A stretch of 57,335 nt of DNA from Candidatus Gemmiger excrementigallinarum (lineage in GTDB: Bacteria > Bacillota > Clostridia > Oscillospirales > Ruminococcaceae), in NCBI GenBank assembly GCA_019116445.1, contig DXBP01000051.1, forward strand, positions 1-57,335. Direction: 5' to 3'. The translations under genes and the position numbers were made by a program. The notes under the pieces were generated by a model. The model was not told the origin of the DNA and searched no databases. It saw nothing but the letters and a program-made list of their open reading frames with translations. Positions 1-57,335 of the stretch are shown one piece after another (within the stretch, counting starts at the first letter, position 1; every line of letters begins with the position of its first letter).

Positions 1-1515
1 ATTGACCGGGCACTGTCCGCCAAGACCGACAGCCGCCCGCAGTTCCAGCAGATGGTCCACGACAGCGCCACCCACACCTTTGAAGCGGTGCTGGTGTGGA
101 AACTGGACCGCTTCTCCCGCAACCGGTACGACTCAGCCCATTATAAGCGCATCCTCAAAAACAACCGGGTCCATGTGGTGTCGGTGACAGAGCCCATCTC
201 CAACACACCGGAAGGCATCATGCTGGAAAGCTTGCTGGAAGGCATGGCCGAGTACTATTCGGCGGAGCTGGCTGAGAAGGTCAGCCGCGGCCACAAGGAG
301 AACGCCCTAAAGGCCAAGTTCAACGGCGGCCCGGTACCGCTGGGGTACCGTATCGACAGCGAGCATCACTACCAGATCGACCCGGCCACCGCACCGGTGG
401 TGCAGGAAGCCTTCCAACGGTACGCGGCGGGGGAGAGCATCCGCCGCATCATCGAATCGCTGAACGCTCGCGGCATACGCAACAGCCGGGGCAACCCGTT
501 CACCAAGAACAGTTTCCAGACGCTGCTCAAGAACCGCCGGTATCTGGGTGAATACCGCTATAAGGATACCGTCATCCCGGACGCCATCCCAGCCATCATC
601 GACCCGGATTGCTTCGATGCGGTGCAGCGGCGGTGCGAGATTCACCGCCAGGCACCAGCCCACAACAAGGCGGACGTCCATTATTTGCTCACCACCAAGC
701 TGTTCTGCAGCAAGTGCGGTACCATGATGGCAGGGGAGAGCGGCAGAAGCCACACGGGCACGGTCCACTGTTACTATAAATGTGGTACCCGCAAACGCAG
801 CGGCAAGGAGGCTTGCAGCCTGAAGCCGGTGCGCAAGGAACCACTGGAGCAATTTGTGGTGCAGACGGCGCTGGAAAAGGTGCTGAACGACCGGGTCATT
901 GACCTGCTGGCGGACAAGCTGCTGGAATACCAGAGCAAGGAAAACACCCGTCTGCCGGTTTTGCAGGCGGAGCTGAAAGAAGTGAAGCGCCGGATCGACA
1001 ATCTGGTGGCGGCCATCGAGCAGGGCATCCTGACGCCATCCACCAAGGCGCGGATGGAGGAACTGGAACAGCAGCGTGAAGCACTGGAAACCAGCATCCT
1101 GCAGGAGCAGATCGAGAAGCCGCCCATCACACGGGAACAGATTCTTTTCTGGTTCGATCAGTTCCGTCACGGCGACCCGGCGGATATTGCCTTTCAGGAA
1201 AAGGTCATCGACTGTTTTGTCAATTCCATCTATCTGTTCGATGACCGCATCGTGGTGAATTTCAACTATCAGGAGGGTGGACGCCCGGTATCTTTAGAAG
1301 AAGTACTCAGTTCGTTTTTGGATGGGAATGGTGCACCAAAAGAAAGCCCCCACGGCGTGTCCCGCCGTGGGGGCTTTACTTTTGGTTTGCACGCTCGGAG
1401 GACTCGAACAGGGCGACGGCACCGCAGTGCCGGAACCAACAGTCTTGCAGACTGTTGGTTAGCCCGCGGGAGAGTCCCCGGGAATAGGAAGGAAAGCAGA
1501 GCGTGCCGGGGGTAG
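1..1515 (+). CDS. Large serine recombinase, 5' end outside window
   Basis: Large serine recombinases cut and rejoin mobile-element att sites. The reading frame is open from base 1, so the start and catalytic serine lie outside the window. The visible part holds the end of the resolvase domain (LVWKLDRFSRNRYDSA; LLEGMAEYYSAELAEKVSRG), the recombinase domain with a PLGYRID junction, a zinc ribbon (CSKCG near 715-730 with two later cysteines), and a Glu/Leu-rich coiled coil near 950-1120. The family-like sequence ends around EEVLSSFLDG (about 1325). The frame then runs through a perfect terminator hairpin at 1343-1377 before stopping at 1515, so the last 50 or so codons are probably not native. 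The domain call is clear; whether the gene is functional is not known. Confidence 0.9.
   Translation: MDRALSAKTDSRPQFQQMVHDSATHTFEAVLVWKLDRFSRNRYDSAHYKRILKNNRVHVVSVTEPISNTPEGIMLESLLEGMAEYYSAELAEKVSRGHKENALKAKFNGGPVPLGYRIDSEHHYQIDPATAPVVQEAFQRYAAGESIRRIIESLNARGIRNSRGNPFTKNSFQTLLKNRRYLGEYRYKDTVIPDAIPAIIDPDCFDAVQRRCEIHRQAPAHNKADVHYLLTTKLFCSKCGTMMAGESGRSHTGTVHCYYKCGTRKRSGKEACSLKPVRKEPLEQFVVQTALEKVLNDRVIDLLADKLLEYQSKENTRLPVLQAELKEVKRRIDNLVAAIEQGILTPSTKARMEELEQQREALETSILQEQIEKPPITREQILFWFDQFRHGDPADIAFQEKVIDCFVNSIYLFDDRIVVNFNYQEGGRPVSLEEVLSSFLDGNGAPKESPHGVSRRGGFTFGLHARRTRTGRRHRSAGTNSLADCWLARGRVPGNRKESRACRG
1343..1377 (+). terminator. Perfect 15-bp hairpin inside the recombinase frame
   Basis: AAAGCCCCCACGGCG pairs perfectly with CGCCGTGGGGGCTTT across a 5-nt loop and is followed by a T-rich stretch. 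It lies before the first in-frame stop of the recombinase, so it marks the probable original 3' end of that gene. Confidence 0.75.
1389..1506 (+). ncRNA. Candidate structured RNA or att-region element
   Basis: Five nested or adjacent helices can be drawn by hand. The outer stem is GCACGCTC (1389-1396) with GAGCGTGC (1499-1506). Inside it are GGACTC (1400-1405) with GAGTCC (1472-1477), and GGGC (1411-1414) with GCCC (1462-1465). Two hairpins lie in the centre: CGGCAC/GTGCCG (1417-1432) and AACCAACAGTC/GACTGTTGGTT (1434-1460). Together they form a multi-branched fold of 118 nt between two terminators. I cannot assign it to a named RNA family. It could also be DNA-level structure at the recombinase attachment region. 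Confidence 0.45.
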
Positions 1516-1535
1516 AGGTGTTGCCGCTACGAAAG

Positions 1536-1567
1536 ACAGCCTTACGGAAAACGTAGGGCTGTTTTTT
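1536..1567 (+). terminator. Intrinsic terminator
   Basis: ACAGCCTTACG pairs with CGTAGGGCTGT (one G-T wobble) around GAAAA, followed by TTTTTT. It closes the structured segment at 1389-1506. Confidence 0.75.
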
Positions 1568-1825
1568 ATTGCTATAATCCGGGATAAGGAGAAAGCGGTA
1601 GGGTCAAGACCCTGCTCTATGAGGTTGCAGAAATCCGGAATATTGAGCTGGTGCAGACGGAGGACGAGAACAGCTGCGAAGGCGGCCGCCGCCTGCGGCG
1701 GAAACAGGGAGCCGGAGCAGGGGCAGCGGTCGCAGAGGTGACGTCCCGCCCCAAGGGGCGCCGACCGATGCGGGTACCGCAACCCGTAAAGTTCCCGCCG
1801 TCCGGCGTACCGGCGGGCAAAACAG
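1568..1825. other. Non-coding spacer with possible coding relic
   Basis: No convincing gene is present. A short plus-strand stretch (1588-1680) reads TLLYEVAEIRNIELVQTEDE after a stop codon. It looks protein-like but has no start and degenerates into a GC-rich run, so it may be a gene relic. Small inverted repeats follow, such as CGCCCC/GGGGCG near 1748 and CCCGCCG/CGGCGGG near 1795-1815. Their role is unknown. Confidence 0.35.
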
Positions 1826-1854
1826 AAGGCCTGACGCAGCCAGCGTCAGGCCTT
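1826..1854. terminator. Bidirectional terminator
   Basis: AAGGCCTGACGC and GCGTCAGGCCTT form a perfect 12-bp stem with a 5-nt loop. The stem can act on both strands and sits just past the stop of the minus-strand DUF1349 gene. Confidence 0.75.
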
Positions 1855-1881
1855 TTGTGCTTGTGTTTTGAGATGCCGGTG

Positions 1882-2505
1882 TCAGGAGTTGGTGAGGTCC
1901 GCGTCGGGGGCCTGGCCGTCGTGGGCAAGCCACTTGCATTCCGTCAATTCCATCTGGCTGAAGACTGCCCGGAAAGAGGAGTCCTCCGGGCTGCAGGCGT
2001 AGACACCAAAGCGAATTTCGCCTTTTGCCTCGTGGAGATGGCAGACCCGCATCTGGTGGAACACCGCGCCATCCTCGGAACATTCGATGCAGAAATCATC
2101 CTGCCGGCGGCTCAGGCGGTACCACATGGACTTGACCCGGGCGGGGATCTCGGTGGTGGCCCAGTCTGACCAGCCGTGGTTGGTCACCACGCTGCCCAGG
2201 TGCTGGAACTGCTCGTTCTCGTACTCGATGGAGCCTTTGAGCCAGTTTTCGCTGTCCAGATACAGCACCACACCGCACTGGTCAAAGCGGTGATGGCTCT
2301 CGGCAAAGTCGGTCTTTACCACAAAGGAGAAAAACGGCTCGGATGTGGCCATCTGCAGCACGGGGGCGTTATCGTTGCGGAAGTGGTAATAGGTCCGCTG
2401 CCACAAATCGGTGTGGGGTTGGGTGACGATCTCGATTGTACCCGGAGAGATCACACAACTTTTCGGCTGTCTTGTCCACTGCAGTTGGGTTACATCAAAT
2501 TTCAT
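1882..2505 (-). CDS. DUF1349 family protein
   Basis: A soluble 207-residue protein matching the DUF1349 family, which has a concanavalin-like beta-sandwich fold. Family members are often called regulators of enolase-like proteins or glycan-binding proteins, but the function is not established. Visible features are the family-like openings PHTDLWQRTYYHFRNDNAP and FDQCGVVLYLDSENWLKGSIE, then WYRLSRRQDDFCIE and an IRFGVYACSPE strand. There is no signal peptide or membrane segment. GGGAGGAAG lies 5-6 nt before the ATG. Its own promoter is at 2621-2649, inside the former 3' flank of the MATE pseudogene. The length is normal for the family. Confidence 0.8.
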   Translation of the reverse strand: MKFDVTQLQWTRQPKSCVISPGTIEIVTQPHTDLWQRTYYHFRNDNAPVLQMATSEPFFSFVVKTDFAESHHRFDQCGVVLYLDSENWLKGSIEYENEQFQHLGSVVTNHGWSDWATTEIPARVKSMWYRLSRRQDDFCIECSEDGAVFHQMRVCHLHEAKGEIRFGVYACSPEDSSFRAVFSQMELTECKWLAHDGQAPDADLTNS

Positions 2506-2620
2506 GGCTGCTTCCTCCCGTATTTTTTCTTATCGTCTTCGGTGATTTTCCTCAGGAACTTTGCACAGGCCGCACAGCGGCGGAAAACAGGGCGGCTTGC
2601 TGCGGAAAATCTCTGATTCC

Positions 2621-2649
2621 ATTGTAATCCATTGTGCGCCGGCCCGCAA
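2621..2649 (-). promoter_or_regulatory. Putative promoter for the DUF1349 gene
   Basis: On the minus strand, TTGCGG (2649-2644) is followed by a 17-nt spacer and TACAAT (2626-2621). The leader to the ATG is about 110 nt and holds nothing I recognise. Confidence 0.5.
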
Positions 2650-2660
2650 GCGGGCGGCCA

Positions 2661-3447
2661 TCACCCGGCGGATACTTTTTTGTGGTAGAGAGAATAGGCG
2701 ATCGCCGCCGTGAGGAATTCTGTGATCCAGAAGGCGTGCCACACCCCCACGGCATCCAGGAAGCGGCTGAGCACAAAGGCCACCGGCAGGATGAGCAGCG
2801 CATACCGCAGCAGGGAGATCACCAGGGAGGGGCTGCCCGATGCCGGTGGCAAGGGCGGCACCCTCGATGCCCATTTCCGGGAAGGGGCCCCAGCCGAAAA
2901 TCAGAACCGGGTCTAAAAGGATGTTGGCAATGCAGCCGGACATCATGCAGACCATGGTCATCATCATTTTGCCCACCGCCTGGAAGATCTTCTCCAGCGA
3001 CATGGAAACCGCCACAAACACCGCAAAGGCAAAGGCGATGCGGGAATAGCGGACGCCCAGATCGATGACCTGCTCATCGGTGGTAAACAGGCGAAGAAAA
3101 AACGGCATGATGGCAATGCAGCCCACCGTCAACAGCACCCCGTGGAGGGCGTTGAAGAAAACGCTCTGGGTGGCGGCGGCGTTGGCTTTCCGGCTGTCCT
3201 GCGCCCCCAGGTGATAGGAGATCACCGCGTTGGCGCCAATGGAAAAGCCGATGGTGACGGCGTTGATCAGGTTCTGTACCGGAAACACCAGGGACAGGGC
3301 CGTCATGGCATCCTCGCTGATTTTGGCCACATAATAGCTGTCGACAATGTTGTACAGCGACGCGACCATCATGGACAGGACCATGGGCAGGGACATGGAC
3401 AGAACCAGCGGCAGAACGGGCCGGGTTTTCATAAAGGTTTGCTGCAT
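2661..3447 (-). pseudogene. MATE efflux transporter, internally deleted
   Basis: MATE proteins export drugs and cationic dyes by Na+ or H+ antiport, with 12 membrane helices in about 450 residues. The N-terminal half is well preserved from MQQTFMKTRPVLPLVLSMS through LGAQDSRKANAAA to MGIEGAALATGIGQ. At about 2830 the frame breaks. In another frame it continues directly as SLVISLLRYALLILPVAF and ends YSLYHKKVSAG, the usual C-terminal helices. About 180 central residues are missing, so one deletion explains both the gap and the frame change. The start at 3447 is favoured because GAGG lies 9 nt upstream; ATG 3456 would sit directly on the SD. The product should be inactive. Confidence 0.85.
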
Positions 3448-3483
3448 GGGGGACATCCTCTTCTCTTTGAAATGTAAAAGAAA

Positions 3484-3534
3484 AAAGCTATATTTCCCCT
3501 TGTTTATCTCACCCACAAGGAAAAATATAGCTTT
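3484..3534 (-). terminator. 20-bp leader hairpin with T-run (possible attenuator)
   Basis: On the minus strand, AAAGCTATATTTTTCCTTGT pairs over 20 positions (two G-T wobbles) with the arm ending AAATATAGCTTT around an 11-nt loop. TTTTTTCTTTTA follows. It begins within about 5-10 nt of the predicted transcription start at 3545-3573 and precedes the MATE start, so it would terminate transcripts unless it is opened. Confidence 0.7.
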
Positions 3535-3544
3535 CGCGTTTCTG

Positions 3545-3573
3545 ATACTATCATGTTTTCCGGCCTGTGTCAA
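3545..3573 (-). promoter_or_regulatory. Strong promoter upstream of MATE pseudogene
   Basis: TTGACA (3573-3568), a 17-nt spacer and TAGTAT (3550-3545) on the minus strand form a near-consensus sigma-A promoter. An ATG inside the spacer is not transcribed, so no leader peptide begins there. Confidence 0.75.
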
Positions 3574-3594
3574 TATGCGGGCCGGCGGGAAGGG

Positions 3595-3747
3595 AATCCC
3601 CGGCGGGCAAAATTCCGCACCGGGGGGGGGACCCGGCTGCCGCTGGCGGTCCAGGTGCACCACGGGGTGTGCGACGGGTTCCATGTGTGCCGCTTTGTGA
3701 ACGAGCTGCAGGAACTCCTCGGGCAGCGGGAGATTTTCCGCCCGTAA
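3595..3747 (+). pseudogene. Chloramphenicol acetyltransferase 3' fragment
   Basis: The frame reads [20 protein letters not shown] and then VNELQELL before TAA at 3745-3747. This is the C-terminal signature of CatA-type chloramphenicol O-acetyltransferase, including the catalytic HHxxxDG motif. A full enzyme has about 210-220 residues, and only about 50 remain. Upstream the sequence becomes low-complexity (a run of G at 3620-3628) and then runs into the promoter of the oppositely oriented MATE remnant. No start or ribosome binding site remains. A decayed resistance locus next to a decayed exporter suggests an old acquired island. Confidence 0.75.
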
Positions 3748-3777
3748 GGGGCGCAGCAGCCAGAAACCAAAAGAAAA

Positions 3778-3805
3778 AGGCCCGCCGGCAGGCGGGTCTT
3801 TTTTT
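3778..3805. terminator. Bidirectional terminator
   Basis: CCCGCC-ggca-GGCGGG is flanked by AAAAAGG on the left and TCTTTTTTT on the right. It serves the plus-strand CAT remnant and the minus-strand permease gene. Confidence 0.75.
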
Positions 3806-3817
3806 GCCGTACAGGGG

Positions 3818-6055
3818 TCAGGGCAGGCTGTCGTCCTTCAGCAGTTCGGTGAGGTCGGCGCCAAGCACCTTGCGGGCGCCCAGGGCGTAGGCCAGGGCGA
3901 TGGAAACCAGAATGAGCAGGGCAAACAGCGCCACCGGCAAAACCGGGGCCTCGGCCAGGAACAGGGCCGGGTCCAGGTAACTGGCCCGCAGCATCAGGGC
4001 GACCAGCCCGGCGGTGAGGGGCAGGGTGATGACCAGCGGGCGCAGGGCCAGCACCGAACCTTCGATCCAGAACAGGCTGCGCAGTTCCCGGGGCGTCATG
4101 CCAAGGGAAAGGTACCGGGCAAACTCCCGGCGGCGCTGCCCCACAAACCCCAGGGTGTTGAGAAAGACGTTGGCCAGCCCGATGGATGCCAGCAGCAGGC
4201 AGAAGGCGCCCAGGATCCCCTCGGCGCCCTGGATCATCCGGTCGTTGGTGGCCCGCTCGGTAAGGCGGTTTTCCACGGTGCCGGCGTACCCGGCGCCGTC
4301 CAGCAGGGCGGAAACCGCCGCTTGCAGTTCCTCACACTCCGACTGGGAAATCCCCTCCCGCCCCAGCAGGCGCACCAGAACCTCCGGGTCCCGGGCGGGA
4401 GCGGGCAGGCGGTTTTCCTGCCCCCAGGCTTGCCACAGGCTTTGGGGCCAGAACAGCACCAGGGCATACTGGTCATATTCCTCCCGCAGGTTGGGCGGGG
4501 TGTCGGTCAGGCCCAGCAGCGGCAGTTCCCCCAGCGGGGCGCCGTCGGCGTCCGCCAGGGTCAGGGAGGCGGTGCCAGACTGCACAAAGGGCAGGTACTG
4601 CCGGTTGCGGAAATTGCTGTGCAGGCTGTCCCACACCCGGTTGAGCAGCACCGCGCCGTCCAGGGAGGCCGGCAGGCCCGCCGCCTCACAAAAGCGCAGA
4701 AAACTGGCGTCGTCCAGCACCACCAGGGGTGCCTCCACCAGCCAGCCCCCCTGCCGGGGGACCGCATCGCTGCCGGCCAGGGCGGCCAGACCGCCCGCTG
4801 CCTGCAGTTCCGGGCTTTGGGCGTCGGCGGGCAGCAGCACGGCGGCCTGCTGCTTTTCATAGACGGTGCAATCCTCCACACCGGGCAGTGCCGCCAGGGC
4901 ATCTGTCAGGGAAAAATCCCCCAGTTCGGTGTCCGGCAGGGTGGCCATCACGTCCCAGGCGTCCTGGTACCGCTCAAAGTAGGTCAGCCGGGTGCTGATG
5001 CCCGACAGGGTGAAAAAGCAGAGCATGGCGGTGAAGCCCAGGAAGGAGAGCAGCAGCGACACACGGGCGATGCGCAGGGACTTTTTGCGGGCGCTCAGGG
5101 CGTTGCCCGCCAGTTCGCCCCGGATGCCGAAGCAGGCTGCCAGCAGCCGGGTGGTGAGGGAAGGCTGGCGGTGGGGGACCAGGTCGGCCCGGGCGGCGCC
5201 CCGCAGGGCTTCCAGCGGGGGGATGCGGCTCAGGCGGCGGGCCGGCAGCCAGGCGGAAACCAGCACGGTGAGCAGGGCGGAGAGCAGAGCCCCCAGCACC
5301 ACCAGGGGATGGAGCCGGAACACGGCGGGCTGGCGGCCGGACAAATCGGCGGCGGCCCGGTTGACCGCGGCCAGCACTCCCCAGCCGGCGGCAAAGCCCA
5401 GCAGGGTGCCTGCGGCCAGGGGCACCAGGGCCACGGCGGCAGCCTCCTGCAGCAGACAAAGCCGCAGCTGGCGGGGCGTGGCCCCCACGCTGGAAAGGAT
5501 GCCGAACCGGTGCAGCCGGGCCTGCATGGTGATTTCAAAGGAGTTGCGCAGCAGCAGCACCAGCGCCAGGGCCATCACCCCCCAGACCCCCAGCAGGAAG
5601 GGCAGCAGCAGAGGCGGGGTGGGGTCCCGGGGGTCGGTGACCAGGTAGCGGGACAGCAGGGTGTCGTGGGCCTGGACCTGCCCTTCGGTAAGGTCCAGCC
5701 GCACCCGGATGGCTTCCAGGGTTTCATATACGGCGGCCCGGTCCCGGAAGGTCAGTTCCACCACCGAGCGCTCCGGCCCGGACAGCGCCCCGTTGAGGGT
5801 GACGGTGTCCACCTGGGCAAACTGTTCCAGCGTTTCCAGGGATTCCGTCAGGGCCGCGCCGGTGCAGGGCAGCGTCAGGCGGGCCTGCCAGCTGCCTTCC
5901 TCCCGCAGGATGCGGTCCACTTCATAGGCCCAGGCGTTGTAGAACAGCCCGCACAGCAGCGCCAGAAAAAAGGAGGCCGCCAGCGCCGCCGCGGCCATGG
6001 TGCGGACGGCGGCGGGGGTGTGGGCCAGGTCGCTGCGGGAAAAAATCTTCCACAT
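3818..6055 (-). CDS. FtsX-like ABC transporter permease
   Basis: Membrane subunit of an ABC exporter of the FtsX/MacB type, 745 residues. The layout is an N-terminal helix (about 20-43), a long extracytoplasmic region, three helices near 160-290, a second helix near 330-355, a second extracytoplasmic region, and three C-terminal helices. This doubled FtsX arrangement is common in Firmicute antimicrobial-peptide or lipid exporters. I chose ATG 6055 because GGGGGTGA lies 5 nt upstream; a GTG at 6064 would overlap the ATPase stop as GTGA. It is translationally coupled to the ATPase and sits downstream of a two-component system, so a role in peptide stress is likely but inferred. Confidence 0.85.
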   Translation of the reverse strand: MWKIFSRSDLAHTPAAVRTMAAAALAASFFLALLCGLFYNAWAYEVDRILREEGSWQARLTLPCTGAALTESLETLEQFAQVDTVTLNGALSGPERSVVELTFRDRAAVYETLEAIRVRLDLTEGQVQAHDTLLSRYLVTDPRDPTPPLLLPFLLGVWGVMALALVLLLRNSFEITMQARLHRFGILSSVGATPRQLRLCLLQEAAAVALVPLAAGTLLGFAAGWGVLAAVNRAAADLSGRQPAVFRLHPLVVLGALLSALLTVLVSAWLPARRLSRIPPLEALRGAARADLVPHRQPSLTTRLLAACFGIRGELAGNALSARKKSLRIARVSLLLSFLGFTAMLCFFTLSGISTRLTYFERYQDAWDVMATLPDTELGDFSLTDALAALPGVEDCTVYEKQQAAVLLPADAQSPELQAAGGLAALAGSDAVPRQGGWLVEAPLVVLDDASFLRFCEAAGLPASLDGAVLLNRVWDSLHSNFRNRQYLPFVQSGTASLTLADADGAPLGELPLLGLTDTPPNLREEYDQYALVLFWPQSLWQAWGQENRLPAPARDPEVLVRLLGREGISQSECEELQAAVSALLDGAGYAGTVENRLTERATNDRMIQGAEGILGAFCLLLASIGLANVFLNTLGFVGQRRREFARYLSLGMTPRELRSLFWIEGSVLALRPLVITLPLTAGLVALMLRASYLDPALFLAEAPVLPVALFALLILVSIALAYALGARKVLGADLTELLKDDSLP

Positions 6056-6060
6056 GGCGC

Positions 6061-6741
6061 TCACCCCCGGGGGCGGTCGCTGACGATCCGCCCGTCGCTG
6101 AGGGTGATGACCCGGTCCGCCTGGGCGGCCAGGGTTTCGTCATGGGTCACCAGCAGAATGGTCTGGCCCAGATTCTGGTGGCACAGCCGCAGTAGGTCCA
6201 GGATCTCGGCACTGTTTTTGCGGTCCAGATTGCCGGTGGGCTCGTCCGCCAGCAGCAGGGCGGGGCGGCAGCACAGGGCACGGGCAATGGCCGCCCGCTG
6301 CTGCTGCCCGCCGGAAAGCTGCCCCGGCAGCGCCTGGCGCTTATCCTGCAGGCCCAGGGTCCGCAGCAGGGTATCCAGAGCCTCGGGGTCGGGGGTGCGT
6401 TTGTCCAGCAGCAGGGGCAGGGTGATGTTTTTCTCCACCGAAAGGGTGGGGATCAGGTTGAAAAACTGGTACACCAGCCCCACCTTGCGGCGGCGGAAAA
6501 GAGCGGCCCGGGTGGGGTCCAGGGACCCCACCTCCACGCCGTCGATGCGCACGCTGCCCGCCGTGGGGCGGTCCACCCCGGCCAGCAGATGGAGCAGGGT
6601 GGATTTGCCGGACCCGGACGCCCCCACAATGGCGACGAACTCCCCCCGGCTTACTGTCAGGTCCACGCCGTTCAGGGCGCAGACGGCGGCTTCCCCCTTG
6701 CCGTAAACTTTTTTGACCTCGGTACATTGCAGCAGTTCCAT
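6061..6741 (-). CDS. ABC transporter ATP-binding protein (LolD/MacB type)
   Basis: Nucleotide-binding subunit, 226 residues, that powers the FtsX-like permease encoded just downstream. All catalytic motifs are visible: Walker A GASGSGKS at 40-47, signature LSGGQQQR, Walker B with ADEPTGNLD, and the H-loop in LLVTHDE. The PTGNLD variant is typical of the lipoprotein/macrolide/antimicrobial-peptide exporter subclass. AAAGGAGG lies 6-8 nt before the ATG. The -10 lies in the 58-bp gap after the histidine kinase gene, next to a direct repeat (6781-6798). Confidence 0.92.
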   Translation of the reverse strand: MELLQCTEVKKVYGKGEAAVCALNGVDLTVSRGEFVAIVGASGSGKSTLLHLLAGVDRPTAGSVRIDGVEVGSLDPTRAALFRRRKVGLVYQFFNLIPTLSVEKNITLPLLLDKRTPDPEALDTLLRTLGLQDKRQALPGQLSGGQQQRAAIARALCCRPALLLADEPTGNLDRKNSAEILDLLRLCHQNLGQTILLVTHDETLAAQADRVITLSDGRIVSDRPRG

Positions 6742-6765
6742 GGGATGTCCTCCTTTTGCCTTGCC

Positions 6766-6798
6766 ATTCTACCACCCGCAGGTGACATCCCGGTGACA
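6766..6798 (-). promoter_or_regulatory. ABC promoter with direct-repeat operator
   Basis: An extended -10 (TGG TAGAAT, -10 at 6771-6766) has no matching -35: the position holds ACCGGG. In its place is a direct repeat, GGTGACA at 6781-6787 and 6792-6798, with starts 11 bp apart. This matches the usual binding geometry of OmpR-type regulators. The regulator is encoded immediately upstream. Confidence 0.5.
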
Positions 6799-6799
6799 G

Positions 6800-7966
6800 T
6801 CACCCGTAAAACCGCACCACAAACTGCCCGCCGCCTTCGGGGGCGTTTTCCGCCCGGACCAGGGCGTTCTGCCGTTCCAGCAGTTCTTTGGCAATGGCCA
6901 GCCCCAGGCCGGTGCTGTCGGGCCCGGCGTGGTCCCCGCGGTAAAACCGCTCAAACAGATGGGCCAGGTCTTTTTGGGAAAATCCGGCCCCCGCATCCCG
7001 GAGGATGACCTCGGTGTACAGGGCGTTGCGGCGGCAAAGGCAGCGCAGGGCGCTGCCGGCGGGGGCGTGCTCCAGACCGTTTTTCATCAGGTTCAGCAGC
7101 GCTTCCGTGGCCCAGTCGGGGTCGCATTGCACCGGGATGGGTTCCAGTTCCGGGATCTCCAGCGTAACGCCCCGGGCTTCCGCCAGGGACTGCAGGTTGT
7201 CGGCCGCCATCGTCAGCAGGGTAAAAAGGTCGGCTTCCTCCCGGCGCAGCGGCAGGGTGCCGTTGTCCAGCCGGGCCAGAAGCAGCAGGGATTCCTCCAG
7301 CCCGGCAAGCCGCTCCAGCGGGGCCGCCATGGCCTGCCGGGCGGCGGGCCCGGCGTTCTGGGCCGCCAGGGACAAAGCGGTCAGGGGTGTTTTCAGCTGA
7401 TGGGCGATGTTGGCCAGGTTCCGGGCAAACCGGTCCCGGGCGGTCACCGCCGCTTCCCGGGTCAGGGCCAGCTGGGTGACGGTTTTCTGGATCTCGTCCG
7501 CCAGGCGGGCATAACTGCCCTCGGTCAGGGTGCCGTCGCTGCGCAGCAGGGGCACCGGCCGGCCGGCGCGGGCGGCTTCCAGCAGCGCAATGAGCTGCTG
7601 CCGCTGCCGGGCTGCGCTGCGGCGGGCCAGAAACCAGCCCCCCGCCAGCAGGGCAACCCCCAGCCCCAGGCCCAGGGCCGCGGCGGCATACAGCAGCCCG
7701 GTGCCGGCGGCAAAATCCCCGGGGCGATACCCCAGCGCCCAAAGCACCCCCGGCGTGCTGCCGGCGGCAAAACCGCCCTCCTTGGCAAGGGCATACACCG
7801 CATCGGCGGTTTCGGGGGCGCGGGCGACCAGCGCGGTGCAAAAACCGTCCAGCAGCGCCAGCTGACGGCGGCTGTGCCAGAAGGCCAGCGCGCCCGCTGC
7901 CGCCGCGGCCGACACCAGCCAGACTGCCCCCAGCGCCCACAGGCGGATTACAGACCGTACTTTCAT
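6800..7966 (-). CDS. Sensor histidine kinase
   Basis: Membrane histidine kinase of 388 residues that should phosphorylate the response regulator encoded upstream. Two membrane helices (about 9-29 and 91-113) flank an extracytoplasmic loop of about 60 residues. This is longer than the very short loops of BceS-type kinases, so direct ligand sensing is possible. The HisKA phospho-acceptor is His189 in NIAHQLKTPLT. The ATPase domain shows the N-box LLNLMKNGLEHA, the G1 box DAGAGF, FERFYRG and the G2 box GLGLAIAKELL. ATG 7966 overlaps the regulator stop as ATGA. A longer open frame upstream of this ATG is an artefact of the overlapping gene. Confidence 0.92.
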   Translation of the reverse strand: MKVRSVIRLWALGAVWLVSAAAAAGALAFWHSRRQLALLDGFCTALVARAPETADAVYALAKEGGFAAGSTPGVLWALGYRPGDFAAGTGLLYAAAALGLGLGVALLAGGWFLARRSAARQRQQLIALLEAARAGRPVPLLRSDGTLTEGSYARLADEIQKTVTQLALTREAAVTARDRFARNLANIAHQLKTPLTALSLAAQNAGPAARQAMAAPLERLAGLEESLLLLARLDNGTLPLRREEADLFTLLTMAADNLQSLAEARGVTLEIPELEPIPVQCDPDWATEALLNLMKNGLEHAPAGSALRCLCRRNALYTEVILRDAGAGFSQKDLAHLFERFYRGDHAGPDSTGLGLAIAKELLERQNALVRAENAPEGGGQFVVRFYG

Positions 7967-8634
7967 GGTTCGCTCTCCTCCAATCGGTAGCCGAAACTGC
8001 GCACCGTTTTCAGCGCCGCGGGGCGGCCCAGCTTTTCCCGCAGCCGCTTCATGGTCACGGTCAGGGTGTTGTCGTTGACAAAGCGGCCGTTGTGGTCCCA
8101 CAGGGCGTCCAGCAGCTGCTGCCGGGTCACGGTGCGGCCCCGGTTCTGCATGAGCCGGTACAGCAGCTGGTATTCCAACGGCGCCAGGGCCACCGGCGCC
8201 CCGCCGCAGGTCACCGCCTGCCGGGCCGGGTCCAGCCGGATGCCGCCGCACTGCAAAATTTCCTCCGCCCCGGGACGGCTGCGCCGCCACAGGGCCGCCA
8301 GCCGGGAATACAGCACCTCCCGGTCAAAGGGCTTGGTCACATAGTCGTCGGCGCCGCAGGCAAACCCGGCCAGGATGTCCCGGGTGTCGCTGCGCACCGT
8401 CAGCAGCAGAATGGGCAGCCGCGGCCAGCGCTGCCGCAGTTCCCGGCAAAAGGCCGCCCCCTCCCCGTCGGGCAGGTTCCAGTCCAGCACCGCCACATCG
8501 GGCAGGGCGGCGCTCAGCCGGTCCCGCGCTTCGCAAAGGGTGGCGCACCGGGTCACGCAGCAGCCTTTTTCTGCCAGAAACCCCGCCAGCGCCCCGGCAA
8601 TGGCCCCGTCATCCTCCAACAGCAGAATCTTCAT
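7963..8634 (-). CDS. OmpR-family response regulator
   Basis: Cytoplasmic two-component regulator of 223 residues. The receiver domain has the acidic pair (E7, D8, D9), the phospho-acceptor Asp51 in VLDWNLPDG, a conserved Thr near 79 and Lys101 in VTKPF. The C-terminal winged helix has EYQLLYRLMQNRGRTVTRQQLL and ends YRLEESEP. GGAGGGAGAA lies upstream of ATG 8634. It is first in a regulator-kinase-ATPase-permease run, so the transporter at 3.8-6.7 kb is the likely target; the direct repeat at 6781-6798 supports this. Confidence 0.93.
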   Translation of the reverse strand: MKILLLEDDGAIAGALAGFLAEKGCCVTRCATLCEARDRLSAALPDVAVLDWNLPDGEGAAFCRELRQRWPRLPILLLTVRSDTRDILAGFACGADDYVTKPFDREVLYSRLAALWRRSRPGAEEILQCGGIRLDPARQAVTCGGAPVALAPLEYQLLYRLMQNRGRTVTRQQLLDALWDHNGRFVNDNTLTVTMKRLREKLGRPAALKTVRSFGYRLEESEP

Positions 8635-8669
8635 CCCGTTCTCCCTCCGCTTTCCGGTGTTTTGGTTCC

Positions 8670-8698
8670 AGTATATCGGGTTTGCCCCCGCAGGGCAA
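8670..8698 (-). promoter_or_regulatory. Promoter of the two-component operon
   Basis: TTGCCC (8698-8693), 17 nt and TATACT (8675-8670) on the minus strand, about 36 bp upstream of the regulator ATG. Confidence 0.6.
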
Positions 8699-8980
8699 AC
8701 AAAATTTCTGCCGGGAAAAAGGAAGCAGGAGAGAACCTTTTCGACAAACGAAGAAAACAGTTTTGGGAATGCTTTTTGATACGAGCCGCGAAAGACTACG
8801 GAAAGCCTTAAAGGAAAAAACTGAAAAAGCCTTGGCACAGGCAATTGACGGGCCCCAAAAAGGCGACTCTACGTAATACGTAAGGCTGTTTTTGTTGTTA
8901 TCATGTGCTGGTGAGGAGCCGGGAAAAACCAGGTGATTTGCATAATGACGTCGGATTTGAACAAAAGAGACGAGAAAAGG
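8699..8980. other. Intergenic spacer without recognised gene
   Basis: A relatively A-rich stretch between divergent transcription units. I see no convincing gene or RNA. A short symmetric motif, TACGTAATACGTA at 8870-8882, is followed by AGGCTGTTTTTG. It resembles the right arm of the terminator at 1536-1567 but pairs poorly here. Confidence 0.4.
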
Positions 8981-9009
8981 TTGAAACGAAAAAGAGGTTA
9001 TGTTAAAAT
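8981..9009 (+). promoter_or_regulatory. Promoter of the giant adhesin gene
   Basis: TTGAAA (8981-8986), 17 nt and TAAAAT (9004-9009). The leader to ATG 9114 is about 98 nt. Confidence 0.6.
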
Positions 9010-9113
9010 AAAATAGATTGACTGTGATGGGCGTTGTGAGGAAGTGGTACGTTCTACACAACATCCGCGTGCGCGCATCCGGCGAACTTTGCTTTACCAA
9101 GGAGGTCCCAACT

Positions 9114-12100
9114 ATGGCAAAAAGGGTAATTGCACTGTTCCTGTGCTTGTCCATGTTGTTCAGCTACAGTGCGCCAGTGCTGGCAAACGACAACACTGAA
9201 CTACCCACAACCTTCGTCGCCGAGGATGAAGGCGACGATACAACAGTGTCTGGTGAAGAGGTGGAGAAAGAGGCGGAACCCGGCGATACGGTCGGGGCTG
9301 TTTCTTCAGAATCTGACAGCACTCTGAACGTTACGGACTCGGAGCCGGGCAGCGAGGGCGGCGATGTGACGCCTTCTGTACCGGAACCGGGGAATGAGGG
9401 CGGCGAAACGGAGCCCACTGCACCGGAATTGGGGAATACCAATGATGCAGCCGCACCTGCTGCGCCGGCGGCGGATAATGGCGAGGAAGAGGGTCTGGCG
9501 CCTTCCGATGCCACTACGTTTGAAGCGCCCGGTGAAGCAACTTCAGAAACCTTCTTGCAGGCGGCGGAACGATATTATGGCGACGAGGGCACCGCTCCGG
9601 TGGGTGTGCTGAACCTTGCCTGGGAGAATGCCGGTATCCAGGACGTAAAGGCCGGTGCGCAAATCAATCTGACGCTGGAATGGACCCTGATGGAGGCGGC
9701 TACCTATACTTATACGTATGGTCCCCAGTCGCTGTTTGACAGCTATGACAATACCAAGGTAGAACTGATCCTGCCTGAAGGCGTCAGCATCGTGCAGGGG
9801 ATAGACGGTACCCTGAAGGATGTGGAACGTATTGAAAATGACGGCCAGCACTGGACCCTTTACCTCAAGCCGTCTTTGCCTGCCAATAACTCCCAGAATG
9901 CGGCGATCACGGTGCCGTTGAACATTGGCGAGAATGGCGAGCGAGCCATCGGGGAAGTACTGGATTTTTCTCCCAATGCGATCCAGGCCAAGCTGGATAC
10001 CAGCTTTACCATTATGGACCGTACCGATGCGGCAAATCCGGTGCCCACCGAAGTAACTTATAAGAAAGAAATTGCCGGGCAGGGAGATCTGGGCCAAAAA
10101 ACCATTACCACCGATGACTCCTGGGGCATTAAGAAAACGGTTGAGGATGAGGACTGGCAGCCCAATGACGACAAAACGCAAGTTACCGTGACCTTCCAGC
10201 TGGAAGTCGGCCTGCTGGACAGCAATGGCGTGGTGGTTTCCAACCCGAACACCTACGGGCGCACGGGTCGTGTTCCCTTTGCGGCCGACAGCGTAACGCT
10301 TACCGAAACACCTTCGGTAAGCAACCGTGAGGGCGAGCCCATCCAGCCCACAAGCATTACCGTTATTCCGCAGTTTGGCGAACAGACCCCGATTTCCGTG
10401 CCGGAAAACGGGGTGATCACGCTGCCTGTGGATACCTGTGCGGGTAAAAAACTGGGGGATGTGGTGGCGGATGACGCGCCTTACTACTCCAAGTATCAGG
10501 TGGAAGTCGTCTATCCCTATGCGGATTTTATCGCCCAGTATTACGAGCAAAATCAGGAAAAACTTACGGTACACAATACGGCTACTTTTTCCTATACCCT
10601 GCAGGGGGGCACCCCGCAGCAGATTCCCGGTGAGGCCAGCGTTGACGTGGGCGAGGTGACTCAGCCTGCGGCTATCAATATCCGTAAGTTTATTGTGAAC
10701 GATGGCGGCTACAAGCATTACAGTGCTGCCAATTTCAGCGGGGATGCCGTAAGCGGTGCCGCGCAATTCACGATTTATCAGGAAAACGGAAGTACTCCTG
10801 CGACTGTCTATCTCAAGGACGGGGATACCTATACCCCGTACACCGGACCGGTGTCCATTGATCCCCAGGGAAACGACGAATACAGCAGCACGACGGGTAA
10901 CTTTACGGTGTATGTGGACCCCGGCGTCTATGTGATCAAAGAAACGGCACAGCCGGCTAATACCGAGAAAATCACCGTTGGAGACAACAACGCCAACGAT
11001 AAAACCGTGAACGTTGCCGCCGCCGGGACCCAGAATGCCGATTTCTATGACCAGGAACAGCTGGGAAAGATCACGGTGACCAAATATGGTCTGCAGAGCG
11101 GTACAGAATCGCCACTGCAGGAGGCGGTGTTTGGCCTGTATGAGGGGAAAACGGCCGAAGGAGAGCCTCTTCGGCAGGTGACTTCCAACGCCAATGGTGA
11201 GGCAATTTTTGACCGGTTGGCGTACGGGACGTATACCGTAAAGGAAATAAGCGCGCCGGATGACTATATACGGGACCAGAAGACCTACACTTTTACCGTT
11301 GATGAAACGAATCCTGAGGAAACGCAAAAGGTCGTCAACTCCTACAACAAGGGCTACGTCACGCTGAAAAAGCTGATGTTCAACGGCGCCAAGGATTATG
11401 TGCCGGTAACTGACCCGTACACGGCGGAATTTAACGGGGCCTTTACCCTGCAGAAAAAGGTCGGGGAAAACTGGGAAACTGTGCAGTCTTCCATTTCGTT
11501 GACTACGGACGGTACCTGGACGGCAGAGCTGCCGGTCTATGAGGCCGACGGTGTAACTGCCGTTACCTATCGATTCCTGGAAAAACTACCCAAAGGCTGG
11601 CATGACCCGAATGATCCGGCGGTGACGGAGATGACTTCCGACGAGTTTAGGCTGGTCGATGCGTTGGGTCAGGGCAGCGAGAAGGCCCACAAGGTCGAAA
11701 TGAAAAATGACCGCAACGGTACCATCACCCTGACCAAAAAATTCTTGCAGAAGGCAACCGGCGCCGGATTCACTGCAGTGACCGGCAAAGAAAGCACTTT
11801 TACGCTCTACCGCATCGCGGGTTCCGATGGTGTGGCGGAGCAGGTAGGTGAGCCGCAGACCTTTACCGGTTCGTGCCGCTTTACCGATCTGGCCCGTACC
11901 GATGAGCAGGACCAGGCGTACCAATACTATCTGGTGGAGACCCAGGTGGAAGGCTATCTGCCGGATACCACGGGTACGCGATCCATTACCATTCCCGACC
12001 AGGACGGTACCGGGACGATGACAGTCCCGGCCTGGGGCCCCATCTCCTTTGTGGGAGAGGGTTCGCAGGTCGTGAGCATGAACCAGGCGCTTACGGTGTC

Positions 12101-15100
12101 CAACTATGCTCAGACTTTGCCGGCTATCGTCAAAAAGGTGGATAGTGTGTCCAAATCCTTTGTGGCGGGCGCCTCTTTCACCGTTTATGTATACGATAAG
12201 AATCGGCCGGGCCACCTGGGGGAGGAAGTGATCTCTTCCCAGCAGATCACCGGTGCCAGCGGCCAGACTATCCGTCTTGCCCCCGGCAAGCAGTACATTG
12301 TGGTGGAAACCGCACCGGCAGGCTACACCGATGTGACGGAAGAATCGGAACGCATCATCGACCTCAGTGGTATTCAAACCGTGGGTGCAAATACCGATTA
12401 TACAGTCCGGACGGTAACGCTGAAAAACCGGCCGGATCCCAAACTGCAGGTGAACAAGCTGCTGCAGAGTTACAACGGCCAGAAAACGCTGGCCAACGTG
12501 CAGTTTGAGGTCTACACTGAGAAGAGCCAGGGGGATTTTGTCCGTGCACAGGACTACGTCGGTGCAGATCTGACGGTGACATCGGGTCAGGCCAAACAGA
12601 TGCCGGCCGGGAAATATTGGCTCAAGGAAATCATCCCGGCAGGCAACAGCAACCAGATCCTGGACCCGGCGGAATATCCGGAGTTGTATCAGGAAAAGGG
12701 GGAAATGAAGGACGGCGCGTTCTATTTTGGCCCCTTCACGTTGAAGGAAGTTACAGACGAAGCGACCCGAGTGCAGAAGTATGACGTGACCAACTATTCC
12801 CAGCTGGGTGCGGTTCAGGTCGTCAAAAAGGCCAAGGGGACGGACGGAACCCTGAGCAATCTGAAAGATGCCAAAATCGGTATCTTCGATCCCGCGAACC
12901 CGGACACTCCGCTCCAAACAGTGACCAGCGGTTCAAACGGCGTGGTACAGTTTGCCGGGCTGCCGATCTATGGGGAAGATCAGAAAAAAATCAACTATAT
13001 CATCAAAGAGATACAAGCGCCGGACGGGTATACCCTCAGCGATACGGTACTGACGGTGAACCTGGAAGCCGGCAAGACGGTCAAAACGGATTCCGAGGGC
13101 GAAGAACTGCAGATCATCAACTGGCCGGAGATGTCCTTCCAGGTGGAAAAGCGGTTCTATAATATCTGGGAACATAAGTTTACCAACCGGGAGTTCCTGA
13201 TGCCCGGGGCACAGATTGCTCTGTATGAGAAGCAAGCCAATGGAAACTATACCTTCCTGCAGCTTGCTACCACCGATGATGTGGGTGCGGTCAACTTTAC
13301 CGGTCTGGCTCAAAAGACCGAATATGTGGCCGTGGAATATGATATCCCCGATACGGAAGAGTACCGCTATCTGGAACCCATTGAACGGGATAAATCCTAC
13401 CTGGTTGAGGCTGCTGTGGGCGGTCAGCCGCCCCAGACCCTTACCCAAGAGGAACTGCAGCGGTATTTCTACGTGACCAAGAATGCGGTCAGTGAGGACG
13501 AAAACCCCGTATTGATGGCAAAGGCAAAACTGGTGAACGTGGAACACTGGGCCCAGCTGCACATCAAAAAGTTTATTAAAGACCATAAAGACGGGGATAA
13601 AGAAAAAGTCGTCAACAACGCGGCGTTTGACCTCTATATGGAGGTGCTGGCGGATGGTACACCGTCGAATGCGGAACTTTCTTTCAATGAGGAAAAAGTG
13701 AAGGATGGAACCTATACCCTGATCGGTTCTTATACCACCGGTACCCTCTATAATGAAAAAGGCGAGCGGATGGATGGCTGGTTCGGCATGAACATCCTGA
13801 AATGTTCCGATACGGTGGTCTACTGGCTGGTGGAACGCACCGGCGGTACCGGGGCCAAGATCGACCCGGAACATCAGATCACTCTGATCAAGCGAGCGGG
13901 AACGGAGTACACCAACGGTTCTCAGTCTTTGGAAAAGACGGAGGGGACAGACGGAAATCCGGGAACAACTGTGCCCTCTGAGCAGGTCTTTACTTACCAG
14001 GATGACCAGGTGACAAAGGAAGATACCGAAAATATCCCCATTTACGGTGGCGGCAGCAGTATGTTCTCCACCATTCGCCTGGTCAAGTGGGCGGGCGAGT
14101 TGGATGAGGAGGGCAACCCGCTGGACGACTATAATCCTTTGGGCAATGCGAGCTTTGACATCTATCTGGTCCACAGTGACGGCACTCTGGCGAAAAAACT
14201 GGATACCATCACCACCGGTCTGGACAATGACCTGTCGCCGGCAGGGGGAGCAACCGGTGAGGACGACAATGCGCTCAGCTCCTGGGCATCCAGCAAGGCC
14301 TACGAGTTCAATCTGATCGAAAGCTATGCCGAGGAAGCCGGGAATAATGGCAACCAGGATATCGTCTGGACAGATGAGGATGGCAACGGCTATGCCCGTG
14401 TGATGCTGGTGGAAAGCAACACACCCGCCGGATACCGGAGCGTCGAGCCCCTCAAACTGCTGATGTTCTTCAACTACGAAGACGGACAAAATACCGAAAC
14501 CTTCAACGATGTCTATTATATAAAGGACGCTGAGAAGGAGGTGCCCCTCTCGGAAAAACAGGGGGACCAATGGGCTTTGTATCCCACGAAAGAAACTGCA
14601 AACAGCTCCTACGAACTGATCGAAAAAGTGGCGGAAGACGCGCGGCAGTATCGGATCGTGGACTGGCCGGTGGACAACTTTGCCGTTACGGTAAACAAAT
14701 ACGGCTATACGGTCAACGAACAAAACATCAACATGGACGGGGATGCGCTGAATGAATATTATATCAGCAATCCTGGCCGGAAGCCGCTGGAAGTAACCAT
14801 GAAGCTGCAGCGGTGGTCCAATAACCAGTGGGTGGATTATGCCTATCCCAACTTCAATAAAGCCTCCGATGCGGACCCCGCGACCTTTACCACCGAAAAC
14901 GGCACTTTCTCTTTCCCGAAAGGCCTCAGCATGGGCCGTTACCGCATCCTGGAAGTAGAAGGCGACCCGGACTATGACAACATCTACGACGGTGCTGTCG
15001 TTTCAGAGGATTCCTACTATAATGCAAGAGCCTATTATTTCCAGGTCATCAACAAGAATCTAGAGCTGGATCTGTATAACCCGGAAAAACTTTCGCTGAC

Positions 15101-18100
15101 GTTGTATAAGACCGATACGGCAGACAAGCCGCTTTCGGAAGCGAAATTTCAGCTCACCCTCGATGACGGAGCTGCGCTTGAAGCGACCACCAATGCGCAG
15201 GGTACGGCTACGGTCACGGGGATCGGCAGCGGTGTGTATACGCTGACGGAAACGCCGCCGGAAGAGTATTCCGCGGACTATCTGGATGCATACCTGCGCG
15301 AAACCTACCAGGCCGGGCATACCTACGGCAACTACAAACTGGCTGATTTCGCTGATGAAGGCATCTTCCTGGGCTTTGAAACCAAATTGGAAAACGGCGA
15401 AGTCATCGTCACCGGGGACGTGACGTTGCAGGAGTACGGAATATCCGGTCTGTCGCTGGGGATAAAGGACCCTGCCATGTGCAGCCTGACCCTTCGGAAA
15501 CAGGACAAAGATAGCAAAGGTGGCGTGCCCGGGGCACAGTTTACACTGTCTTATATGCCGTTCCAAAACTGGTCCGGGGAGGAAACCTGGGACAGTGAGG
15601 AAGCCCTGCTTGACGAAACCGAGTGGGAAAACATCACAGAAAACTATACCACCGAGGCAGACGGCACGGTGCAGATCGACGATCTGCAGCCGGGTATCTA
15701 CCGCATTGTGGAGAGCAAGGCTCCCGCGGGCTATGACCTTACCGCAGAGCCCCAGTATGTGGTGCTGACCGGCGGAATGAGCAAGACTATCAAACTGGAA
15801 GGCAACGAAATCCAGAAAGATCCCGCCAGTGCGCTGGTCTTTGAGGATGCGGCCCAGGTGTCCCTGACAGTGACCAAGAAAGTGAACACCGGTAGTTTGA
15901 CTGTGTCGGGGAACCACACCTTCACCTTTACGCTGTATGAAAGCGATAAGAAAACGGTGGTTGGCACAAAAACCGTTACCGTGGCCAACGGGGCAGCGAA
16001 CGATGCAATATTTACGGCGTCCGCTTTCACGGGCCTGAGCCAGGGAAAAACCTATTACCTTACCGAACGGGAAACTCCGGTTGCCAGCCGGGAAGATTTT
16101 GCCCTGACCGGTATGACAGGAGAAGGCGGTTTGGCCGTCACCGAAGAGGACGGGTACTATGCCTTTACTGTACCCAACAGCAACGCAGACCTGAGCATTA
16201 CCGCCAACAACACTTACCTCTATGCCGAAGTAACCATCCTGAAGGTGGACGGAAGCGATGGCCACGCCCTTGATGGTGCTTCCTTTGATGCTTTCCGTGG
16301 TATGAAGCAAGATACGGATGGCAGCTGGACTTATAATACCGCTCCCACCGGTACCTGGAGTGACAAGGGTAACGGTGAGCATACGGTCCGTCTGCCCCTG
16401 ACGGATGTGAAGGGCAACACCTTCAAAATTCAGGAACGGCAGGCTCCCGCAGGTTATGTTACCGGGGATCTTTATCTGGAACTGGCGGTTGAACCGGGTA
16501 AACAGTACCGGCACGGTGCTTTTGTTGAAAGTACCATGGGTACCGAAGACCGGAATAAAAACGATACGGCCATGCTTCAAGCGATGATCTTCCCCAACTA
16601 TCTGGGATCTGTGATCGAGATCACCAAGTATAAAAACATGAAGGAGTCCAATACCACTACGGTACTGAAGAATATCTCCTTCATCCTGTATCGCAGGGAG
16701 TCAAACGGCTGGGTCTATCTGACCACAAAGGCTACCGATGCCCAGGGCAAGGTATCCTTTACCGTGGCAAGCAACAAAACCTATGCAGTGGCCGAAGTCG
16801 TTCCCACCGGGTACGCAGCCTTGCAGGGCTTGTACCAGAATTCCGACGGCAGCAAGATGGATACCGAAAACGCTGTTATCGACGGGAAGGATGTGACGCT
16901 GCACCTGATCGATAACGGACGGGCACTGCACGTACAAACCACCTATCCATACAACGCCTACAACATCCCCTATGTGGACCTGGAGATCCGCAAGCAGAAT
17001 GCGCTGGCCCCGAACGGAGATAACCAGCCTACGGCGGTAGCCAGTGTGTACGAGGTGCCCGATAATATCTCTGCCAGCCTGACCCAGGAGGAAGTGGCCC
17101 GTTACATGACGGCAGACCGACTGGTGCGAGGTGACATCCGGCTTGATACGGCCGGTGTTTCGGGAACGGAGAAGTACAATTTTGGCAAGATTACGGGAAC
17201 GATCCAATCCGGCAAGACCTATCTGATTGTGGAAACCAAGGCCAGCGTTACGCAGGTACGGGACAACAATCAGGTGGTCTGGTACAAGGTGCTCAAAGTG
17301 CAGCCCGGTACGACCGCACCGCAGGTGGTTACCCTGAAAAACGTGGCGGCCAGTGCTAGCCATACGCTGCGCAAGACCACTTCCACCCTCAATAACGAAA
17401 GTCTGTTGACCTCCGCTGCGACCCTGACCTATACCCTGACACCGCAGGTGAACAACAGCTACCCGCTGGACAGCTATACCCTGAAGGATACGGGCCTTGT
17501 TGCCTACAGCGAAACGACGGAACTGGATTTTGATACCTATCTTAAGGAAAAATATTCCATTACTTCCGTCAGAGTAGGTAAAGCGACCCATACGACGGAA
17601 CATTATTCCGATGTGGCGGGGCAGTCTGTCAGCGCGACGGTTTCCTTCTATGGTTTTGACAACAATCTCATTGAGGAAAAAACCGTGGATGTGGGTACCT
17701 CCGCCCAGACGGTAACGCTGAACAGCGACAAAAAAGCCGCCCGGGTGGAAATCTCTTACCAGTCGCCCCTGTTCCAGCAGAATACAAGCTATGCCTTGGG
17801 CCAGGATTTTGAACCCGGCGCGGTGCAGATCACCGTGGTTCTGGACAAACAGGAAGGCGGCGCCCAAGTGGTGCCAATCACCAAAGTTACCAACTCTGCC
17901 GAAGCAGTTATGGCTTATTCACCCTGGAATACACAGGGGCATAAACTGGCAAGCACTTCTGTAACACAGAATGCCCAGGTGACCAACTTCTTTGATGAAC
18001 AAAAAATGGCAAAAGTCAGCATCAGCAAAGACTGCCAAAAGACGGCGGTGGATCTGAATGGCGGCGTAGCCGACTATATTGTCACCATCACCAACCTGGC

Positions 18101-21100
18101 GGATGCAGAAGCACCTTTGCAGAACCCCTTCCTGGTAGATCTGCTGCCGCAGGGCACGGTTTTGAACGGAACGGTGGAAGAAGCTGTCACCTTTGCTGAA
18201 ACCCCGCCGGAAGGCGTTGCCTTTGAAAACCGGACCAGCGAGACCCAAAGCGGGGAAACCGGTGTGTTCATCTTCCTGCAGGGCAGCGTGCCAGCCGGCA
18301 AGAGCGTAAAAATCAAAATCAGCGTCAAGGCGACCAATGATGTGGCATCCTATGGCGCAATGATCAACAACTATGTGATCATGGGCAGCCGTACACAGGG
18401 TGTGCAAAGCGAGTCGAATCCGCTGGCGTCCTCCTGGAAAACGGCGGACGGTGCTATGCCGAGCAATCTGGACGGTGCACTCACTTCCCTGAGCGGGACC
18501 GCCCGCTTGGAAGCTCTGCGTACCATGCTGGCAAATCGAAATTTCCAGAGCTATGGTTACATTTCCGCAGGCAAAGGCATAAGCTGGACCACGGCCTCTC
18601 AAGCGGTTATCGTCAAGCGGGGCTGCGGTGACCGTTCCGCGACTACGGGATTCACCTCGGACCGGCTGTCCACGGTGAACGACAATGGATGGATGAAATA
18701 CCAGCTGATTTTCAGCAATTTGTCCACCAACTACAAGTACACCGGTGTGACGATTCTGGATGTTTTGCCCTATGTGGGCGACAAAACCGGCAGCGGCAAT
18801 GACCGTGAAAGCCAGTGGGGCATGCTCTTTGGCCAATTCGACAGTGTTCAGCGTGTGGACGAAAAGGGAAATTACACCCCGGTCGATCAGAGCGCCTATC
18901 AGGTACTCTACTATGTGCAGAATATTGATGACAGCAATGTTGAAGCTGTGTATGCACAGGTGAAAACTCTGAGCTATGGAATGGCGTCCCTGCCGGAAGG
19001 CTGGGTGGGTACCCTGCCCACAGATAAGTCACAGGTGAAAGCCGTTGCGGTTGTCTTCCAGAAGGCGGAAAGCGCGGCGCTGGACGTCAAAGAAAGCTAC
19101 GTGGTCGAGTATACAATGAACGTGGGTGACCTGTCGTCCGATGAACTGGCGGCGCGCTCCTGGAATAATACGGTCAACTCCTGCACGGTGGACTTCTGGC
19201 GATATAGCGGTTCGGACATTGCAAATGCTACGCAAATTGGAGCGCCGCTTGGTTCCAACTCTGTTGGCGCGACCATTCTGCCGGAACCGGTCAAGGTGGG
19301 CGGTCATATCTGGATCGACAAAAATGCCGACGGTATATGGGATGCAAACACAGAATCGGTATCTGCACTGCAGAGCAACAACATGGTGCAGAAGCTGCTG
19401 AGCAAGGTCGAAGTCCAGCTGGCTACTTATACAGGGGGAGAAACCCGGTATAAGGTTTATCAGAAGGATAGCGACTGGCAACAGCAGGCCACCTTTACTT
19501 TTGACAATCTGGACCCCGCCAGCCCCCTGGGCAATACGCCGCAGGACGGTGACGCACTGTATGACCTGCAAGAGGAGGACCCGCTGAGCCGGCTGATACC
19601 TACCATGTTCAAGGGTTCGGCGCCCAGCACCTATCGTCTGATCGCAGTCCTTGCGGAAAATGCCGGTGTTCTGGCAGAACCCACTTCGCTGGGCAGCACC
19701 ACGGGACGTTCCCGCGTGCCGGAAACCCTGAAGGAAGGCGGCGTCAACGCGGCGGAAGCGGCGGATAACAACTTTGCCAAGGCTTCCACCTCGCAAAGAG
19801 CCGCCATCAGTGAACGGTTCTATCTCCATGCTACTGACCCGGATATCGTCTACGATAATACCAAGGACCTTGGTTTGGTGCTTTACCGCAATGTGACCCT
19901 TCACAAGGTGGCGGCCGATAACCACGACATTCCGGTGAAGGGAGCAACATTTACCCTTTACGGACCTTTTGATACCCAGGCGGAGGCCAATGCGGCCGAT
20001 GCCGATGAACTGAAACGCAAAACCATCGGTACCTATACCTCTGACGAGAACGGCGACGTTGCACTGGGCAACCTGAACTGGTTCCAGTACTACCTGATCG
20101 AGGAAACGTCCAGCGGTGATGGGTTCTTGCTGGATGGTGCAGAGGCTGCCAGCACCGACGGTGTGATAGACGATTACACCGGCAATGCCATCACCGGCAA
20201 ACCGGTATGGGTCCTCACCGTACCTGTGGACAGCATCACCAATCCGGAGCAGAACATCACCGTGACCAACTACCGTGAAGGAACCTTTACCCTGGAAGCG
20301 CAGAAAAATCTGACCGGCAGCCAGACGCTGCAGGCAGATCAGTTCACCTTCCGCCTTGGCAACGAAAAGTACCAACTGATCGAGAAGAAGACCAACGATG
20401 CCGACGGCAAGGTCACCTTTAGCCCGCTTACGGTAACCACACCGGGCCTGTATACCTACTATATCCGGGAGGATATCCCCAAGGGAGGAACAGAAGGCCA
20501 GCGGGTGAATGGATGGCTCTATGACTATACCATCTATAAGGTGGAGGTCAACGTCACTGAAACGATCACCGGCCTGGAAGTGGACGAAACCTATTATGTT
20601 CAGAACGACAAGGGCCAGTGGGTCAAAACCAGTGGGGCGGTCTTTACCAACGATTACACCCCCAGCCCGGCGCAGTACGCGCCCGCGGTGGAAAAAACCA
20701 TCCATACCGGTAATGAACCGGTGACGGCCGTGGAGGATACCTTCACCTTCGCAATCAAACGCACCGATAACGGAGCGGCGGACGCGGTGACCATGCCGGA
20801 AAATACCGAACTTTCCATCAACGGTGCGGGTCACAGCAGTTTTGACAACATTACCTTCCACCAGGCTGGTACCTACACCTTTACCATTACCGAAAAACCC
20901 GATAAGAAGCTGGAAGACTTTGGCTATACTTTTGACCCGGTCCAATGGCAGCTTACGGTGCAAGCGGCGGATGTCAATGGCACCATTACCCTGACGGATA
21001 TCCGTTACACACCGGACGACAGCAAACCGGAATCCACCACAGTAGCCCTTTTTGCCAACACATACGACCCGAAGGAAACGACCTTCGTGCCCTGTGTGAC

Positions 21101-21680
21101 CAAGCAGGTTACGGGCGACGGTGCACCGGCTGAAAGTACCTTCCGTTTCGCGCTGGAACTGGTGGAGGAAGATCCAGAAAATGGTTCGATCCTGGCAGAA
21201 GAACCCGGCGCAAGCATCGTGGGAGGCGGTACCATACAGTTGCCGGCCATTACCTTCCGGGCGAAGGGAACCTATACCTTTGCCATTACCGAACAAAATG
21301 ACGGTCTGCAAGGCTTTACCTACGACGATACAAGGTGGCTGCTGACGGTCGAGGTAACGGATGACGGAAATGGCGGACTGAAGGCAACGGGCGTGTACAA
21401 AGCCAATCTGGTTACGGTAAAGGAGGATGCGGCGTATTTCGTAAATACCTATCATCCGGAAGAACCTTCCGAACCGGGAGAAAATCCGCCGACGACGGAG
21501 CAAAAAACACCCTCTGATGGGGAGAATCCGCCTGTTGTATCGGGCAACACATTCACCCTTCCATGGCTGCCGCAGACGAGCGATGATTTCCAGCCGCTCC
21601 TGTGGGTAGCTCTGGCACTTGTTTCGGCTGGTGGAATTTTCTTCCTGCTGTACCGTAAACGCAAAAACAACCGGAAATGA
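9114..21680 (+). CDS. Giant CnaB-repeat cell-wall-anchored adhesin
   Basis: Secreted surface protein of 4188 residues, probably for adhesion. Residues 1-24 are a signal peptide ending APVLA, preceded by AAGGAGG; the frame is open further upstream but lacks an SD. Residues 25-150 are acidic and Pro/Gly-rich, with PEPGNEGGE-like repeats. An adhesin-type region follows to about 510. From about 519 come many CnaB/SpaA-like modules ending in motifs such as ETAPAGY, EIQAPDGY, ESKAPAGY and ERQAPAGY. A DUF11-like stretch lies near 2965, an SdrD-B-like module (GGHIWIDKNADGIWD) near 3395, and three Spy0128/FctA-type pilin modules near 3720, 3855 and 3990. The C-terminus has a LPQTS sorting motif at 4152, a hydrophobic helix and RKRKNNRK. 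G+C is visibly lower than in neighbouring genes, suggesting transfer. No sortase is in the window. Confidence 0.9.
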   Translation: MAKRVIALFLCLSMLFSYSAPVLANDNTELPTTFVAEDEGDDTTVSGEEVEKEAEPGDTVGAVSSESDSTLNVTDSEPGSEGGDVTPSVPEPGNEGGETEPTAPELGNTNDAAAPAAPAADNGEEEGLAPSDATTFEAPGEATSETFLQAAERYYGDEGTAPVGVLNLAWENAGIQDVKAGAQINLTLEWTLMEAATYTYTYGPQSLFDSYDNTKVELILPEGVSIVQGIDGTLKDVERIENDGQHWTLYLKPSLPANNSQNAAITVPLNIGENGERAIGEVLDFSPNAIQAKLDTSFTIMDRTDAANPVPTEVTYKKEIAGQGDLGQKTITTDDSWGIKKTVEDEDWQPNDDKTQVTVTFQLEVGLLDSNGVVVSNPNTYGRTGRVPFAADSVTLTETPSVSNREGEPIQPTSITVIPQFGEQTPISVPENGVITLPVDTCAGKKLGDVVADDAPYYSKYQVEVVYPYADFIAQYYEQNQEKLTVHNTATFSYTLQGGTPQQIPGEASVDVGEVTQPAAINIRKFIVNDGGYKHYSAANFSGDAVSGAAQFTIYQENGSTPATVYLKDGDTYTPYTGPVSIDPQGNDEYSSTTGNFTVYVDPGVYVIKETAQPANTEKITVGDNNANDKTVNVAAAGTQNADFYDQEQLGKITVTKYGLQSGTESPLQEAVFGLYEGKTAEGEPLRQVTSNANGEAIFDRLAYGTYTVKEISAPDDYIRDQKTYTFTVDETNPEETQKVVNSYNKGYVTLKKLMFNGAKDYVPVTDPYTAEFNGAFTLQKKVGENWETVQSSISLTTDGTWTAELPVYEADGVTAVTYRFLEKLPKGWHDPNDPAVTEMTSDEFRLVDALGQGSEKAHKVEMKNDRNGTITLTKKFLQKATGAGFTAVTGKESTFTLYRIAGSDGVAEQVGEPQTFTGSCRFTDLARTDEQDQAYQYYLVETQVEGYLPDTTGTRSITIPDQDGTGTMTVPAWGPISFVGEGSQVVSMNQALTVSNYAQTLPAIVKKVDSVSKSFVAGASFTVYVYDKNRPGHLGEEVISSQQITGASGQTIRLAPGKQYIVVETAPAGYTDVTEESERIIDLSGIQTVGANTDYTVRTVTLKNRPDPKLQVNKLLQSYNGQKTLANVQFEVYTEKSQGDFVRAQDYVGADLTVTSGQAKQMPAGKYWLKEIIPAGNSNQILDPAEYPELYQEKGEMKDGAFYFGPFTLKEVTDEATRVQKYDVTNYSQLGAVQVVKKAKGTDGTLSNLKDAKIGIFDPANPDTPLQTVTSGSNGVVQFAGLPIYGEDQKKINYIIKEIQAPDGYTLSDTVLTVNLEAGKTVKTDSEGEELQIINWPEMSFQVEKRFYNIWEHKFTNREFLMPGAQIALYEKQANGNYTFLQLATTDDVGAVNFTGLAQKTEYVAVEYDIPDTEEYRYLEPIERDKSYLVEAAVGGQPPQTLTQEELQRYFYVTKNAVSEDENPVLMAKAKLVNVEHWAQLHIKKFIKDHKDGDKEKVVNNAAFDLYMEVLADGTPSNAELSFNEEKVKDGTYTLIGSYTTGTLYNEKGERMDGWFGMNILKCSDTVVYWLVERTGGTGAKIDPEHQITLIKRAGTEYTNGSQSLEKTEGTDGNPGTTVPSEQVFTYQDDQVTKEDTENIPIYGGGSSMFSTIRLVKWAGELDEEGNPLDDYNPLGNASFDIYLVHSDGTLAKKLDTITTGLDNDLSPAGGATGEDDNALSSWASSKAYEFNLIESYAEEAGNNGNQDIVWTDEDGNGYARVMLVESNTPAGYRSVEPLKLLMFFNYEDGQNTETFNDVYYIKDAEKEVPLSEKQGDQWALYPTKETANSSYELIEKVAEDARQYRIVDWPVDNFAVTVNKYGYTVNEQNINMDGDALNEYYISNPGRKPLEVTMKLQRWSNNQWVDYAYPNFNKASDADPATFTTENGTFSFPKGLSMGRYRILEVEGDPDYDNIYDGAVVSEDSYYNARAYYFQVINKNLELDLYNPEKLSLTLYKTDTADKPLSEAKFQLTLDDGAALEATTNAQGTATVTGIGSGVYTLTETPPEEYSADYLDAYLRETYQAGHTYGNYKLADFADEGIFLGFETKLENGEVIVTGDVTLQEYGISGLSLGIKDPAMCSLTLRKQDKDSKGGVPGAQFTLSYMPFQNWSGEETWDSEEALLDETEWENITENYTTEADGTVQIDDLQPGIYRIVESKAPAGYDLTAEPQYVVLTGGMSKTIKLEGNEIQKDPASALVFEDAAQVSLTVTKKVNTGSLTVSGNHTFTFTLYESDKKTVVGTKTVTVANGAANDAIFTASAFTGLSQGKTYYLTERETPVASREDFALTGMTGEGGLAVTEEDGYYAFTVPNSNADLSITANNTYLYAEVTILKVDGSDGHALDGASFDAFRGMKQDTDGSWTYNTAPTGTWSDKGNGEHTVRLPLTDVKGNTFKIQERQAPAGYVTGDLYLELAVEPGKQYRHGAFVESTMGTEDRNKNDTAMLQAMIFPNYLGSVIEITKYKNMKESNTTTVLKNISFILYRRESNGWVYLTTKATDAQGKVSFTVASNKTYAVAEVVPTGYAALQGLYQNSDGSKMDTENAVIDGKDVTLHLIDNGRALHVQTTYPYNAYNIPYVDLEIRKQNALAPNGDNQPTAVASVYEVPDNISASLTQEEVARYMTADRLVRGDIRLDTAGVSGTEKYNFGKITGTIQSGKTYLIVETKASVTQVRDNNQVVWYKVLKVQPGTTAPQVVTLKNVAASASHTLRKTTSTLNNESLLTSAATLTYTLTPQVNNSYPLDSYTLKDTGLVAYSETTELDFDTYLKEKYSITSVRVGKATHTTEHYSDVAGQSVSATVSFYGFDNNLIEEKTVDVGTSAQTVTLNSDKKAARVEISYQSPLFQQNTSYALGQDFEPGAVQITVVLDKQEGGAQVVPITKVTNSAEAVMAYSPWNTQGHKLASTSVTQNAQVTNFFDEQKMAKVSISKDCQKTAVDLNGGVADYIVTITNLADAEAPLQNPFLVDLLPQGTVLNGTVEEAVTFAETPPEGVAFENRTSETQSGETGVFIFLQGSVPAGKSVKIKISVKATNDVASYGAMINNYVIMGSRTQGVQSESNPLASSWKTADGAMPSNLDGALTSLSGTARLEALRTMLANRNFQSYGYISAGKGISWTTASQAVIVKRGCGDRSATTGFTSDRLSTVNDNGWMKYQLIFSNLSTNYKYTGVTILDVLPYVGDKTGSGNDRESQWGMLFGQFDSVQRVDEKGNYTPVDQSAYQVLYYVQNIDDSNVEAVYAQVKTLSYGMASLPEGWVGTLPTDKSQVKAVAVVFQKAESAALDVKESYVVEYTMNVGDLSSDELAARSWNNTVNSCTVDFWRYSGSDIANATQIGAPLGSNSVGATILPEPVKVGGHIWIDKNADGIWDANTESVSALQSNNMVQKLLSKVEVQLATYTGGETRYKVYQKDSDWQQQATFTFDNLDPASPLGNTPQDGDALYDLQEEDPLSRLIPTMFKGSAPSTYRLIAVLAENAGVLAEPTSLGSTTGRSRVPETLKEGGVNAAEAADNNFAKASTSQRAAISERFYLHATDPDIVYDNTKDLGLVLYRNVTLHKVAADNHDIPVKGATFTLYGPFDTQAEANAADADELKRKTIGTYTSDENGDVALGNLNWFQYYLIEETSSGDGFLLDGAEAASTDGVIDDYTGNAITGKPVWVLTVPVDSITNPEQNITVTNYREGTFTLEAQKNLTGSQTLQADQFTFRLGNEKYQLIEKKTNDADGKVTFSPLTVTTPGLYTYYIREDIPKGGTEGQRVNGWLYDYTIYKVEVNVTETITGLEVDETYYVQNDKGQWVKTSGAVFTNDYTPSPAQYAPAVEKTIHTGNEPVTAVEDTFTFAIKRTDNGAADAVTMPENTELSINGAGHSSFDNITFHQAGTYTFTITEKPDKKLEDFGYTFDPVQWQLTVQAADVNGTITLTDIRYTPDDSKPESTTVALFANTYDPKETTFVPCVTKQVTGDGAPAESTFRFALELVEEDPENGSILAEEPGASIVGGGTIQLPAITFRAKGTYTFAITEQNDGLQGFTYDDTRWLLTVEVTDDGNGGLKATGVYKANLVTVKEDAAYFVNTYHPEEPSEPGENPPTTEQKTPSDGENPPVVSGNTFTLPWLPQTSDDFQPLLWVALALVSAGGIFFLLYRKRKNNRK

Positions 21681-21730
21681 TCGTCTTCCGCTCCGTGAGC
21701 GGTAAATGACAGTCCTTTCTGCAAACCCAA

Positions 21731-21760
21731 AAACGCCCCCTGCTGCTGCAGGGGGCGTTT
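21731..21760. terminator. Terminator after the giant adhesin gene
   Basis: AAACGCCCCCTGC and GCAGGGGGCGTTT form a perfect 13-bp stem around TGCT. It also ends the convergent flavoprotein gene. Confidence 0.85.
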
Positions 21761-21781
21761 ACTTATCGGTATCGGCGCGGC

Positions 21782-22261
21782 TTACGGCGCCTTGTGCTCC
21801 TTGGCGGTCCAGTCGGTTACCCGCAGGCGGAACACCGCGGTGGCGCCCAGCATGGCGTCGCTCACCGTCCAGTCGCTGCGGCCGGTGTAGTGGGCCATGA
21901 TGCAGTTCAGCCCCGCCCGCTTGGCGGCGGGCTCCTGGAGAAAGTCCACCGTGCCCCGGCCCATCACGCTGCGGTAGGCAAAGGAGTAGTCCTCCGCCCG
22001 GTCCCCCGGCAGCAGCCCGTGGCCGGTGTCCATCTCAAAGCCGACGACAGGATTTTTGCGCAGCAGCGTCAGTTTGTGGCCCTCCCGGGCGCTGTGGAAA
22101 TACAGCACCGGCTGCCCGTCCTCCTCCGTATAACCGAAATTCAGCGGTACAATGCAGGCCACGCCGTCCTCGTCCACCAGGCCCAGACGGCAGCAGTCGC
22201 ACGCCTGGACGATGGCCCGCAGGGCAGCGGCATCGGTGACTTCCCGGTCTTTTCTGCGCAT
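21782..22261 (-). CDS. NimA-like pyridoxamine-5'-phosphate oxidase-fold protein
   Basis: A flavin-binding split-barrel protein of 159 residues. Relatives include NimA-type nitroimidazole reductases and many general FMN proteins of anaerobes, so no substrate can be assigned. Family features are RLGLVDEDGVACIVPLNFGY, VLYFHSAREGHKLTLL, VGFEMD, YRSVMGRG and a late CIMAHYTG segment. ATG 22261 was chosen because AAAGGAAG lies about 9 nt upstream; the longer open frame has no SD. It is a single gene between two terminators with its own promoter at 22298-22327. Confidence 0.85.
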   Translation of the reverse strand: MRRKDREVTDAAALRAIVQACDCCRLGLVDEDGVACIVPLNFGYTEEDGQPVLYFHSAREGHKLTLLRKNPVVGFEMDTGHGLLPGDRAEDYSFAYRSVMGRGTVDFLQEPAAKRAGLNCIMAHYTGRSDWTVSDAMLGATAVFRLRVTDWTAKEHKAP

Positions 22262-22297
22262 GGTGCAAAACTTCCTTTCTTGTGGAAAACCCTCTCC

Positions 22298-22327
22298 ACT
22301 ATACCACACCCGGCGGCGTTTGTACAA
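22298..22327 (-). promoter_or_regulatory. Promoter of the NimA-like gene
   Basis: TTGTAC (22327-22322), 18 nt and TATAGT (22303-22298) on the minus strand, with a TGG extension before the -10. Confidence 0.5.
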
Positions 22328-22345
22328 TCGGCGATTCAACAGCAA

Positions 22346-22377
22346 CCCCCGCCCGCCCCGAAAGGGGCGGGCGGGGG
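22346..22377. terminator. Perfect 14-bp GC hairpin with GAAA tetraloop
   Basis: CCCCCGCCCGCCCC and its exact complement enclose GAAA. It lies just past the stop of the minus-strand membrane protein. The T-run is weak, so it may be an mRNA 3'-end stabiliser as well as a terminator. Confidence 0.6.
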
Positions 22378-22385
22378 TGTTGGCG

Positions 22386-24554
<2,169 letters not shown>

Positions 24555-24562
24555 CTACTTAC

Positions 24563-24591
24563 AGTATAGCACAAGGCCCCGGTCCCGGCAA
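24563..24591 (-). promoter_or_regulatory. Promoter of the GT-C-like gene
   Basis: TTGCCG (24591-24586), 17 nt and TATACT (24568-24563) on the minus strand. Confidence 0.6.
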
Positions 24592-24640
24592 GGCGTGCCC
24601 CGGCCGGAAAAAGTTGCCCGCCCCGGCGGAAAAAATGTGG

Positions 24641-24646
24641 TAAAAT
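24641..24646 (+). promoter_or_regulatory. Putative extended -10 for the ECF operon
   Basis: TGG TAAAAT, with no -35 match at 16-18 nt. It may be an ordinary extended -10, or the operon may rely on the ECF sigma factor itself. Confidence 0.35.
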
Positions 24647-24709
24647 TTGGGACGGGGTGCGCGGTTTGGGGGCGCCCGGTCGTTATACCTTGTGAACGGT
24701 GGTGAAAGG

Positions 24710-25195
24710 ATGCAGCAGGACGAACTGGAAGCGCTGGTACTGGCGCACTATGATACGATCTATGCCTATTGCTGGCGGCACGTGGGCCAGCGGGAACTGG
24801 CCCAGGACCTGACCCAGACGGCCTTTTTGCGGTTCTGGCAGCACCGGGACCGCTACCGCCACGACGGGCGGGAGCTGAATTACCTGTACACCATCGCCGG
24901 GAACCTGTGCAAGGACTGGTGCAAGCGGAAAAAGCCGGTGGCGCTGGAGGACCTGCCCGAAAGCCAGCGGGACCCCGGCGCGCCGCCCCCCGACCACGAC
25001 ACCGCCCTGGCGGTGCGGGCTGCCCTGGCCGCCCTGCCCTTTGCCCAGCGCAACGCCCTGCTGCTCTACTACGACCAGGGCTTTACCGCCGCCGAGATCG
25101 CGGCCATCACCCACACCACCGAACCCGCCGTGCGCTATCGCCTTTACCGGGCCAAGCGCCGCCTGGGGGAACTGCTGAAGGAGGAACTGCCATGA
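24710..25195 (+). CDS. ECF-type RNA polymerase sigma factor
   Basis: Sigma-70 family factor of 161 residues with regions 2 and 4 only. Region 2 includes YDTIYAYCWRHVGQRELAQDL, TQTAFLRFWQHRDRY and the region 2.4-like ELNYLYTIAGNLCKDWCKR. Region 4 has LPFAQRNALLLYYDQGFTA followed by AEIAAITHTTEPAVRYRLYRAK. It should direct polymerase to a small regulon, probably including its own operon. GGTGG lies about 7 nt before ATG 24710. The stop overlaps the next start as ATGA. The downstream membrane protein and ABC exporter are the likely anti-sigma or output partners (inferred). Confidence 0.9.
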   Translation: MQQDELEALVLAHYDTIYAYCWRHVGQRELAQDLTQTAFLRFWQHRDRYRHDGRELNYLYTIAGNLCKDWCKRKKPVALEDLPESQRDPGAPPPDHDTALAVRAALAALPFAQRNALLLYYDQGFTAAEIAAITHTTEPAVRYRLYRAKRRLGELLKEELP

Positions 25196-25935
25196 AACGC
25201 GAACCTGACTGGGCCGGCCTGCTGCGCCGGGACGCCCCGCCGCCGCCCCACCCGGCGGCCGCTGCCCATACCGTGGACCTGCTGCGCACCCTGCCGCCGC
25301 CCCGGCCCACCGGCTGGACCTTTGTGCGCACCCAGGCGGGGTTCATCCGCAAACGGATGTGGGTCTTGCAGTTTGCGGTTTTGGCAGGGGTGCTGGCCCT
25401 GGTGGCAGCGGGGGGCGCCGGGGACTACGCCCTGCCCCAATATGCCCTGTGTGCCGCCGCGGCGCCGCTGCTGCTGGTGGCCAACGTCCAGGACCTGGCC
25501 AGAGTCTATCACCGGGGGATGCTGGAACTGGAACTGGCCACCCGGTACAGCCTGCCCCGGGTCACCGCCGCCCGGCTGCTGGTGTTCGGCCTGTGCGACG
25601 CTGTGCTGCTGGGCATCCTGGCCGCCGTGGGGGCGGTAGTGAGCCGTGCCGACCTGGGGGTGGTGCTGCTCTACTGCCTGACGCCCTTCTGCTGCGTCAG
25701 TGCCCTGTGCATGGGGCTGCTGCGGCATCTGCGCCCGGCGGCCTTCGGCAAAGGGGCGCTGGCGGTGGTGGCGGTGGTGCTGGGGTGCCTGCTGCTGCCC
25801 GTGGACCGGATGCAGCGGTGGCTCTACGCCCCCGAAAGCCGGCTGTTCTGGATAGCGGCGCTGGTATGCTCGGCGGCGGCGCTGGTGTGGCAGACCCGCC
25901 GCCTGACCCGGGGCGGCGTGCCCACCACCTTATAA
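25192..25935 (+). CDS. Membrane protein of the ECF-ABC operon
   Basis: 247 residues with a cytoplasmic N-terminus of about 50 residues rich in Pro and Ala, then six or so hydrophobic segments. Its start overlaps the sigma gene stop, with GGAGGAACTGCC just upstream. This position is usual for anti-sigma factors, but I see no zinc-binding HxxxCxxC motif. It could be an anti-sigma factor of another type or an extra transporter subunit. I do not recognise a named family. Confidence 0.6.
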   Translation: MKREPDWAGLLRRDAPPPPHPAAAAHTVDLLRTLPPPRPTGWTFVRTQAGFIRKRMWVLQFAVLAGVLALVAAGGAGDYALPQYALCAAAAPLLLVANVQDLARVYHRGMLELELATRYSLPRVTAARLLVFGLCDAVLLGILAAVGAVVSRADLGVVLLYCLTPFCCVSALCMGLLRHLRPAAFGKGALAVVAVVLGCLLLPVDRMQRWLYAPESRLFWIAALVCSAAALVWQTRRLTRGGVPTTL

Positions 25936-25954
25936 AGATACGGAGGTATAGACC

Positions 25955-26830
25955 ATGCAGCAACTGCAGCTGGACCATCTGACCAAATGTTATAAAGAGT
26001 TTGCCGCCGTCAAGGATGTGACGCTGACCCTGGGGGGCGGCGTCTACGGCCTGCTGGGGGCCAACGGCGCGGGCAAAACCACCCTGATGCGGATGCTTTG
26101 CGGCATCCTGACCCCCACCCGGGGCACCGTGCGCTGCGGCGGGGCGGACATCGCCCGCCTGGGGGAGGAATACCGGGCCATGCTGGGGTATCTGCCCCAG
26201 GACTTCGGGTTTTACCCCGACTTTACGGGGCCGGAATTCCTGCGGTACATCGCGGCGCTCAAGGGCCTGACCCGGGCCGAAACCGCCCGGCGCATCCCGG
26301 AACTGCTGCGCCAGGTGGGGCTGGAGGAGGCGGGCCGCAAAAAGCTGCGGGCCTACTCCGGCGGTATGCGCCAGCGGCTGGGCATCGCCCAGGCCATGCT
26401 CAACGACCCCCAAATCCTGATCCTGGACGAACCCACCGCGGGGCTGGACCCCCGGGAACGGGTGCGGTTCCGCAACCTCATCGCGGATTACGCCAAGGGC
26501 CGCACGGTGCTGCTGTCCACCCATATCGTGTCCGACGTGGAGGCCATCGCCGACGAGATCTTGCTCATGAAAGGCGGGTGCATCGTGGAGCAGGGCACCG
26601 TGCCCCAGCTGGCGGACACCGCCCGGGGCAAGGTGTGGACGCTGCGCACCGACGCGGCCAACGCCGCAAAACTGGAAGCGGTGTACAACGTGGCCAACCT
26701 GCGCCACGAGGGGGAGGGCGTGGAGCTGCGGCTGATCACCGCCGACCCGCCCGCGGGGGCGGTGCCTGCCGCCCCCACCCTGGAGGATGTCTACCTCTGG
26801 TACTTTGCCGAGGAGGAGAGGGTACAATGA
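25955..26830 (+). CDS. ABC-2 type transporter ATP-binding protein
   Basis: 291-residue ATPase with Walker A GANGAGKTT at 35-43, Q-loop in YLPQDFGFYPDFT, signature YSGGMRQR, Walker B LILDEPTAGLDP and H-loop STH. The FGFYPDFTG segment and the C-terminal extension that ends in a VYLWYF motif are typical of Firmicute exporters linked to ECF or bacitracin-like loci. GGAGGTATAGACC precedes the ATG. Its stop overlaps the next start as ATGA. It should drive export through the two permeases that follow; the substrate is unknown. Confidence 0.92.
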   Translation: MQQLQLDHLTKCYKEFAAVKDVTLTLGGGVYGLLGANGAGKTTLMRMLCGILTPTRGTVRCGGADIARLGEEYRAMLGYLPQDFGFYPDFTGPEFLRYIAALKGLTRAETARRIPELLRQVGLEEAGRKKLRAYSGGMRQRLGIAQAMLNDPQILILDEPTAGLDPRERVRFRNLIADYAKGRTVLLSTHIVSDVEAIADEILLMKGGCIVEQGTVPQLADTARGKVWTLRTDAANAAKLEAVYNVANLRHEGEGVELRLITADPPAGAVPAAPTLEDVYLWYFAEEERVQ

Positions 26831-28032
26831 CGCTTGTGTGGTGGGAACTGAAAAAGATCCTGCGCCGGCGTTTGACCAAAGTGCTGCTGGCAATCTGCCT
26901 GGCGCTGGTGGTGGCGGAATCCGTGGCTCTGGGGTTTGGGAACTACGGCTTCGGAACGGCGGTGGCGTCCCCCACCTGGGAGGCCCGCACCCGCATTGTG
27001 CAGGCCACCCGGGACGCTGCCGCCTGGCACGGTCCGCTGACGGCGGAAACCCTGCTGGCCGCCCGGGACGACTGCCGGAAAAGGCTGACGGATGCCGGGG
27101 ACCCGGACGACCCGGGGACCTTTGTGCAGGGGGATATTCTCTATCTGGCGGCGGAGGTCCTTACCGAAGAAGGGCGCATCACCTGGCCGGACTGGCCCGC
27201 CCAGGTGACCGCCCTGGAGGATGAAACCCTGACCGGGCTGTATGCCCTGTGGGATAGCGCCGTGGAACGGGACATCCAGAACCGCCCCGAAGCCTGGCAG
27301 CCGCCGCTGCGGGCGCTGAAAGCCCGGGTGCAAACTCCCTTTGTCTACGACTGGGTGGACGGTCACTACGGGGAACTGGGGATGATGGACAATCTCATGT
27401 TCCTGGTGGGGCTGCTGCTCTGCGCGGCGCTGGCGCCGGTCTTTTGCGCCGAGGTGCGCACCCGGGTGTACACCATCAGCCATTGCGCCCGCTATGGCCG
27501 GGGCCGTCTGGCCGCTGCCAAGGCGGGGGCTGCCCTGCTTTTTGCCGGGGGCGGGTTCGCGGCGCTCATGGGGGTGTTTGTGGCCATCCAGATCGCCATG
27601 TTCGGGGCGCGGGGACTGTCGGCCTCGGTGCAGGTGGCGGCGTTCCACTGTCTGTTGCCCCTGACCCTGGGCCAGACCGAAGCCCTGCTGCTGCTCTGCG
27701 GGCTGGTGTCCTGTCTGGCGGGGGCGGCCATCACGGCGGCGCTTTCCGCCCGGATGGAAAACGAGTTCCCGGTGCTGCTGTGTCTGTTCGGGGTGCTGGT
27801 GTTCCTGCGGGCGCTGGCTACCGGAGGGCTGCTGCGCGGTGTGCCCGACGCAGTGGTCCAGACCCTGCCCTTTTTGACCCATCTGGGGGACCTGACCGGC
27901 AACACCATGATCACCCTGCCCGGCGGGCAGGCCCTGTTGATAGCCCTGTACCGGCTGGCGACCCAGCCGCTGTATCTGGTGGTGCTGCTGCCCCTGGCCT
28001 GGCGGGCCTATGTCCGCCGCCAGGTGCGCTGA
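26827..28032 (+). CDS. ABC-2 type permease, copy 1
   Basis: 401 residues with one N-terminal helix (about 17-35), a long extracytoplasmic loop of about 160 residues, and then six helices. The motifs VQTPFVYDW, LAPVFCAEVRTRVYTISHCARYG (in two parts: LAPVFCAEVR and YTISHCARYGRGRL) and LYLVVLLPLAW recur in the next gene. The open frame extends far upstream over the ATPase gene, but the ATG at 26827 with the ATGA overlap is the natural start. Confidence 0.85.
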   Translation: MTLVWWELKKILRRRLTKVLLAICLALVVAESVALGFGNYGFGTAVASPTWEARTRIVQATRDAAAWHGPLTAETLLAARDDCRKRLTDAGDPDDPGTFVQGDILYLAAEVLTEEGRITWPDWPAQVTALEDETLTGLYALWDSAVERDIQNRPEAWQPPLRALKARVQTPFVYDWVDGHYGELGMMDNLMFLVGLLLCAALAPVFCAEVRTRVYTISHCARYGRGRLAAAKAGAALLFAGGGFAALMGVFVAIQIAMFGARGLSASVQVAAFHCLLPLTLGQTEALLLLCGLVSCLAGAAITAALSARMENEFPVLLCLFGVLVFLRALATGGLLRGVPDAVVQTLPFLTHLGDLTGNTMITLPGGQALLIALYRLATQPLYLVVLLPLAWRAYVRRQVR

Positions 28033-28047
28033 AAGGAGGTTTTTTCC

Positions 28048-29268
28048 GTGAGCCTGTACCGATGGGAACTGCAAAAAATCTGGAAACGCCGGTCCGCCCG
28101 GGTGGCTCTGGCATTGATGCTGGTGTGGACGATGGCGGGCATTCTGGTCAACACCTTTTACAACAACAGCCATAAGGAGGACGGCGTGACGCCTTGTGTG
28201 CCCGGCCCGCAGGAGATCGCCAACCAGCTGGCCTGGGCGGAACCCTGGCGGGGCGAACTGACGGGGGCGCAGCTGGCCGCCGCCCAGACCACCGTCTACG
28301 ATCTGTACCGCGACCCCGCCAACCGCGGCCCCGACGGGGAGGTGACCAACGAAGCCTGGAACGCCGTCGTCCGGCCGATGGGCAGCATGACCAACACCCT
28401 GATGAACATAGCGGCCGGTGTGTACGGCTTGCCCTATGCGGCGTGGGAGGAACTGGAACCCGACCGGCTGCTGACCTACTACGAGGACCGCGCCGACGCC
28501 GTGGACCGCTGGCTGCAAAGCCAGTTCGCCGACCCGGCGGACCGGGCGGTGTTTGAGGCCCAGGAGACCAAGGTGCAGACGCCCTTTGTCTACGACTGGT
28601 ACAGCGGGCAGGTCACGATACTGCAGACCATCCAGGACACCATGCTGGGCATCTGCCTGCTGCTGGGCATCGTCCTGGCGCCGCTGTTTTGCGGCGAGGT
28701 ACAGTCCGGTGTGCTGGCGGTAAGCCATTGCACCCGCCAGGGCCGGGGCCGGCTGGCCGCTGCCAAGGTGGGGGCCGCCCTGACGGTGGCCGTGGGAGCC
28801 TGGGCGGTGGTCAGTGTACTGCTGGTGGTTTCCCAGTTGGTTTTCTTCGGCACCCGGGGGTTGGATTGCCCCATTCAGTTGCTCAAACCCCTGGCCACCG
28901 CGCCGCTGACCTTTGGGGACTGCGAGGTCTATGCTCTGGTGTTCGGGCTGGCCTGTTGTCTGGGTACGGTGGGCATCACGGCGGGGTTATCGGGGGTGGC
29001 GTCGGCCAGTTTTCCGGTGATGGCCGGGGTGTTCGGGCTGCTGGTGCTGCTGCCCATGTTTGGCGGGATGCTGCCCTGGGCGGTGCAGCAGGCGGTGGCG
29101 CTGCTGCCCTCGGCGGGGGATTATTATGATCTGTTCCGCCAGAATCTCTATCACATCGGGCCGCTGCGGGTATGGTCCCCGGTGATGCAGCTGGCCGTGC
29201 AGCCGCTGTATCTGGCGGTGCTGGCACCCCTGGCCTGGCGGGTGTATGTGCGGCGGGAAGTGAGATAG
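28048..29268 (+). CDS. ABC-2 type permease, copy 2
   Basis: 406 residues, paralogous to the preceding permease: one N-terminal helix, a long loop, VQTPFVYDWY, LAPLFCGEVQSGVLAVSHCTR, then LAVQPLYLAVLAPLAWRVYV near the end. It begins with GTG, preceded by AAAGGAGG 9 nt upstream. The two permeases probably form a heterodimer with one ATPase dimer. A terminator follows at 29359-29384. Confidence 0.85.
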   Translation: MSLYRWELQKIWKRRSARVALALMLVWTMAGILVNTFYNNSHKEDGVTPCVPGPQEIANQLAWAEPWRGELTGAQLAAAQTTVYDLYRDPANRGPDGEVTNEAWNAVVRPMGSMTNTLMNIAAGVYGLPYAAWEELEPDRLLTYYEDRADAVDRWLQSQFADPADRAVFEAQETKVQTPFVYDWYSGQVTILQTIQDTMLGICLLLGIVLAPLFCGEVQSGVLAVSHCTRQGRGRLAAAKVGAALTVAVGAWAVVSVLLVVSQLVFFGTRGLDCPIQLLKPLATAPLTFGDCEVYALVFGLACCLGTVGITAGLSGVASASFPVMAGVFGLLVLLPMFGGMLPWAVQQAVALLPSAGDYYDLFRQNLYHIGPLRVWSPVMQLAVQPLYLAVLAPLAWRVYVRREVR

Positions 29269-29358
29269 AGGTGGAACCGGGAGGTTCGCGCGACCGGCAG
29301 GTTGCGGCAAGTTGGGCAACCCGCCTGATGGCCCCGGTTCCGGGGCCGTGTATTTCGG

Positions 29359-29384
29359 AACCAACGCTCTGCGTTGGTTTTTGC
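29359..29384 (+). terminator. Terminator of the ECF-ABC operon
   Basis: AACCAACGC-tct-GCGTTGGTT followed by TTTTGC. A second GC hairpin (GGCCCCGG/CCGGGGCC near 29330-29346) lies just before it. Confidence 0.75.
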
Positions 29385-29449
29385 ATCGCGCTTGATTCTA
29401 TGGGCGCGATTGCGGGGCATGGCCCCGCAGGCAAAAAAACCGGAAAACC

Positions 29450-29833
29450 CGCCGCTACTTCCGAGGCGCGGGGCACGGCCGAAAGGGTGGAAGCCGCGCT
29501 GCCCCAGCACCGTTTCCTTCTACCGCAAAGGGCAGCGTCTGCGTCGCTCGTCCTCGCAAGACATCCAGTATTGCGTCGTCCTCGCTCCTTGTCACTGCCG
29601 CTTTGCGGCGAAGGCCCCGGCACTTTTGCAGCGCGGTTTCCACCCTGGGGCTGCACGCCCCCAAGACCCCCAAAGAAGAAGTCGAATCGAAAAAACCGGG
29701 AAAAATGCCTGGAAAGACTATTTTTCCATCGGTTTTTCCGATTCTCCACTTTTGATTCGGGTGTGCCCGACCCCCCCCCGTGGCGGAGAGTTACTATGTA
29801 AAAAAGGCATGGTCTGCGGACCATGTCTTTTTT
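29450..29833 (+). repeat. Hairpin-rich intergenic element, copy A
   Basis: First copy of an element also found at 46919-47133. Shared blocks in order: CGCCGCTACTTCCGAGGCG with GCGGGGCACGGC; a GGGGC-tgcac-GCCCC hairpin (29647-29661) with AAGACCCCCAAAG; a long hairpin at 29684-29744 with loop GCCTGGAAAGACT; CTCCACTT; a TCGGG-tgtg-CCCGA hairpin; and a terminator-like GGCATGGTC hairpin at 29801-29832 with T-run. In this copy a 161-bp segment (29485-29645) interrupts the element. I cannot name the family. Confidence 0.8.
29485..29645. mobile_element. MITE-like insertion with 18-bp terminal inverted repeats
   Basis: GGGTGGAAGCCGCGCTGC (29485-29502) and GCAGCGCGGTTTCCACCC (29628-29645) are inverted repeats with one mismatch. 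The segment between is absent from copy B of the surrounding element. Internal arms CCGCAAAG and CTTTGCGG also pair, as do GGCAG and CTGCC. No coding frame is present. It may be a non-autonomous element or a large structured hairpin. Confidence 0.5.
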
Positions 29834-29886
29834 GGTTGGGGTTTCTTTTCCGCAGCTTTACGGGGAACAAGGTTGGAGTTTCTTTG

Positions 29887-29927
29887 CCTACTTTCTTTGC
29901 AAAGAAAGTAGGTGCAAAGAAAGTAGG
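29887..29927 (-). repeat. Palindrome family, class A, copy 1
   Basis: A 26-bp perfect palindrome with arm CCTACTTTCTTTG, plus an extra half-copy at 29913-29927. On the minus strand it is followed by the tail CAAAGAAACTCCAACC. Confidence 0.85.
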
Positions 29928-29931
29928 GGCC

Positions 29932-29961
29932 TTGCCTTTGCGGGCGCGGGCATGGTATCAT
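29932..29961 (+). promoter_or_regulatory. Putative promoter of the cytidylate-kinase-like gene
   Basis: TTGCCT (29932-29937), 18 nt and TATCAT (29956-29961), with TGG before the -10. Confidence 0.4.
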
Positions 29962-30027
29962 AAGGGCAACACAAGACCGGCGCCGGGCTTTGGGGCCGCG
30001 GCGCTTTGCACCCAAGGAGGTTGCCTC

Positions 30028-30618
30028 ATGAAACGTATTATCACCATCGGCCGGGAATTCGGCGCCGGCGGCGGCGAACTGGGCCGCCGTCTGGCCCGGG
30101 AACTGGGCATCGCCTACTATGACCGCGACATCATTCTGCGCACCGCCAGGGCCAGCGCCCACTTAAGCCCCGAGCAGGTCCGCCGCTGGGACGAGCGGGT
30201 GCCCCACGAGTTCGGATTTACCCAGAGCCTGTTCAATTTCTACGATAAACCGTTGAGCGAAGAACTGTGGAACGCCCAGGTCAAGGCCATCCGCGAGATC
30301 GCCGACAAGGAAAGCTGCGTGATCGTGGGCCGCAACGCCGACTACATCCTGCGGGAATTCGACCACTGCCTGCGGGTATTCGTGCACGCCGACCGCAACT
30401 GGCGCCTGCTGCACATGCGGGAACTCATGCCCGATACCCCCTTTGAGCAGCTGGAAACGGACATGGATTCCGCCGACCGCGCCCGGCGCAACTACTGCGC
30501 CAAACACACCGGCCAGGTCTACGGCGACAGCCGCAACTATGACCTGACCCTGTGCACCAGCCGCCTGGGTCTGGACAAGGCGCTGGAGATCCTGCTTTGC
30601 GCAGCAAAGGAACTGTAA
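30028..30618 (+). CDS. Cytidylate kinase-like protein
   Basis: P-loop protein of 196 residues of the cytidylate-kinase-like family, a stand-alone group in Clostridia distinct from Cmk. It has a glycine-rich GREFGAGGGE loop at 8-17, YYDRDI, CVIVGRNADYILRE, and the Arg-rich lid-like segment SADRARRNYCAKHTGQVYG. The nucleotide substrate is not known. AAGGAGG lies 7 nt before ATG 30028. An upstream open frame through the repeat spacer has no SD and is ignored. It appears to be a single gene with its own promoter. Confidence 0.85.
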   Translation: MKRIITIGREFGAGGGELGRRLARELGIAYYDRDIILRTARASAHLSPEQVRRWDERVPHEFGFTQSLFNFYDKPLSEELWNAQVKAIREIADKESCVIVGRNADYILREFDHCLRVFVHADRNWRLLHMRELMPDTPFEQLETDMDSADRARRNYCAKHTGQVYGDSRNYDLTLCTSRLGLDKALEILLCAAKEL

Positions 30619-30668
30619 ACAAAAAACTGCCGAAACTTAAAAAAAGAAACCGGAAACGCCCCTGCAGC

Positions 30669-30696
30669 TTGACTTTTGATAGAAAAATGATATAAT
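30669..30696 (+). promoter_or_regulatory. Promoter of amino acid ABC operon 1
   Basis: TTGACT (30669-30674), 16 nt and TATAAT (30691-30696). Confidence 0.7.
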
Positions 30697-30718
30697 ACAA
30701 AAGTACGATGTATGGGCA

Positions 30719-30765
30719 CTATCAAGGGTGATAGCATCCGTATGGATTGCTGTCGCCCTTTTTTT
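30719..30765 (+). promoter_or_regulatory. Leader attenuator with alternative pairing
   Basis: A terminator stem GGGTGATAGCA (30726-30736) with TGCTGTCGCCC (30748-30758) is followed by TTTTTTT. An upstream hairpin CTATCA (30719-30724) with TGATAG (30729-30734) uses the same bases, so the two structures exclude each other. The leader lies between promoter and first gene. No riboswitch class is recognised. Confidence 0.6.
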
Positions 30766-30831
30766 GTAATTGCCCCGCATCCCCCGTGGCCGCTGGCCAC
30801 GGAATCTGTATAGAGAGGAAAGGAACACACC

Positions 30832-31656
30832 ATGAAAAAACTGTTTGCTTTGGGTATGGCTGCCGTGATGGCGCTGTCGCTGGCCGCCTGCGGCGGCGCT
30901 GCTTCCAGCACGTCCACCGCTTCTTCCGCTGCGGAGGGTGCTTCTTCCGAGGCCGCTTCCGCCGAGACCGCCGGTTCCGACAAGACCTGGGTCATCGCCA
31001 CCGATACCGTGTTCAAACCCTTTGAATACACCGATGCTTCCGGCAACTTCGTGGGCATCGACGTGGACATCGTGGCTGCCATTGCCGAGGATCAGGGCTT
31101 CAAGTACGAGCTCAAGAGCCTGGGCTGGGACGGCGCCATCGCCGCCTGCCAGTCCGGCCAGGCCGACGGCATGATCGCCGGCGCCTCCATCACCCAGGAG
31201 CGCAAGGACTCCGGCTGGATGTTCTCCGACGGGTACTACACCGCCACCCAGACCATGACTGTGGCCGAAAATTCCGACATCACCGGCTTTGAGGACCTGG
31301 CCGGCAAGACCGTGGCCATCAAGATCGGCACCCAGGGCGCTGCCTATGCCGAGAGCCTGAAGGACGAGTATGGTTTCCAGACCCAGTCTTTTGAGGATTC
31401 CCCCACCATGTACCAGGCGGTGCTGGGCGGCCAGTGCGTGGCCTGCTTTGAGGACACCCCCATCATGCAGGCTTCCATCAAGGACGGCGGCCTGGCCCTG
31501 AAAGTGCTGGAAAACACCGCCAATGAGGGCGGCGACTACGGCTTCGCCATTTTCAGCGAGAACAGCCAGGAACTGCTGGATATGTTCAACGCCGGTCTGG
31601 CCAACATCAAAGCCAACGGCACCTACGACGAGATCCTGGCCAAGTACCTGGGCTAA
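30832..31656 (+). CDS. Amino acid ABC transporter substrate-binding lipoprotein
   Basis: Family 3 solute-binding protein, 274 residues, which captures a polar amino acid outside the membrane. A lipoprotein signal ends LSLAAC with Cys20, followed by a Ser/Ala/Glu-rich linker (21-45). The binding domain shows the family pattern: WVIATDTVFKPFEYTDASG, GIDVDIVAAIAED, WDGAIAACQSGQADGMIAGA, and GKTVAIKIGTQGAAYAE. AGGAAAGGAACAC precedes the ATG. It is first in an operon with permease and ATPase. A hairpin terminator behind it (31752-31784) would favour excess binding protein over the membrane parts. Confidence 0.93.
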   Translation: MKKLFALGMAAVMALSLAACGGAASSTSTASSAAEGASSEAASAETAGSDKTWVIATDTVFKPFEYTDASGNFVGIDVDIVAAIAEDQGFKYELKSLGWDGAIAACQSGQADGMIAGASITQERKDSGWMFSDGYYTATQTMTVAENSDITGFEDLAGKTVAIKIGTQGAAYAESLKDEYGFQTQSFEDSPTMYQAVLGGQCVACFEDTPIMQASIKDGGLALKVLENTANEGGDYGFAIFSENSQELLDMFNAGLANIKANGTYDEILAKYLG

Positions 31657-31751
31657 TGCCCAGCAAAAGGGGCAACAGTCGCGCACGGCGGTGCCTGACG
31701 CGCCTGCCTGACGTCCTGCGCCCGGACACCTACCAGTTTCAGAAACCCGCG

Positions 31752-31784
31752 GGGACGCCTGTTGTCGCAGGCGTCCCTGTTTTT
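31752..31784 (+). terminator. Intra-operon terminator after the binding-protein gene
   Basis: GGGACGCCTG-ttgtcg-CAGGCGTCCC followed by TGTTTTT, in the 166-nt gap before the permease. Read-through would set the subunit ratio. Confidence 0.75.
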
Positions 31785-31822
31785 CGCGTCCCTGACTTTT
31801 TCCTGAAAGGAGAGTTCTGCCC

Positions 31823-32497
31823 TTGATCCAGATCCTTACCACCTACGGCGGCCTGCTGCTGGCGGCCATGGGCCAGACGCTGCTGCTGGCTCTCTGCGGG
31901 CTGTTCTTCGCCTGCATCCTGGGCCTGATCTTCGGCCTGCTCAGCGTGGTCAAAAACCGCGCCTGCAACATCATTTCCATCATCTTTGTGGACGCCATCC
32001 GGGGCGTGCCCATGATCGTGCTGGCTTTCTACATCTACCTGGGCATTCCGGCCCTGGTCAACAGTGCGCTGGGCTTCAACGGATTTACCCTGACCGCTCT
32101 GCAGGCCGGCACCGTCTGCCTGGCCCTGAACTGCGGCGCCTATATGGCCGAGATCATCCGCGCCGGTATCGAGAGTGTGGACAAGGGCCAGATGGAAGCC
32201 GCCCGCAGCCTGGGCCTGCCCTACTGGCGGGCCATGGTGCGCGTGGTGCTGCCCCAGGCCATCCGCACCATGATCCCCAGCATCATCAACCAGTTCATCA
32301 TCACCCTGAAGGATACCTCCATCCTGTCGGTCATCGGTTTCCCCGAGCTGGTCAACACCGCCAAGAACGTGGTGGCCAACTCCTTCAAGGTGTTTGAGGT
32401 CTGGACCATCGTGGCCATCATGTACCTGATCGTCATCACCGCGCTGTCGGTGCTGGCCAAGAAAGTGGAAAGGAGACTGAACCGTGGCCGTGAATAA
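31823..32497 (+). CDS. Amino acid ABC transporter permease
   Basis: His/Glu/Gln/Arg-type permease of 224 residues with five membrane helices. The EAA loop [22 protein letters not shown] contacts the ATPase (motif parts [14 protein letters not shown] and [13 protein letters not shown]). [18 protein letters not shown] is the usual N-terminal family motif. It starts with TTG, preceded by AAAGGAG 10 nt upstream. Its end overlaps the ATPase gene by 14 nt, implying coupled translation. Confidence 0.92.
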
Positions 32498-33230
32498 AAA
32501 CAATGTCAAGATCCATGTCTCCCACCTGAAAAAGCACTTCGGCAACCTGGAAGTGCTCAAGGATGTTTCCACCGATATTTACGAGGGCGAAGTCGTCGTC
32601 ATCCTGGGCCCCTCCGGCTCCGGCAAATCCACCTTCCTGCGGTGCCTCAACCGCCTGGAGGAGATCACCGGCGGTGAGGTCATTGTGGACGGCCATGACC
32701 TCACCGACAAAAAGACCGACATCAACAAAGTGCGGGAAAACGTGGGCATGGTGTTCCAGCACTTCAACCTCTTCAACAACCTGAACGTCATGGGCAACAT
32801 GACCCTGGCCCCCACGGAACTGAAAAAAGCCACCAAGGCCCAGGCCAAGGAGAATGCCTTGCGGCTGCTCAACCGTGTGGGTCTGGCCGACAAGGCCGAT
32901 GCCTACCCGGCACAGCTTTCCGGCGGGCAGAAACAGCGTGTGGCCATCGCCCGCGCCCTGGCCATGAACCCCGACATCATGCTCTTCGACGAGCCTACCT
33001 CGGCCCTCGACCCCGAAATGGTGGGCGAGGTGCTGCAGGTCATGAAGCAGCTGGCCGCCGAAGGCATGACCATGGTGGTGGTCACCCACGAGATCGGCTT
33101 TGCCCGGGAAGTCGCCAGCCGCGTTATCTTTATGGAAGGCGGCTACATCGTGGAGGAAGGCACCCCCGATGAGGTCATCAACCACCCCAAACAGCCCCGT
33201 ACCATCGACTTTTTGAGCAAGGTTCTGTAA
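32484..33230 (+). CDS. Amino acid ABC transporter ATP-binding protein
   Basis: GlnQ/ArtP-type ATPase of 248 residues: Walker [10 protein letters not shown] at 42-50, signature LSGGQKQR, Walker [14 protein letters not shown]-loop VVTHE. The start is GTG 32484 with AAGGAG 8 nt upstream; a second GTG two codons on is possible. It completes importer 1 with the preceding permease and lipoprotein. The substrate cannot be fixed from sequence alone. Confidence 0.93.
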
Positions 33231-33236
33231 AAAATC

Positions 33237-33277
33237 CGGCAGGAGGGGGCAAAATCCCCGCTCCTGCCGCTTTTTTT
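33237..33277 (+). terminator. Terminator of amino acid ABC operon 1
   Basis: CGGCAGGAG with CTCCTGCCG, an inner GGGG/CCCC pair, then CTTTTTTT. Confidence 0.85.
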
Positions 33278-33288
33278 GCGGTTTTCCC

Positions 33289-33317
33289 TTGCACAAACGG
33301 TAGTTTTGCGGTACTAT
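33289..33317 (+). promoter_or_regulatory. Promoter of amino acid ABC operon 2
   Basis: TTGCAC (33289-33294), 17 nt and TACTAT (33312-33317). Confidence 0.6.
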
Positions 33318-33400
33318 TAACATACCGTTGGTTTACCGCTTTAGGGCGGTAAAGATTGTGCGTGAGGGAACCAGCGGGAACATTACAGGAGGGAATCATC

Positions 33401-34243
33401 ATGAAAAAACTCATCAGCCTGCTGCTGGCCGCCGGTATGGCCGTCAGCCTGGCCGCCTGCGGCGGCACCGCCGCTACCAGCGAGTCCGCTGCGGCGGAGT
33501 CCACCGCCGATGCAGCTTCCACCGCGGAAGCCGCTGCGGACAGCGACCTGGCCTACATCAAAGAAAAGGGCAAAATGACCATCGGCTACACGGTCTACGC
33601 CCCCATGAACTACACCGACGAAAACGGCGAGTTCGTGGGCTTTGACACCGAGCTGGCCACCGCCGTATGCGAGCAGCTGGGCGTGGAGCCGGAGTTCGTG
33701 GAGATCAACTGGGATACCAAGATCGTGGAGCTGGACGCCAAGAGCATCGACTGCATCTGGAACGGCATGACGCTCACCGATGACATTCTGGCGAACACCG
33801 CCTGCACCGAGGCCTACGCCAAGAACGCCCAGGTCGTTGTGATGAAGGCCGGCAGCGGCTATACCTCCACCGCCGACCTGGTGGGCAAGACCGTGGTGGC
33901 CGAAGCCGGTTCCGCCGGTGAAACCACCATCCAGGAGGACGAGAACCTGGCCCAGGCGGACTACATCAGCAAGGGCGTGCAGACCGACTGCCTGATGGAA
34001 GTGGCCGCCGGTACCGCCGACGCCGCCGTGCTGGACCTGACCCTGGCTTCCGCCATGATCGGCGAGGGCACCGACTACGCCGACCTGGAGATCGTGGATG
34101 AGCTGAACGCCGAGGAGTACGGCGTGGCCTTCCGCCAGGGCAGCGACGCGGCTGCCGCCGTGAACGATGCCTTTGTCGTCCTGAAAGCCGACGGCACCAT
34201 GCAGGCCCTGGCCGACAAGTACGGCCTGACCCTGGCCGAGTGA
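33401..34243 (+). CDS. Amino acid ABC transporter substrate-binding lipoprotein
   Basis: Second family 3 binding protein, 280 residues. Its lipobox is LSLAAC with Cys20, followed by an Ala/Ser/Glu linker. The domain pattern is MTIGYTVYAPMNYTDENGEF, GFDTELATAVCEQLGVEPEF, WDTKIVELDAKSIDCIWNGM, LVGKTVVAEAGSAGE and a late ADKYGLTLAE. It is related to but clearly different from the protein at 30832, so the two importers probably differ in ligand. AGGAGGGAATCATC precedes the ATG. The stop overlaps the permease start as TGATG. Confidence 0.93.
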   Translation: MKKLISLLLAAGMAVSLAACGGTAATSESAAAESTADAASTAEAAADSDLAYIKEKGKMTIGYTVYAPMNYTDENGEFVGFDTELATAVCEQLGVEPEFVEINWDTKIVELDAKSIDCIWNGMTLTDDILANTACTEAYAKNAQVVVMKAGSGYTSTADLVGKTVVAEAGSAGETTIQEDENLAQADYISKGVQTDCLMEVAAGTADAAVLDLTLASAMIGEGTDYADLEIVDELNAEEYGVAFRQGSDAAAAVNDAFVVLKADGTMQALADKYGLTLAE

Positions 34244-34902
34244 TGGGCGAGGCGGGCGTAATCTGGGGCCGCCTGACCGAAGCGTTCTGGCTGAACTGCC
34301 AGCTCTTCGGCCTGACGCTGCTGTTTGCGGTGCCGCTGGGCCTCGTCGTGGCCTTTGGCTCGATGAACCGGTTTGCACCCCTGCGCGGGGCGGTCAAGAC
34401 CTTTGTGTGGATCATCCGCGGTACGCCGCTGATGCTGCAGATCCTTGTGATTTATCTGGGCCCCGGCCTGCTGGGTTTTGAAAGCCCCTGGCCTTCGGGG
34501 TCCGGCGGCCGCCTGGTGGCGGCGGTGGTGGCCTTTGCCATCAACTATGCCTGTTATTTTTCCGAAATTTACCGCGGCGGCATCGAGGCGGTCCCCAAGG
34601 GCCAGACCGAGGCCGGGCAGGTGCTGGGCATGACCCGCAGCCAGATCTTCTTCAAGGTCACGCTGCTGCAGGTCATCAAGCGCATCCTGCCGCCCATGGG
34701 CAACGAGATCATCACCCTGGTCAAGGATACCTCCCTGGCCAACGTCATCGCCAACAAGGACATCATCATGATGGCCAAGGAGTACAGCGCCAAGGGTCTG
34801 ATCTGGCCGCTGTTCTCCACGGCGGTGTTCTTCCTGGTGTTCGTGGGCGCGCTGACGCTGCTCTTCGGCTGGCTGGAAAAGCGGCTGGCTTATTTCCGGT
34901 AA
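34243..34902 (+). CDS. Amino acid ABC transporter permease
   Basis: 219-residue permease of the polar amino acid family: WIIRGTPLMLQILVIYLG near the N-terminus, INYACYFSEIYRGGIEAVP, the EAA-type loop GQTEAGQVLGMTRSQIFFKV, and LVKDTSLANVIA. There are five helices. ATG 34243 overlaps the upstream stop (a GTG at 34240 is an alternative), so it is translationally coupled. It is the membrane part of importer 2. Confidence 0.92.
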   Translation: MGEAGVIWGRLTEAFWLNCQLFGLTLLFAVPLGLVVAFGSMNRFAPLRGAVKTFVWIIRGTPLMLQILVIYLGPGLLGFESPWPSGSGGRLVAAVVAFAINYACYFSEIYRGGIEAVPKGQTEAGQVLGMTRSQIFFKVTLLQVIKRILPPMGNEIITLVKDTSLANVIANKDIIMMAKEYSAKGLIWPLFSTAVFFLVFVGALTLLFGWLEKRLAYFR

Positions 34903-34914
34903 GGGGGGACCGCT

Positions 34915-35697
34915 ATGGCATTATTGGAAGTGGCCGGCATCGGCAAGAGCTTCGGCAGTACCGCCGTGCTGCGGGATATCTCCTTTACCCTGGACGAAGG
35001 CGAAGCCATCGCCATCATCGGGTCCTCGGGTTCCGGCAAAACCACCCTTTTGCGCTGCCTGAACTTTTTGGAAACGGCGGACACCGGTTCCATCACGGTA
35101 GGCGGCGAAACCTTGTGGAGCGCCGCCGACGCCCGCACCCAGAGCGAGGAAGCCATCCGCAAAAAGCGGCTGCATTTCGGGCTGGTGTTCCAGAACTTCA
35201 ACCTTTTCCCCCAGTACACGGCGCTGCAGAACGTCATGCTGGCGGGGGAACTGCTGGCGAAGGAACGCCCCGACTACAAGCAGCATAAAAAAGAGATCCT
35301 GGCCGAACTGGAAAACCATGCCCGGGAACTGCTGGCCGATATGGGCCTTTCGGACCGGGCGGGGCATTATCCCCACCAGCTTTCGGGCGGGCAGCAGCAG
35401 CGTGTGGCCATCGCCCGCGCCCTGGCTCTGAAACCGGATATTCTCTGCTTCGACGAGCCTACCTCGGCCCTGGACCCGGAACTCACCGGCGAGGTGCTGC
35501 GGGTGCTGCGGGACCTGGCGGCCCACAAGACCACCATGATCATCGTCACCCACGAGATGAAGTTCGCCCGGGATGTGGCGGACCGCATCCTGTTTATGGA
35601 CGGCGGCGTGGTGGTGGAACAAGGCCCCGCCAAAGAGGTCATCGACCATCCCAAGGAGGAACGCACCCGGCAGTTTTTGGCCAGCTACGGAAAGTAG
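34915..35697 (+). CDS. Amino acid ABC transporter ATP-binding protein
   Basis: 260-residue ATPase of the GlnQ type: Walker A GSSGSGKTT at 36-44, signature LSGGQQQR, Walker [14 protein letters not shown]-loop IVTHEMKF. Compared with the ATPase of importer 1 it has a longer insert between Walker A and signature (about 95-125). AAGGGGGGACC precedes the ATG. It is last in operon 2 and is followed by a class B palindrome and terminator. Confidence 0.93.
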   Translation: MALLEVAGIGKSFGSTAVLRDISFTLDEGEAIAIIGSSGSGKTTLLRCLNFLETADTGSITVGGETLWSAADARTQSEEAIRKKRLHFGLVFQNFNLFPQYTALQNVMLAGELLAKERPDYKQHKKEILAELENHARELLADMGLSDRAGHYPHQLSGGQQQRVAIARALALKPDILCFDEPTSALDPELTGEVLRVLRDLAAHKTTMIIVTHEMKFARDVADRILFMDGGVVVEQGPAKEVIDHPKEERTRQFLASYGK

Positions 35698-35706
35698 GAA
35701 CGGTTT

Positions 35707-35785
35707 GTTCCTTCTTTGCAAAGAAGGAACCGAAGAAACTCTCATAAAAAATATCCCGCAGGGCAGCACCCTGCGGGATATTTTT
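35707..35785 (+). repeat. Class B palindrome plus terminator, copy 1
   Basis: A 24-bp palindrome with arm GTTCCTTCTTTG (35707-35730) and the tail CGAAGAAACTC. A terminator follows: ATATCCCGCAGGG-cagca-CCCTGCGGGATAT (35751-35781) with flanking A and T runs. The same palindrome-tail-terminator order occurs at 42518-42597. Confidence 0.85.
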
Positions 35786-35930
35786 ATGGGAAATTCCGGT
35801 TCCCCCTTGCAAACAGGAAACACACAGCCCTGCCGCCGTACCTTGCCCCACAGGGAAGGAACGCGTAGGGCGGGACAAGGCGGTTGTCCACCACCGCTTA
35901 TTCCCGGTTCAAAAGGTTAGAGTTTCTTTG

Positions 35931-35971
35931 CCTACTTTCTTTGCAAAGAAAGTAGGTGCGAAGAAAGTAGG
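35931..35971 (-). repeat. Palindrome family, class A, copy 2
   Basis: The same 26-bp palindrome as at 29887, again with a half-copy (35957-35971) that abuts the thioredoxin stop codon. The minus-strand tail is CAAAGAAACTCTAACC. Confidence 0.85.
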
Positions 35972-36283
35972 TTACAATACGCCATTGAGCCACTGCATCA
36001 GGGTGGCCTTGGGCATAAAGCCCACCTGGCGGGCCACCGGCTGGCCGTTCTTCAGCACTACCAGCGCCGGAATGCTGGAAATGCCGAACTGCTGGGCCAG
36101 GGCCAGGTTCTCGTCCACGTCGATGCCGTAGAACAGCGCCTTGCCCTCCAGGTCCTTGCTGGCTTCCTCCAGCACCGGGGCCAGCATCCGGCAGGGATTG
36201 CACCAGGTGGCGTTGAAATCCAGCACCGCTACGTCGGCGGCCTGGGCCTGGGTCAGATCATTCTTGTGCACTTCGTGTACCAT
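35972..36283 (-). CDS. trxA: Thioredoxin
   Basis: Small disulfide reductant of 103 residues with a thioredoxin fold. The active site is C28-N-P-C31 in ATWCNPC, an Asn variant of the usual WCGPC seen in several anaerobes. The cis-proline is Pro72 in ISSIPA. AAAGGAG precedes the ATG. It lies 6 nt downstream of the thioredoxin reductase gene, so the two are one transcript and probably a functional pair. Confidence 0.9.
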   Translation of the reverse strand: MVHEVHKNDLTQAQAADVAVLDFNATWCNPCRMLAPVLEEASKDLEGKALFYGIDVDENLALAQQFGISSIPALVVLKNGQPVARQVGFMPKATLMQWLNGVL

Positions 36284-36289
36284 ATCACA

Positions 36290-37162
36290 TTACTCCTTTG
36301 TGTTGCGCTTCTGGGCGGCCAGGTACTCCACGGCGGAAAGCGCCGCCACGTTGCCTTCGCCCGCGGCTTTGATATACTGGTAGGGCAGGCCCACGGCATC
36401 GCCGCAGGCAAAACAGCCCGGCAGGTTCGTCTGCATCCTGGCGTTCACCGCCACGTGGCCGCCGGCCCCTTCCAGGCCCGGCACCAGCTGGGTGGGCGCC
36501 ATGGCATCCCGCAGCAGGAACACCCCATCCACCGGGTACGCCCCGGCTTCGGTGTGCAGCGCCGTGACCAGCGTTTCGCCGGTGACGGCGGTGGGCTTCT
36601 CCCGGATGACCTGCACCGTCCCGGGCAGGTCGGGCGTGCCCTCATACAGGGGCAGGTACAGTACCGACGCCGCTACCTCCGCCATATAGGCGGCCTCCGG
36701 TTCGGCGGCCGGGCTGGACCCGATCACCGCCACCGCTTTGCCGCGGTACAGCGGCGCGTCACAGGTGGCACAGTAACTCACGCCCCGGCCCAGGAACTCT
36801 TCCTCCCCCGGCAGCGCCTTGCCCTGCACCACACCGGTGGCCAGAATCACCGCCGTGGCTTCATAAGTTTCGTTCGCCGTCTGCACGGCAAAATAATCCC
36901 CCATGGCATATACGGCGTTCACCCGGGCTTCGGTGACGGAAACGCCCATGGCGTCCAGATGCTTCTGGAACGCCCCGCGCAGCTCCTCGCCGCTTACATC
37001 GGGCAGGCCCGGGTAATTCTGGATCTTGTGGGCCTTGCCGATCTTCTCGCTCAGGTCCTTGCTGCCGAACAGCAGCAGGCTCTTGCCCCGGAGTCTGGCG
37101 GTGATGGCCGCCGATACCCCCGCAGGGCCGCTGCCGATGATGGCAATATCTACACGCTCCAT
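36290..37162 (-). CDS. Thioredoxin reductase-like flavoprotein without NADPH motifs
   Basis: FAD-dependent reductase of 290 residues that should reduce the adjacent thioredoxin. The FAD motif GSGPAG is at 10-15, the redox pair is C131-A-T-C134, and the second FAD motif is CFACGDAVGLPYQ. The region that binds NADPH in ordinary enzymes reads GSSPAAEPEAAYMAEVA instead of a GGGDSAxEEA-like motif. The HRRxxxRA segment is replaced by LPLYEGTPDLP. Known ferredoxin-dependent flavin thioredoxin reductases of Clostridia also lack these motifs, so a non-NADPH donor is likely (inference). AAGGAGCG precedes ATG 37162. Confidence 0.85.
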   Translation of the reverse strand: MERVDIAIIGSGPAGVSAAITARLRGKSLLLFGSKDLSEKIGKAHKIQNYPGLPDVSGEELRGAFQKHLDAMGVSVTEARVNAVYAMGDYFAVQTANETYEATAVILATGVVQGKALPGEEEFLGRGVSYCATCDAPLYRGKAVAVIGSSPAAEPEAAYMAEVAASVLYLPLYEGTPDLPGTVQVIREKPTAVTGETLVTALHTEAGAYPVDGVFLLRDAMAPTQLVPGLEGAGGHVAVNARMQTNLPGCFACGDAVGLPYQYIKAAGEGNVAALSAVEYLAAQKRNTKE

Positions 37163-37217
37163 GGGGAACGCTCCTTTCCGTAAGGGGTTGCCGGAATTTT
37201 CCAATTCCTACAATACC

Positions 37218-37245
37218 AGTATACTATAGTTTGCCCCGAATACAA
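37218..37245 (-). promoter_or_regulatory. Promoter of the thioredoxin operon
   Basis: TTGTAT (37245-37240), 16 nt and TATACT (37223-37218) on the minus strand. This lies in the gap after the carboxypeptidase stop. Confidence 0.5.
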
Positions 37246-37279
37246 GCCCCTGCCTGTGAATAAAGTGTAAATTTACGCG

Positions 37280-38770
37280 TTACAGGCGGTAGAGGTCGGT
37301 GTATTTGGCCTTCAGGTAGTCGGTGAAGTAATGGGGGTCAAAGGTGCCGCCGCACAGGCTCTTCACCAGCCAGGCGGGTTCCTTCAGGTTGCCGTACTTC
37401 CACAGCCGGTCGCACAGGGCGTCCTTCAGCGGCTGCAGGTTGCCTTCGGCCCACTGGGCGTCCAGGTCCATGGTCTTGCGCAGGTCCGCAATGGCCTGGG
37501 CGCCGTAGGCGCTGCCCAGGGCATAGCTGGGGAAATAGCCCATATCGCCCATGGACCAGTGGATGTCCTGCAGGCAGCCGTGGGCATCGTCGGGCACGTC
37601 CACGCCCAGGTACTCCTTGTACTTGGCGTTCCAGGCGGCGGGCAGGTCCCGCACCGCCAGGGTGCCCTGGATCATGGCCTTTTCCAGCTCATACCGCACC
37701 ATGATGTGCAGCGCATAGGTCAGCTCGTCGGCCTCGGTGCGGATCAGCCCCGGCTCCGCCCGGTTCACCGCCCGCCAGATCTCCTCCTCGGTCACGTCCG
37801 CCAGCTGGGTGGGGAACAGTTCCCGCAGGGTGGGGTACAGGCAGTGCACAAAAGCATGGCTGCGGCCCACGTAGTTTTCAAACAGGCGGCTCTGGCTCTC
37901 GTGCAGGCCCATGGTGGCGCCGCCGGTGATGGTCGTGTAGTCCAGCTCGGGGGCAATGTGCCGCTCATACAGGGCATGGCCGCCCTCGTGGGCCACGCTG
38001 TACAGGTTGGAGAACATATCCCGGGGCATATAGTGGGTGGTGATGCGCACATCCCCGCGCCAGAACTCGGTGGTGAAGGGATGCTCGCTCTCGGCCAGCA
38101 GGCAGTGTTCCGGTTCCAGGCCCCACAGTTCCATGATCTTCTTGGAAACCTGCTTCTGGGCGTCCAGCGGCCAGTCCTGGTCCAGGAAGTCGGTGCGGAT
38201 GGGCGCGCCGTGGTCCCGGATGGCGGCCAGCAGCGGCACGATGGTTTCCCGCAGGGTGGCAAAGAATTCGTCGCACTGGGCAATGGTCAGGCCGCGCTCG
38301 TACCGGTCCAGCCAGACCTCGTAGGGGTCACGGTCGGGGGCAAAGTAGCGGGCCTGGGCGCGGCGGGCCTCCACGATCTTTTCCAGATAGGGCGCAAACA
38401 GCGCAAAATCGTTGGTGCGCTTGGCCTTGGTCCAGGCCGGAATGCTCTGCTGCACCAGCTTGGTGAAGGCTGCGTATTCTTCGGCGGGGATCTTGGCGAT
38501 CTCGTCGTACTGGCGCTGCAGTTCCCGCACCTCGGCGGCCTGCTGCTCGTCCTCGGCATCGGCGGCCGCCTGGCGCAGCAGGGCGGCGGTGTCCTCGTTC
38601 ACCAGCAGGTCAAAGCTGGCACGGCTCAGCACCTCGCAGGCTTCGGCACGGCCTTCGGCGCTGCCCTCGGGGGCCACGGTCTCGGCGTCAAAGTCGATGG
38701 CGCTCAGGGCATAGCGGTAGGCAAACAGCTGCTTTTCCAGCGCCCGCAGGCGCGTGATGGATTCTTTCAT
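37280..38770 (-). CDS. M32 metallocarboxypeptidase
   Basis: Cytoplasmic zinc carboxypeptidase of 496 residues, the usual length of the M32 (Taq carboxypeptidase) family, releasing C-terminal amino acids from peptides. The zinc site HEGGH is at 261-265, and the downstream Glu ligand is in GLHESQSRLFEN (290-299). Other family blocks are TTHYMPRDMFSNLYSVA, VGRSHAFV and ALGSAYGAQ. GAGG lies 8 nt before ATG 38770. It seems monocistronic, with its own promoter divergent from the glycosyltransferase. Confidence 0.93.
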   Translation of the reverse strand: MKESITRLRALEKQLFAYRYALSAIDFDAETVAPEGSAEGRAEACEVLSRASFDLLVNEDTAALLRQAAADAEDEQQAAEVRELQRQYDEIAKIPAEEYAAFTKLVQQSIPAWTKAKRTNDFALFAPYLEKIVEARRAQARYFAPDRDPYEVWLDRYERGLTIAQCDEFFATLRETIVPLLAAIRDHGAPIRTDFLDQDWPLDAQKQVSKKIMELWGLEPEHCLLAESEHPFTTEFWRGDVRITTHYMPRDMFSNLYSVAHEGGHALYERHIAPELDYTTITGGATMGLHESQSRLFENYVGRSHAFVHCLYPTLRELFPTQLADVTEEEIWRAVNRAEPGLIRTEADELTYALHIMVRYELEKAMIQGTLAVRDLPAAWNAKYKEYLGVDVPDDAHGCLQDIHWSMGDMGYFPSYALGSAYGAQAIADLRKTMDLDAQWAEGNLQPLKDALCDRLWKYGNLKEPAWLVKSLCGGTFDPHYFTDYLKAKYTDLYRL

Positions 38771-38812
38771 AGGATGTACCTCGCGTTTTGTAAAATTCGG
38801 TCACTATCTCAT

Positions 38813-38870
38813 ATTCTACCACACAGCGGCAGCATTTTCCATTGTCAGCGGTGCAAATTTATGGTATTGT
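38813..38870. promoter_or_regulatory. Divergent promoters
   Basis: Minus strand, for the carboxypeptidase: TGGAAA (38841-38836), 17 nt, TAGAAT (38818-38813). Plus strand, for the glycosyltransferase: TTGTCA (38842-38847), 17 nt, TATTGT (38865-38870). The two -35 boxes are adjacent, so the start regions could be co-regulated. Confidence 0.5.
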
Positions 38871-38901
38871 GTAAGTACCAAACCAAGGGGGGAATGTTGC
38901 C

Positions 38902-39762
38902 ATGCCGCAGAATCAGCCGCTGGTCAGCATCATTGTGCCGATCTACAACGCACAGAACCATATTGCACGCTGTGTCGAAAGTATTCGCCGCCAGACCTAC
39001 CAGAATATCGAAATCCTGCTGCTCAACGACGGCAGCCAGGATGTGAGCCTGCAGGTGTGCCAGATGTACGCCGGGGTGGACAAACGCATCGTCCTCATTG
39101 ACAAAGCCAACAGCGGGGTGGCCGCCACCCGCAACCTGGGGCTGCAGTACGCCAAAGGGGAGTACCTGCAGTTCGTGGATGCCGACGACACCATCCTGCC
39201 CAACGCCACCGAACTGCTGGTGGACCGGGCGCTGCGGTCGGATGCCGACCTGGTCATCGCCCACTACAACCGCATTACCCCGCCCCGCCCCCGCAGTGAG
39301 GAAGCCGAAGCCCGCCGGCCCCGGCCCCAGCGCCCCGACAAGGTGCAGACCTTCGGCTTTTTGCTGGAAGGCCCCATGAACAAGGAGCAGTTTGCCGCGG
39401 GACTGATGCAGGAACCGGCCAGCTTCTACTACGGCGTCATGTGGAACAAACTCTACCGCGCCGACATCGTCCGCGCCCACGACGACATCCTCTGTGCCGA
39501 GGAACTGGACTGGTCCGAGGACCTCTACTTCAACCTCAGTTACATCCGCTATGCCGAGAAGTTCTACGCCCTCTCCACGCCCATCTACAACTACTACAAC
39601 ACCCCGGGCAGCGCCGTGCACACGGTGCTCAACCCCGTGAACATCGTCACCACCCGGGCGGCGCTGTTCAACTACTATAAAGACCTGTACGAGCACATGG
39701 GCCTGTACGAGGAATACAAACCCCAGATCTACAAATACCTGGTGGCTATCGCCGAAAGCTGA
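38902..39762 (+). CDS. Family 2 glycosyltransferase
   Basis: GT-A fold glycosyltransferase of 286 residues. It has the N-terminal VSIIVPIYNAQNHIARCVES, LLLNDGSQDVS (nucleotide-sugar Asp), the donor region NSGVAATRNLGLQYAKGEYL, and the metal motif DADD at 93-96. The C-terminal part with YGVMWNKLYRADIV and DWSEDLYFNL is typical of polysaccharide or wall-glycan transferases. No membrane helix is present. AAGGGGGG lies about 7-9 nt before ATG 38902. The zinc-ribbon gene follows after 29 nt, probably on the same mRNA. Donor and acceptor are unknown. Confidence 0.88.
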   Translation: MPQNQPLVSIIVPIYNAQNHIARCVESIRRQTYQNIEILLLNDGSQDVSLQVCQMYAGVDKRIVLIDKANSGVAATRNLGLQYAKGEYLQFVDADDTILPNATELLVDRALRSDADLVIAHYNRITPPRPRSEEAEARRPRPQRPDKVQTFGFLLEGPMNKEQFAAGLMQEPASFYYGVMWNKLYRADIVRAHDDILCAEELDWSEDLYFNLSYIRYAEKFYALSTPIYNYYNTPGSAVHTVLNPVNIVTTRAALFNYYKDLYEHMGLYEEYKPQIYKYLVAIAES

Positions 39763-39791
39763 GCCCCCGGGCAAAGAAAGGAGCATCTACC

Positions 39792-40754
39792 ATGAAACGC
39801 TGTCCCAAATGCGGGGCTGCCTGCCTGCGGCCCGGCCAGAAATTCTGTTCCCAATGCGGCGCGCCGCTTTCCGAAACCCCGCCCCAGGCCAACGTGAGCT
39901 GGCCGCCGGAAGCCTTTGTCCGGCGCAAGCGGACCGTTACCATCGCGGCGGTGGCGATCCTGGCGGTGGTGCTGCTGGCGCTGGTCTGGGTGGCGGTGTT
40001 CCACAAACTGGGGGAAAGCCAGCCGGTGGATGCACCGGCGGACCCCGTCACCGCCGAAACCGCCCCGGCTTCCTCCACCAGCGGGGAGGACCGCCTGTAC
40101 CTGGAAAACCTCACCGCCGTTGACGGCATGAAACTGACCCTCAACGGCCAGGAAGTGGCGTACAGCGTGGCCGAGGATGGCCGGGCGTACCTTGAGCGCA
40201 GCGCCGTCACCGCCACCGACACCCTGCTGCGGGCCATTCTGCCCCAGGGCGACGGCTGGCAGACTACCCTGGCGCTGGTTTCCAAACCCAGCAACCCCAC
40301 GGCGTCCTTCGGCACACTGACCCCCTGCGACGCCGAAGGCTACAACGACCCCGACGAGGAATACCTGGACGCCATGTTCACGGTGTACTACAAATCCCTG
40401 CTCAAGGCCTTCAACACCCGCAAGACCGCGGACCTGCGCTTCTCCAGCCAGAACAACACCCAGAGCTGGGAAGGGGACATCACCATGGGCGCCTATGACG
40501 CCGTAGAGTACAACGGCGATACCTCGGATATGGCCTTCTCCACGGCGGGGCTGACCTACGGCGACCACACCGTGACGCTGAACGTGGCCGGGCATTGGAC
40601 CGGCGTCAACCGCACCACCGGCGAGACTGAGTCCGGCACCGACTACATGACCATCCAGGCCATCTGGCGGGACGGCATCTGGCAGATCGACCGCAGTATG
40701 CCCTGCAGCGAGGAGGACTACCAGAACGGCACGCTGAAAATTTCCGTCAACTGA
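39792..40754 (+). CDS. Zinc-ribbon membrane protein
   Basis: 320 residues. A short N-terminal zinc ribbon (CPKCG at 4-8 and CSQCG near 20-24) is followed by a membrane helix (about 50-70) and a large extracytoplasmic domain. The C-terminal part (about 200-320) contains FSSQNNTQSWEGDIT and a repeated beta-strand pattern. Such zinc-ribbon/TM/extracellular proteins are common in Clostridia, with no established role. AAAGGAGC precedes the ATG. A strong terminator follows directly. Confidence 0.75.
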   Translation: MKRCPKCGAACLRPGQKFCSQCGAPLSETPPQANVSWPPEAFVRRKRTVTIAAVAILAVVLLALVWVAVFHKLGESQPVDAPADPVTAETAPASSTSGEDRLYLENLTAVDGMKLTLNGQEVAYSVAEDGRAYLERSAVTATDTLLRAILPQGDGWQTTLALVSKPSNPTASFGTLTPCDAEGYNDPDEEYLDAMFTVYYKSLLKAFNTRKTADLRFSSQNNTQSWEGDITMGAYDAVEYNGDTSDMAFSTAGLTYGDHTVTLNVAGHWTGVNRTTGETESGTDYMTIQAIWRDGIWQIDRSMPCSEEDYQNGTLKISVN

Positions 40755-40766
40755 ATTTGGGTAAGC

Positions 40767-40794
40767 GGCAGGACCTGCGGGTCCTGCCTTTTTT
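40767..40794 (+). terminator. Terminator of the glycosyltransferase operon
   Basis: GGCAGGACC-tgcg-GGTCCTGCC followed by TTTTTT. Confidence 0.9.
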
Positions 40795-40842
40795 GCGCCC
40801 TTTTACAAAATGAGAGATACCGCCTAAACAAGAAAAAACGGA

Positions 40843-40871
40843 TGGACTTTACGGCGGGTTTCTGGTACAAT
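40843..40871 (+). promoter_or_regulatory. Promoter of the split lysO genes
   Basis: TGGACT (40843-40848), 17 nt and TACAAT (40866-40871), with TGG before the -10. Confidence 0.5.
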
Positions 40872-40908
40872 CTTTCTAATTGCGAAATCAGGAAAGGGAC
40901 GGTAGAAA

Positions 40909-41202
40909 GTGGATATTCTTCTGGTAATGCTGGCGGGCATGGTCGTGGGGCGGTTCGTGTTCCCGGCGGCGGGCAAAAAGGCCAACGAACGGCTGGCCCT
41001 GGTCTGCACGCTGGTGCTGATTTTTTCCATGGGGGTCATGCTGGGGCAGAAAGACAACTTCCTGCAGGATCTGTTCTCGCTGGGAGCGGCCAGCTTCCTG
41101 ATGTTCCTGCTGCCCACGGCGGCGTCCATCCTGGTGGTGTACCTGCTGACGGAGCGGTTTTTCGTGAAAAAAGGCTCCCGCGGAAAGGAGGAACCCCGAT
41201 GA
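40909..41202 (+). CDS. LysO-type exporter, N-terminal subunit
   Basis: 97 residues with three membrane segments. The sequence (MLAGMVVGRFVFP, LIFSMGVMLGQ) matches the N-terminal third of LysO/DUF340 lysine exporters, which in E. coli are a single protein of about 300 residues. It ends in a positively charged tail (FFVKKGSRGKEEPR). The start is GTG with AAAGGGACGG upstream. It overlaps the C-terminal gene as ATGA. The clean stop, SD and overlap argue for a genuine two-subunit arrangement over a frameshift. Confidence 0.75.
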   Translation: MDILLVMLAGMVVGRFVFPAAGKKANERLALVCTLVLIFSMGVMLGQKDNFLQDLFSLGAASFLMFLLPTAASILVVYLLTERFFVKKGSRGKEEPR

Positions 41203-41792
41203 TGGTGCTGCTGACCATCGGCGCGCTGCTGCTGGGCCTGGTCTACGGCCTGGCGGGCCTGGACCTGCCGGTGGTGACCTTCCTCACCGGCCACACCGAC
41301 GCCGTGCTGTATCTGCTGATGTTCTCGGTGGGCATCAGCGTGGGAATGTACCGGGGCCTGGCCGCCAAGATCCGGGAATATCACCTGCGTATCTTCCTGA
41401 TCCCGGCGGGGGTCATGTTCGGGTCGGTGGCGGGCGGCGTGCTCTGCGCGGCGCTGCTGCACATGCCCTGGAACTACGGCGCTGCCATCGCCGGCGGCAT
41501 GGGCTGGTACAGCCTGGCCGGGGCGACCATCGGGCGGCTGGTAGGGGCCGAGATGGGCAGCGTGGCCTTTTTGAGCAACCTGATGCGGGAGATTTTCTCC
41601 TATCTCATCATTCCCTGCATCGCCCTGAAGCTGAACTACTATACCAGCATCGCCCCGGCGGGGGCCACCAGTGAGGATACCACCCTGCCCATGATGCTCA
41701 AATACACCAACGAGGAAACGGTGGTCCTCTCGGTGCTCAACGGCATGATCTGTTCGCTGTTTGTGCCGGTCATTATCTCGATTTGCCTGTAA
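41199..41792 (+). CDS. LysO-type exporter, C-terminal subunit
   Basis: 197 residues with about six membrane segments, matching the C-terminal two-thirds of LysO/DUF340: LLMFSVGISVG, GMGWYSLAGATIG, LSNLMREIFSYLIIP. The known E. coli protein exports lysine and toxic analogues. The substrate here is inferred only from the family. AAAGGAGG precedes the ATG, and the start overlaps the N-terminal subunit's stop. The GWYSLAG block near the middle is the best-conserved family segment. Confidence 0.8.
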   Translation: MMVLLTIGALLLGLVYGLAGLDLPVVTFLTGHTDAVLYLLMFSVGISVGMYRGLAAKIREYHLRIFLIPAGVMFGSVAGGVLCAALLHMPWNYGAAIAGGMGWYSLAGATIGRLVGAEMGSVAFLSNLMREIFSYLIIPCIALKLNYYTSIAPAGATSEDTTLPMMLKYTNEETVVLSVLNGMICSLFVPVIISICL

Positions 41793-41795
41793 GGG

Positions 41796-41823
41796 GCAGG
41801 GCCTTGGGCCCTGCCTTTTTTTG
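41796..41823 (+). terminator. Terminator of the split lysO genes
   Basis: GGCAGGGCC-ttg-GGCCCTGCC followed by TTTTTTT. Confidence 0.9.
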
Positions 41824-41850
41824 TTCACAGAAAGTTTGGAATTTTACTAC

Positions 41851-41891
41851 TTGACTAAGTCAACCAACGGGGGTATACTTGACATTGTCAA
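41851..41891 (+). promoter_or_regulatory. Promoter with two TTGAC-N3-GTCAA operators
   Basis: The promoter is TTGACT (41851-41856), 17 nt and TATACT (41874-41879). Operator 1, TTGACTAAGTCAA (41851-41863), covers the -35. Operator 2, TTGACATTGTCAA (41879-41891), covers the end of the -10 and the start site. The two are perfect 5-3-5 palindromes, 28 bp apart start to start, an arrangement expected for a dimeric repressor. Confidence 0.75.
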
Positions 41892-41966
41892 GCGGAAAGG
41901 CCGCGGGACGAAAACAACGAACGGATGCCCGCCGCGGCGGGCCTGCCTCAGAAAGGGGTATATACA

Positions 41967-42509
41967 ATGAGCAAGCTGAATGAATTTATGCAGATCCTGA
42001 CCGGACACTTCAACAATAAAGAGCAGTACGAGGCGAAAAAGGGGGAGAACTTCCCCTATGCGGAGCACGTGAACACGGCCTGCAACGATAAAATCCAGGG
42101 CCTGCCCGCGGATTTTGCGGGGGTGTTCCTGGTGGAGGAAAGTTACTTCACGGCCAACGGCAGCACCCACGCGGCGCCCCATCTGTTCCTGTTCACCCAG
42201 GAGGGGGACAGCGTGAAGCTGACCAGCTACGACCTGCCTGCGGGCTATGACAAGGACAGTTTCACCTACGAGAATATGAAACCGGTGGCCTACGCGGATC
42301 TGAAACCCTCGGCCAAGTTCACCCCGGCGCTCTACACCGAGCAGGACGGCGTCTGGGAGGGCGGCAGCGTGTCCATGTTCAGCCCGGTGCTGAAGTTCAC
42401 GCTGTTTGAGCGGTTCAGCAGCGATGTGCTGGAAGTGTCTGAGAGCATGGAAGTCAACGGCAAACGCACCTTCGGCTACGACGAACCTATCCTGTACAAG
42501 AGAGCGTAA
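41967..42509 (+). CDS. Conserved-looking protein of unknown function
   Basis: 180 residues, soluble, acidic, with no signal peptide or helix. Readable blocks are MQILTGHFNNKEQYEAKKGE, VFLVEESYFTANG, APHLFLFTQEGDSVKLTSYD and SPVLKFTLFERFSSDVLEV. The pattern of a short N-terminal helix and then many beta strands is loosely like the CpcT/CpeT barrel proteins, but I would not assign it. AAAGGGG lies 8-9 nt before the ATG. It is the only gene under the twin-operator promoter at 41851-41891 and ends at a class B palindrome-terminator, so it is a tightly controlled single-gene unit. Confidence 0.65.
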   Translation: MSKLNEFMQILTGHFNNKEQYEAKKGENFPYAEHVNTACNDKIQGLPADFAGVFLVEESYFTANGSTHAAPHLFLFTQEGDSVKLTSYDLPAGYDKDSFTYENMKPVAYADLKPSAKFTPALYTEQDGVWEGGSVSMFSPVLKFTLFERFSSDVLEVSESMEVNGKRTFGYDEPILYKRA

Positions 42510-42517
42510 GTGGTTTT

Positions 42518-42597
42518 GTTCCTTCTTTGCAAAGAAGGAACCGAAGAAACTCCCAACAAAAATATCCCGAGGGGGCACACCCCCTCGGGATATTTTT
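42518..42597 (+). repeat. Class B palindrome plus terminator, copy 2
   Basis: The same 24-bp palindrome as at 35707 (42518-42541) with tail CGAAGAAACTC. A perfect 18-bp terminator follows (42558-42597, loop CACA), whose inner stem differs from copy 1 (CCCGAGGGGG in place of CCCGCAGGG) yet still pairs. Confidence 0.85.
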
Positions 42598-42613
42598 AAT
42601 TAGAGTTCTTTTG

Positions 42614-42637
42614 GTTCTTTTCTTGCAAGAAAAGAAC
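42614..42637 (-). repeat. Palindrome family, class C
   Basis: A 24-bp perfect palindrome with arm GTTCTTTTCTTG. On the minus strand it has the tail CAAAAGAACTCTAATT. It follows the stop codon of the M24 aminopeptidase gene. Confidence 0.8.
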
Positions 42638-42646
42638 AGAAAGCAT

Positions 42647-44434
42647 TCACCGCCCGATGGGCGCGCACTTGTTGACCAGCCAGGCCTTTTCCTCGTCGTT
42701 CAGGCGGGGGGCCAGCGTATCGTACACGTGCTTGTGGAAGGCATTCAGCCAGTCGATCTGCACGCGGGACAGCTCATCCACCAATACCGGTGTGGTGTCG
42801 ATGGGCACCACCGTCAGCGGGGCAAAGCCCAGCCAGTGTCCGTACTGGTTGTCGCCCAGGTCGATGCACTCCAGCTCGTTCTCGATGCGGATGCCCACCT
42901 CGTCGGTTTCGTAGATGCCCGGTTCGTCGGTGATGGTCATGCCCGGCTTGAACACCACATTGTTGTTGGGCCGCAGGCTCTGGGGGCCTTCGTGCACACC
43001 GGAAATGAATCCCACGCCGTGGCCGGTGCCGCAGCGGTAGTTGATCTTGTGCGCCCACACGGGACCCCGGGCAAAGGTATCCAGGGCAAAACCGGTGCAG
43101 TAATCCAGGAACACCGCACGGGCCATGTCGATGTGGCTCTGCAGCACCCAGGTGTAATACTTGCGCTCGTCCTCGGTCAAGGGGCCGACGGGATAGGTGC
43201 GGGTGATGTCGGTGGTGCCGCAGTCGTACTGGCCGCCGTTGTCCACCAGCAGGAAGCCCCGGCGCTCGATCTTGCTGTTGACCTCGCCCTCGGCATGGTA
43301 GTGCATCATCGCCGCGTTGGGACCCCAGGCCGCAATGGCCGGGAAACTTTCCTCCAGGTACCCCGGCTGCTCGGAACGGCGCCGGATCAGCATCTTCTCA
43401 ATGTCGGTTTCGTAGAGGTCTTTGCCCTCGGCCAGGGCTTTCTCCAGGTCCATCTCAAACCGTACCACGGCCACGCCGTCCCGGATATGGCATTCCCGGA
43501 TGTTTTTCAGCTCCACCTCGTTCTTCACGCCCTTCAGCGCAAAGATGGGGTCGCTGCCCGCCACCGTCTTGTAGGCGGAAAGCGCCGTGTACAGGTCGTA
43601 GTTGGTGGCTTTCTCGTCCACCAGGAACACCTCGTCGGCGTCCACCTGGCTCACGGCATCCAGCAGGTCGTTGTAGCCCCGCACCGTCACGCCGCTCTCG
43701 GCCAGGGTGGCGGCGTCGGCGTCGGTCAGACGCCCCGGCGCCACAAACAGCGTGCAGGTCTTGGAGGTCACCAGGGCATAGGCCACCGCCAGCGGCGTGC
43801 AGGGCAGGTCCCGGGCACGCAGGTTCAGCAGCCAGCCCACGCAGTCCAGACCCGTTACGGCCAGGGCCGTGGCACCGGCTTTTGCCAGCTCGGCGCGCAC
43901 CTGGGCGACCTTCTCCGCCGCCGTGGCACCGGTCTGGGCCGGGGTCAGCAGCTCACAGGGGGTATCCGGCAGCGCGGGACGGGCACCGGAAGCCTCCCAG
44001 ATGGCACTGGCTACGTCCTGGCTCTTCAGAACCGCACCGTTCTTGGCCAGCACGTCGGCATACTGGTGGGCCAGGTCGGCGGGCACACAGCTGCCGTCCA
44101 GCAGCAGGGTCTGGCCCGCGCCCACGTGGGCCGCCAGGTACTCCGCTACCGTGGGCACCCCGGCGGAACCGGCGTGCATACACTCGATCTCGGTACCCGC
44201 CAGCTGCTTGTCCGCCTGCACATAAAAGCGGCCGTCACACCACAGCGCCGAACCCTCCTGGGTCACCACCAGGGTGGAATTCTCCCCGGTAAAACCGGAA
44301 AACCACGGCAGGGCATTGTAATAGTCCGGCAGGTACTCGCTGCAATGCGGGTCGCTGGTCATCAACAGCACAGCGTCTGCGCCCGCGGCTTTGGCGGCGG
44401 CACGCAGCGCGGCGATCTTTTCATTGGTCGTCAA
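42647..44434 (-). CDS. Xaa-Pro aminopeptidase (M24, aminopeptidase P family)
   Basis: Dimetal cytoplasmic peptidase of 595 residues that removes N-terminal residues preceding proline. It has the three-part layout of the long form: two creatinase-like N-terminal domains and a C-terminal pita-bread catalytic domain. Metal-ligand regions are visible in LVDNGGQYDCGTTDITRTYP, GTGHGVGFISGVHEGP, TDEPGIYETDEVGIRIENE and the related ELECIDL. I chose TTG 44434 because GAGGGAG lies 9 nt upstream; ATG 44424 would be 19 nt away. It is monocistronic. Confidence 0.93.
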   Translation of the reverse strand: MTTNEKIAALRAAAKAAGADAVLLMTSDPHCSEYLPDYYNALPWFSGFTGENSTLVVTQEGSALWCDGRFYVQADKQLAGTEIECMHAGSAGVPTVAEYLAAHVGAGQTLLLDGSCVPADLAHQYADVLAKNGAVLKSQDVASAIWEASGARPALPDTPCELLTPAQTGATAAEKVAQVRAELAKAGATALAVTGLDCVGWLLNLRARDLPCTPLAVAYALVTSKTCTLFVAPGRLTDADAATLAESGVTVRGYNDLLDAVSQVDADEVFLVDEKATNYDLYTALSAYKTVAGSDPIFALKGVKNEVELKNIRECHIRDGVAVVRFEMDLEKALAEGKDLYETDIEKMLIRRRSEQPGYLEESFPAIAAWGPNAAMMHYHAEGEVNSKIERRGFLLVDNGGQYDCGTTDITRTYPVGPLTEDERKYYTWVLQSHIDMARAVFLDYCTGFALDTFARGPVWAHKINYRCGTGHGVGFISGVHEGPQSLRPNNNVVFKPGMTITDEPGIYETDEVGIRIENELECIDLGDNQYGHWLGFAPLTVVPIDTTPVLVDELSRVQIDWLNAFHKHVYDTLAPRLNDEEKAWLVNKCAPIGR

Positions 44435-44470
44435 CGTTCAACACTCCCTCTATCAGATGTAGATAGTTTC

Positions 44471-44498
44471 ATCATACCACGTTTTATAAAAAGGTCAA
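44471..44498 (-). promoter_or_regulatory. Promoter of the M24 aminopeptidase gene
   Basis: TTGACC (44498-44493), 16 nt and TATGAT (44476-44471) on the minus strand, with TGG before the -10. Confidence 0.6.
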
Positions 44499-44566
44499 GC
44501 GGGCACAATATTTGCAAAAAGTTCAAAAAAACAGGGGCAAAATGGCCCGAAACCCCTTGACGCGTT

Positions 44567-44575
44567 TGTTATAAT
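44567..44575 (+). promoter_or_regulatory. Extended -10 promoter of the CobW pair
   Basis: TGT TATAAT with -10 at 44570-44575. The usual -35 position holds CGAAAC. A TTGACG only 7 nt upstream of the -10 is not usable as its -35. Confidence 0.5.
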
Positions 44576-44639
44576 GGTATTAGCAGTTAGTTTGTGCGAC
44601 TGCCAGAACCAACCAATTCAGCGAAATAGAGGTGCCATC

Positions 44640-45836
44640 ATGGCAGAGAATAAGACCAAAATTGATATTTTTTCCGGCTTTCTGGGCGCAGGCAAGACCA
44701 CGCTCATCAAAAAACTGATCCAGGAGTGCTTCGCCGGGGAGCGCATCGTCCTGATCGAAAACGAATTCGGCGAGATCGGCATTGACGGCGGCTTCATGCG
44801 GGAAGCCGGCATCCAGGTCAACGAACTGAACTCCGGCTGCATCTGCTGCTCTCTGGTGGGTGACTTCCGCGAGGCACTGAAAAAGGTAGTGGAAACCTAC
44901 CATCCCGACCGCATCCTCATCGAGCCTTCCGGCGTGGGCAAGCTGTCCGACGTGACCCGCGCCGTGGAAGGCGTGGCCGAAACCCTGCCCGTCATCCTCA
45001 ACAGCTTTGTCACCGTGGCCGACGTGAACAAGGTCAAGATGTATATGAAGAACTTCGGCGAGTTCTACGATGACCAGGTCAGCCATGCTTCCTGCATCAT
45101 CCTCAGCCGCACCGGCAACGCCAGCGAGAAGAAGATCGCCGACGCCGTGGCCCTGCTCACCGAGAAGAACCCCACCGCCACCATCGTGACCACCGACTGG
45201 ACTGCCCTCACCGGTGCCCAGATCGTTTCCGTCATGGACGGCAAGCGGGACCTGGTGGCCGAACTGCTGGACCAGGCCCGTGCCGCCAACGAAGCCCATG
45301 CCGGTGAGGAGGAGCACCATCACCACCATCATCATCATGAGGACGGCGAGGAGCATGAGTGCTGCCACCATCACCATCATGACGAGGATGAAGAGCACGA
45401 ATGCTGCCATCACCATCATGACGAGGACGAGGAGCACGAATGCTGCCACCACCACGACCATGAGGACGGCGAGTGCTGCCACCACGATCATGAGCATCAT
45501 CACGAGCACCACTATGACGAGCACGGCGTTTGCAGCTGCGGGCATCATCACCACGACCACGATGCCGACGAAGTGTTCACCAGCTGGGGCCGGGAAACGG
45601 CCCACAAGTTCAGCCGTGAAGCGCTGGAAGAAGCCCTCACCAAGCTGGACAGCGGCGAGTACGGCATGATCCTGCGGGCCAAGGGCATTGTGGACGGCGG
45701 CGAAGGCTGGCTGGAGTTTGATATGGTTCCCGGCGAGCACGAGATCCGTCCCAGCACCCCCGACGTCACCGGCAAGCTCTGCGTCATCGGCTCCAAGCTC
45801 AAGGAAGCGGACCTTGCGGCATTGTTCGGCCTGTAA
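44640..45836 (+). CDS. CobW/COG0523 metallochaperone GTPase with His/Cys-rich insert
   Basis: G3E-family metal chaperone of 398 residues. Walker A GFLGAGKTT is at 13-21, and the metal motif GCICC is at 66-70. The domain continues to about 210, and a CobW C-terminal domain begins near 312. Between them, 226-308 is a metal-binding stretch with repeated EEHECCHHHH units and runs of His. The guanine-specificity motif, normally NKxD, reads SRTG (157-160). Zn is the likeliest metal, but Ni or Co cannot be excluded. AGAGGTGCC precedes ATG 44640. The next gene follows after 19 nt and belongs to the same metal-homeostasis unit. Confidence 0.88.
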   Translation: MAENKTKIDIFSGFLGAGKTTLIKKLIQECFAGERIVLIENEFGEIGIDGGFMREAGIQVNELNSGCICCSLVGDFREALKKVVETYHPDRILIEPSGVGKLSDVTRAVEGVAETLPVILNSFVTVADVNKVKMYMKNFGEFYDDQVSHASCIILSRTGNASEKKIADAVALLTEKNPTATIVTTDWTALTGAQIVSVMDGKRDLVAELLDQARAANEAHAGEEEHHHHHHHHEDGEEHECCHHHHHDEDEEHECCHHHHDEDEEHECCHHHDHEDGECCHHDHEHHHEHHYDEHGVCSCGHHHHDHDADEVFTSWGRETAHKFSREALEEALTKLDSGEYGMILRAKGIVDGGEGWLEFDMVPGEHEIRPSTPDVTGKLCVIGSKLKEADLAALFGL

Positions 45837-45855
45837 ACAAGAAAGGAACACTGCT

Positions 45856-46833
45856 ATGGCAAGACAGATCCCGGTCTACCTGTTTGTAGGCCAGCTGGAG
45901 AGCGGCAAGACCAAGTTCATCCAGGAAACCATGGAGGACCCCCAGTTTGATTCCGGCGACAAAACGCTGCTGCTGGTCTGCGAGGAGGGCGAGGAAGAAT
46001 ACGACCCCGACCGCTTCGCCTTTGGCGGGGTGCACGTGGCCCAGCTGGAGGACAAGAGCGAACTGACAAAGGAAAACCTCGCCGCGCTGGAGAAGAAGTC
46101 CGGCTGCGGGCGGGTCATCATTGAATACAACGGTATGTGGCTGATCCAGGACCTCTACGACGCCATGCCCGACAACTGGCTGGTATATCAGTGCCTGGCC
46201 ACCGCCGACGGTACCACCATCAAGACCTACGCGGGGGACAACGCCATGCGTTCCCTGTTGCTGGACAAGCTGCGGGGCAGCGAACTGCTGGTGGTGAACC
46301 GGGCGGAGCACGTCAACGACGAGGAGAGCCGCCAGCTCATCCACAAGCTGGTGCGCCAGGCCAGCCGCCGCTGCGACATTGCCTACGAGTTCGCCGACGG
46401 CAGCGTGGGGTACGATGATATCCCCGACCCCCTGCCTTTTGACATCAATGCCCCGGTCATCGAGATCCCGGAGGAGTTCTTCGGCATCTGGTATATGGAC
46501 TGCATGGACGATGCCAAGAAATACGACGGCAAGACGGTGAAGTTCCTGGCCCAGGTCTGCCAGACCAACCGCGCGGGCAAAAACAGCTTTGTGCCCGGCC
46601 GCTTTGCCATGACCTGCTGCGTGCAGGACATCCAGTTTGTGGGCTTCCCCTGCAAGTACGATGATTACAAGAGCCTGGAACAGCGCAGCTGGATCACCCT
46701 GACCGCCAAGGTCAACCTGAAATACCACCCCATCTACCAGGGCCAGACCCCCGATTCCACCGGCCCGGTGCTGACGGCCATCAAAGTCGAACCCGGCGAG
46801 AAGCCCAAGGACGACGTGGTTATGTTCAGCTGA
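45856..46833 (+). CDS. P-loop (CobW-like) / DUF1980 fusion protein
   Basis: 325 residues. The N-terminus is a P-loop domain (GQLESGKTK at 12-20) like G3E GTPases but without GCxCC. The C-terminal part, from about 205, has GKTVKFLAQVCQTN, FVPGRFAMTCCVQDIQFVGF and VNLKYHPIYQGQTPDS. This resembles DUF1980/TIGR03943 (YcgQ family), usually a separate membrane-linked protein near zinc-regulated permeases. Here the domain is fused to a P-loop module and has no membrane helix. GAAAGGAAC precedes the ATG. It probably works with the upstream metallochaperone. Confidence 0.75.
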   Translation: MARQIPVYLFVGQLESGKTKFIQETMEDPQFDSGDKTLLLVCEEGEEEYDPDRFAFGGVHVAQLEDKSELTKENLAALEKKSGCGRVIIEYNGMWLIQDLYDAMPDNWLVYQCLATADGTTIKTYAGDNAMRSLLLDKLRGSELLVVNRAEHVNDEESRQLIHKLVRQASRRCDIAYEFADGSVGYDDIPDPLPFDINAPVIEIPEEFFGIWYMDCMDDAKKYDGKTVKFLAQVCQTNRAGKNSFVPGRFAMTCCVQDIQFVGFPCKYDDYKSLEQRSWITLTAKVNLKYHPIYQGQTPDSTGPVLTAIKVEPGEKPKDDVVMFS

Positions 46834-46881
46834 TTTTTGCGGTTTGCCCGGTGGGGTTGCGCTCCCGGAAGGTTGCAAAAT

Positions 46882-46909
46882 GTTCCTTTTTGAGCGACCA
46901 AAAAGGAAC
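46882..46909 (+). repeat. Palindrome family, class D
   Basis: GTTCCTTTTTG-agcgac-CAAAAAGGAAC with tail CGAAAAAGTC, running directly into copy B of the hairpin-rich element. It is the most diverged member of the palindrome family. Confidence 0.7.
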
Positions 46910-46918
46910 CGAAAAAGT

Positions 46919-47133
46919 CGCCGCTACTTCCGAGGCGCGGGGCACGGCTTGGGGGCTGCACGCCCCCAAGACCCCCAAAGGGGAAGTCGCCCACGCCAAA
47001 ACGGGGAAAAACGCCTGGAAAGACTGTTTTTCCTGCCGTTTTGGCGGTGCTCCACTTCTGATTCGGGTGTGCCCGAACCCCCGTGACGGCATTTTTATGT
47101 AAAAAAGGCATGGTCATTCGACCATGCCTTTTT
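46919..47133 (+). repeat. Hairpin-rich intergenic element, copy B
   Basis: Uninterrupted copy of the element at 29450. In order: CGCCGCTACTTCCGAGGCG and GCGGGGCACGGC; hairpin GGGGGC-tgcac-GCCCCC (46951-46967); AAGACCCCCAAAG; long hairpin 46992-47049 with the identical 13-nt loop GCCTGGAAAGACT; TTCGGG-tgtg-CCCGAA; and a terminator hairpin at 47102-47133 (GGCATGGTC-attc-GACCATGCC) with T-run. It could be the 3' UTR of the CobW pair or a separate small RNA. Confidence 0.8.
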
Positions 47134-47227
47134 GGTTGAAATTTCTTTGCCTGGTTTCTCTGTGACGGAAAGTTGCGGAATTTTCCGTAACTGCAGCTTC
47201 ATGGGCAAATGGTTGAAAGTTTCTTTG
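47134..47227. other. Spacer with degenerate palindrome unit
   Basis: GGTTGAAATTTCTTTGCC (47134-47151) matches the reverse of the family tail, but the palindrome after it is eroded. GGAATTTTCC near 47189 is a small symmetric site. No gene is seen. Confidence 0.4.
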
Positions 47228-47253
47228 CCTACTTTCTTTTCAAAGAAAGTAGG
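47228..47253 (-). repeat. Palindrome family, class A, copy 3
   Basis: A 26-bp palindrome with arm CCTACTTTCTTT and an altered centre, lying directly on the scfB stop codon. The minus-strand tail is CAAAGAAACTTTCAACC. Confidence 0.85.
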
Positions 47254-48708
47254 TTATTCGCAGCCGTCCTTGGTTTCGCCGCAGCCGTCGCAGTCGCTCA
47301 CGTACCGCACGGCGTTGCGGCCCAGGTCCGGGTCCAGGCGCTGTGCCACCTGGATCATCAGGGCACATTCCATCCGCTTGCGGAAGATCTTGCACCCATA
47401 TTCATAGGTGCCGTGGATGTCGCCGGTGGCGTGCAGGGCGTTGGCCGCGCAGCCGCCCGCGCAGTACAGCCGCGCCCAGCAATCCTTGCAGTCGGGGCGG
47501 GCATAGACGTTGCAGAGCTTGAACTCATCCCGCAGGGCGGTGTTGGTCACGCCGTCCCACACGTTGCCCAGCTTGTAATCCGGGTCGCCCACGAACTGGT
47601 GGCAGGGATACAGGTCGCCCCAGGGGGTCACGGCCATGTACTCGGTGCCGGACCCGCAGCCCGAGATCCGCTTGTAGATGCAGGGGCCGTGCTTCAGGTC
47701 CAGAATGTAGTGGTAGAAGGTGATGGGCTTGCCCGCCTTCTGGCGGCGGAGCATATCCTTGGCCAGCAGCTCGTACTGGTCAAACAGCTTGGGCAGGTCC
47801 TCCTCGGTGAGGGCTTCGGGGGAATCGGCAGGGGCTACCACCGGCTCCATGGACAGTTCGGTAAAGCCCAGGTCGTCCGCCATGTGGAACAGATCGTTGG
47901 TGAAGTCCACGTTGTGGTGGGTGAAGGTGCCCCGCATATAGTACCCCTGCCCGCCCCGGGCGGCTACCAGCTTCTGGAACTTGGGCACGATGCGGTCATA
48001 GCTGCCGTTGCCCGCCAGGTCCACGCGGAACCGGTCGTTGACCTCCTTGCGGCCGTCCAGGGAGAGCACCACGTTGTGACATTCCTTGTTGGCCCACTCG
48101 ATCACTTCGTCGGTGATGCCGATGCCGTTGGTGGTCAGGGTAAAGCGGAAATTCTTGCCCGCTTCCTTCTCGATGCTGCGGGCGTAGGCCACCAGCTGCT
48201 TGCAGACCTCAAAGTTCATCAGCGGTTCGCCGCCGAAAAAGTCCACTTCCAGGTTGCGGCGGGTACCGGAATTTTCCACCAGAAAATCCAGCGCCCGTTT
48301 GCCGGTTTCAAAACTCATCAGGCCCGCTTCGCCGTGGAACTTGCCCTGGGCCGCAAAGCAGTAGCTGCAGTTCAGGTTGCAGGTGTGGGCCACGTGCAGG
48401 CACAGCGCCTTCACCACGTTGGACCGGTTTTTGAAATCAAAGGCGTGGTCCGCGTAGGCGTCGGGGGCAAACAGCTTGCCCTCCTTCGTCAGCTCGTCGA
48501 TGTCATCCAGGCAATCCTGAATATCGGCGGCGGTCACATCCTCCCGGCCGGCGTACTTTTTGGCCAGGGCGTCGGCGGCTTCGTCCCGGGTCTTGCCCTG
48601 GTCGATGAGGGCAATGGCATCATAGGCCACGTCGTCCACCGCGTGCACGCTGCCGCTGAACACGTCCAGCACAATGTTGTAACCGCCCAGTTTGTATTGA
48701 TGGATCAT
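47254..48708 (-). CDS. scfB: SCIFF-peptide thioether maturase, radical SAM/SPASM
   Basis: Radical SAM enzyme of 484 residues that forms Cys-to-alpha-carbon thioether links in the SCIFF precursor encoded upstream. The N-terminal RiPP-recognition-like part (1-95) begins YKLGGYNIVLDVFSG. The SAM cluster motif is C110-NLN-C114-SY-C117. FFGGEPLMNF and LTTNGIGI are core motifs. The C-terminal SPASM region holds several cysteines, including GCGSGTEYM, YPCHQF, DCKDCWARLYCAGGC and CDGCGETKDGC. AAGGAG precedes the ATG. The scfA-scfB order and spacing (81 nt) match the conserved clostridial pair. Confidence 0.95.
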   Translation of the reverse strand: MIHQYKLGGYNIVLDVFSGSVHAVDDVAYDAIALIDQGKTRDEAADALAKKYAGREDVTAADIQDCLDDIDELTKEGKLFAPDAYADHAFDFKNRSNVVKALCLHVAHTCNLNCSYCFAAQGKFHGEAGLMSFETGKRALDFLVENSGTRRNLEVDFFGGEPLMNFEVCKQLVAYARSIEKEAGKNFRFTLTTNGIGITDEVIEWANKECHNVVLSLDGRKEVNDRFRVDLAGNGSYDRIVPKFQKLVAARGGQGYYMRGTFTHHNVDFTNDLFHMADDLGFTELSMEPVVAPADSPEALTEEDLPKLFDQYELLAKDMLRRQKAGKPITFYHYILDLKHGPCIYKRISGCGSGTEYMAVTPWGDLYPCHQFVGDPDYKLGNVWDGVTNTALRDEFKLCNVYARPDCKDCWARLYCAGGCAANALHATGDIHGTYEYGCKIFRKRMECALMIQVAQRLDPDLGRNAVRYVSDCDGCGETKDGCE

Positions 48709-48789
48709 GGAAAAACTCCTTGTGAAATAACCATAGAAAATGCCGGGCGCCGCACGGGCTGCCCGGCACGATTGCCAGATGGGAAAAAA

Positions 48790-48936
48790 TCAGTCCTCAG
48801 CCTTCTCGCAGGGCTGGTTCGCGATGCCGCAGCTGGTCTTGCAGGCGCTCTGGCAGGAGGTCTGGCACTCGCCGCAGCCACCGTTCTGGAGGCTCTTGGC
48901 CATATCGCGGGTTTCGAGGGTCTGAATGTGCTTCAT
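48790..48936 (-). CDS. scfA: SCIFF ribosomal peptide precursor (six cysteines in forty-five)
   Basis: A 48-residue peptide beginning MKHIQTLETRDMAKSLQ, with cysteines at 21, 24, 28, 32, 36 and 43, the defining pattern of SCIFF. ScfB converts some of these cysteines to thioethers. The role of the mature product is not settled. It is highly conserved in Clostridia and nearly always next to its maturase. AAAGGAG lies 11 nt before ATG 48936, and a near-consensus promoter is at 48975-49003. The first residues of the core follow a GG in NGGCGEC. Confidence 0.95.
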   Translation of the reverse strand: MKHIQTLETRDMAKSLQNGGCGECQTSCQSACKTSCGIANQPCEKAED

Positions 48937-48974
48937 ACAACAGTCACTCCTTTGCACAATTTTGGATTGTTCTT

Positions 48975-49003
48975 ATTGTACACGCATCCCGGAGCCTTGT
49001 CAA
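48975..49003 (-). promoter_or_regulatory. Promoter of scfA-scfB
   Basis: TTGACA (49003-48998), 17 nt and TACAAT (48980-48975) on the minus strand. Near-consensus, suggesting strong constitutive expression. Confidence 0.8.
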
Positions 49004-49030
49004 GCAGCGTCCCCGCCTCCACCGCCCCAT

Positions 49031-49179
49031 TGTGGAAAACTTTGGCAGCAAAACCGCTCCCCAAGAGGATATCCACCGGGTTTTCCACAATTTCAACAGG
49101 AAAAAGGGGGTAGTTTTCCACTCTTTCCACAGGGTTTTCAACAATTTCAACGTGGATAACCCCTTTACACAGTGGATAA
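49031..49179. other. Cluster of DnaA-box-like 9-mers with a direct repeat
   Basis: TTTTCCACA-type sites (TTWTNCACA) lie at 49031-49039 (minus) and 49081-49089 (plus). One-mismatch or near sites are at 49114-49122 (TTTTCCACT), 49123-49131 (CTTTCCACA), 49151-49159 (TTATCCACG, minus) and 49171-49179 (TTATCCACT, minus). Near 49078 and 49133 a direct repeat GGGTTTTC(C/A)ACAATTTCAAC occurs. The cluster lies between divergent genes; no gene is seen in 48937-49362. A hairpin GGGGCCTTCT/AGAAGGCCCC is at about 49218-49243. Confidence 0.55.
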
Positions 49180-49311
49180 CCGGATAAAAATATACGATCT
49201 GTGAACAGAGTGTGAATGGGGCCTTCTTTGCACAGAAGGCCCCCCTGATCCTGTATACCGCGGCGGTTCGGCGGGGAAAGGGCGGGCCGGCATACAATTT
49301 CCGGCGTACTA

Positions 49312-49346
49312 TTGACATTTGATATACTGCGTAGTACGATGTACAT
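49312..49346 (+). promoter_or_regulatory. Promoter and possible operator of padR
   Basis: TTGACA (49312-49317), 17 nt and TACGAT (49335-49340). TACT-gcgt-AGTA (49325-49336) and the palindrome ATGTACAT (49339-49346) overlap the -10, as expected for PadR autoregulation. Confidence 0.6.
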
Positions 49347-49362
49347 ACAGGAGGCACAGTAT

Positions 49363-49695
49363 ATGAATCTTGACGACTGGAAATCACAAATCAAGCGCGG
49401 AACGCTGGAATTCTGCATTCTGCTGATGATCCGGCAAAAACCCATCTATGGGTATGAGATCATCCAAAGGCTGGAGCAATATCCCATTCTGGCGGCCAAA
49501 GAAAACACCATTTACCCGCTGCTGCGCAGATTGTTGAAGGAAGAATACATCTCCTCCTGCTGGCAGGAGAGCGCGGAAGGGCTGCCGCCGAGAAAATATT
49601 ACTCCATTACCCCCAAAGGGCAGGAATATCTTGCCGCCATGTCCACCGAGTGGGAACATTTGCTGGAAGCCATCAACCAGGTGAAAGGAGAATAA
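49363..49695 (+). CDS. PadR-family transcriptional regulator
   Basis: Winged-helix repressor of 110 residues. Family features are the opening QIKRGTLEFCILLMI, then YGYEIIQRLEQYP, ENTIYPLLRRLLKEEYI, and the wing PRKYYSITPKGQEYL. AGGAGGCACAG lies 5-7 nt before ATG 49363. Four nt separate it from the DUF1700 gene, a very common PadR partner, with which it probably forms a self-repressed operon. The inducing ligand is unknown. Confidence 0.92.
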   Translation: MNLDDWKSQIKRGTLEFCILLMIRQKPIYGYEIIQRLEQYPILAAKENTIYPLLRRLLKEEYISSCWQESAEGLPPRKYYSITPKGQEYLAAMSTEWEHLLEAINQVKGE

Positions 49696-49699
49696 GATC

Positions 49700-50257
49700 A
49701 TGGAGAAATGTCTGGAAGCGTATCTCGAAAAAGTGGAAAAATGCCTGAAACCTCTGCCCGGTTCGGAGCGGGTGGACATTGTAAAGGAAATCAAGAGTGA
49801 GATGCTGGAACTGCAGGCGGAGGGGAAAACCGCCGAGGAAGTGGTGGCGCGGCTGGGCAAGCCCGGGGAACTGGCCAAAGCCTATTTGGGCGGCCTGATC
49901 ACGAAGGATACCTCCTTCAGCTGGAAGAAAGTGCTGGCCCTGTGTGCCTATTACAGCGTAGCGTGGCTGTCCGGTCTGTTTGTGATCCCCGTTCTGATCA
50001 TCTGTGCGCCTGCTTTTATGCTGTGCGGGATTCTGGCCCCGCTGCTGGGGGCCGTCAAACTGGTGGATACCGTGCTGCGGCTGGGGCTCCCCGGGGTGCA
50101 GTATATCGGCATAACGGGCGTGAGCAGCCCGGTCCTGGTCTTTGTTCTGAGTGCGGTATTCGGGGTGGCGCTGTTCCTGGCCGGCTACGGCTGCTGGCGG
50201 CTGCTGGTGCTGTATATAAAAAGAATGGGCCGGGTCAAAACCGGCTTGTCCCTGTAA
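49700..50257 (+). CDS. DUF1700 / HAAS-domain membrane protein
   Basis: 185 residues. The N-terminal HAAS-type helical domain (1-65) shows YLEKVEKCLKPLPGSERVDI and LGKPGELAKAYL. Three or four membrane helices follow (about 76-100, 103-120 and 142-170). Such proteins sit beside PadR regulators in many Firmicutes and are thought to pass envelope signals, but the mechanism is not established. AAAGGAG precedes the ATG. The terminator follows at 50271. Confidence 0.85.
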   Translation: MEKCLEAYLEKVEKCLKPLPGSERVDIVKEIKSEMLELQAEGKTAEEVVARLGKPGELAKAYLGGLITKDTSFSWKKVLALCAYYSVAWLSGLFVIPVLIICAPAFMLCGILAPLLGAVKLVDTVLRLGLPGVQYIGITGVSSPVLVFVLSAVFGVALFLAGYGCWRLLVLYIKRMGRVKTGLSL

Positions 50258-50270
50258 AATGGCAGACAAA

Positions 50271-50328
50271 AAACCGGCACAGTTTATCTGTGCCGGTTTT
50301 GTATAACGGCCCCGCAAGGGGCTTTTTT
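50271..50328. terminator. Tandem terminators between convergent genes
   Basis: AAACCGGCACAG-tttat-CTGTGCCGGTTT (50271-50299) is bidirectional. GCCCC-gcaa-GGGGC with TTTTTT (50309-50328) acts on the plus strand and touches the stop of the minus-strand gene. Confidence 0.8.
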
Positions 50329-51511
50329 ATCTTTGCCGCCGATGAGAAACAAACAGCGCGCAGCTCATGATGAGGAAGAACACCGCAATGGCGGCCACGA
50401 TCAGCAGGATCAACTCGAAGATTTTCACGTTGAAATTGCTCTGCAGCGTTTCGGCAGCGCCTTCGATGGCGGCGCTGGTGCTGCTCACCGTGCTGGAAGC
50501 GCCGTCCTCGGCCGCTGCCAGGGCCGCCGAAGCCGCGTCACTGTCGCCCAGGGCCGTCAGCGCGTCGGACAAAGCCTGCCCGCCCATGGCCACCAGACGG
50601 TTGTTGGTTTCGCTCTTGACCTTCTCGCCGTTTACCGCCCCGGACAGATACTCCGCCAGCAGGTCGGTGGCACCCCGCACCGCGGGGGCATAGCTTTCCT
50701 CAATGGTCCAGCCGTCGGTGGTCCACATACCGTTCATGTAGAACAGCAGCTGCATACCGGCGTCCTCCATCACGGCGTTGTAAACGCTGTCCGCAAAAGA
50801 ACTGGAGGAGGTGTCCACCGTGCCGAAGCTCAGGGAAATGAACTGGTAGGCCCGGTCGTATTCCGTCAGGCCGTCGTAGTAGCTGCGCAGGGCATCGGCA
50901 ATATCGCTGTCCTTGGTCAGCTGGGACCCTACCACCACCGAGTCCAGGTCCGCCCGCAGGTCCTGGTCCCCGAACTTGCTGGAAGAACCGTCATCGTCGA
51001 TATTGAAGGTGGAACGCATCAGGTCGGCGTACCCGGCGGCGTCATCGGCCTGGCCGTAGTAGGCCTGGGCCAGCTCCATGCAGTCGCCGCCCCAGCTGCC
51101 CGTGATGGGAATGCCGTTGTACACCAGGTTCATGGACGCCAGCAGATGCCCGAAGTCGATGGCTTGCCCGTTGGGCAGCGTCACCGTGTTCATGCCCTGC
51201 AGCGCCGAAAGATCGGCGTCGTTCTGGGATACATAACTTTCAAATTCCGTATCCCGGGCGCCGGCTGTCAGCTGCCACATCGTTGTGTTGTAGTCCCCCA
51301 CGCGGGTGTAGGCCAGCGTCAGCAGAATGGGGTCGGCGTCGTGCTCCGCCGCATAGTCCGTGGCCAGGTCCTGCAGCCGGCCCAGACGGTCCAGGGTTTC
51401 GTCGTAATCCGCAGCCGAAGCGCGCGGTGCCGCCCAGAAAAACAGGGCCGACACAAGCCCCAGCAGCACCAGCAGCCGGGGCAGACGGATCGTATTGGAA
51501 TACGTGATCAA
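50327..51511 (-). CDS. Secreted, C-terminally membrane-anchored protein of unknown function
   Basis: 394 residues: a signal peptide (about 1-33, ending PRASA), a large extracytoplasmic domain, an Ala/Ser-rich stalk (about 320-350) and a C-terminal membrane helix (365-386) with a short RRQR tail. The domain has conserved-looking blocks LAYTRVGDYNTTMWQLTAG, IDFGHLLASMNLVYNG and WGGDCMELAQAYYGQ. I do not recognise the family. TTG 51511 is only 3 nt after GGAGG, which is short, so the exact start is uncertain. It has its own promoter (51548-51577) and is monocistronic. Confidence 0.65.
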   Translation of the reverse strand: MITYSNTIRLPRLLVLLGLVSALFFWAAPRASAADYDETLDRLGRLQDLATDYAAEHDADPILLTLAYTRVGDYNTTMWQLTAGARDTEFESYVSQNDADLSALQGMNTVTLPNGQAIDFGHLLASMNLVYNGIPITGSWGGDCMELAQAYYGQADDAAGYADLMRSTFNIDDDGSSSKFGDQDLRADLDSVVVGSQLTKDSDIADALRSYYDGLTEYDRAYQFISLSFGTVDTSSSSFADSVYNAVMEDAGMQLLFYMNGMWTTDGWTIEESYAPAVRGATDLLAEYLSGAVNGEKVKSETNNRLVAMGGQALSDALTALGDSDAASAALAAAEDGASSTVSSTSAAIEGAAETLQSNFNVKIFELILLIVAAIAVFFLIMSCALFVSHRRQR

Positions 51512-51547
51512 GCACCTCCATCATTGTTTCCGAATTGTAACCTTCAC

Positions 51548-51577
51548 AGTATACCACAAAGCAACGTGGTTTGTCAC
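51548..51577 (-). promoter_or_regulatory. Promoter of the anchored-protein gene
   Basis: GTGACA (51577-51572), 18 nt and TATACT (51553-51548) on the minus strand, with TGG before the -10. Confidence 0.5.
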
Positions 51578-51603
51578 GAAGTTTTTGTGAAATCTCGGCC
51601 CCC

Positions 51604-51632
51604 TTTACTTGCGCGCCCCCGTGCCGTATAAT
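51604..51632 (+). promoter_or_regulatory. Promoter of the GT-C-like gene at 51.7 kb
   Basis: TTTACT (51604-51609), 17 nt and TATAAT (51627-51632). Confidence 0.55.
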
Positions 51633-51665
51633 GGGCCTAACAACCAAACGGAGGACAACAAACCT

Positions 51666-53441
51666 ATGACGAGGGGCAAACAATACAAAGGCTGGCTCTG
51701 GGTGCTGGCGCTGTTCGCGGTGTGCACGGTGGTGTACGGCCTGCTCAGCAGCTATCCCCGGGAACTGGCCGTCTACAGCGACGAGGTGCGCTATCTGGAT
51801 GTGGCCCGCAGCCTGTGGCAGGGCCGCGGCCTGCGGGTGCGCAATATGCCCAGCGATTACCAGAAAATTCTTTACCCGCTGTGCATCCTGCCCGCCCTGG
51901 CCTTACAAACCACCGCCGCCCAGATCACCGCCATCGGCTGGCTCAATGCCGCCTGGGCTTCCAGCGCCGTCTTCCCGGCCTATGCCCTGGCCCGGGCCAC
52001 CGGCCAGTCCCGCCGCCGCACGGCCTTCCTGGTGGGCATCACGGCGGTGCTGCCCACTTTGTCCGCTTGCGCCACCTTCATGAGCGAAACGGTGTTCCTG
52101 CCCCTCTCCCTGTGGCAGGTGTACTTCCTCTGGCGGGCCATGGCCGCCGGACCCCGCGCCCGCATCGGCTGGAGCGCCCTGGCCGGGGCCTGGTGCTGGC
52201 TGCTCTATCTTAATAAGGAAGTGGCCCTCTATTACCTCATCGCCTGGGCACTCCTGCGGGCCTGGGTCACCTGGCACGACCGCCGCAGCCAGCGTACCGA
52301 ACTGGCCAGCGTCGCCGCCATGCTGGGCGCTTTTGCCTTCTGCTTTGTGCTGGCCAAACTCACCCTCTTTGCGGGGCTGGGCAACTCCTATAACCAGACC
52401 GGCTGGATCACCGCCGAACAGTGGGCCTTTTTGCCCTTTGCGGTGGTCTGCGATGTGCTTTTTACCGTGCTGGCTTTCGGGGTGTTCCCGGTGCTCATCC
52501 CGCTGTGCGGTTTGCAGCGTCCCCGCCCCGGCACCGACCACCGCCGCAGCCAGCTGCCGCTGCTTCTGCTGCTGGCCCTGGGCATCGGCGTGGGGGTGGT
52601 GGCCTGGAGCATCACCGTGCGGGAGGACCTGGGCTCGCCGTCCCCCCGGCAGCACATGCGGTACCTGGAACCCCTGCTGATCCCGCTGCTGCTGGTGACC
52701 ATGGATGCCCTGGACGGCGCCCTGACCCCGGTGCGCCGCCGGGTGCTGGCAGCCCTCACCGCCCTGTGGGGTGTGGGCTTCCTGGTCTTTTGCCGGGACA
52801 TCGGCCCCGGCGCCGGGGACAACACCTTTTTGCAGTGGTTCGACTTCGTGGCCGACCGGCTGGACCGCCTGCCGGGGCTGGGTTTTGACGGTTGGCTGCT
52901 GGTCTGGCGCATCGTTATTGTGCTGGGCGCCGCCGTGCTGGGGGTGGTCCTGGTACGGCGCAAGGCCCGGCGGGGTCTGGCGGTGGCCGCCCTGGCGCTC
53001 TGCGTGCTCTGCTATGCCGGGGAATGGCGCATCAACCGCTGGACCTACGGCGTGGAGGAAGAAACCGTGCAGGCTGCCAGCGCCCTGAACGATTCCCTCA
53101 AGACCCTGGACGGCACCGTGCTGTTTATCCCCAACGGTGTGCGCCAGCGGGACAGCCAGCTCATTGATACCTACATCGACCGGGACGTTTACCTCTGCGA
53201 GTATGAAACGCTGGAAACCTCGGGCTTCCTGGAGGACGGCGTGCTGGACCTTGCCGCCGAGGCCCCCGGCCCCGAATACCCCGGCCGTCCCTATGAGGAC
53301 CTCACCGGCGCGGACTGGGTCCTCGTTTCCGACGGGGTGCCCCTGGACACCGCCGGACTGGAACCTTCGGGCATTGCCTGCCCCGCGGGGTATACCCTGT
53401 GGCGCAATCCCACACCGGCCCACGTGGCCTTTGCGGGGTAA
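51666..53441 (+). CDS. ArnT/PMT-like membrane glycosyltransferase
   Basis: 591 residues with 10-13 membrane helices followed by a soluble C-terminal domain (about 465-591). After the first helix the loop reads YSDEVRYLDVARSLWQGRGL. Its acidic pair and downstream Arg fit the first extracytoplasmic loop of GT-C transferases that use lipid-linked sugars. A second loop has NKEVALYYL, and HMRYLEPLLIPLLL is a family-like late motif. It may glycosylate wall polymer or protein; the donor is unknown. GGAGG lies 11 nt before ATG 51666. The open frame before this start lacks an SD. Confidence 0.75.
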   Translation: MTRGKQYKGWLWVLALFAVCTVVYGLLSSYPRELAVYSDEVRYLDVARSLWQGRGLRVRNMPSDYQKILYPLCILPALALQTTAAQITAIGWLNAAWASSAVFPAYALARATGQSRRRTAFLVGITAVLPTLSACATFMSETVFLPLSLWQVYFLWRAMAAGPRARIGWSALAGAWCWLLYLNKEVALYYLIAWALLRAWVTWHDRRSQRTELASVAAMLGAFAFCFVLAKLTLFAGLGNSYNQTGWITAEQWAFLPFAVVCDVLFTVLAFGVFPVLIPLCGLQRPRPGTDHRRSQLPLLLLLALGIGVGVVAWSITVREDLGSPSPRQHMRYLEPLLIPLLLVTMDALDGALTPVRRRVLAALTALWGVGFLVFCRDIGPGAGDNTFLQWFDFVADRLDRLPGLGFDGWLLVWRIVIVLGAAVLGVVLVRRKARRGLAVAALALCVLCYAGEWRINRWTYGVEEETVQAASALNDSLKTLDGTVLFIPNGVRQRDSQLIDTYIDRDVYLCEYETLETSGFLEDGVLDLAAEAPGPEYPGRPYEDLTGADWVLVSDGVPLDTAGLEPSGIACPAGYTLWRNPTPAHVAFAG

Positions 53442-53482
53442 AAAAATCACAGGATTTGCAAAGTTCTGCCGCGGCTTCGTTC

Positions 53483-53511
53483 TTTACAACGCCGCCCAAA
53501 TACGGTACAAT
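53483..53511 (+). promoter_or_regulatory. Promoter of nfnA-nfnB
   Basis: TTTACA (53483-53488), 17 nt and TACAAT (53506-53511). Confidence 0.65.
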
Positions 53512-53550
53512 AAAAGGAACAACCAAAAACAAAGAGAAGGAGAGATCGCT

Positions 53551-54393
53551 TTGTTCACCATCATGAAACGGCGGGAACTGAACCCCACCGTCACCGAACT
53601 GTGGATTCATGCGCCGCTCATCGCCAAGAAGGCGAAGGCCGGCCAGTTCATCATTGTGCGCGCCAAGGAGGACTCCGAGCGCATCCCCCTGACCATTGCC
53701 GGCTTTGACCCCGAGGCAGGCACCGTGTCCATCATCTTCCAGGTGGTGGGCGCCGGCACCATGGAGCTGAACACCCTCAAAGAGGGCGAGGCTGTCCATG
53801 ACTTCGTCGGCCCCCTGGGCAAGGCGACCGAGATCGAAGGGCTGAAGAACGTCTGCGTGGTAGGCGGCGGCGTAGGCTGCGCCATCGCCCTGCCCGTGGC
53901 CCAGGCACTCCATGCCCAGGGCACCAAGGTCACCGGCATCGTCGGTTTCCGCAACAAGGACCTGGTCATTCTGGAGGACGAGTTCCGCGCCTGCTGTGAT
54001 GAGTTCATCATCATGACCGACGACGGCTCCTACGGCGAGAAGGGCGTTGTCACCGCCCCGCTGGAACAGAAGATCGTGGAGGGCGCCAACTTTGACGAGG
54101 TCATCGCCATCGGCCCGCTGATCATGATGAAATTCGTGGTCAAGACCACCAAACCCCATAACGTCAAGACCGTGGTTTCCATGAACCCCATCATGGTGGA
54201 CGGCACCGGTATGTGCGGCGGCTGCCGCCTGACCGTGGGCGGCAAGACCAAGTTCGCCTGCGTGGACGGCCCCGACTTTGACGGTTTTGAAGTGGATTTT
54301 GACGAAGCCATGCACCGCGGCACGATGTACAAGCCCTTTGAGGCCCACGCCCGGGACGCCCAGTGCAATCTGCTGAAACAGGAGGTGCAGTGA
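53551..54393 (+). CDS. nfnA: NfnA-type FAD/NAD-binding subunit of ferredoxin:NADP oxidoreductase
   Basis: 280-residue ferredoxin-reductase-like subunit. With NfnB it bifurcates electrons among NADH, NADPH and ferredoxin; the same family is also annotated as sulfide dehydrogenase or dihydroorotate-dehydrogenase-like. Seen: RIPLTIAGFDPEAGTVSIIF (FAD domain), CVVGGGVGCAIALPVAQAL (NAD-binding loop), and a C-terminal [2Fe-2S] site MCGGCRLTV with a further Cys in FACVDGP. TTG 53551 is chosen because it has AAGGAG about 10 nt upstream and restores the family N-terminus (FTIMKRRELNP). The longer open frame belongs to the preceding gene's region. Confidence 0.9.
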   Translation: MFTIMKRRELNPTVTELWIHAPLIAKKAKAGQFIIVRAKEDSERIPLTIAGFDPEAGTVSIIFQVVGAGTMELNTLKEGEAVHDFVGPLGKATEIEGLKNVCVVGGGVGCAIALPVAQALHAQGTKVTGIVGFRNKDLVILEDEFRACCDEFIIMTDDGSYGEKGVVTAPLEQKIVEGANFDEVIAIGPLIMMKFVVKTTKPHNVKTVVSMNPIMVDGTGMCGGCRLTVGGKTKFACVDGPDFDGFEVDFDEAMHRGTMYKPFEAHARDAQCNLLKQEVQ

Positions 54394-54395
54394 TC

Positions 54396-55793
54396 ATGCC
54401 CAACATGGACCCGAAAAAATGCCCCATGCCCAGCCAGGAGCCCAACGTCCGCAACAAGAACTTCCAGGAAGTGGCCCTGGGCTACACCGCTGAAATGGCC
54501 GTGAACGAGGCCCAGCGCTGCCTGCAGTGCAAAAACCACCCCTGCCGCTCCGGCTGCCCGGTGGATATTGATATTCCCGGCTTCATCGCCCACGTTGCCA
54601 AGGGCGAATTTGAGGAAGCCTACAAGGTCATTGCCAAATCCAGCGCCCTGCCCGCCGTCTGCGGCCGCGTCTGCCCCCAGGAGAACCAGTGCGAGGGCAA
54701 GTGTGTCCGCGGCATCAAGGGTGAGCCGGTGGGCATCGGCCGTCTGGAACGCTTCGTGGCCGACTGGTACCGTGAAAACGTACATACCAAGCCCGAAATG
54801 CCCACCCCCAACGGCCACAAGGTGGCGGTCATCGGCGCCGGTCCTTCCGGCCTGACGGTGGCCGGCGACCTGGCCAAGATGGGCTACAAGGTCACCGTGT
54901 ATGAAGCCCTGCACGTGGCCGGCGGCGTGCTGATGTACGGCATCCCCGAGTTCCGTCTGCCCAAGGACATCGTCCAGCACGAGGTGGAGGGCCTGAAGGA
55001 ACTGGGCGTGGACATCGAGTGCAACATGGTCATCGGTAAGGTGCTGACCATCGACGAACTGATGAACGACTACGGCTTCGAGGCCGTGTATGTGGCGTCC
55101 GGTGCCGGTCTGCCCCGGTTCATGGGCATCCCCGGCGAGAGCCTGAACGGCGTCTACTCCGCCAACGAGTACCTGACCCGCGTCAACCTGATGAAGGCCT
55201 ACAAGGAAGATTCCCACACCCCCATCATGAAGTCCAAGGCTGTGGCCGTGGTGGGCGGCGGCAACGTGGCCATGGATGCCGCCCGCTGTGCCAAGCGCCT
55301 GGGCGCCGAAACCGTCTACATCGTCTACCGCCGCGGCATGGCCGAGCTGCCTGCCCGTAAGGAGGAAGTGGAGCACGCCGAGGAGGAAGGCATCATCTTC
55401 AAGACGCTGACCAACCCCGTGGAAGTGCTGGGCGACGAGAACGGTTGGGTCAAGGGTATGACCTGCGTGGAGATGGAACTGGGCGAGCCCGATGAATCCG
55501 GCCGCCGCCGTCCCATCGTGAAGGAAGGCAGCGAGTTCACCCTGGAAGTGGATACCATGATCATGGCCCTGGGCACCAGCCCCAACCCGCTGATCCGTTC
55601 CACCACCCCGGGTCTGGATGCCGACCGTCACGGCTGCCTGATCACCAACGGCCCCGACGGCCTGACCAGCCGCCCCTTCGTCTACGCCGGCGGCGACGCC
55701 GTCACCGGTGCGGCCACCGTCATTCTGGCCATGGGCGCCGGCAAGGAAGCCGCCAAGGCCATCGACAAGGCCCTGAAAGAAAAGGAACAGTAA
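54396..55793 (+). CDS. nfnB: NfnB-type NADPH-binding subunit (GltA family)
   Basis: 465-residue iron-sulfur flavoprotein, the large subunit of the NADH-dependent ferredoxin:NADP oxidoreductase; it is also similar to the small subunit of glutamate synthase. The N-terminal part carries two [4Fe-4S] motifs, RCLQCKNHPCRSGCPV and CGRVCPQENQCEGKC. The FAD motif VIGAGPSGLTVAGDLA and the NADPH motif VVGGGNVAMDAARCAKRLGA follow, and the family end is YAGGDAVTGAATVILAMGAG. GGAGG lies 10 nt before ATG 54396. It is coupled to nfnA. No glutamate synthase large subunit is nearby, which favours the Nfn role. Confidence 0.9.
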   Translation: MPNMDPKKCPMPSQEPNVRNKNFQEVALGYTAEMAVNEAQRCLQCKNHPCRSGCPVDIDIPGFIAHVAKGEFEEAYKVIAKSSALPAVCGRVCPQENQCEGKCVRGIKGEPVGIGRLERFVADWYRENVHTKPEMPTPNGHKVAVIGAGPSGLTVAGDLAKMGYKVTVYEALHVAGGVLMYGIPEFRLPKDIVQHEVEGLKELGVDIECNMVIGKVLTIDELMNDYGFEAVYVASGAGLPRFMGIPGESLNGVYSANEYLTRVNLMKAYKEDSHTPIMKSKAVAVVGGGNVAMDAARCAKRLGAETVYIVYRRGMAELPARKEEVEHAEEEGIIFKTLTNPVEVLGDENGWVKGMTCVEMELGEPDESGRRRPIVKEGSEFTLEVDTMIMALGTSPNPLIRSTTPGLDADRHGCLITNGPDGLTSRPFVYAGGDAVTGAATVILAMGAGKEAAKAIDKALKEKEQ

Positions 55794-55805
55794 AAACTGC
55801 CACCC

Positions 55806-55835
55806 ATCCCGCACTGAGAGGTGCGGGATTTTTTT
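55806..55835 (+). terminator. Terminator of nfnA-nfnB
   Basis: ATCCCGCAC-tgagag-GTGCGGGAT followed by TTTTTTT. Confidence 0.9.
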
Positions 55836-55915
55836 GGCGCTGCGCTTGCAATAGGGGAACGGTCCCGCACGGCGCAAAGGTTCTTTCGATTTTGGCCCCG
55901 CAGGAGGGGGCTTCC

Positions 55916-57046
55916 ATGTATCATCCGTTTTTTCAGTTTTTCCTGCCCCGGGTGGGCCAGGCTGCTCTGGCGGTGGTGCTGTATCTGAACTTTCTACAGA
56001 TGCCGCCCCTGGAATGGCTGGCCCCCTGGCCGCTGCTCTACTACGGCCTGCCCCTGCTGCTGGTGGCCCTGCTGGGCTGGCTGGCACGGGACCCCCTGGG
56101 CCTGGGCATCGTGCTGGTGGGGTATCTCACGGCGCTGTACTGCGCGGGCAACCTGGCGGGCTTTGCCGCCCGGCTGCTGGGCGGTCCGGTGTGGCAGCTC
56201 TGGCGGGCCCTGTGGCTGGACGGTCTGACCCCCTGGCTGCTCACCGCCCTCATCTGGTGGTGGGGCCGCCACCGGGCGCTGCACCTGTGTACTACCCGCT
56301 ACCACCTGACAACGGAAAAACCGCTGCCCGGCGGCAAACTTACCATCGTGCAGGTCAGCGACCTTCACCCCAACCCCGCGGCTGCCATGCACAGCGGCCG
56401 CATCCCCGAACTGCGCGCCAAAATCGAAGCCTGCCGCCCCGACCTGCTGGTGTTCACCGGCGATATTTTTGACGAATACACCGCGCCGGAGGAATTTGCC
56501 GCCTTCTGTGCGCTGTTCGGGCAGCTGCAGGCACCCCTGGGCAAGTATTACGTGCTGGGCAACCACGACCTGTTCCACCACTGGCGGGAACCCAGCTTTG
56601 ACCGCGCCGCCCTGGAACAGGCCATGGCGAAGGCCGGGGTGCGCATCCTGGAGGACACCGACGTGCTAGTGCAGGGGGTGCGCATTGTGGGCCGCAAAGA
56701 TTACCTCTACACCGGCGGGCGGCGGTTCACGGCCGCCGAACTGCAGCCCGAAGGCCCCGACGGCCACTACACGGTCTGGCTGGACCACGAACCCCGGGAT
56801 TTCAAGAACGCCGCCGCGGCAGGCGCCGACCTGATTTTGAGCGGCCACACCCACGGCGGCCAGGTCTGGCCCGCGGGGGCGGTGGGCATGGCCGCCCGCA
56901 ACGAGCGCAACTACGGCAAAAAGCGGGTGGGAGCCCGCTGCACGGCCATCGTCAGCGGCGGCACCGGCACCTGGGGCTACCGCCTGCGCACCCAGGGCAA
57001 AACCGAGATCGTCTGCGTGGAGGTAACCGGGCAGGCTGCCAGGTGA
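55916..57046 (+). CDS. Membrane-anchored metallophosphoesterase (YaeI-like)
   Basis: 376 residues. Three to four N-terminal membrane helices (to about 120) precede a calcineurin-like phosphoesterase domain. Metal-site motifs are VSDLHPN, FTGDIFDE, LGNHDLFHH and SGHTHGGQVW. Related membrane-anchored enzymes such as YaeI/YkuE act on lipids or envelope phosphates, so an envelope substrate is likely but unproven. The first motif ends HPN in place of the usual H. AGGAGGGGGC lies just before ATG 55916. Confidence 0.9.
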   Translation: MYHPFFQFFLPRVGQAALAVVLYLNFLQMPPLEWLAPWPLLYYGLPLLLVALLGWLARDPLGLGIVLVGYLTALYCAGNLAGFAARLLGGPVWQLWRALWLDGLTPWLLTALIWWWGRHRALHLCTTRYHLTTEKPLPGGKLTIVQVSDLHPNPAAAMHSGRIPELRAKIEACRPDLLVFTGDIFDEYTAPEEFAAFCALFGQLQAPLGKYYVLGNHDLFHHWREPSFDRAALEQAMAKAGVRILEDTDVLVQGVRIVGRKDYLYTGGRRFTAAELQPEGPDGHYTVWLDHEPRDFKNAAAAGADLILSGHTHGGQVWPAGAVGMAARNERNYGKKRVGARCTAIVSGGTGTWGYRLRTQGKTEIVCVEVTGQAAR

Positions 57047-57056
57047 AAATTTGCAC

Positions 57057-57089
57057 AAAAATCCCGCGCCGTTCCGGCGCGGGATTTTT
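57057..57089 (+). terminator. Terminator after the phosphoesterase gene
   Basis: AAAAATCCCGCGCC-gttcc-GGCGCGGGATTTTT, a perfect 14-bp stem. Confidence 0.9.
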
Positions 57090-57183
57090 GCGCAGTTTTA
57101 TGGAAAAAAGTGGGCGATAGCTTCGTTTTTGGGCGGTGAAAGGGTACACTAAGTAAAAATTCCGGAAAGGGGAATCCTTTTTT

Positions 57184-57335
57184 ATGATATTACAAGATTT
57201 CTGCGATTGGATGCAGGCCCGGGAATACAGCGCCGGGACCATTGAGAAATACAGCCGTGACGTAGAACGTTTTTTCCGTGAAACCCACGCACCGTCTGTT
57301 CCCGATAAACAGACGGTGGCCGACTGGCGGGACAG
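57184..57335 (+). CDS. Tyrosine recombinase/integrase, 3' end outside window
   Basis: The first 50 residues fit the N-terminal core-binding (SAM-like) domain of XerC/D-type and phage tyrosine recombinases: MILQDFCDWMQAREYSAGTI, EKYSRDVERFF, VADWRD. The catalytic RHRHY domain lies beyond the window, so it could be a chromosome dimer resolvase, an element integrase or an inversion recombinase. AAAGGGG lies 12 nt before the ATG. An 11-bp inverted repeat (57290-57318) lies inside the coding region. Confidence 0.8.
   Translation, partial: MILQDFCDWMQAREYSAGTIEKYSRDVERFFRETHAPSVPDKQTVADWRD
57290..57318. repeat. 11-bp inverted repeat inside recombinase gene
   Basis: CACCGTCTGTT, 7-nt spacer CCCGATA, AACAGACGGTG. 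Perfect arms with a 7-nt centre resemble a tyrosine-recombinase core site in size, although it lies within codons. Confidence 0.5.

What the first reader, a model, noticed from the sequence alone, without database searches (positions are those of the whole stretch)
29646..29833. Duplicated intergenic element whose main hairpin co-varies around an invariant loop
The element occurs at 29646-29833 and 46948-47133, same orientation. In copy A the arms GAATCG + AAAAACCG + GGAAAAAT pair with ATTTTTCC + CGGTTTTT + CGATTC. In copy B CACGCC + AAAACGG + GGAAAAAC pair with GTTTTTCC + CCGTTTT + GGC/GTG. The 13-nt loop GCCTGGAAAGACT is identical. Stem bases change in pairs (GAATCG to CACGCC; terminal A-T/T-A to C-G), while loop and flanks (AAGACCCCCAAAG; CTCCACTT; TCGGGTGTGCCCGA) are kept. 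The terminator hairpin also varies compatibly (GGCATGGTC closing with GTC or GCC). This is the pattern of a selected RNA, ending in its own terminator. I know of no named family with it.
Basis: seen in the sequence. Interest (0 to 1): 0.8.

Follow-up and report, generated by a model that had tools for sequence, protein, structure and literature searches.

The report
Modular palindromic repeat of Gemmiger genomes
The two matching stretches are copies of a scattered, snap-together DNA repeat made of several hairpins that gut bacteria of the genus Gemmiger carry between genes; the paired changes in its stems are real, but they look like upkeep of DNA palindromes rather than proof of a new RNA gene.

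Summary
In detail: both window copies exist as described, and the long hairpin's arms differ by paired changes around an identical 13-nt loop. The copies are two of six in this genome, and of 33 that I read in nine genomes (eight of one genus, Gemmiger by name-bearing records; 15 copies in one). The element is a mosaic of separable hairpins (H1-H5). The 'own terminator' is a separate module, found within 220 nt behind 3 of 9 copies of this type and alone at four places in this genome. Covariation is strong in relatives (15 of 52 pairs changed on both sides), yet none of 624 pair cells shows a one-sided pair-keeping (G-U) change, against 42 one-sided and 31 two-sided cells in 6S RNA of the same genus. 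Stems thus behave as Watson-Crick palindromes: hairpin DNA, a unit used on both strands, or template-switch/gene-conversion copying. Hairpin parts reassort between copies, other repeats are nested inside, copy B's gap lacks the core in three relatives, and at one orthologous site stems differ while loops match. Best reading: a new BOX/BIME-like interspersed palindromic mosaic repeat, mobiliser unknown. No Rfam match; four paper searches found no description.

The parts
46882..46909 (+). H1, A/T-rich palindrome at the left end of copy B (GTTCCTTTTTG..CAAAAAGGAAC)
   Evidence: located; hairpins of this kind precede the core in most of the copies printed
46919..46937 (+). H2, copy B (CGCCGCTACTTCCGAGGCG)
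   Evidence: H2 seen in 5 of the 6 own-genome copies, the sixth having lost its 5' half
29450..29468 (+). H2, copy A, separated from H3 by the nested repeat at 29485-29645
46948..46970 (+). H3, copy B (CTTGGGGGC-TGCAC-GCCCCCAAG)
   Evidence: in relatives 3 of 9 pairs two-sided, 0 one-sided
29647..29662 (+). H3, copy A (conserved GGGGC-TGCAC-GCCCC part)
29684..29744 (+). H4, central long hairpin of copy A: arms 29684-29706 and 29720-29744, loop 29707-29719
46992..47049 (+). H4, central long hairpin of copy B: arms 46992-47012 and 47026-47049, loop 47013-47025
29757..29770 (+). H5, copy A (TCGGGTGTGCCCGA)
   Evidence: in the G008 fragments L032 and L039 H5 stands without H4
47063..47076 (+). H5, copy B
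29800..29833 (.). T, A-run/T-run flanked hairpin next to copy A: a separate module, palindromic, could act on either strand
   Evidence: independent occurrences
47101..47133 (.). T, same module next to copy B
29485..29645 (.). nested 161-bp repeat with 18-bp imperfect terminal inverted repeats, between H2 and H3 of copy A; not part of the family core
   Evidence: the same insert between H2 and H3 in the C55 copy, by reading

Best explanation
The element is the core (H3-H4-H5) of an interspersed, modular, multi-hairpin palindromic repeat family of Gemmiger, comparable to BOX elements or BIMEs. Copies spread into intergenic space by an unknown route, can persist through species splits, take up other repeats, and exchange whole hairpins with one another. 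The stems stay complementary because the unit is maintained or recognised as a DNA palindrome, and/or because template switching and gene conversion copy one arm, or the whole hairpin, onto the other. By crude calls two thirds of the copies lie behind a gene pointing at them, so they are probably co-transcribed and fold in mRNA 3' ends; any effect on RNA would be secondary. SHOWN: copy number, modularity, nesting, core-free sites, covariation without G-U changes in the best-sampled subfamily, reassortment of hairpin parts. INFERRED: mobility, DNA-level maintenance, transcription.
For: Six copies in this genome. A DNA search of 35 genus genomes matched 10; I dropped G012 and G024 after reading the sequence, leaving 8. 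Fifteen copies come from one genome. Modularity: T behind 3 of 9 copies and alone at four places; H5 without H4 in L032 and L039. Both outer-stem classes of H4 (CAGA, GAAG) occur with inner hairpin CGCGAAC and with AACGAAA, so nested hairpins reassort (18 copies). Another repeat sits inside H2 in L052 and L068 and inside H5 in L056, L058 and L072; a 161-bp repeat lies between H2 and H3 in two own-genome copies. Core-free site: the gap between the cobW-domain and radical-SAM genes of copy B (domains) lacks the core in G034, G026 and G025, the 3 of 16 relatives printed that keep the radical-SAM neighbour within 520 nt (30 loci fetched). At the orthologous site G006 L058 / G013 L068 (flanks 90% and 88% identical) H3 and H4 stems differ on both sides while loops match. 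Strand-symmetry test: 12 full copies, 15 of 52 pairs two-sided, 61 two-sided and 0 one-sided cells, 5 of 624 cells unpaired; 6S RNA of 17 genus members on its own RNAalifold structure, 15 of 59 pairs two-sided, 9 one-sided only, 31 two-sided and 42 one-sided cells, 24 of 1001 unpaired. Pair types at variable pairs, G-U to Watson-Crick: 16:44 in 6S, 0:37 here, Fisher p = 0.0004.
Against: No transposase, terminal inverted repeat pair or target duplication was tied to the family; only the Y1_Tnp family was searched for. The 6S control is a single-copy RNA across species, whereas 11 of the 12 element copies come from one genome, so the comparison is not matched for divergence, and cells and pairs are not independent. 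G-U cells exist outside the counted helices: one in the window's own subfamily (C56-G92 to U-G, L025), four in helix 38-41/109-112 and four in outer H1 pairs, both left out for doubtful pairing. Unpaired segments and the asymmetric CTTAAC bulge are conserved, as a recognised RNA would be. The gene-orientation bias (22 of 33, one reassigned by reading; binomial p = 0.08) is weak and rests on crude ORF calls.
Confidence: 0.64

Rival explanations
1. A selected structured RNA (sRNA or 3'-UTR element) read from the + strand: stems covary because the RNA fold is needed, and loops are fixed because they bind a protein or RNA.
For: Strong covariation over shuffles and slid controls; loops and bulge fixed within a subfamily; stable folds; in 10 of 18 G006/G013 copies the stop codon of the upstream gene lies 100-110 nt before GGGGC.
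Against: No G-U changes among the counted variable pairs of 12 copies, unlike 6S RNA; six of 33 copies have both neighbours on the opposite strand by crude calls; a simple promoter scan gave no + strand site in front of either window copy; the terminator is not a fixed part; no Rfam match.
Confidence: 0.17
2. A non-autonomous transposable element (MITE or REPIN-like) with a specific transposase: hairpin ends are recognised as single-stranded DNA, e.g. by a Y1/HUH enzyme.
For: Interspersed copies, species-specific expansion (15 in G006, 6 here, 1-3 in the other six genus members with copies), core-free sites, hairpins at the ends, and a roughly 650-750-nt insert that lies inverted in G004 relative to G009 and G020 at one orthologous gap.
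Against: Y1_Tnp was found in 9 of 12 genomes searched and does not track the element: G008, G020 and G203 carry copies but have no match at E 0.001. In the Y1 loci the matches with E below 1e-3 lie only in the last 28 nt of the queries, 3' of the core, at a separate GTAG-type hairpin; a 15-nt match to H3 in L156 (E 0.04) looks coding by reading. No target duplication seen. Other transposase families were not searched.
Confidence: 0.16
3. Neutral mutational upkeep only: replication template switching turns imperfect inverted repeats into perfect ones, so two-sided changes arise without any selection on structure.
For: Two-sided Watson-Crick-only changes; template switching is reported to leave multi-base compensatory changes in hairpins (PMC8794818, passages read).
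Against: It should also invert loops and erase bulges; here loops and the 3'-side bulge are kept within a subfamily. It does not explain spread.
Confidence: 0.2

Closest known systems
BOX elements of Streptococcus (boxA-boxB-boxC)
   Same: Composite interspersed repeat of separable modules, foldable, found in clusters with other repeats, over-represented between convergent genes (PMC3049150, passages read).
   Different: Different sequence, genus and hairpins; no variable-number tandem module seen; hairpin stems here turn over by paired changes; no IS-like ends identified.
REP / BIME palindromic repeats with RAYT
   Same: Palindromes, intergenic, mostly behind genes, often dimers or clusters (PMC3733652, abstract and section 15 read).
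   Different: By reading, no GTAG/CGTC tag at the foot of the core hairpin; longer (core about 135 nt, 230 nt with H1 and H2, against 20-40 bp); not tied to a Y1/RAYT gene. A separate GTAG-type hairpin does lie next to some copies.
6S RNA and other structured RNAs with covariation
   Same: Long hairpin, covarying stem, conserved unpaired parts.
   Different: 6S shows many G-U and one-sided changes, the counted helices here show none; 6S gave one match in each of 33 genomes with a match, this is interspersed.

Membership tests
Rfam RNA families (release 15) | score above a family's gathering threshold | tested here: not met
   0 matches in the window; sub-threshold matches to copy A are to unrelated families; only tRNAs in 12 related loci
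Intrinsic-terminator-ended sRNA gene | terminator is a constant 3' end of the unit | tested here: not met
   T within 220 nt behind 3 of 9 copies; T alone at four places
Structured RNA under selection | covarying pairs including G-U intermediates on one strand | tested here: inconclusive
   covariation met; no one-sided pair-keeping changes in the counted helices against the 6S control
Structured RNA under selection | a discrete transcript | not testable with these tools
   no RNA-seq available here
REP/REPIN (RAYT-mobilised) | GTAG (or CGTC) tag at the hairpin foot | tested here: not met
   by reading; the feet of H4 are GTCG and CTCC
REP/REPIN (RAYT-mobilised) | linked RAYT/Y1 transposase flanked by the repeat | tested here: not met
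MITE | terminal inverted repeats shared with an IS, and target duplication | tested here: inconclusive
   palindromic H1-type ends on both sides of some copies, but H1-type hairpins also stand at core-free sites; no duplication seen; ISs other than Y1 not searched
BOX/BIME-like mosaic repeat | interspersed intergenic copies made of separable, recombining palindromic modules | tested here: met

The most novel reading that the evidence does not exclude
A new class of bacterial selfish hairpin arrays in which each hairpin is a replaceable cassette: its loop and bulge are recognised and fixed, while its stem is free to change as long as both arms change together in a strand-symmetric, G-U-free way. 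Such a unit would be recognised as an extruded DNA hairpin on both strands, and it would be a natural record of template-switch or hairpin-conversion events.
Probability: 0.2. Interest if true: 0.65.

Novelty: new member of a known kind. Interest (0 to 1): 0.38.

Why it matters
Two-sided stem changes around a fixed loop are usually taken as the signature of a functional RNA. Here the same signature comes without G-U intermediates in the best-sampled subfamily, with swapping of hairpin parts and with interspersed copies, so this family is a cautionary case for covariation-based RNA discovery in repeat-rich gut Clostridia. It also makes the question 'selection on RNA, or DNA-level palindrome upkeep?' directly testable by sequencing strains of one species.

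Tried and rejected
Known RNA family: none. RAYT/IS200 mobilisation: Y1_Tnp does not track the element, and its loci match the queries strongly only 3' of the core; no other transposase family was searched. An RNA model from eight G006/G013 copies (R1) found 3 of 247 family genomes (stricter filters, few members of the genus drawn) and a flank pattern 5 of 396; helix 5 of R1 was written one column off, helices 1-4 are right. A DNA search of 35 genus genomes gave 10, of which G012 (L022) and G024 (L023) were dropped as chance matches after reading. Phages: one record with a 42-nt match, an unverified faecal 'Bacteriophage sp.' contig whose end, when read, holds a G006-type copy. Viral contigs: one, near tRNA genes, 98.7% identical to the G203 locus. 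Plasmids: none. A triplex or alternative-pairing idea for the C-rich tail after H3, and integron attC (from memory), were considered by eye and dropped. A reverse-strand RNA (A.C mismatches on + being G.U on -) was considered; too few independent cases to judge. I first took the insert of G009/G020/G004 to lie upstream of mnmE, as copies do in G000 and G008 (so the notebook entry says); one search shows it lies behind the gene that follows mnmE, a different gap.

Counts that lean the other way: an earlier count on eight of these copies had four one-sided pair-keeping cells, all in helix 38-41/109-112, apart from those in the misplaced helix 5; that helix was left out because its pairing is doubtful. 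Outer H1 pairs, with 4 G-U cells at aligned columns, were also left out because the arms there differ in length. In one search one H5 pair was misplaced (1 of the 37 Watson-Crick types comes from it); one search uses the right register. The 6S control used 17 of 30 loci fetched, those on the + strand; one search entered 43 for its 42 one-sided cells in one test that I do not cite.

Papers: PMC3733652 abstract and section 15; PMC8794818 and PMC3049150 passages only; PMC3116915 and PMC8266576 search listing only. No description of this repeat was found in searches (two unrelated papers; none); the library is open-access only. GTPase/kinase names rest; the ABC permease and the ORF beside the L195 copy had no Pfam match there, and 'ABC permease' is recalled from reading.

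Full report
WHAT IS THERE. The central hairpin H4 has the identical loop GCCTGGAAAGACT and folds well beyond shuffles. It is flanked by a GGGGC-TGCAC-GCCCC hairpin (H3) and a TCGGGTGTGCCCGA hairpin (H5). Upstream lie a further G/C hairpin (H2) and an A/T-rich palindrome (H1, copy B only); downstream lies an A-run/T-run hairpin (T). In copy A a 161-bp repeat with 18-bp imperfect terminal inverted repeats separates H2 from H3.

IT IS A REPEAT FAMILY. This genome (82.98% complete) holds six copies: the two here and those at C34:111783, C45:3263, C55:9291 and C43:16157, the last with its 5' half replaced. A nucleotide search over 35 genomes of the genus matched 10; after reading I keep 8. A pattern scan of the named collection gave 22 loci, all in records named Gemmiger, hence the genus name. 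In all I read 33 copies in nine genomes: G006 15, G000 6, G013 3, G008, G009 and G004 2 each, G020, G034 and G203 1 each. Outside the genus only G203 turned up (3 of 247 family genomes with model R1; 5 of 396 by pattern, the others being of the genus); its copy starts a few bases behind a stop codon, as does that of a viral-collection contig 98.7% identical to it.

RELATIVES SHARE FLANKS AND ARCHITECTURE, NOT THE HAIRPIN SEQUENCE. G006/G013 copies have loop GCAGTATTACT with a CTTAAC bulge; G004/G009/G020 copies have another apex; G000/G008/G034 copies have the window's type. Loops are therefore fixed within a subfamily, with small changes (GCCTGGAGAGACT in G008 and G034, GCCTGGATAGACT in one G000 copy), not across the family.

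COVARIATION. In the window's subfamily (8 copies) 7 of 37 pairs change on both sides; no shuffle of 500 reaches the covariation score, 3 reach the pair count. Four of the five in H4 separate two subfamilies that both occur in G000 and in G008, so they are few events. In 12 full G006/G013 copies 15 of 52 pairs change on both sides, covariation score 0.276 against 0.090 in shuffles and at most 0.059 when slid.

WHY NOT SIMPLY AN RNA. Structured RNAs commonly pass through G-U. As a control I took 6S RNA, a long hairpin RNA, from 17 genomes of the same genus, on its RNAalifold structure: 15 of 59 pairs change on both sides, 9 on one side only; 31 two-sided, 42 one-sided and 24 unpaired of 1001 cells. 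The repeat has 61 two-sided, 0 one-sided and 5 unpaired of 624 cells. By pair types at variable pairs, G-U to Watson-Crick is 16:44 in 6S and 0:37 here (Fisher p = 0.0004). The control is not matched for divergence or copy number, and I left out two regions with doubtful pairing where eight such cells occur in all; the window's own subfamily has one G-U cell. Still, the stems behave as strand-symmetric palindromes.

MODULES. T lies within 220 nt behind 3 of 9 copies of the window's type and stands alone at four places. H5 occurs without H4 in G008 (L032, L039). In 18 G006/G013 copies the outer stem and the inner hairpin of H4 reassort: CAGA with CGCGAAC 4 and with AACGAAA 1; GAAG with CGCGAAC 1, with AACGAAA 4 and with AACGGAC 7; AAAG with CGCGAAC 1. 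Another multi-hairpin repeat lies inside H2 (L052, L068) or H5 (L056, L058, L072). At one orthologous site (L058/L068; flanks 90% and 88%) that repeat sits at different places in the two species, and H3 and H4 stems differ on both arms while loops are the same. At another, behind the gene that follows mnmE in G009, G020 and G004, a roughly 650-750-nt insert lies inverted in G004 relative to the other two (mnmE layout checked in G009).

SITES. Copy B's gap (cobW-domain gene / radical-SAM gene) lacks the core in G034, G026 and G025, the 3 of 16 relatives printed that keep the radical-SAM neighbour there; they carry an H1-type palindrome and a different terminator hairpin. Copy A has a counterpart in G008 ahead of the same cytidylate-kinase gene cluster; G021 and G002, which keep that kinase gene, have no core match in the whole genome. 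The C43 copy's gap is free of it in G006. Upstream of mnmE G000 has a full copy and G008 only an H5 remnant. By crude ORF calls the upstream gene points at the copy in 22 of 33 (one, L054, reassigned by reading; p = 0.08), and in 10 of 18 G006/G013 copies the stop codon lies 100-110 nt before GGGGC.

MOBILISER. None found, and only one family was searched. Y1 transposases occur in 9 of 12 genomes but not in G008, G020 or G203, which carry copies. In the Y1 loci the matches with E below 1e-3 are 20-26 nt long and lie in the last 28 nt of the queries, downstream of the core, at a GTAG-type hairpin of the kind described for REPs (PMC3733652 abstract and section 15).

VERDICT. A new member of a known kind: a BOX/BIME-like mosaic of palindromic modules, found in some Gemmiger species and one relative, not in Rfam and not met in the paper searches made. 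Its paired stem changes are real, but by themselves they do not show a functional RNA. Template switching is a published route to such changes (PMC8794818, passages).

Noticed in passing
29485-29645: 161-bp repeat with 18-bp imperfect terminal inverted repeats (GGGTGGAAGCCGCGCTGC / GCAGCGCGGTTTCCACCC), MITE-like, also nested between H2 and H3 of the C55 copy (L003/L137).
   Followed up: partly
about 29330-29436: Another multi-hairpin stretch (GGCCCCGGTTCCGGGGCC, CCAACG..CGTTGG, GCGGGGCATGGCCCCGC); by reading, the same kind of stretch replaces the 5' half of the C43:16157 copy.
   Followed up: partly
29891-29908, 35710-35727, 35935-35952, 42521-42538, 47232-47249, 49222-49239: Six CTTTCTTTGCAAAGAAAG-type palindromes in the window (up to 3 mismatches; 0.01 expected by chance).
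   Followed up: no
G006 L054, L063, L127 and others, 3' of the copy: GTAG-type hairpins such as CGTAGGGGCCGGGCATGCCCGGCCCG, shared with Y1/RAYT-like gene loci (L148, L149, L154, L164): possibly the true REP system of Gemmiger.
   Followed up: partly
L059 (G009), L067 (G020), L073 (G004): Roughly 650-750-nt inserts bounded by inverted H1-H2-H3-like sets with differing interiors, behind the gene that follows mnmE; inverted in G004.
   Followed up: partly
L131 (G203) and L195 (viral collection): Divergent copy directly behind a 441-residue ORF without a Pfam match (in G203 its counterpart), with two tRNA genes nearby, possibly at the edge of an integrated element.
   Followed up: partly
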